From a bacterium (GTDB lineage Bacteria; Bacillota; Clostridia; Oscillospirales; Acutalibacteraceae), in the NCBI GenBank assembly GCA_020625875.1, contig JAHLAX010000048.1:1-64000 (forward strand): DNA of 64,000 nt, read 5' to 3'. Below are positions 1 to 64,000 of the stretch, in pieces. A program made the translations under genes and the position numbers. How positions within the stretch are numbered: position 1 is the first letter of the stretch; every line of letters begins with the position of its first letter. A model generated the notes under the pieces. The model was given only the letters and a program-made list of their open reading frames with translations. It had not been told where the DNA came from and did not search any database.

Positions 1-528
1 AGCGACGATGGCGTAAAAGCTCATCATAACGTCGGCGGACTTCCCGAGGATTTGCAGTTTGAGCTCGTTGAGCCCGTTAAGCTCCTCTTTAAAGACGAAG
101 TTCGTGTAGTCGGCAAGGCTTTGGGACTTCCAGACAATATGGTTTATCGTCAGCCGTTCCCAGGCCCTGGTTTAGGCGTTCGTTGTCTCGGCGCGATTAC
201 ACGCGACAGACTTGAGGCTGTACGTGAGTCCGACGCTATTCTCCGTGAAGAGTTCGCAAAGAACGGTTTAGAGGGTAAGGTTTGGCAGTACTTCACAGCC
301 GTTCCTGATTTCAAAGGCGTCGGCATTAAAGACGGTAAGCGTACCTTCGCATACCCTGTAATCATCCGCGCGATAAATACCAAAGACGCTATGACCGCCA
401 CTGTCGAGAACGTTCCTTTTGAGCTGCTTCAGCACATCACACAGCGAATTACCACAGAGGTCGAGAACGTCAACAGGGTTTTGTTTGACTTAACACCAAA
501 GCCCTCAGCTACAATCGAGTGGGAATAA
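1..528 (+). CDS. guaA: GMP synthase (glutamine-hydrolysing), C-terminal part, truncated by window start
   Basis: Frame is open from base 1 (SDDGVKAHHNVGGLPEDLQFELVEPVKLLFKDEVR...) and ends ...VLFDLTPKPSATIEWE, the classic GuaA C-terminus; QPFPGPGLGVR motif. Confidence 0.97.
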   Translation, partial: SDDGVKAHHNVGGLPEDLQFELVEPVKLLFKDEVRVVGKALGLPDNMVYRQPFPGPGLGVRCLGAITRDRLEAVRESDAILREEFAKNGLEGKVWQYFTAVPDFKGVGIKDGKRTFAYPVIIRAINTKDAMTATVENVPFELLQHITQRITTEVENVNRVLFDLTPKPSATIEWE

Positions 529-547
529 ATTTCTAAATTATAATTAA

Positions 548-581
548 AGCCGCCAAGTGGGATAATTCCTGCTTGGCGGCT
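548..581 (+). terminator. Hairpin after guaA (agccgccaag...cttggcggct)
   Basis: 10-bp perfect inverted repeat shortly after the stop; no strong T-run. Confidence 0.6.
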
Positions 582-630
582 GTGTTAATAATAGTTATTC
601 TATTTATCTGTTAAAATGTCTTTTATGTGA

Positions 631-1863
631 TTATAAAGTCAAATAATTTATAAGAGTGAGAGTGATGAAAAATGCTGTTATAAACACAAGTATCAAAGCC
701 TGGCGTATTTTTTGCTGTGTTAAGAGCCCGACAAATTCACGAACAGCCGCATTCGGCCAGAAATACCACTTGGTTTTAGCTCCGACTCCGACAGCGCAAA
801 TTCCCGCGAGACTTGCAAAATAACCGCTTCGAAAAACGTGATAATTGTTTGTTGAAAAAGCTATTTTAGCGTTTGGATTTATTTTTCGGATCAGTTCATA
901 AGAAAAGCGCATATTTTCAAGTGTATTTACAGAACGGTTTTCTTCAATAATCTGATTCTCAGGTATTCCTTGCTCCGTTAAATACTTTTTCATTGACGAG
1001 CTTTCCGAAACAATCTCGTCCAAACCCTGTCCTCCTGACGTTACGAAAGTAAGCTCTTTACCTGTTTTTTTCTTCTGTTCTCGGTAAAGCTTAAGAGCTC
1101 TGTCTATTCTGCTTTGCAGCAGCGGAGTAGGCGTGCCGTCATTTTTTAGGGCGCAGCCGAGAATGATTATAAAATCAATTTCGTTTTTCGGCTGATACCG
1201 CGCGGTGACAAAATAGGCGATTGCTGTTCCTATAAGCATACATTCAAAATACAGGTACAAGGCTATCAGAAGATTAGTTATCAGGTCGTGAAGCATAACC
1301 TCCATTTGACTTCCCGAAGTCTCAAAGTCTATGAAGAATAAGAAAACCCAGCCCCCAACAAGAAGAAAAGACAAGATAATACCTAAGAAGTTTACGAGAC
1401 TTTTTCCCTCGTGTATAATCAGCGAAATGTTGGAAATACAAAGTGCAACGGAGAAAACCAGTATAACCGGAACTAAAAATACAGTGTAATTTTTTGCTGA
1501 ATTCATAAGAACTCCGATAACCATATATATAGATATGGATTCTGGATACTGTATCATATAAGAAACAGTGATAATCAGAGTTGGGACTACAGACAAAATA
1601 AACAATTCAAAACCTATAAAAAAAATAGTGTTGTATGAATATGGATTAAACCGTATCTGCTCAAGAAACGTCCATAACAAAACAATAGCCGCTCCGATAA
1701 TATAAACAATGGTTACTATACATATTGTCATTGCGTGACTGTCCGCGCCGATAGCAAAAAGAATACCGACTGTTATTACTGCGATTACAGTCAAAATCAA
1801 GAGGGGAATTATTGTGGGCTTTGATTCTTTTGAATAAAAGTCAATGAGATTTCGTTTTTTCAT
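631..1863 (-). CDS. Multi-TM membrane protein with C-terminal YdcF/SanA-like DUF218 domain
   Basis: N-terminal hydrophobic helices; DUF218-like core FIIILGCALKNDGTPTPLLQSRIDRAL...TSGGQG...SMKKYLTEQGIPENQIIEENRSVNTLENM. Confidence 0.85.
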   Translation of the reverse strand: MKKRNLIDFYSKESKPTIIPLLILTVIAVITVGILFAIGADSHAMTICIVTIVYIIGAAIVLLWTFLEQIRFNPYSYNTIFFIGFELFILSVVPTLIITVSYMIQYPESISIYMVIGVLMNSAKNYTVFLVPVILVFSVALCISNISLIIHEGKSLVNFLGIILSFLLVGGWVFLFFIDFETSGSQMEVMLHDLITNLLIALYLYFECMLIGTAIAYFVTARYQPKNEIDFIIILGCALKNDGTPTPLLQSRIDRALKLYREQKKKTGKELTFVTSGGQGLDEIVSESSSMKKYLTEQGIPENQIIEENRSVNTLENMRFSYELIRKINPNAKIAFSTNNYHVFRSGYFASLAGICAVGVGAKTKWYFWPNAAVREFVGLLTQQKIRQALILVFITAFFITLTLINYLTL

Positions 1864-1869
1864 ATTTTC

Positions 1870-2316
1870 TTATTTTTTCCAGTAATTAAGCTGTGAGAGG
1901 CGATTGGCGAAAAATTCTCGGCGTTCTTCGTCCGATTTATTGTCGGGATTGTCTATATGCTCCACCATAAAGTCGAGCAAAGGATCCATCGTTTTATAGG
2001 TGAATTCGCCGTCCTTGTAACACCACTTGCAGTATTCCTCGTTGAAGTTTCCGTCAGGCTCACGGCTGATGTCGAAATCATAACCGAGCGGTATTCCGCA
2101 GCACTGACAAAAAAGTGTTTTGGGTGAACCGAGGAGAGTGTTGACAGATACGTCATAGCTTTTAGAAATCAGCTTCAGCATATCTTCGTCAGGCTCTGAG
2201 TTGCCTTTTTCCCAACTGTCGACTGTTTCTGCCGATACACCTAATTTCTGAGCTACATCTTCCTGCGTCAGGCTTTTAAGTAAACGGATCGTTTGTATTT
2301 CTCTGCTAAATCCCAT
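1870..2316 (-). CDS. XRE-family HTH regulator with C-terminal putative zinc-ribbon (C-x2-C...C-x2-C)
   Basis: HTH IQTIRLLKSLTQEDVAQKLGVSAETVDSWEKGNSEPDEDML followed by FCQCCGIPLGYDF...EYCKWCYKDGEFTY. Confidence 0.85.
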   Translation of the reverse strand: MGFSREIQTIRLLKSLTQEDVAQKLGVSAETVDSWEKGNSEPDEDMLKLISKSYDVSVNTLLGSPKTLFCQCCGIPLGYDFDISREPDGNFNEEYCKWCYKDGEFTYKTMDPLLDFMVEHIDNPDNKSDEERREFFANRLSQLNYWKK

Positions 2317-2415
2317 AATAATCGCTCCTTTATCTGGATTTTATAAGATTATATCATAATAATTGTAACAGTTAATTCTTTATTATCATTTACAATTACA
2401 GTTGTGTTGCAAATA

Positions 2416-2444
2416 TTTACACCCACTATATCTTGTGATATATT
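2416..2444 (+). promoter_or_regulatory. Candidate sigmaA promoter for pyrE operon (TTTACA-17-TATATT)
   Basis: -35 2416-2421, -10 2439-2444, 17-bp spacer. Confidence 0.55.
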
Positions 2445-2483
2445 ATAAAAGTAAAATTGTGTAATAGTGTCACGGAGGACGTT

Positions 2484-3158
2484 ATGGAAAAGTATAAACA
2501 GGAATTTATTGAATTTATGGTAGATTGCAACGTGCTTAAGTTCGGCGACTTTGTCACCAAGAGCGGACGTAAAACTCCGTTCTTTATAAACACGGGTTTT
2601 TATCGTACAGGCTCACAACTCAAAAGGCTGGGCGAATATTACGCCGAGGCGATTAACAACAAGTTCGGGCTTGATTTTGACGTGCTTTTCGGACCCGCTT
2701 ATAAGGGAATCCCGCTCTCTGTTACAGCGTCTATAGCTATTGCAGATAAGTTTAATAAAGATATTAAGTATTGTTCTAACCGCAAAGAAGTCAAGGACCA
2801 CGGCGATACGGGAATACTTCTCGGAAGTCCAATAAATGACGGCGACAAAGTAGTTATTATTGAGGATGTTACCACAGCGGGAACCTCAATTCAGGAAACT
2901 CTGCCGATAATAAAAGCTCAGGGTGATGTAATTCCTGTTGGTCTTGTTGTGTCTGTTGACAGAATGGAGCGCGGTCAGGGAGAAAAATCAGCCCTCGCCG
3001 AAATCGAGGAGAACTACGGTCTTAAGACAACAGCTATAGTAACAATGGCTGAGGTTATTGAGCATCTGTATAACAAGGAATATAAGGGCAGAATAATCAT
3101 TGACGATAAGCTTAAGTCAGCAATCGACAGTTATTATGAAAAATACGGTGTAAAATAA
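2484..3158 (+). CDS. pyrE: Orotate phosphoribosyltransferase
   Basis: PRTase motif VVIIEDVTTAGTSI; GPAYKGIPL. ATG 2484 preferred over the ORF-track TTG 2457 because cggagg precedes it. Confidence 0.93.
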   Translation: MEKYKQEFIEFMVDCNVLKFGDFVTKSGRKTPFFINTGFYRTGSQLKRLGEYYAEAINNKFGLDFDVLFGPAYKGIPLSVTASIAIADKFNKDIKYCSNRKEVKDHGDTGILLGSPINDGDKVVIIEDVTTAGTSIQETLPIIKAQGDVIPVGLVVSVDRMERGQGEKSALAEIEENYGLKTTAIVTMAEVIEHLYNKEYKGRIIIDDKLKSAIDSYYEKYGVK

Positions 3159-3190
3159 TACGATTAAAATAAAGAAACGGAGGTGTTTAT

Positions 3191-3916
3191 ATGGCTAATC
3201 AAAATACGCACGACGGTCACAGACAGCGTATGCGTGAGAAATATCTTGAACATGGAATCGAGAGCTTTAAACAGCACGAAGCGCTTGAGCTTTTCCTGTT
3301 CTATGGTATGCCGTATAAAGACACCAACCCTATGGCGCATAAACTGATTAAGGATTTCGGTTCATTGTCCGCCGTGTTTGACGCGCCTCCGTCACTTTTG
3401 AGAGAATACGGGCTTTCCGATTATCTCATCACTCATATCAAGCTTATGCCCGATATGGCTCGCTTGTATATGATAGATAAAGCCGACAGTGACAATAAGA
3501 CAGTTGATACTTTTAATCTGTGCAAGTATTTTCAACCTCTGTTTTTCGGGAAAACCGAGGAGGTTATGCGCCTTTTGCTGCTCGACAAAAAGTGCAAAGT
3601 TATTTATTCAGGCGTAATATCAAAGGGATCTGTTAACTCTACCGATGTAAGTATTAGAAAAATATGTGAGCTCGCGCTCTATTATAACGCTAAGTACGCC
3701 GCTATAGCTCACAATCATCCGAGTGGTCTCGCGAAGCCCTCCGCCTTGGACATTGATTGTACAAATAAAGTTTTTGTCGCCTTACAGCTAATCAGCGTAA
3801 AGCTTCTTGACCACGTTATTGTCGCGGATGACGACTCTGTTTCTATGGCGATTTCGGGTATGGGCATATTCGGCAAGGACGTCAAAGATTTGTTTAAGAT
3901 TATTCTTGATTATTAA
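3191..3916 (+). CDS. radC: RadC family JAB-domain protein
   Basis: JAMM motif [22 protein letters not shown]-terminal HhH-like region. Confidence 0.92.
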
Positions 3917-3918
3917 TT

Positions 3919-5877
3919 ATGGAATTCAAGCTTCATTCATCATACAAGCCCACAGGCGACCAGCCCGAGGCTGTTGATAAAATTGTACAAAGCATAAAAA
4001 GCGGCAACCGAGAACAAACGCTTCTTGGCGTTACGGGCTCGGGTAAGACTTTTACTATGGCTAATATCATAGAGAAAGTCCAGAAGCCTACGCTTATTCT
4101 TGCTCATAACAAAACTCTGGCGGCGCAGCTTTGCTCTGAGTTTCAGAGCTTTTTCCCCGAAAACGCTGTAGAGTATTTTGTAAGCTACTATGACTATTAT
4201 CAGCCCGAGGCGTATGTCCCGACAACAGATACTTATATAGAGAAGGACAGCTCGATTAATGACGAGATAGACAAGCTCCGCCATAGCGCCACATTAGCGC
4301 TGTCAGAGCGGAGGGATGTTATTATTGTCGCGTCAGTTTCGTGTATCTACAGCTTGGGCAACCCTATAGATTACCGCAATATGGTAATTTCGCTTCGCCC
4401 TGGAATGGAAAAAAGCCGTAACGAGCTGATAAAAAAGCTCGTCGAGCTTCAGTATGAACGCAACGACGAGAACTTTATACGCAATAAATTCAGAGTAAGG
4501 GGAGATACTCTTGAGGTTTTCCCTGCTTCAGCCGGCGACAGGATTATTCGCGTTGAGTTTTTCGGTGATGAAATTGACCGAATCAGTGAGATTAATCCGC
4601 TCACAGGTGAGCTTATTGCCACCTTGCGCCATGCCGCGATTTATCCCGCCTCACATTATATTGTCTCGCGTGACAAGATGCTCGAGGCGGTTGATGAGAT
4701 TCGCCGAGAGCTAAGCGAAAGAATAGAGTTCTTTCAGTCAAAGGGTAAGCTTTTAGAGGCTCAGCGCATAGAACAGCGTACCAATTATGATATTGATATG
4801 CTGCTCGAGACGGGCTTTTGCAGCGGTATTGAGAACTACTCCCGCATTATGTCGGGCAGAAAGCCAGGCTCATCGCCCTATACCTTGCTCAGTTATTTCC
4901 CTGATGATTTTCTTTTGTTTGTTGATGAAAGCCACGTAACCCTGCCTCAGGTCAGGGGTATGTACGCGGGCGACCACGCCCGAAAGAAAAGTCTGATTGA
5001 TTTCGGTTTCAGGCTTCCATCTGCTTATGATAACAGACCGCTTAATTTTGACGAGTTTTATAATAAAATCAATCAAGTTTGCTTTGTTTCAGCAACTCCA
5101 GGTGATTTTGAACTTGAAAAGAGCGAGCTTGTCGCCGAGCAGATTATACGTCCCACAGGACTTTTAGACCCCGAGATTTCAGTAAGACCTACCGAGGGAC
5201 AGCTTGACGATTTAATATCCGAGATTAACACGCGTGTCGCTAAATCTCAACGAACTCTTATCACAACTCTTACTAAAAAAATGGCTGAGGATTTATCCGC
5301 TTATCTTGTTGAAATGGGTATAAAAGTCAAGTATATGCACCACGATATAGATACCGTTGAGCGTATGCAGATTATACGTGATTTACGCCTCGGCGAATTT
5401 GATGTGCTTGTCGGAATCAATCTGCTCAGAGAGGGACTCGATATACCCGAGGTAAGCCTTGTAGCGATTCTCGACGCTGACAAGGAGGGCTTTCTCAGAA
5501 GCGAGCGCAGCCTGATTCAGACAATTGGCAGAGCAGCGCGAAACGCCGAGGGTACCGTAATAATGTACGCCGACAGTGTAACTGATTCTATGAAAAAGGC
5601 GATTGTCGAAACCAACCGCCGCCGTGAGATTCAGCAGAAATATAATGATAAACACGGCATTATTCCAAAAACTATTGTTAAGGACGTCAGCGATGTCCTT
5701 GAAATATCCACACATACAGACGATGAATTTAAGAATATGAAGCAGATGTCCCGCGCCGAGCGTGAGCAGATGATTAAGAGTCTTACGCGCGAGATGCGAG
5801 CCGCCGCCAAGCTTCTTGAGTTTGAGCACGCGGCGTATCTTAGGGACAAAATCAAAAAGCTGCGAGGTGAAAGATAG
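3919..5877 (+). CDS. uvrB: Excinuclease ABC subunit B
   Basis: [50 protein letters not shown]-like, C-terminal UVR motif. Confidence 0.98.
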
Positions 5878-7862
5878 TGGCAAAAAAGAAGGTTAATTCG
5901 TATAATGACGACAGCATTTCCGCTCTTAACGGAGCTGACCGCGTTCGAAAAAGACCCGCGGTAATATTTGGCTCGGACGGAATCGAGGGTTGTCAGCATT
6001 CAGTTTTTGAGATTGTATCCAACTCAATCGACGAAGCTCGAGAGGGCTACGGAAAGCTGATTCAGGTTACGCGCTACGCTGACGGTTCCTACGAGGTTGA
6101 GGACCACGGTAGAGGAATACCTGTCGGGTATAACAAATCCGAGGACAGAATGAACTGGGAGCTGCTGTTCTGCGAGATGTACGCGGGCGGCAAGTATAAT
6201 AACGACGACGGCGAAAACTATGAATTCTCGCTGGGCTTAAATGGTTTAGGTCTATGCTCGACTCAATACGCGTCCGAGTTTATGGATGTTGAAATCAAGC
6301 GCGACGGCTATAAATACTCGCTTCATTTTGAGCACGGCGAAAACATCGGCGGGCTAAAAAAAGAAGAGTATTATCGCAAGGATACTGGTACAAAGATTCA
6401 CTGGAAGCCCGATATTGAGGTCTTTACCGATATAGATGTAAGCGCCGAATACTTCCTCGATATTATGAAGCGCCAGGCTATTGTCAACGCTGGAGTGCAG
6501 TTTGTGTTCCGCAACCAGAACGGCAGAAGCTTTGATGTTACAGAGTTTAACTATGTCAACGGTATTGAGGATCACGTAAAAGAGGTTGTAGGTGAGGACG
6601 GACTTTCTACCGTACAGTACTTCGAGACCGAACGCAAGGTACGCGACAGAGCCGACAAGCCCGAGTATAAATGCAAAATCGGCGTCGCTATGGCGTTTTC
6701 TAACAAGGTCGCTCAGACTGAGTATTATCACAACTCAAGCTGGCTTGAATACGGCGGCGCTCCCGAAAAGGCTGTCAAGAATGCCTTTGTATACAGTATA
6801 GATAATTTTCTTAAAAAGAATAATAAATACAATAAAACCGAAAGTAAGATAAACTTCGCTGATGTAGAGGACTGCCTTGTGCTTTGTATGTCATCGTTCT
6901 CTAACGTAACTTCCTACGAGAATCAGACAAAAAAGGCAATTACCAACAAGGGTATTCAAGAGGCTATGACCGAGTTTTTGCGCCACAGCCTTGAGATTTA
7001 CTTTATCGAGAATCCCATTGAGGCGGAGCGAATCGCCAATCAGGTTCTGATAAACAAACGAAGTCGTGAGGACGCCGAAAAGACAAGGCTCAATATCAAA
7101 AAGAAGCTCACAGGTAATATTGACATTACTAACAGAATCGCTAAATTCGTTGATTGCCGCAGCAAGGATGTCAACGAGCGCGAAGTATTTATCGTTGAGG
7201 GTGATTCAGCTCTCGGCGCTTGTAAACAGGCTCGTGACCCTGATTTTCAGGCGATTATTCCGCTCAGAGGTAAGATTCTCAACTGCCTTAAAGCCGACTA
7301 CGACAAAATTTTTAAGAGCGATATTATAACCGATTTACTGAAAGTTCTCGGATGTGGGGTAGAGGTAAAGGCTAAAGCCAATAAAAATCTATCTAACTTT
7401 GATATAAATAATCTGAGATGGAACAAGGTTATAATATGTACAGATGCCGATGTTGATGGCTTCCACATCCGCACTCTTGTACTCACAATGCTCTACAGGC
7501 TTACGCCTACGCTTATCAGAGAAGGCAAGGTTTATATTGCCGAATCTCCTCTGTATGAAATAACAACCAAGGATAAGGTTTATTTTGCCTATGATGAGGT
7601 TGAAAAAGACAGATATTTAAACGAAATCGGCAATCAGAAATTTACTATTCAGCGCAGTAAAGGTTTGGGTGAAAACGAACCCGAAATGATGAGCTTTACT
7701 ACAATGAATCCCTCTACAAGGCGGTTAATAAAAGTTATGCCCGACTCCGCGGAGCAGACAGCGGCAATTTTTGATACGCTGCTCGGCGATAACCTGCAGG
7801 GACGAAAAGATTTTATTGTTGACCACGGCGCTGAGTATATCGACCAGCTTGACGTAAGCTGA
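5877..7862 (+). CDS. parE: Type IIA DNA topoisomerase subunit B (divergent GyrB/ParE-like)
   Basis: RVRKRPAVIFGSDGIEG, GHKL ATPase SNSIDEAREG, DHGRGIPVG, toprim IVEGDSALG ... CTDADVDGFHIRTL, RSKGLGENEPEMM. Confidence 0.85.
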   Translation: MAKKKVNSYNDDSISALNGADRVRKRPAVIFGSDGIEGCQHSVFEIVSNSIDEAREGYGKLIQVTRYADGSYEVEDHGRGIPVGYNKSEDRMNWELLFCEMYAGGKYNNDDGENYEFSLGLNGLGLCSTQYASEFMDVEIKRDGYKYSLHFEHGENIGGLKKEEYYRKDTGTKIHWKPDIEVFTDIDVSAEYFLDIMKRQAIVNAGVQFVFRNQNGRSFDVTEFNYVNGIEDHVKEVVGEDGLSTVQYFETERKVRDRADKPEYKCKIGVAMAFSNKVAQTEYYHNSSWLEYGGAPEKAVKNAFVYSIDNFLKKNNKYNKTESKINFADVEDCLVLCMSSFSNVTSYENQTKKAITNKGIQEAMTEFLRHSLEIYFIENPIEAERIANQVLINKRSREDAEKTRLNIKKKLTGNIDITNRIAKFVDCRSKDVNEREVFIVEGDSALGACKQARDPDFQAIIPLRGKILNCLKADYDKIFKSDIITDLLKVLGCGVEVKAKANKNLSNFDINNLRWNKVIICTDADVDGFHIRTLVLTMLYRLTPTLIREGKVYIAESPLYEITTKDKVYFAYDEVEKDRYLNEIGNQKFTIQRSKGLGENEPEMMSFTTMNPSTRRLIKVMPDSAEQTAAIFDTLLGDNLQGRKDFIVDHGAEYIDQLDVS

Positions 7863-7869
7863 CGAACAG

Positions 7870-7943
7870 AGCCTTCCCCTTGAGGGGAAGGTGGGCAATT
7901 TGCTTGCAAATTGGTCGGATTAGGTGTTCCGCTTTGCGGAATT
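7870..7943. repeat. Intergenic multi-hairpin palindromic element, family A copy 1
   Basis: Three consecutive hairpins: ccttcccc-ttga-ggggaagg; caatttgc-tt-gcaaattg; ttccgc-ttt-gcggaa. Related to 18739-18786. Confidence 0.8.
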
Positions 7944-7972
7944 ATTCTAATAATTTCAATCTTTACTAGAAG

Positions 7973-10219
7973 GTGATTATTTTGCCTAAAAAAAAGAAAA
8001 ATTCAAAACAGCCTCAGCTTGCTAAAGTGAACGGCGTAATAGAAGGCGCGGGCGAGGTAGCCGAACAGCATATTGTCTCCTCAATTCAGGAAAATTTTAT
8101 GCCCTACGCTATGAGCCTTATACTTTCGCGCGCGATTCCCGAGATTGACGGATTTAAGCCCAGTCACCGCAAGCTTCTGTATATGATGTATAAAATGGGA
8201 CTTCTTAACGGCGCCCGTACAAAATCCGCAAACATAGTCGGTGCTACAATGAAGCTCAATCCTCACGGTGACGCGGCGATTTATGATACTATGGTTCGTA
8301 TGTCGCGCGGCTATGAGGCGCTTTTGCACCCGTATATCGACAGCAAGGGTAATTTCGGAAAGTTCTATAGCCGCGATATGGCTTGGGCGGCGTCCCGTTA
8401 TACCGAGGCTAAGCTCGATAAGCTCTGTACAGAACTGTTCAAGGATATTGACAAGGACACAGTTGATTTTGTCGATAACTATGACAATACCATGAAAGAG
8501 CCCACGCTGTTGCCCGCAACATATCCGTCAGTTCTTATTAACTCGAACACAGGTATCGCGGTCGGTATGGCGTCCAATATATGTTCCTTTAACCTTATGG
8601 AAGTTTGCGAAACCACAGCGGCTCTGATTCGTGACCCCGACCACGACGTTATGTCTACAATGCCCGCTCCTGATTTTTCGGGCGGCGCTTCAATCGTCTA
8701 CGACGAAGAGGTGATGAAAAAAGTCTATGAGACAGGTCGCGGCAGCATTCGCCTGCGCGCGGGTTACTCTTATGATAAAAAGGCAAATTGCATTGATATT
8801 CATTCAATCCCATATTCAACCAACTGCGAGTCAATTATTGACAAGGTTATTGAGCTTGTTAAATCAGGTAAGGTTAAGGAAATTTCAGATATACGTGACG
8901 AGACAGGTCTTGACGGTCTGAAAATTACAATTGACTTAAAGCGCGGCGTTGACGCCGACAAGCTTATGAAAAAGCTCTATAAGCTCACTCCTTTGGAGGA
9001 TACCTACGCCTGCAATTTCAATGTTCTTATCGGCGGTACTCCTATGGTGCTGGGTGTCAAGGAGCTTTTGAATGAGTGGATAGCGTTCAGAATTGAGTGC
9101 GTCCGCCGCAGAACTTTTTATGATTTGAACAAAAAGAAGGACAAGCTTCACCTGTTAAAAGGCTTAGAGAAAATCCTGCTTGATATAGATAAAGCTATCA
9201 AAATCGTCCGCGAGACCGACGAAGAAGCCGAGGTTGTTCCAAACCTTATGATCGGCTTTGGTATTGACGAGATTCAGGCTGAGTATGTCGCTGAAATAAA
9301 GCTTCGTCACCTCAACCGTGAGTATATTCTCAAACGCACCAAGGATATTGAGGACCTCGAAAAAGAAATTGCCGAGCTCGAGGCTATACTGAAGAGTAAG
9401 GCAAGAGTTAAGACAATTATTGTCAAAGAGCTCAAGGATGTTGCCGAAAAGTATGGTCAGGAGCGAAAGTGCGAGATTATCTATACCGATGAGATCGATG
9501 ACGAGGAGGATATAGAGGAAGTTCCCGACTATCCCGTTCACCTGTTCTTTACCAAAGAGGGCTATTTCAAGAAGATTACGCCTTTGTCGCTGAGAATGGG
9601 CGGCGAGCAAAAGCTCAAAGAGGGCGACGAAATCGCCGAGGCTGTTGAATTCTCAAATAATTGTGACCTTTTATTCTTCACCAACAAGGCACAGTGCTAC
9701 AAGGCTAAAGCCTACGAATTTGCCGATACAAAGGCGAGCGTGCTCGGCGAGTACATCCCCGCCAAGCTCCAGATGGATGAGGGAGAGGTAGCTGTAAAAA
9801 TGATTGCTACCAAGGACTACAAGGGTATCCTGCTGTTCGGTTTTGACAACGGTAAGGTCGCGAAAGTGCCTCTCGAAGCCTACGCTACAAAAACCAACCG
9901 CAAAAAGCTGACTAAAGCTTATTGTGAGAAGTACACACTTTCAGATATAGCTTTTACTACCGAGGACAAAGAGTTTATTATTTCTGCTTCATCCGGCAGA
10001 ATGCTGCTTCTCCACTCAGCGTTGCTCAATCTTAAAACCACCAGAAATACACAGGGCGTAGCTGTTCTCAGACTAAAGAAGGGGCACAGGTTGTTCTCGA
10101 TAAAAGAGTATGTTGAGGGCACATTCAGCAAGCCTTCGCGCTACCGCTCTAAGACATTGCCCGCCCTCGGCGCTTTGCCGTCACCCGACGATACCAGCGA
10201 ACAATTGAGTATTATTTGA
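7973..10219 (+). CDS. parC: Type IIA DNA topoisomerase subunit A (GyrA/ParC-like)
   Basis: AASRYTEAKL active-site Tyr context, SHRKLLYMMYKMGL, GDAAIYDTMVRMS; C-terminal beta-pinwheel repeats. ORF-track start retained; a TTG at 7982 (ttgcctaaaaaa) is an alternative start. Confidence 0.88.
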   Translation: MIILPKKKKNSKQPQLAKVNGVIEGAGEVAEQHIVSSIQENFMPYAMSLILSRAIPEIDGFKPSHRKLLYMMYKMGLLNGARTKSANIVGATMKLNPHGDAAIYDTMVRMSRGYEALLHPYIDSKGNFGKFYSRDMAWAASRYTEAKLDKLCTELFKDIDKDTVDFVDNYDNTMKEPTLLPATYPSVLINSNTGIAVGMASNICSFNLMEVCETTAALIRDPDHDVMSTMPAPDFSGGASIVYDEEVMKKVYETGRGSIRLRAGYSYDKKANCIDIHSIPYSTNCESIIDKVIELVKSGKVKEISDIRDETGLDGLKITIDLKRGVDADKLMKKLYKLTPLEDTYACNFNVLIGGTPMVLGVKELLNEWIAFRIECVRRRTFYDLNKKKDKLHLLKGLEKILLDIDKAIKIVRETDEEAEVVPNLMIGFGIDEIQAEYVAEIKLRHLNREYILKRTKDIEDLEKEIAELEAILKSKARVKTIIVKELKDVAEKYGQERKCEIIYTDEIDDEEDIEEVPDYPVHLFFTKEGYFKKITPLSLRMGGEQKLKEGDEIAEAVEFSNNCDLLFFTNKAQCYKAKAYEFADTKASVLGEYIPAKLQMDEGEVAVKMIATKDYKGILLFGFDNGKVAKVPLEAYATKTNRKKLTKAYCEKYTLSDIAFTTEDKEFIISASSGRMLLLHSALLNLKTTRNTQGVAVLRLKKGHRLFSIKEYVEGTFSKPSRYRSKTLPALGALPSPDDTSEQLSII

Positions 10220-10239
10220 TAATAATTATAAAAAAACAC

Positions 10240-10268
10240 TTGCAAAATAAAAAGTAATATGTTATTAT
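10240..10268 (+). promoter_or_regulatory. Candidate sigmaA promoter for secG (TTGCAA-17-TATTAT)
   Basis: -35 10240-10245, -10 10263-10268. Confidence 0.5.
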
Positions 10269-10318
10269 AGTTAGGCTATGCAAGTATTGGTATAATTATT
10301 TCGAAAGGATAGATATAA

Positions 10319-10567
10319 ATGAATGTTTGGATGATTATTTTAGGCGCGTTACTTATCGTTATCGCTATCGCTATTATTGTTGTTATTATTCTTCAGGAAG
10401 GTAACCAGCAGGGCGTTGGCGTTGTTACAGGCGGCGCTGATACATTTTTCTCAAAGAATAAGGCTCGTTCAATCGACGCGTTCCTTTCTCGCTGGACAAA
10501 GGTTTTCGCTATTATCTTTGTAGCCGCTGTTATAGGACTTAACGTTCTCTCATACTTCTTTAAATAA
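10319..10567 (+). CDS. secG: Preprotein translocase subunit SecG
   Basis: Small two-TM protein with VVIILQEGNQQGVGVVTGGADTFFSKNKARSIDAFLSR. Confidence 0.95.
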   Translation: MNVWMIILGALLIVIAIAIIVVIILQEGNQQGVGVVTGGADTFFSKNKARSIDAFLSRWTKVFAIIFVAAVIGLNVLSYFFK

Positions 10568-10596
10568 GTTCTAAATTAATTCTAAAAATCATAATT

Positions 10597-10630
10597 ATAG
10601 ACCGTAGGACAACCTGCGGTCTATTTTTTT
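10597..10630 (+). terminator. Rho-independent terminator after secG
   Basis: atagaccgtagg-acaa-cctgcggtctat followed by ttttttt. Confidence 0.85.
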
Positions 10631-10642
10631 GGAAGTGATTTG

Positions 10643-10903
10643 ATGAATTTTACTTTGTTTTTTATAATTCTCGGCGTGGCTTTTTTGTTGTTTATAATTA
10701 TCCACATAATCTCAAAAAATAAAAGACCCGTCAGACGAGCCTTTTTATCTGTTCTGTCGGGAGCCGCTGCGCTCGCGGCGGTTGACGCGGCGAGTATTTT
10801 TACTGGCGTTTATATCCCAATCAGTTTATTATCTTTAATTGTTTCATTTGTCGGGGGAATCCCCGGGGTGACAGCGCTTCTGGCGCTAAACCTTTTCTTT
10901 TAA
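10643..10903 (+). CDS. bofA: BofA-family pro-sigmaK processing inhibitor-like protein
   Basis: Small membrane protein ending VGGIPGVTALLALNLFF, the BofA C-terminal signature; ATG 10643 with ggaagtg RBS. Confidence 0.8.
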   Translation: MNFTLFFIILGVAFLLFIIIHIISKNKRPVRRAFLSVLSGAAALAAVDAASIFTGVYIPISLLSLIVSFVGGIPGVTALLALNLFF

Positions 10904-11496
10904 CGGCTGTTCTTTATTTCTTCAAGACATTCGTTAACCATTGTTTTGTTTTTGGTCAGCGAGCCCATAATCATTTTATACATTAGCTCGGGGTTGCGGT
11001 GAAAGTTTTTCTTGATGATTTTCGCCTGCTTTATATCAGGTGCGTAAATATCCATCGAAATCAAGTCCATATCTCCGCCCGAGATTCTGCAATTAATGTT
11101 GTAGCCGTTGTCGGTTTTTGTAATGCTGACAGGCGATTCCTTTTCGATTCGCTTTTCGTTGAGCAGGCTGATGGCGCAGGTGTATGCTTTTTCTTTTACC
11201 GAAATCGGAAGTGTGTTCTCAAGCTGAGTAGCAACCATATTTCCGTTTGGCGTTAAGGAATAAAGCATTTTTTTGTTATCAACCAATTCAATGTTTTTGT
11301 GCGAAATAAGGTCGTCAAAACACGAACTCGTCTCAAAATAATTGGCGAGCCCCTGATTCTGCACAGCTTCTATAATTGTAGCCTTGTCCATAGGCTTGTT
11401 GACTGACGCGAATAAATAACATATTAGTGTTCTTATTTCGTTTTTTGAACGTACTCCGCCGTAGCTGATTCCTTCGTCAAAAGTATCGAATGCCAT
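10900..11496 (-). CDS. DUF4364 family protein
   Basis: FDEGISYGGVRSKNEIRTLICYLF... and KIIKKNFHRNPELMYKMIMGSLTKNK resemble DUF4364. Confidence 0.75.
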   Translation of the reverse strand: MAFDTFDEGISYGGVRSKNEIRTLICYLFASVNKPMDKATIIEAVQNQGLANYFETSSCFDDLISHKNIELVDNKKMLYSLTPNGNMVATQLENTLPISVKEKAYTCAISLLNEKRIEKESPVSITKTDNGYNINCRISGGDMDLISMDIYAPDIKQAKIIKKNFHRNPELMYKMIMGSLTKNKTMVNECLEEIKNSR

Positions 11497-11558
11497 AGTT
11501 TCACCGCCTTTAATTTAGTTTACCATATTTTTTTGAAAATGTACAGTATTAAAAACCA

Positions 11559-11587
11559 TTGACTTAATAATAATTAAATATTATAAT
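11559..11587 (+). promoter_or_regulatory. Candidate sigmaA promoter for nfeD-SPFH (TTGACT-17-TATAAT)
   Basis: -35 11559-11564, -10 11582-11587. Confidence 0.7.
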
Positions 11588-11613
11588 GTGTTTATGGTTT
11601 TTGGGAGGTTATT

Positions 11614-12048
11614 ATGGAAAACTATATTGTATTTGTGTGGATAATCTTCGCCGTGTTTATGCTTGTGTGCGAAGTTTTAACTACACAGCTCGTTTCAATC
11701 TGGTTTGTACTCGGCGGCGTCGCCGCGGCTGTAACCTGTATTTTTACTGATAATCTTTTGATTCAGACTCTTGTATTTGTTACAGTCTCGCTAATTGCTC
11801 TGATTGCTACCAGACCGCTTGTAAAAAAGTTTGTCAAAAATAAAAAAGAACCCACAAATTCAGACCGACTAATAGGCAGAATAGCGATTGTTACAATGGA
11901 TATTGTCAATCAGACAGGCGAGGGTCAGGTTAACGTTGACGGTAAAATCTGGAGCGCCAAAAGCTTTGACGGTCGTGAAATAAAAACGGGCGCCAGCGTG
12001 AAGATTACCGCTATAGAGGGCGTTAAGCTGGTTGTTGAGATTTTATAA
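11614..12048 (+). CDS. NfeD family membrane protein
   Basis: TM helices plus OB-fold tail (LIGRIAIVTMDIVNQTGEGQVNVDGKIWSAKS); next to an SPFH gene. Confidence 0.87.
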   Translation: MENYIVFVWIIFAVFMLVCEVLTTQLVSIWFVLGGVAAAVTCIFTDNLLIQTLVFVTVSLIALIATRPLVKKFVKNKKEPTNSDRLIGRIAIVTMDIVNQTGEGQVNVDGKIWSAKSFDGREIKTGASVKITAIEGVKLVVEIL

Positions 12049-12060
12049 ATGGAGGTAAAT

Positions 12061-12987
12061 ATGGGATTCTATAACTTTCCCTGGCAGTATCTTGCTTTGG
12101 GACTTATTGTATTAATCGTTCTGATTGTTATTATCAGAAACATCAAAATCGTGCCGCAGGCTCACGCTTATGTCATTGAGCGACTGGGCGCTTATCACAA
12201 AACATGGGACACAGGTCTTCATCTTAAGATTCCGATTATTGACCGTATTTCAAAAAAGGTTTCGCTCAAAGAACAGGTTGTTGATTTTCCGCCTCAGCCT
12301 GTTATTACGCGCGATAACGTTACTATGCAGATTGATACTGTCGTTTATTTTGAGATTACCGACCCAAAGCTCTATACCTATGGCGTAGAGCGTCCGCTCT
12401 CGGCTATCGAAAACCTTACGGCTACAACCTTGCGTAATATTATTGGCGATCTGGAGCTTGATTCAACTCTCACATCAAGAGATACAATCAACGACAAAAT
12501 CCGTATAATCCTTGACGAAGCCACCGACGCGTGGGGCATTAAGGTTATTCGTGTAGAACTCAAGAACATTCTGCCTCCGCGCGAAATTCAGGACGCTATG
12601 GAAAAGCAGATGAAAGCCGAGCGCGAGAGACGCGCGCGTATTCTTGACGCTGAGGGTGAAAAGCGCAGTCAGATTCTCGTAGCTGAAGGTATGAAGGAGT
12701 CCGCTATTCTTAAAGCTGACGCTGTAAAAGAGCAGAAAATCCGTGAGGCTGCCGGTGAGGCTGAGGCTATCCTAACAGTCCAGAAAGCTAACGCCGACGC
12801 TATCAAGATGCTTAACGAAGCCGCGCCTACTGACCCGGTAGTTGCGCTCAGAAGTCTGGAAGCGTTTGCGAAGGCGGCTGACGGCAAGGCTACAAAGATT
12901 ATTATTCCGTCCGATATTCAGAATATGGCGGGATATGTCAGCTCGTTAAAAGCTATTTGGGATGACAATAAATCTAATAAAGAATAA
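12061..12987 (+). CDS. SPFH/Band 7 (stomatin/QmcA-like) protein
   Basis: VPQAHAYVIERLGAYHKTWDTGLHLKIPIIDRISKKVSLKEQVVDFPPQPVITRDNVTM; ATG 12061 after ggagg. Confidence 0.93.
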   Translation: MGFYNFPWQYLALGLIVLIVLIVIIRNIKIVPQAHAYVIERLGAYHKTWDTGLHLKIPIIDRISKKVSLKEQVVDFPPQPVITRDNVTMQIDTVVYFEITDPKLYTYGVERPLSAIENLTATTLRNIIGDLELDSTLTSRDTINDKIRIILDEATDAWGIKVIRVELKNILPPREIQDAMEKQMKAERERRARILDAEGEKRSQILVAEGMKESAILKADAVKEQKIREAAGEAEAILTVQKANADAIKMLNEAAPTDPVVALRSLEAFAKAADGKATKIIIPSDIQNMAGYVSSLKAIWDDNKSNKE

Positions 12988-12990
12988 TGA

Positions 12991-13024
12991 TAATCGGCTG
13001 TCAAAAACAGCCGATTATTTTTGT
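12991..13024 (+). terminator. Terminator after SPFH gene
   Basis: aatcggctgt-caaaa-acagccgatt followed by attttt. Confidence 0.85.
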
Positions 13025-13077
13025 TCGTTTTTTACAAAATTATCATTATCTAAACCCCTAATTTAGCTTTAAAACTA

Positions 13078-13106
13078 TTGAATATTTTTCTGGATTTAGA
13101 TATAAT
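13078..13106 (+). promoter_or_regulatory. Candidate sigmaA promoter for the purine operon (TTGAAT-17-TATAAT)
   Basis: -35 13078-13083, -10 13101-13106. Confidence 0.7.
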
Positions 13107-13145
13107 GTATATGTATTTTTATAATTGTATAAGGAGTATTAGGTT

Positions 13146-13643
13146 ATGAAAAAAGTTGCCGTAATTATGGGCTCTGACAGTGACTTCAAAGTTGTTCAGA
13201 AAGCCATTATGAAGCTTAAAGAATTTGACGTGCCGTATGAGGTTCACGTTATGAGCGCTCACCGCACCCCTGACGCCGCCGCGGAGTTTTCTAAAAACGC
13301 CAAGGATAACGGTTTCGGCGTTATTATTGCTGCCGCGGGTATGGCGGCGCATCTCGCGGGTGTGCTTGCCGCTCATACAACAATTCCCGTAATCGGTATT
13401 CCGATTAAGTCATCGTGCTTCGACGGTATGGACGCGCTTTTGGCGACAGTTATGATGCCCACCGGTATTCCCGTAGCTACCGTAGCCGTTGACGGCGCGG
13501 CTAACGCGGCTATTCTCGCTATTCAGATGCTTGCTTTATCTGATGACGATTTAGCTCAAAAGCTTGTGAATATGAAAATCGATATGGCTGAGGGTGTAGC
13601 TAAAAAGGATGAAGACATTATCAGAAAGGCAGCCGAGCTTTGA
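13146..13643 (+). CDS. purE: 5-(carboxyamino)imidazole ribonucleotide mutase
   Basis: VAVIMGSDSDFKVVQKA, VMSAHRTPDAAAEF, IIAAAGMAAHLAGV. Confidence 0.97.
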   Translation: MKKVAVIMGSDSDFKVVQKAIMKLKEFDVPYEVHVMSAHRTPDAAAEFSKNAKDNGFGVIIAAAGMAAHLAGVLAAHTTIPVIGIPIKSSCFDGMDALLATVMMPTGIPVATVAVDGAANAAILAIQMLALSDDDLAQKLVNMKIDMAEGVAKKDEDIIRKAAEL

Positions 13644-15088
13644 GTCATATAAATAATTACGCGCCCGTAAAACCACATGATGAATGCGGCGTTTTCGGGT
13701 TTTATAACAACGATAATTTCGATATTGTTTCACTCACGCGTGACGCTCTTTACGGACTTCAGCACAGAGGACAGGCGAGCACGGGTATAACAATAATCAA
13801 GGACGAGGAACCGTATTCTGTTAAGGATTTGGGTATAGTTTCCAACGTTCTTACGGACAAGGCGCTCGAAAAGCTCCCGACTGACGGTAAAATTTCCGTT
13901 GGACACGTTCGTTACACAATGTTCGATTATCTCGAAAGAGCCGCCACACAGCCTCTTGTTATGAGATATATCGCGGGTTCGCTCGCGCTCGCGCTTAACG
14001 GTTCGATTACGAACTTTGCTGAAATACGTCACGGTCTTGAAAGAGGCGGCTCGATTTTCCAGAGTAACTCTCACGCCGAGGTTATTGGCTATACCATCGC
14101 GCTTAACCGCATCGGCAAGGATAATTTCGAGCAGGCTATTCAGAACTCCCTCAACGAACTGAAAGGCGCCTACTCAATGGTGATCAGTTCACCAAGTAAG
14201 CTTTTCGGTGTTCGTGATCCTCACGGCTTTAAGCCGCTTTGTATCGGCAAGCTGCAGAACAGCTATATTATAGCTTCCGAGAGCTGTGTTATAGACACTC
14301 TCGGCGGCGAGTTTATAAGAGACGTTGAACCTGGTGAGGTCGTTATTATCGACGAAAACGGTATTAACAGTTATCATAATATCACTCAAAAAATCACCTC
14401 TCTCTGTCTTTTTGAGTATGTTTATCTCGCCAGACCTGATTCTGTAATTGACGGTGTAAACGTTAATGAAGCAAGACGCAGAGCGGGCAGAATCCTGTTT
14501 GAGGAAAATCCGATTGACGCCGATATTGTTTGCGGTGTTCCTGATTCGGGGCTTGACGCGGCTCAGGGTTATGCCGAGGCGTCGGGTATTACATACGCTA
14601 CAGCGTTTATAAAAAATAAATACATCGGCAGAACAAGTGAAGGCGTTGGCAACGACAAAAAGCAAAAGCTTCTGAGAATGAGGCTCAACGTGTTAAAAAA
14701 CGTTGTAGACGGCAAGCGAGTCGTAATTATTGACGATTCGATTATCCACGGCAACACCTCCGCTCATATCGTGAATCTGTTAAGAAAAGCGGGAGCTAAA
14801 GAGGTTCATATGCGGATAAGCTCTCCTGAGTTTAAATATCCGTGTTATTTCGGTGTTGATTTGCCCGAAGAAAAGAATTTGATTTCCAACAAGCTCTCTG
14901 TTGAGGAGCTCAGAGAACATATCGGCGCCGATTCGCTGCATTTTTTGAGTATAGACGGTTTGCATAGAATTGCCGAGGGCTGTAAAATCAGGTTGTGTGA
15001 CGGTTGCTTCAGCGGAATCTACTACGCTGACCTGCCGATGACAATTTACGAAGACAAATTCGCTTCAAAGATACAGAATAAAAAGTAA
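13640..15088 (+). CDS. purF: Amidophosphoribosyltransferase
   Basis: [10 protein letters not shown] Ntn Cys after short propeptide; [11 protein letters not shown]; PRTase [17 protein letters not shown] start overlapping the purE stop. Confidence 0.97.
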
Positions 15089-15102
15089 TTAGCGAGGTAA
15101 AT

Positions 15103-16137
15103 ATGAAAAGTTTCAGTGAAAGTTATAAGGCGGCAGGTGTCGATATAACCGCAGGTTATGAATCCGTTGAGCTTATTAAAAAGCATGTTGCCCGTACATC
15201 TATTCCCGGTGTTATTTCGGGAATCGGCGGCTTCGGCGGATTGTTCGCTCCCGACTTCAAGGGTATGGAGGAGCCTGTTCTAATCAGCGGAACTGACGGC
15301 GTTGGTACAAAAATCAAGCTTGCTTTTCTGCTTGACAAGCATAACACAATAGGTATTGATTCTGTCGCGATGTGTGTAAATGATGTAATCTGCTGCGGTG
15401 CCAAGCCTTTGTTCTTCCTTGATTATATCGCTATCGGAAAAAACATTCCCGAAAAGGTCGCTTCAATTGTAGAGGGTATTGCCGAGGGTTGTGTTCAGTC
15501 TGAGTGCGCTCTTGTCGGCGGAGAAACCGCGGAGCACCCGGGGCTTATGCCAGTTGACGAATATGACGTAGCGGGCTTTTGTGTTGGTATTGTAGATAAA
15601 CCCAAGATGATTGACGGCTCAAAGCTCTGTGAGGGAGATGTTCTCATCGGACTCAAATCCTCCGGAGTTCATTCAAACGGCTTCTCTCTTGTAAGAAAGG
15701 TATTCGGTATTGACGAAAACACAATCAATAATACATATCCCGAGCTTAACAAGCCTTTAGGTGAAGCTCTGTTAACTCCTACCAAGATTTATGTAAAGCC
15801 TGTTATGGCTCTGATTGACGCTGTTGAAGTCAAGGCTTTGTCTCATATAACTGGCGGCGGTTTTTACGAGAATATTCCTCGTATGCTCAAGGACGGATTG
15901 ACAGCTGAGATTGACAAATCTTCGCTTCCGATTTTGCCTGTGTTTGATGTTATTCAGCGCGTAGGTAATATTCCTGAGCACGATATGTTCAATACCTTTA
16001 ATATGGGTATAGGTATGGTCGCAGCTGTATCTGCCGCTGAAGCTGACAAAGCTATTGAGATTCTCAAGGAAAACGGCGAAGACGCTGTTGTTATCGGTAA
16101 GGTTATTAATGGCGACGAGGGAGTTATAATCAAGTGA
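15103..16137 (+). CDS. purM: Phosphoribosylformylglycinamidine cyclo-ligase
   Basis: [43 protein letters not shown]. Confidence 0.97.
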
Positions 16138-16763
16138 TGAAGAATATTGTTGTTTTAGTTTCGGGCGGCGGAACAAATCTGCAGGCTCTTATTGACGCCG
16201 AAAAATCTGGAATAATCAAAAACGGCAAAATCACCTGTGTTATATCGAGTAATCCTAACGCTTACGCCTTACAGCGCGCGTCGGATAATAATATCGATAC
16301 TCAAGTAATTCGAAGAAAAGATTATGATGAGTTTGTCGCTTATGATAAGGCTTTAACCGAGCTTTTAAAAAGTAAAAAAGCTGATTTAGTTGTGCTCGCG
16401 GGATTTATGACAATACTCGGTCACGAGGTAATTTCAGCCTTTGAGAATAAGATTATCAATATTCACCCCGCGCTTATACCCAGCTTTTGCGGTGAGGGCT
16501 TCTATGGGCTTCACGTCCACGAAGCAGCGCTTAAAAAGGGCGTTAAACTCAGCGGCGCTACAGCTCATTTTGTCAACGAAGTGTGCGACGGAGGACCTAT
16601 TATAATACAGAAAGCCGTTGAGGTAAAAACCGACGACACTCCCGAAACTCTACAGAAACGCATTATGGAACAAGCGGAATGGAAGATACTGCCCGAGGCT
16701 GTATCGCTGTTCTGTCAAGATAAAATCAATGTAATAAACAATATCGCCGTTATAAGCGATTGA
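16137..16763 (+). CDS. purN: Phosphoribosylglycinamide formyltransferase
   Basis: VLVSGGGTNLQALIDA, IINIHPALIPSFCGEGFYGLHVHEAAL. Confidence 0.95.
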   Translation: MKNIVVLVSGGGTNLQALIDAEKSGIIKNGKITCVISSNPNAYALQRASDNNIDTQVIRRKDYDEFVAYDKALTELLKSKKADLVVLAGFMTILGHEVISAFENKIINIHPALIPSFCGEGFYGLHVHEAALKKGVKLSGATAHFVNEVCDGGPIIIQKAVEVKTDDTPETLQKRIMEQAEWKILPEAVSLFCQDKINVINNIAVISD

Positions 16764-16789
16764 AAGATTGAAAGGAAGTGCAATCTATT

Positions 16790-17524
16790 ATGAAAGCTGT
16801 ATCATTAACCAAAGAGATTTCCTCAACCTCATATCCTGGTAGAGGTATCGTTATCGGCAGAACCGAGGACGGTCTCAACGCTGTAATCGCTTATTTCATT
16901 ATGGGAAGAAGCGAAAACAGCCGCAACCGTGTATTTGTTGAGGACGGCGACGGTATAAGAACCAAGGCGTATGACGAGAGCAAGGTCGAGGATCCTAGCC
17001 TGATTATTTACGCTCCTGTTCGTACAATGGCTGAAAGTACCGTTGTTACAAACGGCGACCAGACAGATACTATCGTATCACTTATGTCCTGTGGACGTAC
17101 ATTCGAGCAGAGCCTGAGCGCTCGTGAGTTTGAGCCTGACGCTCCAAACTACACTCCTCGTATCAGCGGTATTGTTAACTGCCGCACCGAGGCTGACGCG
17201 AGAGGCGAAAAGCTTTCCTATACTATGTCAATTTTAAAAAGCGCCAACGGCGATCCCAAATGCTGTCAGCGTTTTACATTTGATTACGCTCATCCTTTGA
17301 AAGGTCAGGGTCACTTCCTCCATACATATATGGGCGACGGCAACCCGCTTCCCAGCTTTGAGGGTGAACCGACTCTTGTTGAAATCGGCAACGACGATAT
17401 TGATACCTTCGCTAAAAAGGTATGGGACGCTCTTGATGACGATAACAAGGTTAGTCTTTTTGTAAGGTATATAGATATTGCTACAAATAAAGCGACATCA
17501 AAAATTATAAACAAAAACAAATAA
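16790..17524 (+). CDS. purO: IMP cyclohydrolase, PurO-type (archaeal-type)
   Basis: SSTSYPGRGIVIGRTEDGLNAVIAYFIMGRSENSRNRVF..., FRTMAESTVVTNGDQTDT-like; sits between purN and an AICARFT gene. Confidence 0.85.
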   Translation: MKAVSLTKEISSTSYPGRGIVIGRTEDGLNAVIAYFIMGRSENSRNRVFVEDGDGIRTKAYDESKVEDPSLIIYAPVRTMAESTVVTNGDQTDTIVSLMSCGRTFEQSLSAREFEPDAPNYTPRISGIVNCRTEADARGEKLSYTMSILKSANGDPKCCQRFTFDYAHPLKGQGHFLHTYMGDGNPLPSFEGEPTLVEIGNDDIDTFAKKVWDALDDDNKVSLFVRYIDIATNKATSKIINKNK

Positions 17525-17556
17525 TAGGTAATTTGGTAATTTTTTGGAGGTAAATT

Positions 17557-18735
17557 ATGAACGAACTTGCTCTTAAATACGGTTGTAACCCTAATCAGAA
17601 GCCGTCTAAAATTTTTATGAAGGACGGCTCAGAGCTTCCTGTTGAGGTTCTCAACGGCAAGCCCGGTTATATCAACTTTCTTGACGCCTTTAACTCATGG
17701 CAGCTCGTGCGTGAGCTTAAGGCTGCTACAGGTTTGCCCTCAGCGGCTTCCTTTAAGCATGTAAGCCCCGCTGGCGCCGCTGTCGCTACTGAGCTTTCAG
17801 ACACTCTCAAAAAGATTTATTTTGTTGACGATCTCGAGCTCACTCCTATAGCTTCCGCCTACGCTAAAGCCAGAGGCGCTGACAGAATGTCCTCATACGG
17901 CGACTGGGTAGCTCTCTCCGACACCTGCGACAAGGCGACTGCTACACTTCTCGCGCGTGAAGTTTCAGACGGTGTTATCGCTCCCGATTACACAGACGAG
18001 GCTCTCGAGATCCTTAAGACTAAGCGCAAGGGTAACTATAATGTTGTTAAGATTGACCCCAATTATGTTCCCGCTCCGATCGAGCATAAGGACGTTTTTG
18101 GTATCACTTTTGAGCAGGGCAGAAACGAGCTCAAAATCGACGAGGAAATGATTACAGCTAACATTCCCACAGTTAACAAGGATTTCCCCGAGGAAGCTAA
18201 GCGCGACCTTATCATCGCTCTTATTACTCTCAAATACACACAGTCCAATTCCGTATGCTACGCTAAGGACGGACAGGCTATCGGCGTAGGCGCCGGTCAG
18301 CAGTCGCGTGTTCACTGCACACGTCTAGCGGGCAACAAGGCTGATATTTGGTGGCTCAGACAGCATCCGAAGGTGCTCGGATTACAGTTTGTTGACAATA
18401 TTCGTCGTCCCGACCGCGACAACACTATTGATGTATATATCTCTGATGAGTACGAGGACGTACTTCGTGACGGCACATGGCAGAACCTCTTTAAGGTTAA
18501 GCCCGAGCCGCTCACAGCCGAGGAAAAGAAAGAATGGATTGCTAAGAACAGCGGCGTAAGCTTAGGCTCAGACGCGTTCTTCCCGTTTGGCGACAACATC
18601 GAGCGAGCGCGCAAATCAGGCGTTCAGTATGTAGCTCAGCCCGGCGGCTCAATTCGTGACGACAACGTAATCGAGACCTGTGACAAGTATAATATGACAA
18701 TGTGCTTCACAGGTATCAGACTTTTCCACCATTAA
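17557..18735 (+). CDS. purH: Phosphoribosylaminoimidazolecarboxamide formyltransferase, stand-alone AICARFT domain (no MGS/IMPCH N-domain)
   Basis: ALKYGCNPNQKPSKIF, SFKHVSPAGAAVATELSD, GVGAGQQSRVHCTRLAGNKAD; starts directly at the AICARFT domain. Confidence 0.9.
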   Translation: MNELALKYGCNPNQKPSKIFMKDGSELPVEVLNGKPGYINFLDAFNSWQLVRELKAATGLPSAASFKHVSPAGAAVATELSDTLKKIYFVDDLELTPIASAYAKARGADRMSSYGDWVALSDTCDKATATLLAREVSDGVIAPDYTDEALEILKTKRKGNYNVVKIDPNYVPAPIEHKDVFGITFEQGRNELKIDEEMITANIPTVNKDFPEEAKRDLIIALITLKYTQSNSVCYAKDGQAIGVGAGQQSRVHCTRLAGNKADIWWLRQHPKVLGLQFVDNIRRPDRDNTIDVYISDEYEDVLRDGTWQNLFKVKPEPLTAEEKKEWIAKNSGVSLGSDAFFPFGDNIERARKSGVQYVAQPGGSIRDDNVIETCDKYNMTMCFTGIRLFHH

Positions 18736-18738
18736 TTT

Positions 18739-18786
18739 AGCCTTCCCTCGGGGGAAGGTGGCAGCCGTAGGCTGACGAATGAGGGA
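18739..18786. repeat. Intergenic palindromic element, family A copy 2
   Basis: agccttccc-tcg-ggggaaggtgg followed by cagcc-gta-ggctg and acgaatgaggg; same architecture as 7870-7943. Confidence 0.8.
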
Positions 18787-18829
18787 TTTGATTTCCTTTA
18801 TATCAAATTCTATAAGGAGAAAAAACAAT

Positions 18830-20095
18830 ATGAAAATACTAATGGTAGGTTCGGGCGGACGCGAGCACGCTCTTATCAAGAAGCTCAAGGAAAGCCCCAA
18901 GTGCACCAAGCTCTATTGCGCTCCTGGTAACGGCGGTATCTCAAAGGACGCCGAGTGCGTTAACATCGGCGCTATGGATATTGATAATATGGTTAAGTTC
19001 GCTAAGGACGAAGCTATTGACCTTGTTTTCGTTGCTCCCGATGATCCGCTTGCCGCGGGTATGGTTGACGCTATGGAAAAGGCGGACATCCGCGCTTTCG
19101 GTCCTAACGCCGACGCCGCGATTATTGAAGCTTCCAAGGTTTTCTCAAAGAACCTTATGAAGAAATACAATATTCCCACAGCAAAGTATGAGGTTTTCAG
19201 CGACCCGAAAAAGGCTATCGAATATGTCGAAGCCGAGGGCACAACTCCCGTAGTTGTCAAGGCTGATGGGCTCGCGCTCGGCAAGGGCGTTATAATCGCT
19301 CAGACAATAGACGAGGCTAAAGCCGCGATTAAGTCCATTATGGAGGATAAGCAGTTCGGCGACTCTGGAAATAACATTGTTATTGAGGAATTCCTCACAG
19401 GTCCTGAGGTTAGTGTTCTCGCGTTTACAGACGGTAAGGTTGTAAAGCCTATGGTCAGTTCAAAAGACCACAAGCGCGCATACGACAACGATGAAGGCCT
19501 CAACACAGGCGGTATGGGTACGGTTAGCCCGAATCCCTATTATACTGACGAAATCGCTCAGGAGTGCTATGACACAATCTTCGTGCCCACAATCAACGCT
19601 ATGGCCAAAGAGGGCAGACCCTTCAAGGGTTGCCTCTACTTCGGTCTAATGATTACACCGAACGGTCCCAAGGTTATCGAGTATAACGCGCGCTTCGGCG
19701 ACCCCGAGGCCCAGGTTGTACTCCCAAGGCTTAAGACTGATTTGGTAGACATCTGCGAGGCTATTATCGATGAAAAGCTCGCTGATATTGATGTTGAGTG
19801 GTATGACGGCGCTACAGCCTGCGTAGTTATGGCGAGCGGCGGCTACCCCGTAGCGTATAAAAAAGGCATCGAAATCACAGGCCTCGATGAGAACGGCTCC
19901 GTTGACGGCGCGATTGTTTATCACGCGGGGACTAAACTCGACGGAGATAAGATGCTCACCAACGGCGGCCGTGTTCTCGGCGTAACAGCCAAGGCTGATA
20001 CGCTCGACGAGGCTTTAGACAAAGCCTACGCCGCGGTTAAGAAGATTAACTTTGACGGCGCTCACTACCGCACAGACATCGGCAGAACAAAATAA
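18830..20095 (+). CDS. purD: Phosphoribosylamine-glycine ligase
   Basis: MKILMVGSGGREHALIKKL, HKRAYDNDEGLNTGGMGTVSP; ATG 18830 after aaggag. Confidence 0.96.
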   Translation: MKILMVGSGGREHALIKKLKESPKCTKLYCAPGNGGISKDAECVNIGAMDIDNMVKFAKDEAIDLVFVAPDDPLAAGMVDAMEKADIRAFGPNADAAIIEASKVFSKNLMKKYNIPTAKYEVFSDPKKAIEYVEAEGTTPVVVKADGLALGKGVIIAQTIDEAKAAIKSIMEDKQFGDSGNNIVIEEFLTGPEVSVLAFTDGKVVKPMVSSKDHKRAYDNDEGLNTGGMGTVSPNPYYTDEIAQECYDTIFVPTINAMAKEGRPFKGCLYFGLMITPNGPKVIEYNARFGDPEAQVVLPRLKTDLVDICEAIIDEKLADIDVEWYDGATACVVMASGGYPVAYKKGIEITGLDENGSVDGAIVYHAGTKLDGDKMLTNGGRVLGVTAKADTLDEALDKAYAAVKKINFDGAHYRTDIGRTK

Positions 20096-20103
20096 AACAT
20101 TGT

Positions 20104-20132
20104 AGGGGAGTCCGTCTCGGGCTCCCTAAACT
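20104..20132. repeat. 29-bp hairpin repeat, left copy flanking DUF6442/XRE module
   Basis: aggggagtccgtctcgggctccctaaact; 25/29 identical to 20804-20832; 8-bp stem. Confidence 0.75.
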
Positions 20133-20152
20133 TATCCGCTCCTACCGCTCCC

Positions 20153-20186
20153 GAAAAAATCCCCGAAAAAAGTTCGGGGATTTTTA
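20153..20186 (+). terminator. Terminator after purD
   Basis: aaaaatccccgaa-aaaa-gttcggggattttt. Confidence 0.9.
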
Positions 20187-20196
20187 AAAATTTCGC

Positions 20197-20225
20197 TTGA
20201 CAAGTAAACTTGGCAGTGTTATAAT
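20197..20225 (+). promoter_or_regulatory. Consensus sigmaA promoter (TTGACA-17-TATAAT) of DUF6442/XRE module
   Basis: -35 20197-20202, -10 20220-20225. Confidence 0.85.
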
Positions 20226-20248
20226 AAAGTTGCAAAGTAAACTTGGCA
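20202..20248 (+). promoter_or_regulatory. Two identical operator-like sites AAGTAAACTTGGCA
   Basis: Exact 14-mers at 20202-20215 (in the -35/-10 spacer) and 20235-20248 (just downstream of -10), 33 bp apart; near-palindromic core AAGTAAACTT. Confidence 0.7.
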
Positions 20249-20261
20249 AGGAGATGTTATT

Positions 20262-20585
20262 ATGGATAAGAATGAAATTTTGGCTAAAAGCAGGCAAGAA
20301 AACAAAGGTACCGACCTTTTTGAAAGAGACGCTATGAATTCGGCTAGTCAGAAAGCAGTCGCTGTCGGAGGAATTGTTTGTATGTTTCTTACGTTTGCCG
20401 ATCTATTTTTCGGTGGTTCGTTTAACTATACTCTCTGGGGGATATATCTTTCTATGACAGGAACCACATTAATTGTAAAATATTTTCATCTGAGAAAAAT
20501 ACATGAGCTAATTTTCGGTATAGCTGAGATAGTGCTTGCTATAGCATTTATTGTATTACATTTTCTGCGATTTAATCTAAGGTAA
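20262..20585 (+). CDS. Small membrane protein, DUF6442-like
   Basis: MDKNEILAKSRQENKGTDLFERDAMNSASQKAVAVG plus three TM helices; directly upstream of small XRE gene. Confidence 0.7.
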   Translation: MDKNEILAKSRQENKGTDLFERDAMNSASQKAVAVGGIVCMFLTFADLFFGGSFNYTLWGIYLSMTGTTLIVKYFHLRKIHELIFGIAEIVLAIAFIVLHFLRFNLR

Positions 20586-20590
20586 ATATT

Positions 20591-20800
20591 ATGGATGATA
20601 AACTTGTTTTAAAAACCAATCTTAAAGAAATCCGTTCTCAAGCAGGTCTCTCACAACAAGCTTTGGCGGATATTGTCGGTGTCTCCCGCAACACAATAAG
20701 CTCAATAGAAACAGGGCAATTCAACCCGACAGCCAAACTTGCCCTGATACTCTGTATCGCCCTCGACAAAAAATTTGAGGAACTTTTTTATTTTGAATAA
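20591..20800 (+). CDS. Small XRE-family HTH regulator (69 aa)
   Basis: LKEIRSQAGLSQQALADIVGVSRNTISSIETGQFNPTAKLALILCIALDKKFEELFYFE. Confidence 0.93.
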   Translation: MDDKLVLKTNLKEIRSQAGLSQQALADIVGVSRNTISSIETGQFNPTAKLALILCIALDKKFEELFYFE

Positions 20801-20803
20801 ATT

Positions 20804-20832
20804 AGAGGAGTACGTCTTGGACTCCCTAAACT
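20804..20832. repeat. 29-bp hairpin repeat, right copy flanking DUF6442/XRE module
   Basis: agaggagtacgtcttggactccctaaact; same orientation as 20104-20132. Confidence 0.75.
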
Positions 20833-20848
20833 ATTTTATGTCTCAATC

Positions 20849-20912
20849 TGTCATTCTGAGGAGCATAGCGACGAAGAATCTTTAAGATCCTTCGCTAACG
20901 CTCAGGATGACA
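20849..20912. repeat. Dispersed palindrome family B, copy 1
   Basis: tgtcattctgaggagcatagcgacgaagaatctttaagatccttcgctaacgctcaggatgaca; long imperfect inverted repeat between convergent genes. Confidence 0.85.
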
Positions 20913-20927
20913 CTTTTTGTTATTTTT

Positions 20928-23144
20928 TTAAACTTTCTTCGGGTTAAACCTTTTTAATCTCAACGCGTTACTAACCACGCATATGGAGCTCAAGCTCATA
21001 GCGATTGTACCGAACATCGGCTGCATCTGCCAGCCGAGTAATGAATAAAACGCGCCCGCCGCGAGCGGTATGCAGATTATGTTGTATATAAAAGCCCAGA
21101 AAAGGTTTTCTTTTATATTCCTAAGTACCGCCTTGCTGAGCTCTATTGTAGTGACAACGTCCATCAAATCACTTTTCATCAGCACGATGTCCGCCGAGTC
21201 AATCGCGATGTCAGTTCCCGCGCCTATTGCTATTCCAACGTCCGCGCTGACCAGAGCGGGTGAGTCGTTAACTCCGTCGCCGACCATAGCGACAGCTCCG
21301 TTCTCCCTATATTTTCTGACAAATTCTTCTTTTTCATTCGGCATTACCTGAGCGTGAGCGGTCGAAATACCCGCGCTCTTTCTGATATATTCAGCCGCCT
21401 GTTCGTTGTCGCCTGTCAGCATTACGGTGTTTATATCCATATTGTTGAGACTCGATACCGCGTCCTTGCTGCTTTCTTTAATTGTGTCGGCTACGGCGAT
21501 GATACCGATGACTTTTTCTTCGTCCGCGAAAATAAGCGGAGTTTTTCCGCAAGCGTATAATTCTTTAATAGAATTATTATCAAAATCAATACCTAAGTTT
21601 TGAATAAAGCTATAATTTCCCGAGAAATACTTTTTGTTGTTAATTACAGCTGATATTCCCGAGCCTGTATGAGATTCAAATTTTTCAGTTTTAATCAATT
21701 CAATCTCGTTGTTTTTCGCGTAGTTGACGACCGCTTTCGCCAGCGGATGTTCCGAGTTGTTTTCGAGCGCGTACGCTGTTTTTAACAAATCTGTTTTATC
21801 AGTATAGGGGAGGACGTCGGTCACAGATGGCTCGCCCTTTGTGATTGTACCTGTTTTGTCGAGTACGACAGTTTTAACTTTGTTGACAGTCTCGAGCGCC
21901 TCAGCCGATTTAATTAGTATACCGTACTGCGCTGCCTTACCTGTACCGACCATAATCGCTGTGGGGGTTGCAAGCCCGAGCGCGCAGGGGCACGAGATTA
22001 CAAGAACAGCGATTCCGAACGTTATCGCCCGACTGAATTCAGCTCCGCACAAGAGCCAAATTACGGTCGTTATAATCGCTATACCGATTACAGCGGGCAC
22101 AAATACCGCCGCTACCTTGTCCGCGATTCTCGCAATCGGCGCTTTAGAGGTTGTGGCGTCCTCAACGAGCTTTATTATCTTTGCAAGCGTTGTGTCCTCA
22201 CCCGTGTTAACAGCTTCAATTTTAATATATCCGGATGTAATTACCGTGCCGCCTGTCACATTATCGCCGACGGTTTTATCAACGGGAATGCTCTCGCCTG
22301 TAATCGCGCTCTCGTCAACGCTGCATTCACCCTCAACAATTTTGCCGTCAACAGGCACGCTCATACCGTTCTTGCATATGACAATATCGCCTGCTCTAAG
22401 CGAGCTTGTTTCAACCTCTTTTTCAATTCCGTCTTTTTCAACAAGCGCGGTTTTAGGCGTTAGCTTAATGAGCTTGCTGATAGCCGACGAGGTTTTGCTC
22501 TTACTTTTACTCTCTAAGAACTTTCCGATTGTAATAAAAGTCAGAATCATTCCAGCCGATTCAAAATAGTAGTGAATACCAAGGCTTTCGGCGGTCATAA
22601 CGTCAGCGTTGTTAATAATCGCTATAATAAAATTATAAATGCTGTAAGCTACAGAAACTCCCGCGCCCAGCGCTATAAGCGCGTCCATATTCGGGTTGAG
22701 CTTGAACAGCGACTTGAAACCGTTTATAAAATACTTCCTGTTAAGAAACAGAATAGGAACAAGTAAAAGTATTTCAACGATTCCGAGAATTGTCATATTA
22801 TTAAGAAAAGGAATATGAATCCCAAACATATGGCTCATACTCACGAACATCAGCGGAATCAAAAACGCGATTGAAAGAATGAGCTGTGTTTTTGTTTTAT
22901 CCGCGTTTTCGCTGTATTCATCATTATCGCGCGAAAACTCCTTAGCGCCGTAACCTGCTTTTCTAACGGCGTTAATTATTTTTTTGTTATTCAGTTTGGT
23001 TTCGTCATAACTCGCGTCCATGGTGTTTGCGAGCAGATTTACGCTGACAGTATCAATTCCGTCGAGCTTTTTTACCGCGTTTTCCACATGAGCCTGACAC
23101 GCCGAGCACATCATTCCCGTAATATTAAACTTCTGTTCTTTCAT
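20928..23144 (-). CDS. copA: Copper-translocating P-type ATPase
   Basis: HMA domain GMMCSACQAHVENAV; CPC motif VISCPCALGLATPTAIMVG; VLDKTGTIT; SEHPLAKAV. Confidence 0.95.
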   Translation of the reverse strand: MKEQKFNITGMMCSACQAHVENAVKKLDGIDTVSVNLLANTMDASYDETKLNNKKIINAVRKAGYGAKEFSRDNDEYSENADKTKTQLILSIAFLIPLMFVSMSHMFGIHIPFLNNMTILGIVEILLLVPILFLNRKYFINGFKSLFKLNPNMDALIALGAGVSVAYSIYNFIIAIINNADVMTAESLGIHYYFESAGMILTFITIGKFLESKSKSKTSSAISKLIKLTPKTALVEKDGIEKEVETSSLRAGDIVICKNGMSVPVDGKIVEGECSVDESAITGESIPVDKTVGDNVTGGTVITSGYIKIEAVNTGEDTTLAKIIKLVEDATTSKAPIARIADKVAAVFVPAVIGIAIITTVIWLLCGAEFSRAITFGIAVLVISCPCALGLATPTAIMVGTGKAAQYGILIKSAEALETVNKVKTVVLDKTGTITKGEPSVTDVLPYTDKTDLLKTAYALENNSEHPLAKAVVNYAKNNEIELIKTEKFESHTGSGISAVINNKKYFSGNYSFIQNLGIDFDNNSIKELYACGKTPLIFADEEKVIGIIAVADTIKESSKDAVSSLNNMDINTVMLTGDNEQAAEYIRKSAGISTAHAQVMPNEKEEFVRKYRENGAVAMVGDGVNDSPALVSADVGIAIGAGTDIAIDSADIVLMKSDLMDVVTTIELSKAVLRNIKENLFWAFIYNIICIPLAAGAFYSLLGWQMQPMFGTIAMSLSSICVVSNALRLKRFNPKKV

Positions 23145-23173
23145 TATATCACCCGATTAGTCATATCTAACTC

Positions 23174-23202
23174 ATTGTATCATATTTAATTTATTCAGTC
23201 AA
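23174..23202 (-). promoter_or_regulatory. Candidate sigmaA promoter for copA (TTGACT-17-TACAAT, minus strand)
   Basis: Minus-strand -35 23202-23197, -10 23179-23174; an inverted repeat attagtcatatctaac (23156-23171) lies downstream of it. Confidence 0.65.
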
Positions 23203-23207
23203 TAATT

Positions 23208-23238
23208 AAAGTCGCCGCATATTGCGACGACTTTTTTT
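23208..23238 (-). terminator. Terminator of spo0A overlapping its stop codon
   Basis: Minus strand: aaagtcgtcgcaatatgcggcgacttt hairpin; T-rich flanks. Confidence 0.75.
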
Positions 23239-24001
23239 AACTCGCGTTCTTCAGTTGTAATCTCAGCTTATCGGCTATCATAGCGATAAACTCGCTGTTA
23301 GTCGGCTTGCCTCTGCCGTTATGTATAGTATATCCGAAGTACGAATTGAGCACATCCACATCGCCTCTGTCCCAGGCAACCTCAATAGCGTGGCGAATAG
23401 CTCTTTCAACTCTTGATGATGTAGTTTCGTATTTCTTCGCGACACTCGGGTATAGCTGTTTTGTAACCGCGTTTATAATTTCGGGATGCTCAATTGACAT
23501 TATAATCGAATCCCTCAGATAATTATATCCTTTTATATGAGCTGGAACGCCGATGTCGTGTAGAATCTCTGTGACCTTTAGCTCAATCCCGTAATTGTCA
23601 TAAAGATTAACAGAGCTTCTGGTTTTTCCTTTGTTATAAAGCGTTAGTATATCCTCGCATATGGCTTTAATGTTGTAAGGCTTTAGCGCGTAGTAACTCG
23701 CTCCGCTCGTCATAATCTCTCTTTCGAGCGCGGGACTGTTGAATGAGGCGGTAACAATTATAATAGGGGATTTAACTTTCTTTTGTTTAATCATTCTCAT
23801 AACACCGAGCGAATCAAGCCTTGTCATAAACAGATTCATTATTACAACGTCAGGCGATTCGTTCATAATTTTTAATAAAAGTTCTTCTCCGTCATTATTA
23901 CAGAACTCAGGTAAAATATTATAACCTTTTATTATATTCAAATCTTCGTCTGTAAAAGTGTTTATATCTTCCGTAATCAGCAGTTTTATTGGTTTATTCA
24001 T
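23237..24001 (-). CDS. spo0A: Sporulation master regulator Spo0A with substituted phospho-acceptor (Asn56)
   Basis: C-domain [57 protein letters not shown] is near-canonical Spo0A; receiver has ...[23 protein letters not shown] 24001 chosen for best spacing to ggagg. Confidence 0.95.
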
Positions 24002-24161
24002 ATTCATATCCTCCGTTAATTTTGTTTGCAAGCTAATACTACCATAAAGTGGTAAAATTGGCAATAGTTTCCAATTAACTTTTTTAAAAATTTGCGATTT
24101 TTTTATTACATACTTTTAATATTCTAAAGAAAACATCAATATATTGTATATTGCGCGATAA

Positions 24162-24181
24162 ATCGACACAATATATCGACA
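24162..24181 (-). promoter_or_regulatory. Tandem 0A-box-like sites TGTCGAT-N6-TGTCGAT upstream of spo0A
   Basis: ATCGACA at 24162-24168 and 24175-24181 (+ strand), i.e. TGTCGAT twice on the gene strand; one mismatch from the TGTCGAA 0A-box. Confidence 0.5.
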
Positions 24182-24205
24182 TACTATTTGACTCGTTGTT
24201 ATGTA

Positions 24206-24228
24206 ACCTCTGCCAAAAGGGCAGAGGT
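24206..24228 (-). terminator. Hairpin after spoIVB
   Basis: acctctgcc-aaaag-ggcagaggt, 9-bp perfect stem immediately after the stop. Confidence 0.6.
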
Positions 24229-24230
24229 AT

Positions 24231-25250
24231 TCAGTTGTTAATCATATTTGTTGCCAATATTGCGTAGCCCATTGTACAGTCATCAATAAATACGTGCGTC
24301 AGCGCTCCGACGAATTTACCGTTTTGTATTATCGGGCTTCCGCTCATACCCTGAACAATTCCGTTTGTTTTCTTTAAAAGCTTTTTGTCTGTGATTTTTA
24401 TTATCATATTTCTGTTGCTGTCTGGGTTGTTGTTGCATATATCAATAATTCTTATTTCATATTTCTTTGGCTTTTCGCCTTTGATTGTCGAATACATTAT
24501 TGCTTTGCCCATTGTGATTTCATTTATATCGGCTGCTTTATATCGCTTTTTGTTCGGTGTCAAATATAATTTACCGTAAACGCCTTTATTACAGTTATTT
24601 TTAATTGTTCCGATTTTTGTGTCGGTAAAATATCCGTTCAGGGTACCAATATTGTTATTTTCAGATTTGTTAACGCTTGTTATTGCCGCGCTTATTATTT
24701 CTCCGCTGTCGCTGTACATAAGCCCGCCAGTGTCTATATCGCATATACCGTGACCGAGCGCTCCGTAAGTCATATTATCAGGATTATAATAGCTTATTGT
24801 GCCGAGTCCCGCGCAGCTGTCACGAATCCACATTCCCGTATAATACTCGTTATTGTTATTCTTTTTTGGCTTAATTATAGTTACTGTTTCTTTGTCGTTT
24901 CTTAGAATTGTCAGTTTTATAGGCTTTCCATTTGATGCTTTAACTATATTGCTGAATTGCTCGTTACTTTTAATACTAATTTTATTCGCCTTTGTTATAA
25001 TATCGTTTATCTGTATTCCCGCATCTTTAGCGGGGCATACAAGGTTATCGCCGCTTTTATAGTTTTCGAGTTTTAGCACCATTACACCCTTGCAATAGAG
25101 TTTCATCCCGAACGTTTCACCGCCTATAATTACCTCAGTGGTTTTTGCCTGTGTCGGAATTATACAGATACTAAAGGAAAAAATAACAGCAAAAATAATT
25201 GTAATTAACTTAAAATATGATTTTTTTACCAAATTTTCACCTCCTTTCAA
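24231..25250 (-). CDS. spoIVB: SpoIVB-type serine peptidase (S55)
   Basis: GMWIRDSCAGLGTISYY...YGALGHGICDIDTG...GIVQGMSGSPIIQNGKFVGALTHVF; PDZ-like middle; adjacent to spo0A as in other spore formers. Confidence 0.92.
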   Translation of the reverse strand: MKGGENLVKKSYFKLITIIFAVIFSFSICIIPTQAKTTEVIIGGETFGMKLYCKGVMVLKLENYKSGDNLVCPAKDAGIQINDIITKANKISIKSNEQFSNIVKASNGKPIKLTILRNDKETVTIIKPKKNNNNEYYTGMWIRDSCAGLGTISYYNPDNMTYGALGHGICDIDTGGLMYSDSGEIISAAITSVNKSENNNIGTLNGYFTDTKIGTIKNNCNKGVYGKLYLTPNKKRYKAADINEITMGKAIMYSTIKGEKPKKYEIRIIDICNNNPDSNRNMIIKITDKKLLKKTNGIVQGMSGSPIIQNGKFVGALTHVFIDDCTMGYAILATNMINN

Positions 25251-25397
25251 ATAACACTATTATTTTTTGAAAAGATGGTGTATAATAAAATGGTATTCCA
25301 AAATTAAAGAAAAGCTTTTGCTATGAATAGCTTTAATAACCGCTTAATACGTTATAATTTACAATAGTTTAAAAAAATTCAAAAATTTGAGGTTTTT

Positions 25398-27716
25398 ATG
25401 ATTGATGAAAAGGTCTTGAAGCTTTCGCTTTCTGATGAGGAAGTTTCAAAAAGAATCGAAAAAGGTCTTGTGAACTACAACGCTGATACAAAGTCCAAAT
25501 CAATAAAGCGAATAGTTTTTGACAACACAGTAACACTGTTTAATATCCTTAACCTTGTTTTGGTAACGTTGTTAATTCTTGTAGGTTCCTACAGGGATAT
25601 GCTGTTTATGGTTGTGGTTGTCAGCAATACAGTTATCGGTATTGTTCAGGAAATTCGTTCCAAAATCGCTGTAGATAAGCTCTCAATTGTTGTTTCAAGC
25701 GATATAAACGCGGTTCGCTCGGGCGTGATTAAGAGTATTTCAGCTGATGATATTGTTATTGACGATATTATCATTCTGAATTCGGGTATGCAGATTCCCT
25801 GCGATTGTGATATAATCGCGGGAATGTGTTACGCTAACGAAAGCCTTTTGACAGGCGAGAGTGATTTAATCGAAAAAAGAGAAAACGACAAGCTCCTTTC
25901 AGGCAGCTTTGTCGCTACAGGCGAAGTGTACGCTAAGGTTACGAGCGTCGGCGCTGATAATTATGCCGCTAAGATTCAGAGTGAGGCGAAGGTTAACAAA
26001 AAGGTTAACTCTGAGATAATGCGCACCCTCAATAAAATTATTACATACTGTTCTATCGCTATTCTTCCTGTGGGTATCGCTCTGTTTGTGAATCAGTATT
26101 TCTTCAACGGAGCTGATATAAAAGACGCTGTAACGGGAGTTGTCGCTGCGCTTATTGGTATGATTCCCGAAGGCTTGATTCTCCTGACAAGTACGGTACT
26201 TGCTGTGGCGGTAATCAGATTATCCCGCAAAAAGGTGCTTGTGCAGCAGTTGTTTTGTATCGAAACGCTTGCCCGCGTAGACGTTCTATGTCTTGATAAA
26301 ACTGGAACTATCACAACAGGCGATTTATCTGTAGTTGATATTATCCCGATTGATACTGATTTAAAAAGGGTAGAGGTTATTTTAAAATCCCTCGCCTGTA
26401 ATTCTCTCGATAAAAACAGCACAATCCAGGCGATTGATAAGTACATAAACTGCGATTATTTAAAAGCTAAAGAGGTTATTCCTTTCGTATCCGAAAAAAA
26501 GTGGTCGGGCGCGCTGCTTGAAGATAACATAAGCTATGTGCTCGGGGCAGCCGAATGTATATTTGATAATTCTAATAAAGAATTATTTGAGCGGATTGAT
26601 TGCATAGACAAGAATTATCGGGTTGTAACTCTCGCCCAAAGTGATAATGATTTTGAAGCGGGCTCACAGCTGCCTAAGGGATTAGAGCCTATAGCTTTAG
26701 TTGTAATTGAAGACCAGATTCGTGATAACGCGTCTGAGACAATTAAATATTTTATTGAGCAGGGTGTAGACTTAAAAATCATTTCGGGTGATAACAGCAA
26801 AACGGTTCAGCGTATCGCTTCTTCCGCTGGTGTGCCAAATTCAGAGAACTGCGTTGATATGACAACGCTTGATTCTGACGAAAAGCTAATCGAAGCCGCC
26901 GAGAAATACACTATTTTCGGCAGAGTTACTCCGCAGCAAAAGAAAAAGCTTGTCAAAGCATTAAAAAACAACAACCATACAGTAGCTATGACAGGCGATG
27001 GCGTAAATGATGTTCTGGCGCTTAAAGAATCTGATTGCAGTATCGCTGTTTCTTCGGGTTCAGACGCCGCTAAAAACGTTGCTCAGCTTGTATTGGCTGA
27101 CAATGATTTCGCTCATTTACCCGAGGTTGTCGCGGAGGGCAGACGTTCCATAAATAATATTCAGCGCAGTGCTTCGTTATTTATTGTTAAAACGATTTAT
27201 TCTATTATTCTGGCTTTCGCGTTTATATTTATCAATTATAAGTATCCGTTCAGACCTATTCAGCTTTCGTTTACAAACGCTTTTTTAATCGGCATTCCGT
27301 CGTTTGTCCTCGCTTTGCAGCCCAATCATAACAGGATTAAGGGTAATTTTCTTAAGAATATTATTACCAGAGCGTGGCCTGGCTCGCTTATGGTTGTGTC
27401 TAATATCTTTACTCTTTTATTCTTTAGAAATCAAATTACCTACGGTGAGTTTTCCACAATGTCAGTTATTCTTACAGCTTTGGTCGGAACAATGCTTGTT
27501 ATCAGGATTTCAATACCGATTAATCCTTTGAGAGGCGCCTTGATTACTTTTATAATAACGTGTCTTTCAATAGGATTCCTTTTCTTCGGCTGGTTCTTTA
27601 AATTCACGCCGCTTACCGGCTTTAGTTTGATATTGCTGTTGATTTTAGCTGGAATAACTATTATATTGTATAATGTAATTTATACATTAAGCGTAAAGCT
27701 TTTGAAAGAAGATTGA
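25398..27716 (+). CDS. Cation-translocating P-type ATPase (CtpE-like)
   Basis: YANESLLTGESDLIEK, IGMIPEGLILLTSTVLAVAVIRLSRKKVLVQQLFCIETLARVDVLCLDKTGTIT, MTGDGVNDVLALKESDCSIAVSSGSDAAKNVA. Confidence 0.9.
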   Translation: MIDEKVLKLSLSDEEVSKRIEKGLVNYNADTKSKSIKRIVFDNTVTLFNILNLVLVTLLILVGSYRDMLFMVVVVSNTVIGIVQEIRSKIAVDKLSIVVSSDINAVRSGVIKSISADDIVIDDIIILNSGMQIPCDCDIIAGMCYANESLLTGESDLIEKRENDKLLSGSFVATGEVYAKVTSVGADNYAAKIQSEAKVNKKVNSEIMRTLNKIITYCSIAILPVGIALFVNQYFFNGADIKDAVTGVVAALIGMIPEGLILLTSTVLAVAVIRLSRKKVLVQQLFCIETLARVDVLCLDKTGTITTGDLSVVDIIPIDTDLKRVEVILKSLACNSLDKNSTIQAIDKYINCDYLKAKEVIPFVSEKKWSGALLEDNISYVLGAAECIFDNSNKELFERIDCIDKNYRVVTLAQSDNDFEAGSQLPKGLEPIALVVIEDQIRDNASETIKYFIEQGVDLKIISGDNSKTVQRIASSAGVPNSENCVDMTTLDSDEKLIEAAEKYTIFGRVTPQQKKKLVKALKNNNHTVAMTGDGVNDVLALKESDCSIAVSSGSDAAKNVAQLVLADNDFAHLPEVVAEGRRSINNIQRSASLFIVKTIYSIILAFAFIFINYKYPFRPIQLSFTNAFLIGIPSFVLALQPNHNRIKGNFLKNIITRAWPGSLMVVSNIFTLLFFRNQITYGEFSTMSVILTALVGTMLVIRISIPINPLRGALITFIITCLSIGFLFFGWFFKFTPLTGFSLILLLILAGITIILYNVIYTLSVKLLKED

Positions 27717-27718
27717 TT

Positions 27719-28144
27719 ATGGATTATAAAGTAGGCTACGGCTTTCTCGAAAAACTGAATAACGATTTAGAAAAGAAGTATCTATTCAGCGGATTTAGAT
27801 TAGGTGGAAAGATAAAAGAGAATAAAATATGTCTTTATACTATTGATGACCACGGTAAGCACTCAAATTTTGCCAACCGTATATTCTATGGCAAGGTTGA
27901 GGGCGATACTCTCAGTGGTAATTTTTCCGTAAGCAGATATGTTATATTGTTACTTGGAATTCTAGCGGGTTTTTGCATAGAGAGTATAGTGATGTCGATA
28001 ATCTCAGGTTCGTTAAGCTCGATAGTTTTTCCGATTGCTATTATAGTATTTGAAATTTTATATTTTGTATTTATCAAAAGAATTTCCGCGGATAATGACA
28101 AATTAATAAAAAAGTACTTAGAGGATTGTGTAATTGAAAATTAG
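27719..28144 (+). CDS. Hypothetical protein with two C-terminal TM helices
   Basis: ATG 27719 is 2 nt after the ATPase stop; 3' end overlaps cca; no family recognised. Confidence 0.75.
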   Translation: MDYKVGYGFLEKLNNDLEKKYLFSGFRLGGKIKENKICLYTIDDHGKHSNFANRIFYGKVEGDTLSGNFSVSRYVILLLGILAGFCIESIVMSIISGSLSSIVFPIAIIVFEILYFVFIKRISADNDKLIKKYLEDCVIEN

Positions 28145-29477
28145 TATTCCGAATGACGTTAACTTAATACTTGATAAACTCCGCGACAACGGCTATGAGG
28201 CTTTTATCGTGGGCGGCTGCGTGCGCGACAGTATTCTCGGCATTGAGCCTAACGATTGGGATATAACCACGTCCGCAAAGCCAAATGAGATTAAATCCGT
28301 GTTTTCTGATTTTCAGCTTATTGATATAGGCGAGAGGCACGGCACAATCGGTATTGTCTTAAATTATACACCGTATGAGGTAACTACATATAGGATTGAT
28401 GGTGATTATTCGGATAATCGCCGACCAGATGAGGTTATATTTACAACCAGCATAGAGGATGATTTGTCTCGACGAGATTTTACAATCAACGCTATGGCGT
28501 ATAACGAGGAGCAGGGTCTTGTTGACCCGTTTATGGGTGAGCTTGATCTGCAGTATAAGGCTCTCCGCTGTGTAGGCGACCCCGATACCCGCTTTAACGA
28601 GGACGCGCTCAGAATTCTTAGAGCGCTGAGATTCGCGTCAGTGTATAATCTGAGCATAGAGGGGAACACGTCAAACTCAATCGTAAAAAACAGAAATCTG
28701 TTGAGCAATATTTCGGTTGAGCGAATCCAGAGTGAGCTCAACAAAACCCTTCGAGGAGATAATATTAATTTTATTCTTCGACGATACAAAGAGATATTCG
28801 CTGTGTTTATTCCAGAAATTGTCGCTACCTTTGACTGCGAACAGAATACGCCGCATCACAACAAAACTGTCTGGCGCCACACAACCGCTTCTGTATCTAA
28901 TATTGAGAATGATACAATACTCAGAATGACAATGCTTCTGCATGACATTGGCAAGCCTCTCGCGCGCAGAACAGACAGCAGCGGCAGAGATCATTTTAAA
29001 GGTCATAACCACTTCAGCGCTGTTCTCGCCAAAAGCTTTTTGGAAAGGCTGAAATATCCGACAAAGTTTATTGAGGATGTTGTTACCCTGATTGAATATC
29101 ACGACGTCAGGCTTTCTGATAATAAACGTCAGATTAAGCATATTATAAATAATATAGGACTTGTGAACTTTGAACGCCTATTAAAAGTACAGAAATCCGA
29201 TATTCTGGCGCAGTCAAAGTATAACCGCGAGATTAAATTGAGCAATCTGCAGCTCGCTTATGATACATACAATAGTATTATAGAAAACAAAGAGTGCTAT
29301 AGCTTAAAAACCTTGAGGATTAACGGCTCTGATTTGCTGCATCTCGGGATTACAGAGGGAAGAATGATTGGAGAAATCCTTGAGATTTTACTTGACGGCG
29401 TTATAGACGGTACTCTTGAAAATGATAATGTTTTATTAAAAAAAGAGGCAATTGAAATCTACAAGGAAAAAATATAG
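28134..29477 (+). CDS. cca: CCA tRNA nucleotidyltransferase with HD domain
   Basis: EAFIVGGCVRDSILGIEPNDWDITTSAKP, RRDFTINAMAYN, LLHDIGKPLARRTDSSGRDHFKGHNHFSA. Confidence 0.95.
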   Translation: MKISIPNDVNLILDKLRDNGYEAFIVGGCVRDSILGIEPNDWDITTSAKPNEIKSVFSDFQLIDIGERHGTIGIVLNYTPYEVTTYRIDGDYSDNRRPDEVIFTTSIEDDLSRRDFTINAMAYNEEQGLVDPFMGELDLQYKALRCVGDPDTRFNEDALRILRALRFASVYNLSIEGNTSNSIVKNRNLLSNISVERIQSELNKTLRGDNINFILRRYKEIFAVFIPEIVATFDCEQNTPHHNKTVWRHTTASVSNIENDTILRMTMLLHDIGKPLARRTDSSGRDHFKGHNHFSAVLAKSFLERLKYPTKFIEDVVTLIEYHDVRLSDNKRQIKHIINNIGLVNFERLLKVQKSDILAQSKYNREIKLSNLQLAYDTYNSIIENKECYSLKTLRINGSDLLHLGITEGRMIGEILEILLDGVIDGTLENDNVLLKKEAIEIYKEKI

Positions 29478-29507
29478 CGAATTTGTGATTATATCTGGCA
29501 AAAAAGC

Positions 29508-29535
29508 TTGATTTTTCCAAAATTTATGATATAAT
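29508..29535 (+). promoter_or_regulatory. Candidate sigmaA promoter of rpsB (TTGATT-16-TATAAT)
   Basis: -35 29508-29513, -10 29530-29535. Confidence 0.7.
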
Positions 29536-29540
29536 ATATA

Positions 29541-29653
29541 GGCATTTCGCACGTTCACGCCTATCGGTGAGGTGCCGCGGAACTGATACGTCCGCGTTTT
29601 AGCCGATAAAAACTATGGCGGAACGGAGGTTAAAACCTAAGGAGGAATAAATT
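29541..29653 (+). ncRNA. Structured 5' leader of rpsB-tsf (candidate autoregulatory r-protein leader)
   Basis: Nested pairing CGTTCaCGCC/GGCGGAACG, TATCGG/CCGATA, CGCGGA-N9-TCCGCG between promoter and start codon. Confidence 0.65.
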
Positions 29654-30397
29654 ATGTCAACAGTATCAATGAAACAGCTTCTTGAAGCGGGCGTTCATTT
29701 TGGACATCAAACAAGACGCTGGAACCCTAAAATGGCGGAGTATATCTTCACCGAACGTAACGGTATCTACATCATCGACTTGCAGAAAACCGTTAAGAAG
29801 CTTGACGAGGCTTATAACTTCATCAAAGAACTTGCTATGGATGGCAAGAACGTACTTTTCGTAGGTACAAAGAAGCAGGCTCAGGATTCTATCAAGGAAG
29901 AAGCCGAGAGAGCGGGCGCTTATTTTGTAAATGCCAGATGGCTCGGCGGTATGCTCACTAACTTCTCAACAATCCGCAAGAGAATCGCTCGTCTTAAACA
30001 GCTCAGAGCTATGCAGGAAGACGGAACATTTGACCTTCTTCCCAAGAAAGAAGTTATCAAGCTCAACCTCGAAATCGAGAGACTTGAGAAGTTTATGGGC
30101 GGTATCAAGGATATGTCCGAGATGCCCGGCGCTCTCTTTGTAGTAGATCCCAGAAAAGAAAAGATTGCTGTTGCCGAAGCTAAAAAGCTCGGTATCCCCG
30201 TTGTTGCTATCGTAGATACAAACTGCGATCCCGACGAGGTTGATTTCGTAATCCCCGGTAACGATGACGCTATCCGCGCGGTTAAGCTTATCGCTGGCGC
30301 TATGGCTGACGCTATCATCGAAGGCCGCGAGGGTCAGATGGGCGCTGCCGCTGTTGAGACAGAGGCTGAGGAAGAAGCAGAGGAAGCTGCTGAATAA
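29654..30397 (+). CDS. rpsB: 30S ribosomal protein S2
   Basis: [43 protein letters not shown]. Confidence 0.99.
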
Positions 30398-30430
30398 TAA
30401 TTTAATAATTATCGAAAGGATTGACATATA

Positions 30431-31339
30431 ATGAATTTTACAGCTCAGGACGTTAAGGCGTTAAGAGAAAAAACAGGCTGCGGTATGATGGACTGCAAAA
30501 AGGCTCTCGTTGAAGCTAACGGCGATATGGACAAAGCGGTTGATATTCTTCGTGAAGCTGGTCTCGCTAAAGCCGCTAAAAAGGCTTCAAGAATTGCCGC
30601 TGAGGGTGTAGCTTTCGCTACAACTTCTGATGATAACAAGACTGGCGTAGTTGTTGAGGTTAACGCCGAGACAGACTTCGTTGCCAAGAACGCTGACTTT
30701 ATGTCTTTTGTAGAGACTGTAGCCAAGACAATTATGAAAGAGGCTCCCGCTGACGTTGACGCTCTTATGGCTTGCAAGGCTTGCTGTACTGAAATGACAG
30801 TTGATGAGCTTCTCACAGAGAAGATTCAGGTAATCGGCGAGAACATCAAGATTCGTCGTTTCGTTCGTTATGAGGGCAACTGCGTATCTTATGTACACGC
30901 AGGCGGTAAGATTGGCGTTCTCGTAAACTTTGACACAGATGTAGCCGATAAGGCTGAGTTCGTAACAGCTGGCAAGGACGTTGCTATGCAGATTGCCGCT
31001 TTAGGTACACAGTATCTTAACCGTGACGATGTACCCGCTGAGGTTGTTGAGCACGAAAAAGAGATTATGAAGGCTGAGGTTATCAACTCTGGTAAGCCTG
31101 AGGCTATCGCCGACAAGATTGTTATGGGTAAAATCAACAAGTTCTTTAAAGAGAATTGCCTTGTTGACCAGGAATTCGTTAAGGACAACAAGCAGACTGT
31201 TAAGCAGTATGTTGATTCCGTTGCTAAGTCTTTAGGCGGTACAATCACAATCAAGGAATTCACACGCTTTGAAAAGGGCGAGGGAATCGAAAAGCGTCAG
31301 GACGACTTCGCTGCTGAAGTTGCTTCTATGACAAAATAA
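30431..31339 (+). CDS. tsf: Elongation factor Ts
   Basis: VKALREKTGCGMMDCKKALVEANGDMDKAVDILRE. Confidence 0.98.
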   Translation: MNFTAQDVKALREKTGCGMMDCKKALVEANGDMDKAVDILREAGLAKAAKKASRIAAEGVAFATTSDDNKTGVVVEVNAETDFVAKNADFMSFVETVAKTIMKEAPADVDALMACKACCTEMTVDELLTEKIQVIGENIKIRRFVRYEGNCVSYVHAGGKIGVLVNFDTDVADKAEFVTAGKDVAMQIAALGTQYLNRDDVPAEVVEHEKEIMKAEVINSGKPEAIADKIVMGKINKFFKENCLVDQEFVKDNKQTVKQYVDSVAKSLGGTITIKEFTRFEKGEGIEKRQDDFAAEVASMTK

Positions 31340-31349
31340 CAATATTATC

Positions 31350-31384
31350 AAGAGGATGTTCAAAAAACGGACATCCTCTTTTCT
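31350..31384 (+). terminator. Terminator after tsf
   Basis: agaggatgtt-caaaaaacgg-acatcctctttt. Confidence 0.8.
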
Positions 31385-31497
31385 TATATTACAAAACTGT
31401 ATCCAAAAACTGGGTTTTAATTCCTTTATAGCGTTATAAAAACGGCTTGTTAGAGTAAAATTACTATAACTATAATTATACAATCGGAGATGAAAAA

Positions 31498-32205
31498 ATG
31501 GCTGATGTAAAATACAAAAGAGTACTACTTAAACTATCGGGTGAATCACTCGCGGGCGACAAAAAACAAGGGATAGATTTTGATACCGTAACAAAAATCG
31601 TTGAGCCGATTAAGCGTCTTAACGATGAGGGCGCCGAGATTGCCATTGTCGTTGGCGGCGGCAACTTCTGGCGCGGCAGAAGCTCGGGTTCTATGGACAG
31701 GACAAGAGCTGACCACATCGGTATGCTCGCTACGGCTATCAACGCTCTGGGAGTCGCTGATTCGCTTGAGGCTTTAGGTGTTGACGTTAGAGTTCAGACT
31801 GCTATTTCTATGCGACAGGTTGCAGAGCCTTATATCAGAGGCAAGGCTATTCGCCATCTTGAAAAGGGCAGAGTAGTAGTGTTCGGATGCGGTACAGGTA
31901 ATCCCTTTTTCAGCACAGATACAGCTGCCGCTTTAAGAGCCGCTGAGATAGAGGCAGATATTATTCTCAAAGCAACTCTTGTTGACGGTGTTTATGATTC
32001 AGACCCCAAAACTAACCCTGACGCTGTTAAATTTGACCACATCTCATTCTATGACGTACTCAACAAGGATTTGGGCGTAATGGACAGCACCGCCGCTTCA
32101 CTTTGCAAGGACAACAGCATCGGACTTATAGTCTTCAGCATTGACGACCCCGACAATATATACAAAGCAGTTAAGGGAGAGCCTATAGGCACTCTTGTAG
32201 ATTAA
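31498..32205 (+). CDS. pyrH: UMP kinase
   Basis: [48 protein letters not shown]. Confidence 0.98.
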
Positions 32206-32229
32206 TAAATGATTTAGGAGGATAAACCA

Positions 32230-32784
32230 ATGAAGGATACACTCAAAAGAGCAGAAGAAAGAATGCAGAGAAGAATCAACCATCTTGTTGATGAATATAA
32301 ATCAATAAGAGCCGGACGCGCTAATCCCGCGATTCTTGACAAAATCAAGGTTGATTATTATGGAACTCCCACCCCGATTAACCAGGTTGCTTCTGTTTCT
32401 GTTCCAGAAGCGAGAACAATTGTCATTCAGCCATGGGACGGTTCTATTCTAAAAACTATCAACAAGGCTATTCAGGCCTCAGAAATCGGCATTAACCCTC
32501 AGAACGACGGCAAGGTTATTCGTCTTAACTTCCCGCCGCTCACAGAAGACAGACGTAAAGAAATTGTTAAAGACGTGGCTAAAATCGCTGAGGGTACAAA
32601 GGTTCAGATTCGTAATGTTCGTCGTGACGCTATGGATGACCTCAAAAAGCTCAAGAAGAACGGCGACCTCACAGAGGACGATTTAAACGACGGTGAGGAA
32701 GAAGCTCAGAAGCTTACTGATAAATTCATTAAAGAAGCCGACAAGATTTGCAAAGATAAGCAAAAAGAAATAATGGAATTATAA
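32230..32784 (+). CDS. frr: Ribosome recycling factor
   Basis: SIRAGRANPAILDKIKVDYYGTPTPINQVASVSVPEARTIVIQPWD. Confidence 0.98.
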   Translation: MKDTLKRAEERMQRRINHLVDEYKSIRAGRANPAILDKIKVDYYGTPTPINQVASVSVPEARTIVIQPWDGSILKTINKAIQASEIGINPQNDGKVIRLNFPPLTEDRRKEIVKDVAKIAEGTKVQIRNVRRDAMDDLKKLKKNGDLTEDDLNDGEEEAQKLTDKFIKEADKICKDKQKEIMEL

Positions 32785-32787
32785 TCA

Positions 32788-33528
32788 ATGGCATTTTTTA
32801 AGAAGAAAAAACAAAGCCTTAGCGAAGATATTGTGCTTCCCGAGCATATCGGCATAATAATGGACGGTAACGGCAGGTGGGCGAAAAAACGGCGTCTGCC
32901 GCGCTCTGCGGGACATAACGCTGGCGGTAAAGTATTTCGTACTATCTCACGTTATTGCTCTGATATTGGTATAAAATATCTTACGGTCTACGCTTTTTCC
33001 ACTGAAAACTGGAAGCGTCCTAAAGAGGAAATAGACGCGTTGATGAAGCTTTTTAAAGATTATCTCGAAGAAGCCTTGCGCGATTTTAAGGACGACAGTA
33101 TTATTGTGCGATTTATCGGCGATAAAACTCCGTTCAGCGATGACCTCAAAGCTCTTATGATTGAAAACGAGGAGGGTTCCAAGGATCGTGACGGTATGGT
33201 GCTTAATATCGCTATGAATTACGGAAGCCGAGATGAGATTGTCAGAGCTGTTAAAGCTGTATCAGCGGATGTTAAAGACGGAAAAATTAATGTCGACGAT
33301 ATTGACGAGCAGCTTATTTCAGACAGGCTTTACACCGCGGGACAGCCTGATCCCGACCTTATTATTCGCCCGTCAGGTGAGTACAGAATTTCTAATTTTA
33401 TGTTATGGCAGGCGGCTTATACCGAGTTTGTCATAATGAATAAGCTTTGGCCTGACTTTACTACCGATGATTTGGACGAGGCTATAAAAACTTTTAATAA
33501 CCGAAACCGTCGTTTCGGTGGCGTATAA
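32788..33528 (+). CDS. uppS: Undecaprenyl diphosphate synthase
   Basis: HIGIIMDGNGRWAKKRRLPRSAGHNAGG, YAFSTENWKRP, DLIIRPSGEYRISNFMLWQAAYTEF. Confidence 0.97.
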   Translation: MAFFKKKKQSLSEDIVLPEHIGIIMDGNGRWAKKRRLPRSAGHNAGGKVFRTISRYCSDIGIKYLTVYAFSTENWKRPKEEIDALMKLFKDYLEEALRDFKDDSIIVRFIGDKTPFSDDLKALMIENEEGSKDRDGMVLNIAMNYGSRDEIVRAVKAVSADVKDGKINVDDIDEQLISDRLYTAGQPDPDLIIRPSGEYRISNFMLWQAAYTEFVIMNKLWPDFTTDDLDEAIKTFNNRNRRFGGV

Positions 33529-33557
33529 TAAGTATACTTATTACAAAGGATGATTAT

Positions 33558-34382
33558 ATGGATTCAATGAAACCAAGGTTACTGACCGCCGCGATTGGAA
33601 TTCCCGCGGCGATACTGGTGCTTTTGCTGGGAGAAGTGTTTCACTTTATTCTGTTCTTGGTAATCGGCGCCTTTAACGTAGTTATGATTTTAGAGTACCT
33701 TGCCGCGAAACAACTGCATAAGAATATGAAGCTGTTTATTCCCTGTGCGATCTACGCGTTTGCGCAGCCTACATTGCTCCATTTTCATCTCAACTTACTT
33801 ACACCGTATCTATTTGTGTTCACTTTGTTCGTTATGATGATACTATTCCATAAGGAAATCAGCTTTTCGGACGCGGCGTTTGTAACGCTCGGAACAATTA
33901 TTATTGTTTTTGGTATGACCTCTATACTTGTCGTACCCGACAGAATACACGGATATTATATTTTGTTCTTTATTATTACTCTTGGCATTCCTTGGATCGC
34001 TGACGGCGGCGCGTATTTTACGGGCGTCTTTCTAGGCAAGCATAAGCTGTGTCCCGAAATCAGCCCCAAAAAGACAATCGAAGGTTTTTTAGGCGGCACT
34101 GCCTTTTGTATTGTATCCGCGCTTGTTATCGCTTTAGTGTTTAACTCTATTTCTATGACATTAAAGCTTAATATATGGATTATGCTGCTTTTAGGTGTGC
34201 TTATAAGTGTTGTTTCGGTTATCGGTGATTTATCATTCTCGCTGATTAAACGTTCCTGTGGTATAAAAGATTTCGGTTCGTTTTTTCCAGGACACGGCGG
34301 AGTGCTTGACCGCTTTGACAGCGTAATCTTTACAGCTCCCGTAGTGTTCTTTATTGCAAAATTCTTACCTTTGCTTGCATAA
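33558..34382 (+). CDS. cdsA: Phosphatidate cytidylyltransferase
   Basis: Multi-TM; ISPKKTIEGFLGG, SLIKRSCGIKDFGSFFPGHGGVLDRFDS. Confidence 0.95.
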   Translation: MDSMKPRLLTAAIGIPAAILVLLLGEVFHFILFLVIGAFNVVMILEYLAAKQLHKNMKLFIPCAIYAFAQPTLLHFHLNLLTPYLFVFTLFVMMILFHKEISFSDAAFVTLGTIIIVFGMTSILVVPDRIHGYYILFFIITLGIPWIADGGAYFTGVFLGKHKLCPEISPKKTIEGFLGGTAFCIVSALVIALVFNSISMTLKLNIWIMLLLGVLISVVSVIGDLSFSLIKRSCGIKDFGSFFPGHGGVLDRFDSVIFTAPVVFFIAKFLPLLA

Positions 34383-34397
34383 ATAAAAAGGTGTTTT

Positions 34398-35543
34398 ATG
34401 GTTAAAAATATTAGTATTCTCGGGTCTACGGGTTCAATCGGAACTCAGGCTCTTGATGTTGCCGATAAGCTTGATTTAAAGGTTACGGCAATTACCGCAA
34501 ATACAAATATCAAAACTCTCGAAGAGCAGGTGCGCAAATACGAGCCTGCTCTCGCGGTTGTTTTTGACGAGAGTAAATATTCTCAATTTAAGTCCAATAT
34601 AGCCGATACAAATACAAAAGTATCTGCGGGAATGGACGGACTCATTGAAGCGGCTACCCAAAATAACGCCGATTTAATCTTGAATTCCGTAGTAGGGATG
34701 GTCGGGCTTTTGCCGACTATAGCAGCGGCTAACGCTAAAAAAGACATAGCTCTCGCTAACAAAGAAACTTTAGTCGCGGGCGGCAGTCTGGTTATGAAGG
34801 CTGTTAGCGACAACGGTGTTAATCTTTATCCTGTAGACAGCGAGCATTCAGCTATTTTTCAGTGTCTTCAGGGCTGTCCTGAAAAGAAAGCGTTAAAAAG
34901 ACTTATTCTAACAGCTTCCGGCGGTCCTTTCTTTGGCAAAAAAGCCGAGGAACTTAAAAATGTTACAGTCGAGCAGGCGCTGAATCACCCAAACTGGGAT
35001 ATGGGCGCAAAAATTACCATCGACTCCGCTACAATGATGAATAAAGGTCTAGAGATTATTGAAGCTTCGTGGCTGTTTGATATGCCTGCCGATAAAATTG
35101 ACGTTGTTGTTCATCGCGAGAGTGTCATTCATTCTATGATTGAGTATGTTGATAACTCGGTAATCGCTCAGCTCGGAGTGCCTGATATGCGTATACCGAT
35201 TCAGTACGCCATAACCTATCCCAATCGTTTTGAATCACCTGTAAATCAGCTCAATCTTACAGATTACGCGAAGCTCACCTTCTTTGAGCCCGATTATGAC
35301 GCGTTTAAATGCCTCAGAGCTTGTAAACAGGCTATTGAAAGAGGCGGTTTGTGCGCCGCGGCGGCTAACGGCGCCAACGAAGTAGCCAACAAGCTCTTCC
35401 GCGACGGGAAGATTTCCTTTCTCGATATTGGCGACCTTGTTATGGATGCTATGCTCAGACAGGATAACATCAGCGCCAAAACTGTTGATGATGTTCTCAC
35501 GGCTGATAAAAACGCCCGTGATTATGTTTTGAGTAATATATAA
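34398..35543 (+). CDS. dxr: 1-deoxy-D-xylulose 5-phosphate reductoisomerase
   Basis: ISILGSTGSIGTQALDV, LANKETLVAGG, PVDSEHSAIFQCLQG, NHPNWDMGAKITIDSATMMNKGLEIIEA. Confidence 0.97.
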   Translation: MVKNISILGSTGSIGTQALDVADKLDLKVTAITANTNIKTLEEQVRKYEPALAVVFDESKYSQFKSNIADTNTKVSAGMDGLIEAATQNNADLILNSVVGMVGLLPTIAAANAKKDIALANKETLVAGGSLVMKAVSDNGVNLYPVDSEHSAIFQCLQGCPEKKALKRLILTASGGPFFGKKAEELKNVTVEQALNHPNWDMGAKITIDSATMMNKGLEIIEASWLFDMPADKIDVVVHRESVIHSMIEYVDNSVIAQLGVPDMRIPIQYAITYPNRFESPVNQLNLTDYAKLTFFEPDYDAFKCLRACKQAIERGGLCAAAANGANEVANKLFRDGKISFLDIGDLVMDAMLRQDNISAKTVDDVLTADKNARDYVLSNI

Positions 35544-35558
35544 ATTGGAGTGACTACG

Positions 35559-36920
35559 TTGTTATCTGTATTAACTACAATAGCATTAATTATTATAGGT
35601 GTTCTTCTGTTCTTGTTGATTATATTTTTCCATGAGGGCGGGCACTTTATCGCGGCTAAAAAGAGCGGAGTTCAGGTCAACGAGTTTTCGCTTGGTATGG
35701 GTCCCAAGATAATCAGCTTCAAAAAGGGCGAAACTCAGTATTCTCTCAGATTGCTCCCTATAGGCGGTTACTGCGCTATGGAGGGCGAGGATGAGGAGAG
35801 CGATAACCCCCGCGCGTTTAATAACGCGAAAGTTTGGAAGCGTATGATTATTATAATCGCCGGCGCTGTTATGAACATTTTGCTCGGGTTTATTATGATG
35901 TTCGCGATTGTAGTTCAGAGCCCTGAATATTCCTCGACTACTGTCGCGGGTTTTTCGGAGGTTGCTTTTTCAGCGAACAGCGGCCTTCAAAAAGGCGATA
36001 AGTTTACAAAGATTAATAACTATTCAATAAACACATCTCAAGATATGTCTTTCGCTATAGCGACAATCAAGTGTCAGAAGGTTGACGGTTCAACAGTCAC
36101 GATTTATAAAGAGGATTGTACGCTCAATCTCTGCGCTTTTTACGGCGAATTATACAGCGATGAGGACTTCGCTAAAAACAAAAAACAACTTGATAAAGTG
36201 TATAAGATTCTTACCGAAGGCGTCTCAAAGATTAACGCTGCTAAAACAAAAGCTGAGGCTGATAAACTCTACAAAGAGTGTTTTAACAAAATGAAATTAG
36301 CCTCGGGTAAGATGGATTATAAGATACCCGAAATAAAAGAGAGAAAAACTCGTCAGCGTTTTACAACAGACGCGGAGGTAATACGCGACGGTAAAAATAT
36401 AGAACTTAAGAATCTTCAGTTCTACACTTATCTTAAGAGTAAGGACGACAAAGAACCGTCAGTCTCGATAGACTTCTATGTTGAGCCGATTAAAAAGACC
36501 TTTGGTACTGTTATTGAACAGACAGGAGCTCAGACTGTCAGCACTATCAGAATGGTCTGGTCGTCAATCATCGGGCTGATTCAAGGTCAGTTCTCGTTCA
36601 AGGATATTTCAGGTCCTGTAGGAGCGGCTTCGGCTATTACACAGGTAGCGTCCGAAGGCTTAAAAACAGGCTTTGGCGACGCGGTCAATAACATTCTTTA
36701 TGTTATGATGATTATTACGGTTAACTTAGGAATATTCAATATGCTTCCGTTCCCCGCGCTCGACGGCGGACGCTTCCTCTTCCTGTTGATTGAGGCGATA
36801 TTCCGCAAACCTATTCCGCGCAAGGTCGAGAAAATTGTTAACGCTGTAGGTTTGATATTATTGCTTGGGTTTATGGCGGTTATCACTTTTAAGGATGTAT
36901 TTCAGCTTATCTGGAAATAA
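35559..36920 (+). CDS. rseP: RIP metalloprotease RseP/RasP with enlarged periplasmic/PDZ-region insert
   Basis: FFHEGGHFIAAKKSGVQVNEFSLGMGPK, LLPIGGYCAMEGED, NLGIFNMLPFPALDGGRFLFLLIEA; TTG 35559 fits the ggag RBS better than GTG 35550. Confidence 0.93.
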   Translation: MLSVLTTIALIIIGVLLFLLIIFFHEGGHFIAAKKSGVQVNEFSLGMGPKIISFKKGETQYSLRLLPIGGYCAMEGEDEESDNPRAFNNAKVWKRMIIIIAGAVMNILLGFIMMFAIVVQSPEYSSTTVAGFSEVAFSANSGLQKGDKFTKINNYSINTSQDMSFAIATIKCQKVDGSTVTIYKEDCTLNLCAFYGELYSDEDFAKNKKQLDKVYKILTEGVSKINAAKTKAEADKLYKECFNKMKLASGKMDYKIPEIKERKTRQRFTTDAEVIRDGKNIELKNLQFYTYLKSKDDKEPSVSIDFYVEPIKKTFGTVIEQTGAQTVSTIRMVWSSIIGLIQGQFSFKDISGPVGAASAITQVASEGLKTGFGDAVNNILYVMMIITVNLGIFNMLPFPALDGGRFLFLLIEAIFRKPIPRKVEKIVNAVGLILLLGFMAVITFKDVFQLIWK

Positions 36921-36931
36921 CGGAGGACGTT

Positions 36932-37987
36932 ATGGGTAGTAAAAACACAGTGAAAATCGGGAATATTTCAATTGGCGGCGATAATAAAATCGCAGTACAG
37001 TCAATGCTCAATATTCCCGCTGATGATATAGAAAACAGCGTCAGACAGGCAAAAGAGCTGGAACAAGCGGGTTGCGAGATTATCCGCGCGGCAATCCCTA
37101 ATATGGACGCGGTAAAGCTCATTCCCGCGCTTAAAGAGGCGGTAAGCGTACCTATAGTCGCTGACATTCATTTTGATTACAGGCTCGCTTTGGAATCGGT
37201 TGCGGCGGGTGTTGATAAAATTCGCATCAATCCTGGCAATATCGGCTCTGACGATAGGGTAAAGGCTGTCGCTGACGCGTGCAAGGCTAACAGTATTCCC
37301 ATAAGAATCGGCGTTAACAGCGGCTCTGTTGAGAAAGAAATTCTCGCTAAATACGGCTCGCCTACACCTGAGGCTCTTGTCGAAAGCGCTTTGTATCACG
37401 CTTCTTTACTTGAAAAATTTGACTTTAACGATATTGTGCTTTCGATGAAAAGCTCTACAGTTAGCTCAATGATAAAAGCATATGAGCTCGCTTATGAGCG
37501 CTGCGATTATCCGCTACACCTCGGTGTTACCGAGGCGGGCACAGAGCGTATGGGTTTGATAAAGTCCGCCGCGGGTATTGGTTCGCTTCTGCTCAGAGGT
37601 ATAGGCGATACAATCAGGGTTTCGCTCACTGCCGACCCTGTTCGTGAAGTTTACGCCGCGCGTGATATTCTAAAAGCGCTCGATATAGAAAAGGGTGGAG
37701 TTCAGCTCGTGTCCTGCCCGACATGCGGCAGAACAAAGGTGGACCTTATATCCTTGGCTAATGAAGTTGAGGAACGATTAAAAGACTGTAAGCTGAATAT
37801 TAAAGTCGCTGTTATGGGCTGTGTTGTTAACGGACCAGGTGAGGCTCGAGAGGCTGATTATGGTATCGCCGGCGGCGACGGTAACGGTCTTGTGTTTAAA
37901 AAAGGAGAAATACTATACAAGGTTCCCGAGGATAAGCTTGTTGACGCCTTGTTAGATGAAATAGAGAAAGAGTATGGCAAAGTTTAA
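36932..37987 (+). CDS. ispG: 4-hydroxy-3-methylbut-2-enyl diphosphate synthase
   Basis: IAVQSMLNIPADD, GCEIIRAAIPNMDAV, SCPTCGRTKVDL, MGCVVNGPGEAREADYGIAGGDG. Confidence 0.97.
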   Translation: MGSKNTVKIGNISIGGDNKIAVQSMLNIPADDIENSVRQAKELEQAGCEIIRAAIPNMDAVKLIPALKEAVSVPIVADIHFDYRLALESVAAGVDKIRINPGNIGSDDRVKAVADACKANSIPIRIGVNSGSVEKEILAKYGSPTPEALVESALYHASLLEKFDFNDIVLSMKSSTVSSMIKAYELAYERCDYPLHLGVTEAGTERMGLIKSAAGIGSLLLRGIGDTIRVSLTADPVREVYAARDILKALDIEKGGVQLVSCPTCGRTKVDLISLANEVEERLKDCKLNIKVAVMGCVVNGPGEAREADYGIAGGDGNGLVFKKGEILYKVPEDKLVDALLDEIEKEYGKV

Positions 37988-40900
37988 GGAAGTATTTGAA
38001 AATTTTATCGACCAAAATTCAATAGATTCAACGATACTCGACGCTTCCGTAAAAAGGGTAAATACCAACGCTTCGTTGAGAACCGCTACGGTATATCTTG
38101 ATTTGGACAAGCTTGTCACCAGAAAAGCTCTTCATAACGCCGAGAACGCTCTGAAAAAATCAAGGCTCGCGCTTATTAAAGCTGAGATTAAACCGTGTTT
38201 TAATAAAGACTTGTTTTCCGCTGATTATTTTGGAGAGCTTGTTGAGGAACTTAAAATCAAAATCCCCCGAATCAACGGAACTTTCGGAAACTCCGAAACT
38301 GATTTTGACGGTGAGGTTCTGAATATTACGCTTAAAAACGGCGGAAAGGCTCTGCTCGACAGTGTAAAATTTAAGGCTGAGCTTTCAAAGCTTGTTATGG
38401 ATGAGTTCGGTCTTTCTATTCACGTTACATACAGCGGAGTAACCGAGCTTGACGGAGACAGCGAGGAGTATCTTGAATTCCAGCAGAATACTGAGAAGAA
38501 GCTCCAGCGTGAAAGTCTCGAAAAAATTGTTGAGATATTTGAGGATGAAAAAGAATCCGCTGTCGCTTCTGCTCAGAAGAGAGCGGACAACGTTAAATCC
38601 GAGATAGAAGTCCGCAAGGGTGAGTTTTTAAAACCTCAGATTATAAAAAGCTCAATCAGACCTCTTTACGGCAGAGTTAATAAGACAAAGCTCATCCCGA
38701 TTGAAAAGGTTGAGTACGATTCGGGAAAGGTGGCTGTATGGGGCGATGTTATCCAGGTTACCAAAAAGGTTACCCGCTCGGGTGATAAAAACATTTTTAC
38801 TATTGATATTACTGACTATACCAACTCAATTACCGTTAAGGTCTTTGGACCTATTAATCAGACAGCTGTTGTAGATAAAATTAAAAGCGGTGACGCTATA
38901 GTTGTCAACGGTGATGTTGAGTTCGATAAGTACGCGGGCGGTGTTGTAATTAACGCCAGAAGCATTAGTACGGTGCAAAAGGTTAAAGTAGTTGATAACG
39001 CGCCAAAAAAGCGTGTTGAGCTTCACCTTCATACAAATATGTCCCAGATGGACGGTATGACTTCCGCTGAAGATTTAATCAAAAGAGCCGCTTCATGGGG
39101 ACATCCCGCTATAGCAATTACCGATCACGGTGTTGCTCAGGCATTCCCCGAGGCTATGAATACAGCCAAAGCTCTTAATAAAGATGAACAAAAAATTAAG
39201 ATAATTTACGGCACAGAGGCTTATTTTATAGACGACCTTGTAGATTCTGTATCAGGCAAAGCGTCTGGCAGCCTTGACGGTACTTTTATATGCTTTGATA
39301 TAGAAACGACAGGCTTGTCCGCTAAGAACGATAAAATCACAGAAATCGGCGCTGTTAAAATTGAAAACGGCGTTGTTGTAGATACGTTCTCCACATTCGC
39401 TAATCCCGAGATGCCGATTCCCGCTAAAATCACTCAGCTAACGGGAATAACAGATTCTATGGTTAAAGACGCTCCATCTCAATCTGAGGCTGTAAAAGCG
39501 TTTCTTGACTTTGCGGGCGATAACGTTCTTGTGGCTCATAACGCTCCTTTTGATACTGGCTTTATCAGAGTTGCGTGTGAGAATATGGGCGTACCTTATA
39601 ACCTTACCGCCATAGACACCGTTGTTATTTGTCGTTCAATTCTTAAAGATATTAAGAACTGCAAGCTTGATACAGTCGCGAAATATCTGCGTCTGGGTGA
39701 TTTTAATCATCACAGAGCTAAGGATGACGCTGAAATGCTCGCTAGTATATTTGTTGAGCTTTGCCGCAGATTAAAAGATGATTACAATATTTATGACGTA
39801 AGCGAGATAAATACTAAGATTGAGGGCGGCGACTACAAAAAGCTGCCCACCTATCATCAGATTATTCTTGTTAAGAATCTGACTGGTCTTAAGAATCTTT
39901 ATAAGCTTATTTCATCAAGTCATCTCGATTATTTTTATAAAAAGCCCAGAATTCCGAAGTCTTTGCTTGTTGAGCACAGAGAAGGGCTGTTAATCGGTTC
40001 CGCGTGTGAGGCGGGGCAGCTTATGAGGGCTATCATCGGCGGTAAACCTAAGGATGAAATTCGTAAGATTGCCAAGTTTCATGACTATCTTGAGATTCAG
40101 CCGACAGGTAATAACGCCTTTCTGTTGAGAAACGGCATTTGTAAGTCACAGGCTGACTTGGAGGATTTGAACCGACGTGTCGTTAAACTCGGCGAGGAGC
40201 TGAATATTCCCGTTGTAGCGACCTGCGACGTTCACTTTATGGACCCGACAGACGCGGATTTCAGAATGATACTACAGGCGGGACAGGGCTATACTGACGC
40301 TCAGCAGCAAGCTCCGCTTTATTATCGGACAACTCAGGAAATGCTCGAGGAGTTTAGTTATCTCGGTGAGGAAAAGGCGTATGAGATAGTTGTTGAAAAT
40401 ACAAACAAGATTGCTGATTCTATCGAGAACATTCAGCCGATTCCCGACGGCAACTATCCTCCGTTTATTGAAGGCGCCGAGCAGCAGCTCATAGATATTA
40501 CATGGGAAAGAACCAAGAAAAAGTACGGTGACCCTGTTCCCGAGATTGTCGCTAAACGCCTTGAAAAGGAATTAAACTCAATTACAAAATACGGCTATTC
40601 TGTGCTTTATATGACAGCGCAGAAGCTCGTAGCCGATAGTGAGGCTCACGGGTATCTTGTCGGCTCGCGAGGCAGTGTAGGCTCCTCGTTTGTCGCGACA
40701 ATGTCTGGTATCTCTGAGGTAAATCCGCTTTGTCCTCATTATGTTTGTCCGAAATGTAAGCACAGCGAGTTTTTTGAGCGCGGAGAGTACGGCTCGGGCT
40801 TTGATATGCCGCCCAAAGATTGTCCCGAATGCGGAACTGCTATGGACCGTGACGGTCACGAGATTCCGTTTGAGACCTTTCTTGGTTTCAAGGGCGACAA

Positions 40901-42341
40901 GGTTCCCGATATTGACCTCAACTTCAGCGGCGAGTACCAGTCAAAGGCTCATCGTTACACAGAGGAGCTTTTCGGCAGAGACCACGTTTTTAAGGCGGGG
41001 ACAATTTCAACAGTTGCTGATAAAACAGCTATAGGTTTTGTGCGTAAATTCGCTGAAGAAAACGGTAAGATATACCATAAAGCCGAAGAAAACCGTCTCG
41101 CTATCGGTTGTACCGACATCAAGCGTACCACAGGTCAGCACCCAGGTGGAATGGTTGTTGTACCGAAGGGATATGAGATTTACGATTTCTGTCCTGTTCA
41201 GCATCCCGCTAATGATGTAAATTCAGATAATATAACAACTCACTTCGACTTCCATTCTATTCACGATACAATCACCAAGCTTGACGAACTCGGACATGAT
41301 TCTCCAACCATTTATCATTATCTTGAGCAGTTTACTGGTATTCCCGTAATGGATGTAAGTATGAGTGACCCCGAGGTTATGTCACTCTTTGAGTCGCCGA
41401 AGGCTTTGGGTGTTACTGCTGAAGATATTGACTGTGAGCTCGGAACGCTGTTTTTACCTGAATGCGGCACTCCGTTTACTCTTAAGATGATTTCCGAGGC
41501 TAAGCCAAAGACCTTCTCTGACTTGCTTCAAATCTCGGGTCTTTCTCACGGTACAGATGTATGGAACGGCAACGCTCAGGATCTTATCAAGAACGGTACC
41601 TGCACAATTTCAGAAGTTATCGGTACTCGTGACTCGATTATGACCTATCTTATGCACAAAGGTCTTGACCCGAGTATGGCGTTTAAGATAATGGAAATTA
41701 CTCGAAAGGGTAAAGCCTCTAAAATGTTTAACGAGGAACACTACGAGGCTTTTAAAAAAAATAATGTTCCTCAGTGGTATGTCGATTCCTGTCTCAAAAT
41801 CAAGTATATGTTCCCGAAGGCTCATGCCGCGGCGTATATGATTTCAGCTTTGAGATACGGTTGGTATAAAGTTCATCGTCCCGTAGAATTCTACGCCGCT
41901 TACTTTACCGTGCGTCACGATAACTTTGACGGTCTGACTGTTATGAAGGGCAGAGCGGCTGTTAAAGAAAAGATAAAGACAATCAAGAATATGGGGTATG
42001 ACGCTACCGCTAAGGACAGCGCGGAGCTTGATACTTTTATCAAAGTCAACGAAATGCTCGCCAGAGGGGTAGAGGTGCTTCCGATTGATATTTATAAATC
42101 CGAAGCTAATATCTTTAAAATAGAGGATGGGAAAATCAGACTCCCGTTCTCTGTACTCCCAGGAATCGGCGAGAGCGCCGCTATAAGCCTTGCTGAGGCG
42201 GGCAAGAGCGGAGAATATCTCTCGCTAGAGGATATGCAGATGAAAACAAAAGCGTCAAAATCTGTTATTGACGCGCTCAAAGAGTGCGGCGCGACAGGCG
42301 ATTTGCCCGACAGCGCGCAGATGTCCTTGTTTGGAATATAG
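37974..42341 (+). CDS. polC: DNA polymerase III PolC-type alpha subunit
   Basis: OB and PHP domains with embedded DnaQ exonuclease ([24 protein letters not shown]), [36 protein letters not shown]. Confidence 0.98.
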   Translation: [1455 protein letters not shown]

Positions 42342-42355
42342 AAAGGATTGATTAT

Positions 42356-43654
42356 ATGAAAAAACAATTCAATAAGCTCGCAGGCATATTAATCTGTATT
42401 GTTTTTGCCGTTTTCCTGCTTTACCTCAAGGATAATATGGGCAATATCTTCTCAGGGATAGGCTCGTTTTTATCAATACTTACGCCGTTTATTTACGCGT
42501 TCGGTATTGCTTATATTATGAATTTTCCGTACAGGTTTTTCCACAAGAAGGTTTTTACAAAAGTAAAAGCCAAGTGGTTCCAGAAGGTCAATAAGCCCTT
42601 GTCTTTGATTGTCACTTACGTTCTTGTATTGGGCATTATCACTCTGCTTATTGCTGTATTGGTTCCGCAGCTGAGCGAAAACCTTAACATACTTGTCAAG
42701 AAATTTCCGTCATATATCAAATCGTTTAACGCGTATACCGCCGATTTAGGCGAATGGCTGAGAGTTCATTTCGGACTTGACTTTTCAATCTTTGATAACT
42801 TCAACAAGATTGTTATTAAAAAAGCTTCCCAGATGGCTAATATGGACAGCGTCGGCAAGGTGTTCAACGCCGTTACAGGTACAATCACTGTTTTCTACAA
42901 CTGGATTATGGCGCTTGTATTATCCATCTATATGCTTGTTGAGAAGGAATTTTTGTTCAGACAGCTCAAGCGTCTTGGCGCTGCTTTCCTCCCCACAAAA
43001 TGGATGCCGACAATTTATGAAATCATCAATGTTTCCGATGAAAAATGCGGTAAGTTTTTGGTAGGTAAAATCCTCGACGCCGCGATTGTCGGTGTGCTTT
43101 GCTTTATAAGTATGATGATATTCAATCTGCCTTTCGCTCCGCTGATCAGCGTTATCATCGGTGTATGTAATATTATCCCGTTCTTCGGTCCGTTTATCGG
43201 AGCCATTCCAAGTGCTTTCCTGCTTTTCCTCGTATCGCCTTGGGATTGCCTGATATTTGTTATAATTATCTTTGTAATCCAGCAGATTGACGGCAACCTT
43301 ATTAACCCCAAAATCGTCGGTCAGTCGGTAGGTCTAATCGGATTCTGGTCGCTGTTCTCTGTTATGGTAGCAGGCGCTTTGTTCGGCATACCTGGAATGA
43401 TTCTGGGTACTCCGATTTTTGCCTCAATCTATACTCTCATCGGCAGAAAAACGCGTAAGAGAATTAATATGAAGGGCGAAAACGCCGAGCAGGTTATTAA
43501 TATGGACGTTATCAAGACAGGCAGTCTGACAAACGTTAAGAAGCGTAAAAAGGATTTGAAAAAAGAGAAGGATATACTTTTAAAGTCAGAATCCACAAAA
43601 TCTGAAGAATCCGAAAAACCTGAAGAAAGCGACAACGCTGAAAAAACAGAGTAA
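42356..43654 (+). CDS. AI-2E family transporter/permease
   Basis: Multi-TM with VPQLSENL, GVCNIIPFFGPFIGAIPSAFLL, GNLINPKIVGQSVGLIGFWSLFSVMVAGALFGIPGMILGTPIFA; ATG 42356 after gaaagg. Confidence 0.92.
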   Translation: MKKQFNKLAGILICIVFAVFLLYLKDNMGNIFSGIGSFLSILTPFIYAFGIAYIMNFPYRFFHKKVFTKVKAKWFQKVNKPLSLIVTYVLVLGIITLLIAVLVPQLSENLNILVKKFPSYIKSFNAYTADLGEWLRVHFGLDFSIFDNFNKIVIKKASQMANMDSVGKVFNAVTGTITVFYNWIMALVLSIYMLVEKEFLFRQLKRLGAAFLPTKWMPTIYEIINVSDEKCGKFLVGKILDAAIVGVLCFISMMIFNLPFAPLISVIIGVCNIIPFFGPFIGAIPSAFLLFLVSPWDCLIFVIIIFVIQQIDGNLINPKIVGQSVGLIGFWSLFSVMVAGALFGIPGMILGTPIFASIYTLIGRKTRKRINMKGENAEQVINMDVIKTGSLTNVKKRKKDLKKEKDILLKSESTKSEESEKPEESDNAEKTE

Positions 43655-43665
43655 AACACTCAGAC

Positions 43666-43694
43666 TTGACAATAACGCTTTTATGTGTTAACAT
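43666..43694 (+). promoter_or_regulatory. Candidate sigmaA promoter of his operon (TTGACA-17-TAACAT)
   Basis: -35 43666-43671, -10 43689-43694. Confidence 0.75.
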
Positions 43695-43695
43695 A

Positions 43696-43707
43696 TTAGC
43701 ACGCTAA
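43696..43707 (+). promoter_or_regulatory. Palindromic operator-like site TTAGCACGCTAA at the his operon start
   Basis: TTAGC-AC-GCTAA perfect 5-bp arms immediately downstream of -10. Confidence 0.55.
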
Positions 43708-43724
43708 AGCGAAGGAAAGATTTT

Positions 43725-44885
43725 ATGAATAATAATATCAAAATTACACCCGAAGGAACAAAGGACTATTTGTTCAAAGAGTGTACCGCGGTTAATTATG
43801 TTAGCAAAAAAATAGAAAAGGTTTTTCAAAATCATCAGTTTCATCAGGTTATTACGCCTTGTCTCGAGTTTTATGATTTGTTTGCCGCGGGTTCAGGCGG
43901 AATTGATCAGCAGAGTATGTTTAAGACAACTGATAACTCAGGCAGGATAGTTGTAGTAAGACCTGACTCTACGCTGCCTATCGCTCGTCTGGCGTCCACT
44001 AGACTTCAGAACGAGGTTTTTCCCGTAAGGCTCTATTACAATCAGCCTGTTTACAGAAATAATCCTGTTCTTACTGGTCGCTCAAACGAGATAATCCAGC
44101 TTGGAGTTGAGCTTATCGGTTCAAGCGGATTAAGAGCTGACATCGAAATTATCACAACCGCTGTCGAAAGTCTTGCAGCTATTTCTGACGATTTCAGACT
44201 TGAAATAGGTCACTCTATGATTTTCAGCGCTTTGTCTGATGAACTTGACGCTGATATTAATCAAAAAGAGCTGATTAAAACGTATATTGAGAACAAGAAT
44301 TATTCGGCGCTTAACGATTGTCTCGATAAACTTGAACAAAACGAAACAGTCTCCGCTATCCGCAAACTTCCTTCTTTATTTGGCAGTGATGAAGTTTTCG
44401 ATAAAGCTGAGAAGGTGATTAAATCCTCGAAAGCTCTCGATGCTTTAGCTTATCTTAAGGATTTATATAAAATGCTCTCAACACTGAATCTTGGTGATAA
44501 GCTCAGCCTTGACTTAGGTCTTGTACAGCGCAACGAGTATTACAGCGGCATAGTTTTTTCGGGATATATTCTGGGATTCGGCGACGCCGTTCTGTCGGGC
44601 GGTCGATATGATAAGATTATGGATAGCTTTGAAATCCCGACTGGCGCCGCGGGTTTCGCTATAAGTATAAATCGCATAGCCGAGAAAGCTCGTTATAAAT
44701 CACGCAGCAATATTCCCGAGGTGCTTGTTTACGCGAAATCCGACGATAACATTATGAAAGCGGTTGACTATACCGCTAAGCTTGTTAAACAGGGTATAAA
44801 AGCGCAGTTTTCTGATTTATCTGATGAAAACGAGGCGAGAGAATTCGCCGAAAAACTAGGTATTAAAAAAATAGAGGTAATATGA
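43725..44885 (+). CDS. hisZ: ATP phosphoribosyltransferase regulatory subunit
   Basis: HisRS-like: TPEGTKDYLFKECTAVNYV, VVRPDSTLPIARLASTRL, first gene of his operon. Confidence 0.93.
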   Translation: MNNNIKITPEGTKDYLFKECTAVNYVSKKIEKVFQNHQFHQVITPCLEFYDLFAAGSGGIDQQSMFKTTDNSGRIVVVRPDSTLPIARLASTRLQNEVFPVRLYYNQPVYRNNPVLTGRSNEIIQLGVELIGSSGLRADIEIITTAVESLAAISDDFRLEIGHSMIFSALSDELDADINQKELIKTYIENKNYSALNDCLDKLEQNETVSAIRKLPSLFGSDEVFDKAEKVIKSSKALDALAYLKDLYKMLSTLNLGDKLSLDLGLVQRNEYYSGIVFSGYILGFGDAVLSGGRYDKIMDSFEIPTGAAGFAISINRIAEKARYKSRSNIPEVLVYAKSDDNIMKAVDYTAKLVKQGIKAQFSDLSDENEAREFAEKLGIKKIEVI

Positions 44886-45532
44886 AACCGCTTAGAATAG
44901 CCTTAACTAAAGGCAGACTTGAAAAGAAAACAATTGAATTATTTGAAAAGCTCAGCTATAACTGCGACGAAGTCCATAACAAAGGCAGAAAGCTGATTAT
45001 GAATATCGGCGACGGAGAGTTTGAGGTAGTACTCGCCAAAGCCGCTGATGTTATAACATATGTTGAACACGGTGTGTGTGACCTTGGCGTTGTCGGCAAG
45101 GACACTATTCTTGAGAACGGCACATCGTTTTATGAGCTTCTCGACTTAGGCTTCGGTAAATGCAGATTCGCTCTAGCTGCTAAGAAAAACACCGACTTCT
45201 TTCATGGCTATGGCGCTAAGACTGTCGCCACAAAATACCCGAACGTTACCCGAAAGTTTTTTGAAAACAAAAATATGGACGTTCGCGTAATCAAAATTGA
45301 GGGTTCAGTTGAGCTTGCTCCTCTTGTCGGACTCGCCGACGGTATTGTGGATATAGTTGAAACGGGTTCAACTCTTAAAGCAAATAACCTAGAGGTCAAG
45401 GAATATGTGACTGATATTTCAGCGCGATTAATAGCTAATATAGCGAGCCTTAAGCTCAGAAAGAACGAAATAGAAGAATTAGTCAGTAAAATGGAGGCTG
45501 TAACTACAGATGATAACAACGGTAAAAGCTAA
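44882..45532 (+). CDS. hisG: ATP phosphoribosyltransferase (short form)
   Basis: LRIALTKGRLEKKTIELFEKLSY, DLGVVGKDTILE, DGIVDIVETGSTLKANNL. Confidence 0.97.
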   Translation: MKPLRIALTKGRLEKKTIELFEKLSYNCDEVHNKGRKLIMNIGDGEFEVVLAKAADVITYVEHGVCDLGVVGKDTILENGTSFYELLDLGFGKCRFALAAKKNTDFFHGYGAKTVATKYPNVTRKFFENKNMDVRVIKIEGSVELAPLVGLADGIVDIVETGSTLKANNLEVKEYVTDISARLIANIASLKLRKNEIEELVSKMEAVTTDDNNGKS

Positions 45533-46802
45533 TGGCAAGGACGAATACAGCTTTATAGAAACCCTTAAAGAACGCTCCCAGAGCGGCGCTAAGGATGTAA
45601 GCTCCATTGTCCTTGATATTATAAATAATGTTAAGCAAAACGGCGATAAGGCTGTTTATGACTATACTGTAAAGTTTGACGGCAAAGCGCCTGATAAGGT
45701 TGAAATCTCAAAAGAAGAAATTGACAATATTATCGCGAAGTGTGACAGCGACTATCTTGAAACAATCAGAAAAGCTGCCGCTAATATTGAGGATTTCCAT
45801 AAACGTCAGGTTCAGCAGTCATGGCTTACCACAAAAGAAAACGGCGTTATAATGGGACAGCGTGTCAGAGGTCTTGAAAGGGTAGGACTTTATGTGCCGG
45901 GCGGCACCGCGGCGTATCCTTCTTCTGTTTTGATGAACGCTATTCCCGCCAAGCTCGCTGGTTGCAAAGAGATTATTATGACTACGCCTCCCTCAAAGGA
46001 CGGCAAGCCTAATCCCGATATTATCGCCGCGGCTAAAATCGCGGGCGTTGACCGCGTATTTCTTATGGGCGGCGCTCAGGCTGTTGCCGCTCTCGCTTAC
46101 GGCACAAAGCAGGTTCCCAAGGTTGATAAAATTGTAGGGCCCGGAAATATCTTTGTAGCAACCGCGAAAAAGCTTCTCTACGGCGTAGTAGATATTGATA
46201 TGATTGCGGGCCCGAGCGAGATTCTTATTATCGCCGATAAAACCGCTGACGCAAAATATCTCGCGGCTGATTTGATGAGTCAGGCTGAGCATGACAGGCT
46301 TGCCAGTTCAATTTTGTTGACTGATTGTGAAGAATTGGCAGAGAGTGTAAAATCTGAGCTTAAGCGCCAGTGCGCTTATCTTGACCGTAAAGATATTATT
46401 GAAGAAAGCTTAAAGAACTACGGAGCTATTATTGTTTGCTCTGATATGAGCCAGGCGGTAGATTTCGCTAATGAGCTCGCTCCCGAGCATCTTGAGGTTT
46501 GCTGCGAGAATCCTATGGAGTATGTCGGCAAGCTCGATAACGCGGGCTCGGTATTCCTTGGAAACTTCAGTCCCGAGCCTTTGGGAGATTACTTCGCGGG
46601 ACCAAACCATGTGTTGCCGACCAGCGGTACGGCAAGATTTTTCAGCCCGTTGTCCGTTGACAGCTTTGTCAAAAAATCCAGCTTTATCTATTATACCGAG
46701 GACGCTCTCAGAGCTGATTCCGAGGATATTATCAGATTCGCTGAGACAGAGGGCTTGACCGCTCACGCTAATTCAATTAAAGTCAGATTTGAGGAATCAT
46801 AA
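45510..46802 (+). CDS. hisD: Histidinol dehydrogenase
   Basis: RVGLYVPGGTAAYPSSVLMNAIPAK, KIVGPGNIFVATAKKLLYGVVDIDMIAGPSEILIIAD. Confidence 0.98.
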   Translation: MITTVKANGKDEYSFIETLKERSQSGAKDVSSIVLDIINNVKQNGDKAVYDYTVKFDGKAPDKVEISKEEIDNIIAKCDSDYLETIRKAAANIEDFHKRQVQQSWLTTKENGVIMGQRVRGLERVGLYVPGGTAAYPSSVLMNAIPAKLAGCKEIIMTTPPSKDGKPNPDIIAAAKIAGVDRVFLMGGAQAVAALAYGTKQVPKVDKIVGPGNIFVATAKKLLYGVVDIDMIAGPSEILIIADKTADAKYLAADLMSQAEHDRLASSILLTDCEELAESVKSELKRQCAYLDRKDIIEESLKNYGAIIVCSDMSQAVDFANELAPEHLEVCCENPMEYVGKLDNAGSVFLGNFSPEPLGDYFAGPNHVLPTSGTARFFSPLSVDSFVKKSSFIYYTEDALRADSEDIIRFAETEGLTAHANSIKVRFEES

Positions 46803-47878
46803 TGTCTTATGAGCTAAATGATAAGATTAAAAATTTAACACCTTATGAGCCGATTTCGGGTACATATGACATTCGTCTTGACGCTAATGAATCTACGTTG
46901 AATTACTCGCCCGAGCTTTTGTCTATGGTTCACAAGGTGGTAGATAATCTCGATTTTAATCGCTATCCAGATCCGACATGTCTTAAACTACGTAAGTCCT
47001 TCGCTGATTTTTACGGGATTGATTATAAAAATGTAACGGTCGGTAACGGCTCGGACGAGTTGATTTTTCTGATAGAATCCGCTTTTTTGAAACGCGGGGA
47101 AAAACTCCTTGTCGCTTCGCCTGATTTCAGTATGTACGAGTTTTACGGCTCAATAAGTGAAAATCCCGCTGTCAGATATTTAAAGAACAGCGAGCTGAAT
47201 ATTGATGTTGATAATCTTATTGACACTGTTAATCAGAACGATATAAAGCTTGTTATTTTTTCTAATCCCTGCAATCCTACTGGACAGGGTATGAATAAAG
47301 CCGATTGCAAAAAGCTTATTAAAAGCGTCAGCTCTCTTGTTGTGCTTGATGAGGCGTATATGGATTTCTGGAGCGAGGAGCAAAGTCTTTTAAATAACGT
47401 GGGTAGTTATGATAATCTCATCGTTTTTCGTACAGCGTCAAAGGCTATGGGATCCGCGGCGTTAAGGCTGGGTTTTGCTGTAGCTAACGAAAACATATCG
47501 AGAGCAATTGCCGCCGTAAAATCGCCATATAACGTAAACTCGCTTTCTCAGGCAATTGGATTCGAGCTGTATAAAAACAAGGATTATTTAAATAATAGGA
47601 TTAAAACTATTGTCGAAAATACTACCTTGTTGTATAATGAGCTGAAAAGGCTCGGAGAATTAACAGATGACTTCATTGTTTATCCCACAAAAACCAACTT
47701 TGTGTTTGTGAGAACATCCTTCTCAAAGGATTTGTGGGAATACCTGAAAGCAAATTCTGTCGCTGTCCGCTATATGGGCGAATATATCAGAATTACAGCG
47801 GGTACTAAAGAAGAAATAAAAGATGTGATAAGCTTAATAGAAAAATACTTTGGAGAAGAATTATGCGTAAAGCTTTAA
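46802..47878 (+). CDS. hisC: Histidinol-phosphate aminotransferase
   Basis: IRLDANESTLNYSPE, NGSDELIFLI, SNPCNPTGQGM, VVLDEAYMDFW, TASKAMGSAALRLGF. Confidence 0.96.
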   Translation: MSYELNDKIKNLTPYEPISGTYDIRLDANESTLNYSPELLSMVHKVVDNLDFNRYPDPTCLKLRKSFADFYGIDYKNVTVGNGSDELIFLIESAFLKRGEKLLVASPDFSMYEFYGSISENPAVRYLKNSELNIDVDNLIDTVNQNDIKLVIFSNPCNPTGQGMNKADCKKLIKSVSSLVVLDEAYMDFWSEEQSLLNNVGSYDNLIVFRTASKAMGSAALRLGFAVANENISRAIAAVKSPYNVNSLSQAIGFELYKNKDYLNNRIKTIVENTTLLYNELKRLGELTDDFIVYPTKTNFVFVRTSFSKDLWEYLKANSVAVRYMGEYIRITAGTKEEIKDVISLIEKYFGEELCVKL

Positions 47879-48441
47879 TCGAAAGAAAAACTAAAGAAAC
47901 TGACATATCTCTTGATTTATGTCTTGACGGTGGAGAAGTCAACATTGATACAGGTATCGGCTTTTTTGACCATATGCTAAACTCGTTCGCTGTTCACGGT
48001 GGATTTGGCTTGAATGTTAGCGTTAAAGGCGATTTGAATGTTGACGACCACCATACAGTTGAGGACACGGGTATCGCTTTAGGCTCCGCTTTTAAAGAAG
48101 CGTTGGGGGACAAGGGCTCAATTGAGCGCTTCGGCAGCTTTTATGTTCCGATGGACGAGGCTCTCGCGTTCGCTTCAGTAGATGTCAGCGGCAGACCGTT
48201 TTTGGTGTTCGACGCGGATTTTCCTCAAGAGAAGTGCGGGGACTATACCGCTGCTCTAACTGTGGAGTTTATGCGCGCATTCGCGTTTAACGCGGGTATT
48301 ACACTTCACGTTAAATCTTTGTATGGATACAATTCTCATCATATAGTCGAAGCCATATATAAGGCTGTAGCTCACGCTATGAGATTAGCTGTTAAGAAAA
48401 ATAACTCAGGCGAAGTTCTTTCAACAAAAGGAGTACTATAA
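47863..48441 (+). CDS. hisB: Imidazoleglycerol-phosphate dehydratase
   Basis: IDTGIGFFDHMLNSFAVHGGFGL, DDHHTVEDTGIALGSAFKEALGDK, NSHHIVEAIYKAVAHAMRLAV. Confidence 0.97.
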   Translation: MRKALIERKTKETDISLDLCLDGGEVNIDTGIGFFDHMLNSFAVHGGFGLNVSVKGDLNVDDHHTVEDTGIALGSAFKEALGDKGSIERFGSFYVPMDEALAFASVDVSGRPFLVFDADFPQEKCGDYTAALTVEFMRAFAFNAGITLHVKSLYGYNSHHIVEAIYKAVAHAMRLAVKKNNSGEVLSTKGVL

Positions 48442-49163
48442 TGATAGTTTTACCCGCAATTGATATAAAAGACGGTAACTGCGTCAGACTATTCAAGGGC
48501 GACTTTTCAACAGTTTCAAAGGTTGCCGATGACCCTTATCAGGTCGCTCAGCGTTTTATTGACGCGGGCGCTCAGTGGATGCATATGGTTGACCTTGACG
48601 GAGCGAAGGACGGTAAGCTTATCAATTCAGAGCTGATTATTGATGTCGCTAAATCCTTTGACATCAAGGTCGAAGTCGGCGGTGGAATCCGTGATATGAA
48701 TCGTATTGAGCATTATCTTGAAAACGGTGTTGACCGTGTTATTCTCGGCTCAGCCGCTGTCAATGACCAGAGCTTTGTTATTGACGCTGTTAATAACTTT
48801 GATGATCAGGTTGCTGTCGGTATTGACGCGAAAGACGGTATTGTCCGCGCTCAGGGCTGGACAGATAAGTCCGAGATAAACTATCTTGACCTCGCTAAAC
48901 AGATGGAAAGCATCGGCGTAAAAACGATTATATTCACTGATATTGATCAGGACGGTACTCTTTCCGGACCTAATCTTGTTCAGCTTGATAAATTAAGAAG
49001 CGCTGTAAGCTGTGATATTATAGCGAGCGGCGGTGTTTCAAATATAAAAGACATTATCAATCTTAACTCTCTCAATATCTATGGAGCAATAACTGGTAAG
49101 GCTATATATACAGGCAGCCTTGACCTCAGAATGGCTATTCAATTAGCCGAAAAGGTGTCGTAA
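48441..49163 (+). CDS. hisA: ProFAR isomerase
   Basis: [62 protein letters not shown]. Confidence 0.96.
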
Positions 49164-49164
49164 T

Positions 49165-49491
49165 ATGGATTTTGAAAAGTATTTTAAAAAATCAGATTTA
49201 ATCCCGACTATTATTCAGGAAAAATCTACAGGCGAAGTGCTTATGCTTGCGTATATGAACCGTGAGTCGATGCAAAAGACCTTGGAGACAGGCTTTACGT
49301 GGTTCTATTCAAGAAGCCGTCAGGAGCTTTGGAACAAAGGAGCGACCTCGGGGCATTTTCAAAAGGTGATTGATATTTTTTCGGATTGTGATGACGATAC
49401 CATTCTAATTACTGTCGAGCAGACTGGCGCTGCCTGCCACACAGGTCATCATTCCTGCTTTTTTAATAAAATCAAAAGTTTTGAGGTATAA
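49165..49491 (+). CDS. hisI: Phosphoribosyl-AMP cyclohydrolase
   Basis: [43 protein letters not shown]...[26 protein letters not shown]. Confidence 0.97.
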
Positions 49492-49495
49492 ACAT

Positions 49496-49825
49496 ATGGA
49501 TGATAAAGTTTTACAGGCGCTGTATGACACAGTGCTCAGCCGAAAAGAGAATAAACAAGAGGGTTCTTATACCTGCTACTTATTTGAAAAGGGTATTGAT
49601 AAAATTTTGAAAAAGGTCGGCGAAGAGTGCAGCGAAACTATTATAGCCGCCAAGAATAACGACAACAGCGAGACTGTCTATGAGATTTCGGACCTTATTT
49701 ATCACCTTATGGTTATGATGGTAGAGCAGGGCATCACTCTTGATGAAGTTCTCGCGGAGCTTGATAAACGCAGCGAAAAAACAGGCAACCTTAAAAAGTT
49801 TCACGAAGTAGACAAAAATACATAA
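49496..49825 (+). CDS. hisE: Phosphoribosyl-ATP diphosphatase
   Basis: SYTCYLFEKGIDKILKKVGEECSETIIAAKNNDNSETVYEISDLIYHLMVMM. Confidence 0.95.
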   Translation: MDDKVLQALYDTVLSRKENKQEGSYTCYLFEKGIDKILKKVGEECSETIIAAKNNDNSETVYEISDLIYHLMVMMVEQGITLDEVLAELDKRSEKTGNLKKFHEVDKNT

Positions 49826-49829
49826 TAAA

Positions 49830-49862
49830 AATGGCGCCTCTTTGAAGGCGCCGCTCTTTTAA
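49830..49862 (+). terminator. Terminator after his operon
   Basis: ggcgcc-tctttgaa-ggcgcc followed by gctctttt. Confidence 0.8.
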
Positions 49863-49872
49863 AGGACTATAT

Positions 49873-51165
49873 ATGAATTTTAATATAATTACACTTGGCT
49901 GCAAGGTCAATCAGTATGAAAGCCAGATGATGACCGAGCTTCTTAAAAGCAACGGTTTTACTCTATCGTCAGATAAAGACAAGGCTGACATCACAATAAT
50001 TAATACCTGTACCGTTACAGCTGTGACAGACGCTAAAAACCGAAAAATAATCCATAAAACACGCCGCAATAATCCTGACGGTATTATTGTTCTCACAGGC
50101 TGTATGCCACAGGCGTTCCCCGACAGAACCACGGACTTTGACGGGTGCGATATAGTGTTGGGTAATAAGCGTCGTAAAATGCTTGTTGATTCTATTAACG
50201 AGTTTTTAACTACACATCAGCAGATTATAAATATTGAAACTCACGATAATAAAAACGCTGAATATGAAAGTTTTACTGTTCAGAATTTTGAAGGTCATAC
50301 TCGCGCGTTTGTCAAGATTGAGGACGGCTGCAACCGCTTTTGCTCATATTGTATTATTCCATACGCAAGAGGCAGAGTGCGCAGCAAGAGACCCGAGGAT
50401 ATTAAGACAGAGATTGAAAATCTCGCTCAGAATAGCTATAAGGAAATTGTGCTTGTCGGTATTAATTTGTCCGCTTACGGTCAGGGAAAGAGTTTTAACC
50501 TAGCCGACGCTGTTGATATAGCATGCTCCGTTGACGGGATAGAGCGCGTCAGGCTCGGCTCTTTTGAGCCCGAGATGATGTATAAGGAATTAATTGAGAG
50601 ATTTTCGCGTCAGGAAAAATTCTGCCCGCAGTTTCATCTTTCGCTTCAAAGCGGTTGTAACGCTACGTTAAAGCGTATGCGCCGTCAGTATGACTGCGAC
50701 GAATACCTCAGAATAGTCGAAACTCTGCGTAATAACTTTGATAACGCGTCTATCACAACCGATGTTATGGTGGGCTTCGCGGGCGAGACTGACGAAGAAT
50801 TCAACGAGAGCCTTGAGTTTGTTAAGAAAGTCGGCTTCTCAAAGGTCCATGTTTTTCCGTATTCTCAGCGCAAGGGCACGTTAGCCGATAAGATGGACAA
50901 TCAAATTGACCCGAAAACCAAAGACGCTCGTTCAAAGCTTATGACCAAAGAATGTGATATTCTTCGAAAAAACTTCTTTGAATCGCAGGTCGGCTTGACC
51001 GAAACTGTCCTCGTGGAACGTTTCAGAAACAACGAATACTATGAAGGCTATACAATGAATTACACGCCCGTCAGAATATACTGCGAGAATATTCCGACAG
51101 GCGAGATTGTAAATGTAAAGCTCACAGAAGCTTTTGATGATTATTGTGTTGGTGAGTTAGTTTAG
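49873..51165 (+). CDS. mtaB: tRNA t6A37 methylthiotransferase
   Basis: ITLGCKVNQYESQMM, INTCTVTAVTDAKNRKIIHK, VKIEDGCNRFCSYCIIPYARG radical-SAM C-x3-C-x2-C, C-terminal TRAM. Confidence 0.95.
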   Translation: MNFNIITLGCKVNQYESQMMTELLKSNGFTLSSDKDKADITIINTCTVTAVTDAKNRKIIHKTRRNNPDGIIVLTGCMPQAFPDRTTDFDGCDIVLGNKRRKMLVDSINEFLTTHQQIINIETHDNKNAEYESFTVQNFEGHTRAFVKIEDGCNRFCSYCIIPYARGRVRSKRPEDIKTEIENLAQNSYKEIVLVGINLSAYGQGKSFNLADAVDIACSVDGIERVRLGSFEPEMMYKELIERFSRQEKFCPQFHLSLQSGCNATLKRMRRQYDCDEYLRIVETLRNNFDNASITTDVMVGFAGETDEEFNESLEFVKKVGFSKVHVFPYSQRKGTLADKMDNQIDPKTKDARSKLMTKECDILRKNFFESQVGLTETVLVERFRNNEYYEGYTMNYTPVRIYCENIPTGEIVNVKLTEAFDDYCVGELV

Positions 51166-52350
51166 TTCATTTATAAAGCTTTTGACTTCTTTTTGAGCGT
51201 CTTTTCTTATTAAATCAGCGTAGCTGTAGAAGATTACGCCTTTAAGATTATTCTTTCTGACAAGCTCCAGCTCGTTTTTGAGAATGTTATTTCTGCTTAA
51301 CCATGTACCTGAATCGCTGTCGGTTCCCACTTTATAGCCCGCTAAACCGATGTACAGTTTTACGCTTTCGTTGTATTCAAGCGATTTCCATATTTTAAGC
51401 GCGTCCTTGAATTTCAGCGCGGGATTATCCAGACTATAATATAGCTGCGGACAAATAAAATCTACATAGCCGTACTGTGAGCACCAGCTTTTAACATCAG
51501 CGTACATTTCATAGTCGTTTTCAATGTTGCCCTGCGGCGAGATTGAAAACAGCTTTCCGTACTTATGGCATATACTGAAACAATCCGCGACCAGAGTGTT
51601 TACATTAGCTATACGCCATTCATCGAGGGGCAGGGCATTTTCTTTCAGCTTGCTTCTGTAGTTCTTATACTGCTTTTTATCGATGCTTTTACTATCACTC
51701 GGATAGAAGTAGTCATCGAATTGAACGCCGTCAACGTCATAATTCTCAACAATTTCTCTGACGCCGTTTTCAATAAGAGTTCTGGCTTTTTTGAGCGCGG
51801 GGTTAAGATAGATGTTGCCGTTTACCTTTACGCCGAGGCTTTTGTCCTTAACATAAGGATTATCTTGACTTAACTTTTGTCCGCCCTTGTGCTTTATTCT
51901 GTAGGGGTTCACCCAGACGTGAATCTTAAGCCCGAGCTTGTGCGAGTACTCAACCATATATTTAAGCGCGTCATAGCCTACGTTTTTTCCTTGTTTTCCC
52001 GACAGAATATGAGAGTTTGGGTAATACTTCGATTTATACAAAGCGTCTGAGAACGGTCTTATGTGCACTATAAGAGTGTTAAAATTATTGTTTTTAGCGT
52101 TTTCGGCTATTCTGTTAAACTTATTCATAAAGCTCTTTAACGAATAGTCCGTGCCGCTCATATCAAGGTCCATATATGTAACCCAAAGTCCTCGCGTTTC
52201 CTCATCGCTTATGACGACAGTTTTAATCACTTTATCGCTTTTCTTTTTAACGCTCGTCTCTTTTGGGTTTAAATTCGAAACCGCCAGAAGCGCTATCAGC
52301 ATAATAACAGCAATTATTATAGGAATATTATTTTTAATTCTTTTTTTCAT
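51157..52350 (-). CDS. Family 10-like glycosyl hydrolase (GHL10/DUF187), N-terminal signal/TM anchor
   Basis: EETRGLWVTYMDLDMSG, GLKIHVWVNPYRIKHKGG, DVDGVQFDDYFYP, SISPQGNIENDYEMYADVKSWCSQYGYVDFICPQLYY; ATG 52350 with gagg. Confidence 0.9.
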   Translation of the reverse strand: MKKRIKNNIPIIIAVIMLIALLAVSNLNPKETSVKKKSDKVIKTVVISDEETRGLWVTYMDLDMSGTDYSLKSFMNKFNRIAENAKNNNFNTLIVHIRPFSDALYKSKYYPNSHILSGKQGKNVGYDALKYMVEYSHKLGLKIHVWVNPYRIKHKGGQKLSQDNPYVKDKSLGVKVNGNIYLNPALKKARTLIENGVREIVENYDVDGVQFDDYFYPSDSKSIDKKQYKNYRSKLKENALPLDEWRIANVNTLVADCFSICHKYGKLFSISPQGNIENDYEMYADVKSWCSQYGYVDFICPQLYYSLDNPALKFKDALKIWKSLEYNESVKLYIGLAGYKVGTDSDSGTWLSRNNILKNELELVRKNNLKGVIFYSYADLIRKDAQKEVKSFINELN

Positions 52351-52363
52351 TTTTGACCTCATT

Positions 52364-52633
52364 ATGAAATATTTTATTATTTATTTGATTATCATCAATA
52401 TTATCGCGGTTATTGTTACAATCGTTGATAAGATAAAAGCTAAATACCATAAGTGGCGCGTCAGCGAAGCCGCTCTGCTGATAATCTCTGCTTTGTGCGG
52501 TTCTGTGGGTATGTATATCACAATGCTGATTATCCGCCACAAAACCCGAAAACTTAAGTTTATGCTTGGTATACCGCTGATTTTCATTGTAGAGTTCGCG
52601 GCTTTTCTTTTGGTGATGAATTATGTCTTCTAA
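52364..52633 (+). CDS. DUF1294 family membrane protein
   Basis: VDKIKAKYHKWRVSEAALLIISALCGSVGMYITMLIIRHKTRKLKFMLGIPLIF. Confidence 0.88.
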   Translation: MKYFIIYLIIINIIAVIVTIVDKIKAKYHKWRVSEAALLIISALCGSVGMYITMLIIRHKTRKLKFMLGIPLIFIVEFAAFLLVMNYVF

Positions 52634-53483
52634 ACAGCTTTTATTTACTGTTCCCGATGACTGCGAAGGTATGAAATTACGAACATATCTTAGAAAAAAG
52701 TGCGGTGTTTCCGCTCGTATAATAACACTCCTTAAGCGAGAAAAAGACGGAATTTTGAGGGATAATAAAATTATCAGAACTGTTGATACAATAAATAGCG
52801 GAGATATAATCATTCTGAATCTACCCGATGATAAAAACGAAATTACTCCGATTAAAGGCGATTTAAAGGTGCTATTTGAGGATGATTATATTATCGCGAT
52901 TGATAAGCCCGCGGGGATGCCTGTGCATCCTACCAAGGTGCATCAGCTGGATACTCTCGCCAATATTCTGAAATACATACAGAACGAGAGGGGAGAGAGC
53001 TACACTTTCCGCGCCGTTAACCGTCTTGATAAGGATACTTCTGGTATTGTCCTGATTGCCAAAGATAAATATACCGCTACCGCGCTTCAAAACAGCGTTG
53101 ATAAAACATACTTAGCGGTATGTGAGGGTGTTATTACGGAAAGCGGAACTATTGATAAACCTATAGGTCTTAAAGATGGTCATACCGTTCAGCGAGAGGT
53201 GAGAGCGGACGGCAAACACGCAGTAACCCACTTTGCTCCGCTTAAAAACAATGGAGCTCATACCTTGCTCAAGATAACGCTCGAAACAGGCAGAACCCAC
53301 CAGATTCGCTGCCATATGGCGAGTATAGGGCATCCGCTCGCGGGCGACGATATGTACGGCGGCAGTCTTGATTATATAAAGCGTCAGGCTCTGCACTGCG
53401 AGAGCGTAAGCTTTGTTCATCCTATCACAAATGAAAATATCGTGATTAACAGTGACTTGCCTGAAGATATAAAAAGCATATAA
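52623..53483 (+). CDS. RluA-family pseudouridine synthase
   Basis: S4-like N-domain; IIAIDKPAGMPVHPT, FRAVNRLDKDTSGIVLIAKD, LETGRTHQIRCHMASIGHPLAGDDMYGG. Confidence 0.95.
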   Translation: MSSKQLLFTVPDDCEGMKLRTYLRKKCGVSARIITLLKREKDGILRDNKIIRTVDTINSGDIIILNLPDDKNEITPIKGDLKVLFEDDYIIAIDKPAGMPVHPTKVHQLDTLANILKYIQNERGESYTFRAVNRLDKDTSGIVLIAKDKYTATALQNSVDKTYLAVCEGVITESGTIDKPIGLKDGHTVQREVRADGKHAVTHFAPLKNNGAHTLLKITLETGRTHQIRCHMASIGHPLAGDDMYGGSLDYIKRQALHCESVSFVHPITNENIVINSDLPEDIKSI

Positions 53484-53490
53484 TATAATT

Positions 53491-53525
53491 ACAGGGAACT
53501 CAGATTATTGAGCTCCCTGCTTTTA
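53491..53525. terminator. Bidirectional terminator between convergent genes
   Basis: cagggaactca...tgagctccctg followed by cttttat. Confidence 0.7.
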
Positions 53526-53942
53526 TCATATCTTAATCTTCTTCTGTTTATTCACTCCGATTATACCCCCTAACGTCGAAAAAACAATCAGCGCCAGTAG
53601 TTTATAGAGCGTAAATATTGTTAATGATTCAACCGAGCGGCTTAATCCCGCGAGCAAAATTATAATGAATATTATAAAACCCGTTAATAAGCCTGTAATA
53701 AGTCCCGAACTTTTATTGAATCTAGCGGCGATATATCCACCTAAAAGTCCGCCGAGTGATAGAATAGCGAGGTTAACAACATTAATCGCCTCTTTCGGTA
53801 ATTTATCTGTCATTTGAAATACAAATGATGCTATAATAATCAATAAAGTTATTGCTATTGTAGCGCTTAATATGCCGAATATCAGGCTCTTTATTAACTT
53901 TTTATCTATAATATTGCTCTTAACTTTTTTATATGATTTCAT
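53526..53942 (-). CDS. TIGR04086-like four-TM membrane protein
   Basis: Size, four TM segments, GGLLGGYIAARFNKSSGLITGLLTGF; just downstream of yajC. Confidence 0.75.
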   Translation of the reverse strand: MKSYKKVKSNIIDKKLIKSLIFGILSATIAITLLIIIASFVFQMTDKLPKEAINVVNLAILSLGGLLGGYIAARFNKSSGLITGLLTGFIIFIIILLAGLSRSVESLTIFTLYKLLALIVFSTLGGIIGVNKQKKIKI

Positions 53943-53946
53943 AAAA

Positions 53947-53984
53947 AATCCCCCGAACATAATCTGTAAAGATTATATTCAGGG
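53947..53984 (-). terminator. Terminator of yajC
   Basis: ccccgaacataatct...agattatattcagggg long stem with A/T flanks. Confidence 0.65.
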
Positions 53985-54004
53985 GATAAGTGTTTTATAA
54001 CTGA

Positions 54005-54394
54005 TTACTGATCTTTTTTCTTGAATAAGCCTGAGAGAAAGCCTTTCTTTTCGGTAGTCTGAGCTGTTGGTTCTTTTTGAGTATCAACAGAAGAAATGCA
54101 CCATCTCTTCATCTTCATCTTTACTCTGTCTGAGCCAGTCTCGATGATGATAGCGTCCTCATCTTCTTTGATAGCGACAATACGACCAGATATTCCGCCG
54201 ATAGTTGTAATTTCATCGCCGATTTCAACACTGTTTCTAAGCTCTGCCTCTTGTTTCTTCTTCTTTGAGTTAGGTCTGATAAGGAAGAAATAGAGCGCGC
54301 CAAAAATAGCGACATAGATAACGATAATTAAAACCATAGGGAAGTTGCCCTGTTGACCGGCGGCACCGTCAAGAGTATGTGATAAAAAGTTCAT
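54005..54394 (-). CDS. yajC: Preprotein translocase subunit YajC
   Basis: ALYFFLIRPNSKKKKQEAELRNSVEIGDEITTIGGISGRIVAIKEDEDAIIIETGSDRVKMKMKRWCIS. Confidence 0.95.
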   Translation of the reverse strand: MNFLSHTLDGAAGQQGNFPMVLIIVIYVAIFGALYFFLIRPNSKKKKQEAELRNSVEIGDEITTIGGISGRIVAIKEDEDAIIIETGSDRVKMKMKRWCISSVDTQKEPTAQTTEKKGFLSGLFKKKDQ

Positions 54395-54495
54395 AATATT
54401 ATATCCTTTCTTTTTTAATAATCCGTTTAGCAGTATATCAAAAAATATAGTAACTTGCAAGGATAATTTGCTATTTGATACATATTTGATTGATT

Positions 54496-55626
54496 TTATA
54501 TACGATTGCCGAGTATATTACGGTAAGTTTTGTGGAATTTATCGAATGTTCCCGCCTCAATTTCCTCACGAATGCGCTCCATAAGTGTATTATAGAAGTG
54601 AAGATTATGAATAACGCACAGCCTCATTCCGAGCATTTCGCCCGCTTTCATAAGATGGCGAATATAAGCGCGGCTGAAATTCTGACACACAGAGCACGAG
54701 CACATCTCGTCAATTGGGCTCTCGTCAAGCTCATATTTAGCGTTCATAATATTGCGTATTCCGCTCCATGTGAACAGATGACCGTGGCGGGCGTTTCGGC
54801 TGGGCATAACGCAGTCGAACATATCGACGCCTCTGTAAACCGCTTCAATGATATTCACGGGTGTTCCCACACCCATAAGATAACGAGGTTTATCTTTCGG
54901 CATATACGGCATAACTTCCTCGATGATTTCATACATTACCTCGGTTTCTTCACCTACCGCAAGTCCGCCTATTGCGTAGCCCGCAAGGTCAAGCTCCGCG
55001 ATTTCTTTCATATGCTCAACGCGTAGGTCTTTATAGATTCCGCCCTGGTTAATGCCAAACAGCTTTTGTTCTTTATTGATAGTATCGTCTAGTGAGTTGA
55101 GCCTGTTAAGCTCAGTTTTACAGCGTTTGAGCCATCTCGCGGTCAAATTTGCCGAGTTCTTTGTATAATCATACGGGGAAGGATTCTCGACACACTCGTC
55201 GAACGCCATAGCGATTGTCGAACCGAGGTTTGACTGGATTTGCATACTAAGCTCAGGCGTCATATTGATCTTATGACCGTCGATATGAGAGTTGAAGGTT
55301 ACGCCTTCTTCCGTTATATTTCTCAGCTTCGCGAGCGAAAACACCTGAAACCCGCCGCTGTCTGTGAGTATAGGACCGTCCCATTTAGTGAATTTATGAA
55401 GACCGCCTAGTGTTTTTACATTTTCATCGCCTGGGCGTAAATGCAAATGATATGTATTGCTCAGCATAATCTGGCACTTGACGTCTTTAAGGTCAAACGC
55501 CGAGAGCGCGCCTTTAATCGCTCCCGCTGTCGCAACGTTCATAAACGCGGGAGTTTGTACATTTCCGTGTACAGTTTTAATCACGCCTCTGCGTGCGCTG
55601 TCCTGAGTTGTTTTTATCTCAAACAT
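54496..55626 (-). CDS. tgt: tRNA-guanine transglycosylase
   Basis: PAFMNVATAGAIKG, ILTDSGGFQVFSLAKLRNITEEGVTFNSHIDG, GYAIGGLAVGE, CxCxxC zinc motif CSCSVCQNFS. Confidence 0.97.
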   Translation of the reverse strand: MFEIKTTQDSARRGVIKTVHGNVQTPAFMNVATAGAIKGALSAFDLKDVKCQIMLSNTYHLHLRPGDENVKTLGGLHKFTKWDGPILTDSGGFQVFSLAKLRNITEEGVTFNSHIDGHKINMTPELSMQIQSNLGSTIAMAFDECVENPSPYDYTKNSANLTARWLKRCKTELNRLNSLDDTINKEQKLFGINQGGIYKDLRVEHMKEIAELDLAGYAIGGLAVGEETEVMYEIIEEVMPYMPKDKPRYLMGVGTPVNIIEAVYRGVDMFDCVMPSRNARHGHLFTWSGIRNIMNAKYELDESPIDEMCSCSVCQNFSRAYIRHLMKAGEMLGMRLCVIHNLHFYNTLMERIREEIEAGTFDKFHKTYRNILGNRI

Positions 55627-55637
55627 AATTTATATCC

Positions 55638-56663
55638 TCACAATATAGCCATCGCGTCGCCAAAGCTGAAAAAGCGATATTTCTCGTCGACAGCTGTTTT
55701 GTACGCGTTCATAATATTGTCAAATCCCGCGTAGGCGGACACCAGCATAATCAGCGTGCTTTCGGGCAAATGAAAATTAGTAATAAGCCCGTCGAGCACT
55801 TTGAACTCATAACCTGGGTATATAAAAATATCAGTCCAGCCGTCACAGGGTTTAATCTCACCAAAGTTTGTCGCGACGCTCTCTAAAGTTCTGCAGGAGG
55901 TAGTGCCGACCGCGATAACCCGTCCGCCGTTTTTCTTTGTTTCGTTGATAATATCAGCGGTATCCTTTGGGATTTCATAATGCTCGCTGTGCATTTTGTG
56001 CTTCGTGACATCGTCTACCTTGACAGGTCTGAATGTCCCAAGCCCGACGTGAAGTGTTACATAGGCGATTTTTATGCCTTTAGCTTTAATTTTGTCCATA
56101 AGCTCGGTTGTAAAATGAAGTCCCGCGGTTGGAGCGGCGGCGGAGCCGAGCTCGTTTGAATATACTGTCTGGTATCGTTCTTTATCCTCGAGCTTCGCGG
56201 TTATATAAGGGGGGAGGGGCATCTGACCGATTTTATCCAGTGTCGCGAAAAAGTTTTCGTCACAGTCAAAGTCAACAACTCTGTTGCCGTCGTCCTTAAC
56301 CTCAACAACTGTAGCGTTCATAAGTCCGTCGCCGAACGAAAATCTTGCGCCTTCTCTGGCTTTTTTACCTGGCTTACATAAGGTTTCCCATCTGTTGCCG
56401 CTGATTTGCTTGAGCAAAAGAAACTCAACATTAGCTCCTGTCTCAGCTTTTGTGCCGAAAATTCTCGCGGGTATAACCCTTGAATCGTTGGCGATAAGAC
56501 AGTCACCTTCGTTTAAATAATCTATTATATCAAAAAAATGCTTATGCTCAATTTTACCGCTGTTTTTATCAAGCACCAAAAGCCTTGAGCTGTCTCTCGG
56601 CTCAACAGGAGTCTGAGCGATAAGCTCCTTGGGTAATTCGTAGTAAAAATCACTGGTTTTCAT
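55638..56663 (-). CDS. queA: S-adenosylmethionine:tRNA ribosyltransferase-isomerase
   Basis: [67 protein letters not shown]-like ending. Confidence 0.97.
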
Positions 56664-56707
56664 AAAAATTCCTCATAAATACTCGCTATTTTATTACTAT
56701 TTTGTAA

Positions 56708-56736
56708 TTGACATTGATACCTATTAATGGTATATT
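56708..56736 (+). promoter_or_regulatory. Candidate sigmaA promoter of asd-dapA-dapB (TTGACA-17-TATATT)
   Basis: -35 56708-56713, -10 56731-56736. Confidence 0.75.
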
Positions 56737-56829
56737 ATAGAATAGAGTATAACTATATATAGTATAATAATACATTTGTGAGAAACTTACAACTGTTTTT
56801 AAGAAATTGTAATATTATGGAGGATCAAT

Positions 56830-57909
56830 ATGAAAAAGTTTAACGTTGGTATTATCGGCGCCACGGGAATGGTAGGTCAGAGATTCATTCTCTTACTGCA
56901 TAATCATCCGTGGTTTAATATCACAACCCTTGCAGCGAGCTCACGCAGCGCGGGCAAAAAGTACGGAGAGCTGATGGATGGCCGCTGGCTTCTTCAGCAG
57001 GATATGCCCGAGCAGGTCAAAGATATGGTTGTTATGGACGCCGCTGAAGTTGAGAAAGTAGCTTCTACAGTTGATTTCTGCTTCTGCGCTGTTAATATGA
57101 AAAAAGACGAAATCAAAGCTCTCGAGGAAGCCTACGCTAAGGCTGAGTGTCCTATTGTTTCAAACAACTCAGCTAACCGCTTTACTCCTGATGTTCCCAT
57201 GGTTATCCCCGAGATTAACGCTGACCATATCAAGATTATCGAGGCTCAGCGAAAACGTCTGGGTACTAAACGCGGTTTTGTAGCAGTTAAATCCAATTGC
57301 TCCCTGCAGAGTTATGTACCCGCTATTCATCCTCTCAAAAAATTCGGTGTAAACAAAGTTCTCGCCTGTACATATCAGGCAATCTCAGGCGCTGGTAAAA
57401 ACTTCAATACCTGGCCCGAGATGGTTGATAACCTTATTCCGTATATCGGCGGTGAGGAAGAAAAATCCGAGAAAGAACCGCTCAAAATCTGGGGTAATAT
57501 CAAAAACGGCGAGATTGTCAATAATAACGATATAGCTATTACATCTCAGTGCCTCAGAGTACCTGTTTCGGACGGTCACACAGCCGCGGTATTTATGTCA
57601 TTTGAGGGCGACGCTCCGTCAGTTGATGAGGTTATCAAAACATGGGAGAATTATAAAGGCAGAGCTCAGGAGCTTGAGCTCCCCAGCGCCCCTAAACATT
57701 TTCTGCATTATTTCACTGAGCCCGATCATCCTCAGATTAAGGAAGCCCGCGACGTTGAAGGCGGTATGGCTGTATCTGTTGGCAGACTCAGAGAAGATAC
57801 ACAGTATGATATGAAATTTGTATGTATGTCTCATAACACTCTCAGAGGCGCGGCAGGCGGCGCTGTTCTTCTTGCTGAATTACTCTGCGCAGAGGGTTAT
57901 ATGGATTAA
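56830..57909 (+). CDS. asd: Aspartate-semialdehyde dehydrogenase (archaeal/fungal-type)
   Basis: VGIIGATGMVGQRFI, SNNSANRFTPDVPMVIPEIN, KSNCSLQSYVPA catalytic Cys; dapA/dapB follow. Confidence 0.93.
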   Translation: MKKFNVGIIGATGMVGQRFILLLHNHPWFNITTLAASSRSAGKKYGELMDGRWLLQQDMPEQVKDMVVMDAAEVEKVASTVDFCFCAVNMKKDEIKALEEAYAKAECPIVSNNSANRFTPDVPMVIPEINADHIKIIEAQRKRLGTKRGFVAVKSNCSLQSYVPAIHPLKKFGVNKVLACTYQAISGAGKNFNTWPEMVDNLIPYIGGEEEKSEKEPLKIWGNIKNGEIVNNNDIAITSQCLRVPVSDGHTAAVFMSFEGDAPSVDEVIKTWENYKGRAQELELPSAPKHFLHYFTEPDHPQIKEARDVEGGMAVSVGRLREDTQYDMKFVCMSHNTLRGAAGGAVLLAELLCAEGYMD

Positions 57910-57932
57910 TATTGAATTTGGAGGTTAATTAG

Positions 57933-58835
57933 ATGTCAAAGCCAATTTTTACAGGCTCAGGTGTAGCCCTTATTACACCTTTTAATTCCGATTTAACCGT
58001 TAATTATCCCGCTTTGGAAGAACTCCTTGAGTTCCATATCGCCAACGGCACCGACGCTATTATTGCTTGCGGTACAACGGGCGAGGCGGCTACTTTAACT
58101 GAAAAGGAGCACTGCGAGGTTCTCAACTTCGTTGCCGAAAAAGTTAACCACCGTGTGCCCGTAATCGGCGGCACGGGCAGCAACGATACCCGCACTGCTA
58201 TCGAGCTTTCTCAGTCCGCTCAGAAGAGCGGTATTGACGCTATTTTAAGCGTTACTCCTTATTATAACAAGACTTCACAGGCGGGTTTGGTAAAGCATTT
58301 TAACACAATTGCCGACTCTGTAGATTTGCCCGTTATTCTCTATAATGTGCCTTCTCGTACAGGCTGCAATATTCAGCCCAAAACCTGTCTCGAGCTTTCA
58401 GAGCATCCCAATATCGTAGCTGTTAAAGAAGCCAGCGGCGATATTTCTCAGGTCGCTCTCATCCGTTCTCTTTGCGGCGATAAGCTTGATATTTATTCAG
58501 GTAATGATGACCAGACAGTTCCGTTTATGTCTTTAGGCGCTCTCGGCGTTATCTCTGTATTCGCTAACATTTGTCCTCAGGAAATGCACGATATTTGTCA
58601 GCTTTGTCTTGATAACGATTTCGCTGGAGCTCAGAAAATGCACTTCCATTACATTGAGCTTATGAATATAATGTTCAGCGATGTTAACCCGATTCCTGTT
58701 AAGACTGCTATGAACCTCTTTGGTTATGAAGCGGGCGAGTGCAGACTTCCGCTTGTTCCCATGAGCGCTAGCGCTTATCATAATCTTAAGGATTGTCTGT
58801 CAAAGTATAACTTAATAGGAAAGTATAAAGTTTAA
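57933..58835 (+). CDS. dapA: 4-hydroxy-tetrahydrodipicolinate synthase
   Basis: GSGVALITPFNSD, ACGTTGEAATLTEKEH, VTPYYNKTSQAGLVKHF, AVKEASGDISQ. Confidence 0.97.
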   Translation: MSKPIFTGSGVALITPFNSDLTVNYPALEELLEFHIANGTDAIIACGTTGEAATLTEKEHCEVLNFVAEKVNHRVPVIGGTGSNDTRTAIELSQSAQKSGIDAILSVTPYYNKTSQAGLVKHFNTIADSVDLPVILYNVPSRTGCNIQPKTCLELSEHPNIVAVKEASGDISQVALIRSLCGDKLDIYSGNDDQTVPFMSLGALGVISVFANICPQEMHDICQLCLDNDFAGAQKMHFHYIELMNIMFSDVNPIPVKTAMNLFGYEAGECRLPLVPMSASAYHNLKDCLSKYNLIGKYKV

Positions 58836-58848
58836 AGTTAAAAACATA

Positions 58849-58880
58849 AATAAGGCGTACGTTGTACGCCTTTTTCTTTA
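58849..58880 (+). terminator. Hairpin between dapA and dapB
   Basis: aaggcgtac-gtt-gtacgcctttttctt. Confidence 0.75.
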
Positions 58881-58895
58881 AAAGGATGTAGAAAA

Positions 58896-59660
58896 ATGAC
58901 TAAAATTGTATTATGCGGATGTAACGGAAAAATGGGACACGCTGTTGCTCAGGCTGCTAAGGAAAACGAAAAATGCACTGTCGTATGCGGCGTTGACGCT
59001 TTTGGCGAGAGCAACTATGATTTCCCTGTGTTCTCTGATTTCGCTCATGTAAATGTCGATGCTGATGTTATAATTGATTTTTCAAATCCAGCCTGTCTTG
59101 ATGATTTGCTCTGTTACGCTTTAAAGAACAAAACTCCCGCTGTAATCTGTACAACAGGATATTCCGAAGAACAAGTTGACAAAATAAAAAACGCTTCAAA
59201 TGAAATTGCCGTATTCTATTCTGGCAATATGTCGCTCGGCGTTAATCTTTTAATCGAACTCGCCAAGCAGGCGACAAAGGTTCTCGGCAACGATTTTGAC
59301 ATAGAAATCATAGAGAAGCATCATAACCTTAAACTTGACGCTCCATCGGGTACAGCGTTGATGATTGCTGACGGAATTTCAGAGGAACTCGAAAAAGAGC
59401 CTCAATATGTATACGACCGCCACAGCTATAGAAAGAAACGTTCAAAAAACGAGATAGGACTTCACGCTGTGCGCGGAGGTACGATAGTGGGTGAGCATGA
59501 TGTTATCTTCGCGGGAAATGATGAGGTCGTGACAATCACACATCAGGCTCAGTCAAAGGGACTTTTCGCCACAGGCGCTGTCAACGCGGCTGATTTTCTT
59601 AAAAATAAGCCCGCGGGAATGTATAATATGAGTATGATGCTCAGCGAAAAACTCAAATAA
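58896..59660 (+). CDS. dapB: 4-hydroxy-tetrahydrodipicolinate reductase
   Basis: IVLCGCNGKMGHAVAQAA, SGNMSLGVNLLIELAK, EIIEKHHNLKLDAPSGTALMIAD. Confidence 0.96.
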   Translation: MTKIVLCGCNGKMGHAVAQAAKENEKCTVVCGVDAFGESNYDFPVFSDFAHVNVDADVIIDFSNPACLDDLLCYALKNKTPAVICTTGYSEEQVDKIKNASNEIAVFYSGNMSLGVNLLIELAKQATKVLGNDFDIEIIEKHHNLKLDAPSGTALMIADGISEELEKEPQYVYDRHSYRKKRSKNEIGLHAVRGGTIVGEHDVIFAGNDEVVTITHQAQSKGLFATGAVNAADFLKNKPAGMYNMSMMLSEKLK

Positions 59661-59700
59661 AAACTTTATATTATGGGGCTGATTCAAAAGTCAGTCCCAT

Positions 59701-59779
59701 TGTCATTCTGAGCGTTAGCGAAGAATCTTTAATCGCTTGCTATCTAAGATTCTTCGTCGCTTTGCTCCTCAGAATGACA
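59701..59779. repeat. Dispersed palindrome family B, copy 2
   Basis: tgtcattctgagcgttagcgaagaatctt...aagattcttcgtcgctttgctcctcagaatgaca; arms match copy 1 (20849-20912) in inverted orientation. Confidence 0.85.
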
Positions 59780-59781
59780 CA

Positions 59782-59820
59782 AAGAGCGCAGCTCAATCGT
59801 TTTTGAGCCAGCGCTTTTTT
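59782..59820 (+). terminator. Terminator-like hairpin downstream of palindrome B copy 2
   Basis: agcgcagctcaa-tcgttt-ttgagccagcgct followed by ttttt. Confidence 0.7.
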
Positions 59821-59871
59821 CACGCTCGTAATTATTTAACATATCATAATAATAAAACGAGGTGAAATGTT

Positions 59872-60096
59872 ATGGACAATCTTGTTGCCCTCTCAACAGT
59901 TACCAGCGCGATGAGAGCAAGAGATATTTTAAAGAAACACGGTATTAAGTCGCAGGTGACTCGAATCCCGTCATCATATAACAAAGGACAATGCTCATAC
60001 GGATTAAAGATAAACAACAAATTGATGGAAGCGGTAGAAATATTGAGAGATAACAATATAAAAGTCAGCGGACGAGCTTTGGAGGATTTGTTTTGA
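59872..60096 (+). CDS. DUF3343 protein (putative Se/S carrier-like)
   Basis: 74 aa; ...GQCSYGLKINNKLMEAVEILRDNNIKVSG; one Cys in the DUF3343-like position; coupled to a class-V aminotransferase. Confidence 0.8.
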   Translation: MDNLVALSTVTSAMRARDILKKHGIKSQVTRIPSSYNKGQCSYGLKINNKLMEAVEILRDNNIKVSGRALEDLF

Positions 60097-61232
60097 TATA
60101 TCTCGATAACGGAGCAACAACATTTCCAAAGCCTGTTTCTGTTCTTAAAGCCGTGGATGACACTATCAAATATTATGGCGCTAATCCCGGCAGAGGCGGT
60201 CACAAAATGGCTATAAAAGCCTCTGCAATAGTTTATAATACACGAGTAAAGCTCGCTGAGTTATTTGATGTCAGCGATCCTTCAAATATAGTTTTTACCA
60301 ACAACTGCACTACTGCTTTAAACACAGTTATAAAAGGGCTTGTAAAAAGCGGCGAGCATATTATTATTTCTTCTCTTGAGCACAACGCGGTATTAAGACC
60401 AATAGAAAAATTAAAGATCAAAGGCGTTTCTTATTCTGTTGCCAAAATTGTTGAGGGTGATGATGAGAAAACGCTTGATAATTTCAGAGACGCTATTTGT
60501 GAAAACACAAAACTGGTTATTTGCACCTCAGCTTCAAATGTAACGGGACTAAAACCGCCGTATGAAAGAATATGCGCTTTATGTCATCAATACGGTATAA
60601 GAACTTGTGTTGACGCTGCTCAGGGAGCGGGCATTTTTGATATAAGCCTGAACAACTCGTCAATTGATTATTTGTGCTTGGCGGGGCACAAAGGGCTTTA
60701 CGGCCCGATGGGAACAGGAGCATTAATAATAAACTGTGGCGAAATACCTGACAGTCTGGTAGAAGGGGGAACAGGCAGCAGCTCAGCGGACTACGCTCAG
60801 CCGAATGTATTGCCGGATAAATTCGAAAGCGGTACACTTAATCTTTCGGGAATAGCGGGACTCGGCGCGGGTGTGGATTTTGTTAAAAACCATGGCGTTA
60901 ACAATATTTATAAGCGTGAGATAAAGCATATACAAAGTATATATAACAGCTTTAATAATATGAGAGATGTAATTTTGTATTCCGATTATCCTGAAATCGG
61001 TTCATACGCTCCCGTAATCTCTTTTAATATCAAAAATAAAAACGCTGAATATATAGCTGATGCTTTAAGCAAAAGATATAATATCGCCGTTCGTTCTGGT
61101 CTTCACTGCGCGCCGCTTGCTCATAAAACAATTAATACTTTTGAAATTGGTACAGTTAGAGCGGTTCCGTCTGTTTTTACAACAGAAAGAGATATTAAAA
61201 CATTTATTTCCGCAGTATATAATCTTCAATAA
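60093..61232 (+). CDS. Cysteine desulfurase-family class V aminotransferase
   Basis: IYLDNGATTFPKP, FTNNCTTALNTVIKGL, CVDAAQGAGIFDI, CLAGHKGLYGPMGTG PLP Lys, AVRSGLHCAPLAHKTI catalytic Cys. Confidence 0.92.
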   Translation: MIYLDNGATTFPKPVSVLKAVDDTIKYYGANPGRGGHKMAIKASAIVYNTRVKLAELFDVSDPSNIVFTNNCTTALNTVIKGLVKSGEHIIISSLEHNAVLRPIEKLKIKGVSYSVAKIVEGDDEKTLDNFRDAICENTKLVICTSASNVTGLKPPYERICALCHQYGIRTCVDAAQGAGIFDISLNNSSIDYLCLAGHKGLYGPMGTGALIINCGEIPDSLVEGGTGSSSADYAQPNVLPDKFESGTLNLSGIAGLGAGVDFVKNHGVNNIYKREIKHIQSIYNSFNNMRDVILYSDYPEIGSYAPVISFNIKNKNAEYIADALSKRYNIAVRSGLHCAPLAHKTINTFEIGTVRAVPSVFTTERDIKTFISAVYNLQ

Positions 61233-61236
61233 TTAC

Positions 61237-61265
61237 TTGAATACATTTAAGTATTATGTTATAAT
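61237..61265 (+). promoter_or_regulatory. Candidate sigmaA promoter of cdaA-cdaR (TTGAAT-17-TATAAT)
   Basis: -35 61237-61242, -10 61260-61265. Confidence 0.7.
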
Positions 61266-61298
61266 GTATCTGTATTATAGTGTAAAGGAGGTTATATG

Positions 61299-62177
61299 AT
61301 GATTGCTGAATGGTTTAACAGCATTTTAGCGGTTTTTAAAACAATACAGTTTAATGATATTATAGATATATTGGCTGTTACTTTTATTATTTTCGGACTA
61401 TTCAGAATCATCCGCGAGACCAGAGCGGAACAGCTTTTAAAAGGCGTAGTGATTCTTCTCGCGGTGTATATTATCTCCATGATTTTCAGCTTGACCATGA
61501 TGACTAGTCTGCTCAGGCTGTTGTTTGAGTTCTCTGTTTTGATTATAGCTATTGTATTTCAGCCCGAGCTCAGAAAAGCGCTTGAACGCCTGGGCAAGAC
61601 AGGCTTCTGGAAATACTTTAACGCTATAAAGAACGGCAAGAACGATGAAAACATCGCTATGGTAAAAAAATCTATCGTAGCCGTTGCCGATACAGCGACT
61701 CTGTTCTCAAGCTCAAAGACAGGCGCTCTGATAGTTTTTGAGAGGGATGTCAAGCTTTCGGATATTGCAGATACAGGCACAATCCTTAATTCTGACCCGT
61801 CTGTAGCCTTGCTCGGAAATATCTTCTTTAACAAAGCGCCGCTTCATGACGGAGCTACTATAATAAGAGACGGAAAGGTTTTCGCTGCGGGATGTATTCT
61901 TCCGCTTACTAATAAGAATAAAGATATTGACATCAATCTCGGCACACGTCATCGTGCCGCGGTAGGTATGAGCGAGGTTTCTGACGCTGTTATTGTTGTT
62001 GTCAGCGAGGAAACGGGCGCAATATCAATAGCTGTTAACGGTAATCTGAGCAGAGATTATGACCGAGAGACACTCGCGGCACAGCTTCAGAATCTGCTTT
62101 TGGATGATACCAAGGTTTATGTCAAGAAGTCGTCCTTATTCTCTTCAAAAAGAAAGGAGAATAAAGATGAAAAATAA
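61299..62177 (+). CDS. cdaA: Diadenylate cyclase CdaA (three TM + DAC domain)
   Basis: IVFQPELRKALERLGKTGFW, LHDGATIIRDGKVFAAGCILPLT, GTRHRAAVGMSE. ORF-track GTG/ATG alternatives at 61296/61299. Confidence 0.96.
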   Translation: MIAEWFNSILAVFKTIQFNDIIDILAVTFIIFGLFRIIRETRAEQLLKGVVILLAVYIISMIFSLTMMTSLLRLLFEFSVLIIAIVFQPELRKALERLGKTGFWKYFNAIKNGKNDENIAMVKKSIVAVADTATLFSSSKTGALIVFERDVKLSDIADTGTILNSDPSVALLGNIFFNKAPLHDGATIIRDGKVFAAGCILPLTNKNKDIDINLGTRHRAAVGMSEVSDAVIVVVSEETGAISIAVNGNLSRDYDRETLAAQLQNLLLDDTKVYVKKSSLFSSKRKENKDEK

Positions 62178-63444
62178 TAAACACGCGCGTCCAAACAGCA
62201 GGTTTAAACGTCTGTTTAAGAGCAACAAGTTTCTAATCATACTCTCTCTTATAATATCGTTGTCGATATGGGTTGCTATCAGCCTCAGCGATACAAACGA
62301 AACAACTACAACAGTTTCTGATATTCCGATTAGTATTAATCTATCTAAGGATGCGGATCGCAACGGACTTAAAATATTTACAGGTAACGACCAGAAGGCT
62401 TCTGTTACTGTAACGGGTAACCGTTTGACACTTGGATCGATTACAAATGAAGATATTATAATATCCGCTCCCACAGCGGGTACAATATCAACAACGGGCA
62501 CATATCCACTGTCGCTTACTGCTAATAAAGCTAACCCTTCAGACCGTTTTGAAATAACGTCTACAGTTTCTCCTTCGGTAATCACAATATTTGTTGATAA
62601 ACAAAAGAAAGAAAGCTATGATATTGTAAATAAAATCAAATATAATGTTTCCGAAGGGTATCACGCGGTAGTAACAACTTCAGTGGATTCAATCACAGTC
62701 AGCGGTCCTCAGAGCGAGGTTGATAAAGTCGCTTCGGTCGGAATAACAGGTAATATTTCGGGTGAGCTCAAGGACAACACTTCTATTGAATGTGATGTAA
62801 AGCTTTTTGATAATTCAGGCAGCGTAATTACTAGCAATATGATAACGCTTAGCGAAAACAAAGTAACCGCTAATTTCTCGGTGCTTCCGTATAAAGAGCT
62901 TCCGATTAAGATAGCTACCAAAAATAAGCCCTCACAGCTTAATATTGAGGATTATTGTACGGTTATTCCCGACACGGTGAAAATCGCTGCTCCCGCCGAA
63001 ACTCTTGAAAAGTTAAAATCTATCAGCACAAACGAAATTGACTTTGCTACCATAACCAACAAGAGCTACGATTTAGAGAAGAAGCTCGAGATTCCGTCTA
63101 AATGTATCAATATAAGTGATGTCGATACGGTTAATGTTAAGATGAATCTTCATTCTCTTGATTCAAAAACATTGAAGGTAGACAGCGAAAGCTTCACTGT
63201 AAGCGGATTAAGTGACAAATACACCTACAACATTATTACTGAATCGCTTAACATCCAGATAATCGGACCTAGTTCTCAGATTAAAAAGATTACTCAGGCT
63301 GATCTTTCCTGTGAGATTGACGCCTCATCAATTGACGGTACGACAGGCTCAATAACCTTGCCTGTTAAATTCAAGGTTAACGGCGATACTTCTTCGTGGG
63401 TTTACGGTAATTATAAGGTTAATATTTCAATTGATAATTCATAA
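62167..63444 (+). CDS. cdaR: YbbR-domain protein (CdaR-like)
   Basis: Single N-terminal TM (FLIILSLIISLSIWVAISL) then repeated YbbR-like beta domains; overlaps the 3' end of cdaA. Confidence 0.9.
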   Translation: MKNNKHARPNSRFKRLFKSNKFLIILSLIISLSIWVAISLSDTNETTTTVSDIPISINLSKDADRNGLKIFTGNDQKASVTVTGNRLTLGSITNEDIIISAPTAGTISTTGTYPLSLTANKANPSDRFEITSTVSPSVITIFVDKQKKESYDIVNKIKYNVSEGYHAVVTTSVDSITVSGPQSEVDKVASVGITGNISGELKDNTSIECDVKLFDNSGSVITSNMITLSENKVTANFSVLPYKELPIKIATKNKPSQLNIEDYCTVIPDTVKIAAPAETLEKLKSISTNEIDFATITNKSYDLEKKLEIPSKCINISDVDTVNVKMNLHSLDSKTLKVDSESFTVSGLSDKYTYNIITESLNIQIIGPSSQIKKITQADLSCEIDASSIDGTTGSITLPVKFKVNGDTSSWVYGNYKVNISIDNS

Positions 63445-63445
63445 T

Positions 63446-63467
63446 AAAGCGCGCCTTGGCGCGCTTT
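63446..63467 (+). terminator. Hairpin after cdaR
   Basis: aaagcgcgcc-tt-ggcgcgcttt perfect 10-bp stem. Confidence 0.65.
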
Positions 63468-63488
63468 ATATTATAAGGAGCAGAATAA

Positions 63489-64000
63489 ATGAAAAGCATA
63501 CTGAACAAATTTACATTTCACTCTATAATAGTTTCGCTTTGCCTGGTCGTTTTGGGCTTCATAATCATTTTAAACGCCAATGATGTATTATTCTGGGTTA
63601 TAAAAGCTCTTGGTGTTTTGCTGCTTATAGACGCTGTTATTCGTTTTATCGGATTTCTTCGCCTGCCTGCGGAAGAAAAAACCATTAAGTTTGATTTAAT
63701 AAGATCAATTATCGAGGCTGTGCTTGGAATAATCGCGCTTGTTAACGCCAGTTCTGTTGTATCTCTTTTGTATATTTTTATAGGTGTTATAATAATTGTA
63801 GAGGGGATTCTTCATATTCAATTTGTATTATCGTACAAAAATATGCTTAATCACTGGATAATTAACTTTTTTATTGCTTTAATTAATATCTTATGCGGTG
63901 TATTTGTTGTGGCTCATCCCATTCTGACGAGCGGAATCGTAAATATAATAATCGGTATTGAGATTATTATTTCGTCTGTTTTGGGATTATGCAGTTATAT
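63489..64000 (+). CDS. DUF308/HdeD-like multi-TM membrane protein, truncated by window end
   Basis: Hand-translated open frame MKSILNKFTFHSIIVSLCLVVLGFIIILNANDVLFWVIKALGVLLLIDAVIRF... with repeated TM pairs; not in the ORF track because it has no stop in the window. Confidence 0.7.
   Translation, partial: MKSILNKFTFHSIIVSLCLVVLGFIIILNANDVLFWVIKALGVLLLIDAVIRFIGFLRLPAEEKTIKFDLIRSIIEAVLGIIALVNASSVVSLLYIFIGVIIIVEGILHIQFVLSYKNMLNHWIINFFIALINILCGVFVVAHPILTSGIVNIIIGIEIIISSVLGLCSY

Follow-up and report, generated by a model that had tools for sequence, protein, structure and literature searches.

To our knowledge, endospore formers are all taken to phosphorylate Spo0A on one Asp; finding spo0A in a gut genome also serves as a predictor of sporulation. 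The literature describes the Asp of the Spo0A receiver as a conserved residue at which the protein is activated (PMC11210211). Receivers lacking the acceptor Asp are nevertheless an established class, which makes up about 4% of REC domains and where Glu is the commonest replacement (26%) and Asn the second (16%), with RitR and ChxR as examples; an Asn-to-Asp reversion in a receiver is cited in the same work, and in Spo0A the D-to-E change alone was insufficient for activation (PMC4395418). Pro at D+4 and Gly at D+8 are depleted in pseudo-receivers, according to a 2025 review (PMC12632262).

Described Asp-less receivers carry output domains other than that of the Spo0A studied here (PMC4395418, PMC12632262). 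RitR of Streptococcus pneumoniae has a natural Asn53 at the acceptor position and keeps the first acidic residue and the Lys, as does our protein; however, it is activated via a linker cysteine and has no sporulation role, whereas no such cysteine switch is in evidence for this Spo0A. ChxR, HP1043 and BldM/WhiI are essential or developmental regulators that work without receiver phosphorylation, which likens them to the state proposed below, but they belong to other regulator families and their activity was shown experimentally.

The window, meaning the whole analysed stretch of 64,000 nucleotides, comes from the MAG of an uncultured gut bacterium (284 contigs, 97% complete, 5.73% contamination). 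It carries, on the minus strand, an ORF of 254 aa with no internal stop whose translation is Spo0A. The features used below are as follows.

23237 to 24001, minus strand: spo0A gene, 254 aa, single copy (translation, profile searches of the genome)
23264 to 23575, minus strand: Spo0A_C effector (DNA-binding) domain (profile, structure match; 56-61% identity to solved Spo0A effector domains)
23636 to 24001, minus strand: receiver (REC) domain, residues 1-122, normal REC fold predicted (Response_reg profile, structure model)
23681 to 23683, minus strand: conserved Lys107, retained (alignment)
23747 to 23749, minus strand: Ala85 at the conserved Thr/Ser position (alignment, model)
23750 to 23752, minus strand: Thr84, one residue upstream of Ala85 (alignment)
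23834 to 23836, minus strand: codon 56, AAT, giving Asn where the phospho-acceptor is expected; the three nearest species have GAT (translation, alignment)
23966 to 23971, minus strand: acidic pair E11-D12, retained (alignment)
24036 to 24064, minus strand: promoter-like TTGCCA-17-TAGTAT, the -10 being of the extended type (relatives have a similar block ahead of spo0A)
24162 to 24181, minus strand: two tandem 0A-box-like sites (TGTCGAT), putatively bound by Spo0A (conserved in much of the sub-clade)
24231 to 25250, minus strand: spoIVB, directly upstream of spo0A as in other spore formers (TIGR02860)

The protein scored 257.4 bits against the Spo0A equivalog TIGR02875 (cut-off 200), with its effector domain reaching 156.6 bits for the Spo0A_C family (cut-off 25) and its receiver 43 bits for Response_reg (cut-off 30.2). 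In the AlphaFold2 model, the fold of the effector domain matches 1fc3/1lq1, and the REC part (pLDDT mostly >90) has the Spo0A receiver 5wq0 among its structure matches. SpoIVB, free of stops, matched TIGR02860 with 313.6 bits (cut-off 305.25), so that the spoIVB-spo0A synteny is present. Domain order, effector domain, spoIVB neighbour and REC fold are thus shared with the Spo0A proteins of B. subtilis and C. difficile (TIGR02875), from which this one differs by N56, by A85 and by the lack of a detected Spo0B or unpaired kinase. A second canonical Spo0A, a possibility raised by the preliminary description, was not found: the single Spo0A_C match in the 97%-complete genome is the protein itself.

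N56 aligns on D56 of B. subtilis Spo0A by both MAFFT and hhalign, and neither alignment places a different Asp at the phospho-acceptor position; the B. subtilis reference used is what we take to be the correct sequence, and alignments to Spo0A entries of the PDB agree with it. Ala85 falls in both alignments on the conserved Thr/Ser position (Ser in 47 of 49 class-wide control Spo0A proteins), closes strand beta-4 of the AlphaFold2 model, and lies 22 residues from Lys107, a spacing equal to that of B. subtilis. Thr84 was considered as the conserved Thr and rejected, since both alignments, and the point where beta-4 is predicted to end, favour Ala85. The preliminary description, made from the sequence, had reported a Spo0A with a canonical effector domain, an intact-looking spoIVB beside it and Asn at the D56-equivalent position, all of which hold; it had also taken the other receiver residues to be retained, which is correct for E11-D12 and Lys107 but not for the conserved Thr. 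As read from the alignments, two of the five catalytic positions, Asp and Thr/Ser, are lost because of N56 and Ala85, and the protein is a Spo0A orthologue whose defining switch residue is altered, Asn replacing the phosphorylatable Asp56. Replacement of both positions, together with Thr60 rather than Pro at D+4 and Ser64 rather than Gly at D+8, places it among Asp-less receivers, with which it shares the replaced acceptor as well as two features typical of them, the Ala at the Thr position and the loss of Pro at D+4 (PMC4395418, PMC12632262).

Spo0B and orphan kinases, for which the preliminary description had suggested a check, were looked for in the same genome. No SPOB_a match was found (at 97% completeness, so the absence is not absolute), and a Spo0B-like domain was missing from 20 of 22 genomes searched, the other two giving weak matches below the family cut-off. 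Five sensor kinases with HisKA and HATPase_c domains were identified (ORFs of 508, 487, 376, 418 and 479 aa), each adjoining a response regulator, and the search revealed no unpaired kinase in the 97%-complete genome; the remaining HATPase_c matches read as gyrase, MutL, HSP90 and anti-sigma proteins by size or sequence. The complete genome of the D56 sister G033 also has only five kinases, all paired with a response regulator, so that, judging by these gene inventories, species with Asp seem to lack dedicated kinase input already. For two proteins of G073, a species with E56, pairing could not be called: a hybrid kinase and a protein at a contig edge. Input might still come from an unusual type of kinase, from a kinase lost in an assembly gap, or by cross-talk of the paired ones.

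We tentatively favour, at slightly less than even confidence, a Spo0A with a pseudo-receiver that works without Asp phosphorylation and whose output would be set mainly by the Spo0A level, by unphosphorylated dimerisation or by a partner. Under this reading, Spo0A would still be a DNA-binding regulator of sporulation, with a receiver no longer switchable by Asp phosphorylation and a REC domain maintained for its role in structure or dimerisation. Its output would depend mainly on its amount, through the promoter, the 0A-box-like sites upstream and feedback, or alternatively on dimerisation of the unphosphorylated protein or on a partner. The N56 species would mark one extreme of a broader drift in the group, in which dedicated kinase input is seemingly gone already and other members have Glu at the site. 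The promoter and the putative 0A-box-like sites upstream of spo0A would fit control by abundance and feedback. What we infer is that Spo0A goes unphosphorylated in the cell, acts in that state and is controlled by its abundance. Counted against this explanation are the occurrence of N56 in one MAG, one transition from the GAT of the sisters, the retained acidic pair and Lys, the off-like character of Asn, the insufficiency of D-to-E alone for activating Spo0A, and the fact that no clear conserved 0A boxes were found upstream of spoIIE, spoIIAA and spoIIGA. Its main rivals are an early loss of sporulation and a MAG artefact at the Asn codon.

Palindromic elements, TTGGAAACTATTGCCAATTTTACCACTTTATGGTAGTAT at 24036-24074 of the window, lie across the promoter of spo0A in 59 of the 136 species compared within the genus and are a possible operator; a defined operator was rejected, as the palindromes are not conserved genus-wide.

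The first rival holds that D56N is inactivating and that the lineage has stopped or is stopping sporulating, with its other genes yet to decay. Asn at the acceptor position is usually off-like and mimics the unphosphorylated state, in which Glu is unlike it; N56 is also recent, the sisters having Asp, and Spo0A was not detected in some genomes of the genus that are 91-95% complete. On the other side, SpoIIE, SpoIVA, SpoIIGA, SpoIIAB and SpoIVB are all present in the source genome without stops, in line with the preliminary description, which had argued against a simple loss of sporulation (if the loss were very recent, decay would be invisible); the SpoIIE score is below the curated cut-off, likewise in all its relatives examined. 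Compared with the sister, dN/dS is about 0.07 for the REC domain and about 0.01 for the effector domain, with dS near saturation. A raw contrast of 13 receiver and 0 effector changes, which might have indicated relaxed selection on the source branch, vanished once the changes were polarised with outgroups, leaving 5 and 0 on this branch and equally 5 and 0 on the sister stem. By these estimates the receiver is under purifying selection, and the low dN/dS, taken with the lack of an excess of receiver changes, indicates that spo0A is maintained. With the effector domain unchanged on this branch as well, we consider an early loss of sporulation unlikely.

The three genus genomes without a detected Spo0A (G026, G049 and G156, 91-95% complete) all contain SpoIVA, and the two searched for SpoIIE have at least part of it; the missing Spo0A may reflect assembly gaps or real loss. 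Within the window, a small membrane protein ending in VSFVGGIPGVTALLALNLFF (10643-10903) is, from its sequence, probably the bofA named in the preliminary description.

The second rival is sequencing, assembly or strain-level variation, whereby Asp would be the state of the population and the MAG consensus would show a G-to-A change. The nearest species, G007, G033 and G015 (89%, 86% and 85% identical), all have GAT at codon 56. Asn56 is therefore not fixed in a clade, as the preliminary description had thought possible, and N56 was discarded as a clade marker. Because N56 is one transition (GAT to AAT) found in one species and in one fragmented, partly contaminated MAG, a base error or a strain variant is possible. 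However, the rest of spo0A is clean and under purifying selection, and independent assemblies, those of cultured isolates included, show losses of the Asp, so that states of this kind do exist in the group. Among 138 genus species, position 56 is Asp in 120, Glu in 17 and Asn in 1, requiring 3 changes on a genus tree built without the active-site columns. All Glu56 species but one (16 of 17) cluster together, three Asp species falling among them, and this cluster is drawn from independent assemblies; the 17th, G157, is almost identical to one Asp species, and its Glu could be an error or a strain variant. Outside the genus, relatives taken from named records have Asn56 (L068, L081, L087 and L100, the last from cultured Bittarella massiliensis), Glu56 (L067, L107 and L080, the last from cultured Massiliimalia massiliensis) or Ser (L092). 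A wider tree of 104 sequences gave about 11 changes at this position, an approximate figure as several branches are long, while the class-wide control had Asp in 49 of 49 Spo0A proteins. The Glu cluster and the cultured isolates stand regardless of the one base at codon 56 of this spo0A. We regard an artefact as rather unlikely.

Beyond position 56, all five catalytic residues ([DE][DE]-D-[ST]-K) are kept in 55 of the 138 genus species versus 44 of the 49 controls (Fisher p = 4.6e-10, which overstates independence because the species are related), and Pro at D+4 is mostly missing genus-wide. As judged from these alignments, catalytic erosion of the receiver within the genus is not confined to the acceptor. 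In a sub-clade of ~39 genus species, Gln, His or Lys replaces the first acidic residue at position 11; nearly all of them keep D56.

Phosphorylation elsewhere instead, at a different acidic residue or at a Ser or Thr through a Ser/Thr kinase, is very unlikely, T60, T84 and S86 near the pocket being the candidates. Deamidation of Asn56 to Asp, through which part of the Spo0A would be phosphorylated normally in a slow post-translational activation, is highly improbable: the reversion cited above and the retained acidic pair and Lys would accommodate it, but the Thr/Ser position is occupied by Ala, no dedicated kinase was found in the source genome, and deamidation is generally slow when, as here, a bulky Leu follows the Asn.

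A Spo0A working without Asp phosphorylation is the reading that we tentatively retain. Its independence of a phosphorelay, proposed in the preliminary description for a whole lineage, is partly supported: the acceptor Asp and the Thr/Ser are missing, neither Spo0B nor an unpaired kinase was found in the 97%-complete genome, the sporulation genes tested look intact and purifying selection acts on spo0A; the lineage-wide part does not stand, as Asn is not fixed. Because the site is lost repeatedly in relatives, the sequences suggest that spore formation in the source organism is no longer under textbook control. A broader proposal, that in this large uncultured Oscillospirales genus and some relatives Spo0A has repeatedly lost its tie to kinases and Asp phosphorylation although the sporulation programme was kept, entry being set by abundance or another ligand, is possible but doubtful. 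The literature searched yielded no natural Spo0A with D56N or D56E, and what appears to be new is that Spo0A joins the Asp-less receiver class, repeatedly, in one branch. Repeated loss of the Asp with later sporulation genes kept would constitute a natural experiment on the rewiring of a master developmental switch and a warning for sporulation predictions based on the presence of spo0A. The cultured B. massiliensis (N56) and M. massiliensis (E56) open the question to testing now.

Other proteins with a Spo0A_C domain occur in the group. About a fifth of 100 genus genomes searched encode a paralogue, a second Spo0A_C-domain protein with lower scores (roughly 53-87 bits) whose receiver looks canonical, with acidic pair, acceptor Asp, Thr and Lys (20 sequences, L274-L293); by profile search it is absent from the source genome. 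In B. massiliensis (L100/G161), a pair of adjacent additional Spo0A_C proteins is encoded near 1084143-1085887 of contig 9. M. massiliensis (G162) has a second one, L303, with Ser at the acceptor position.
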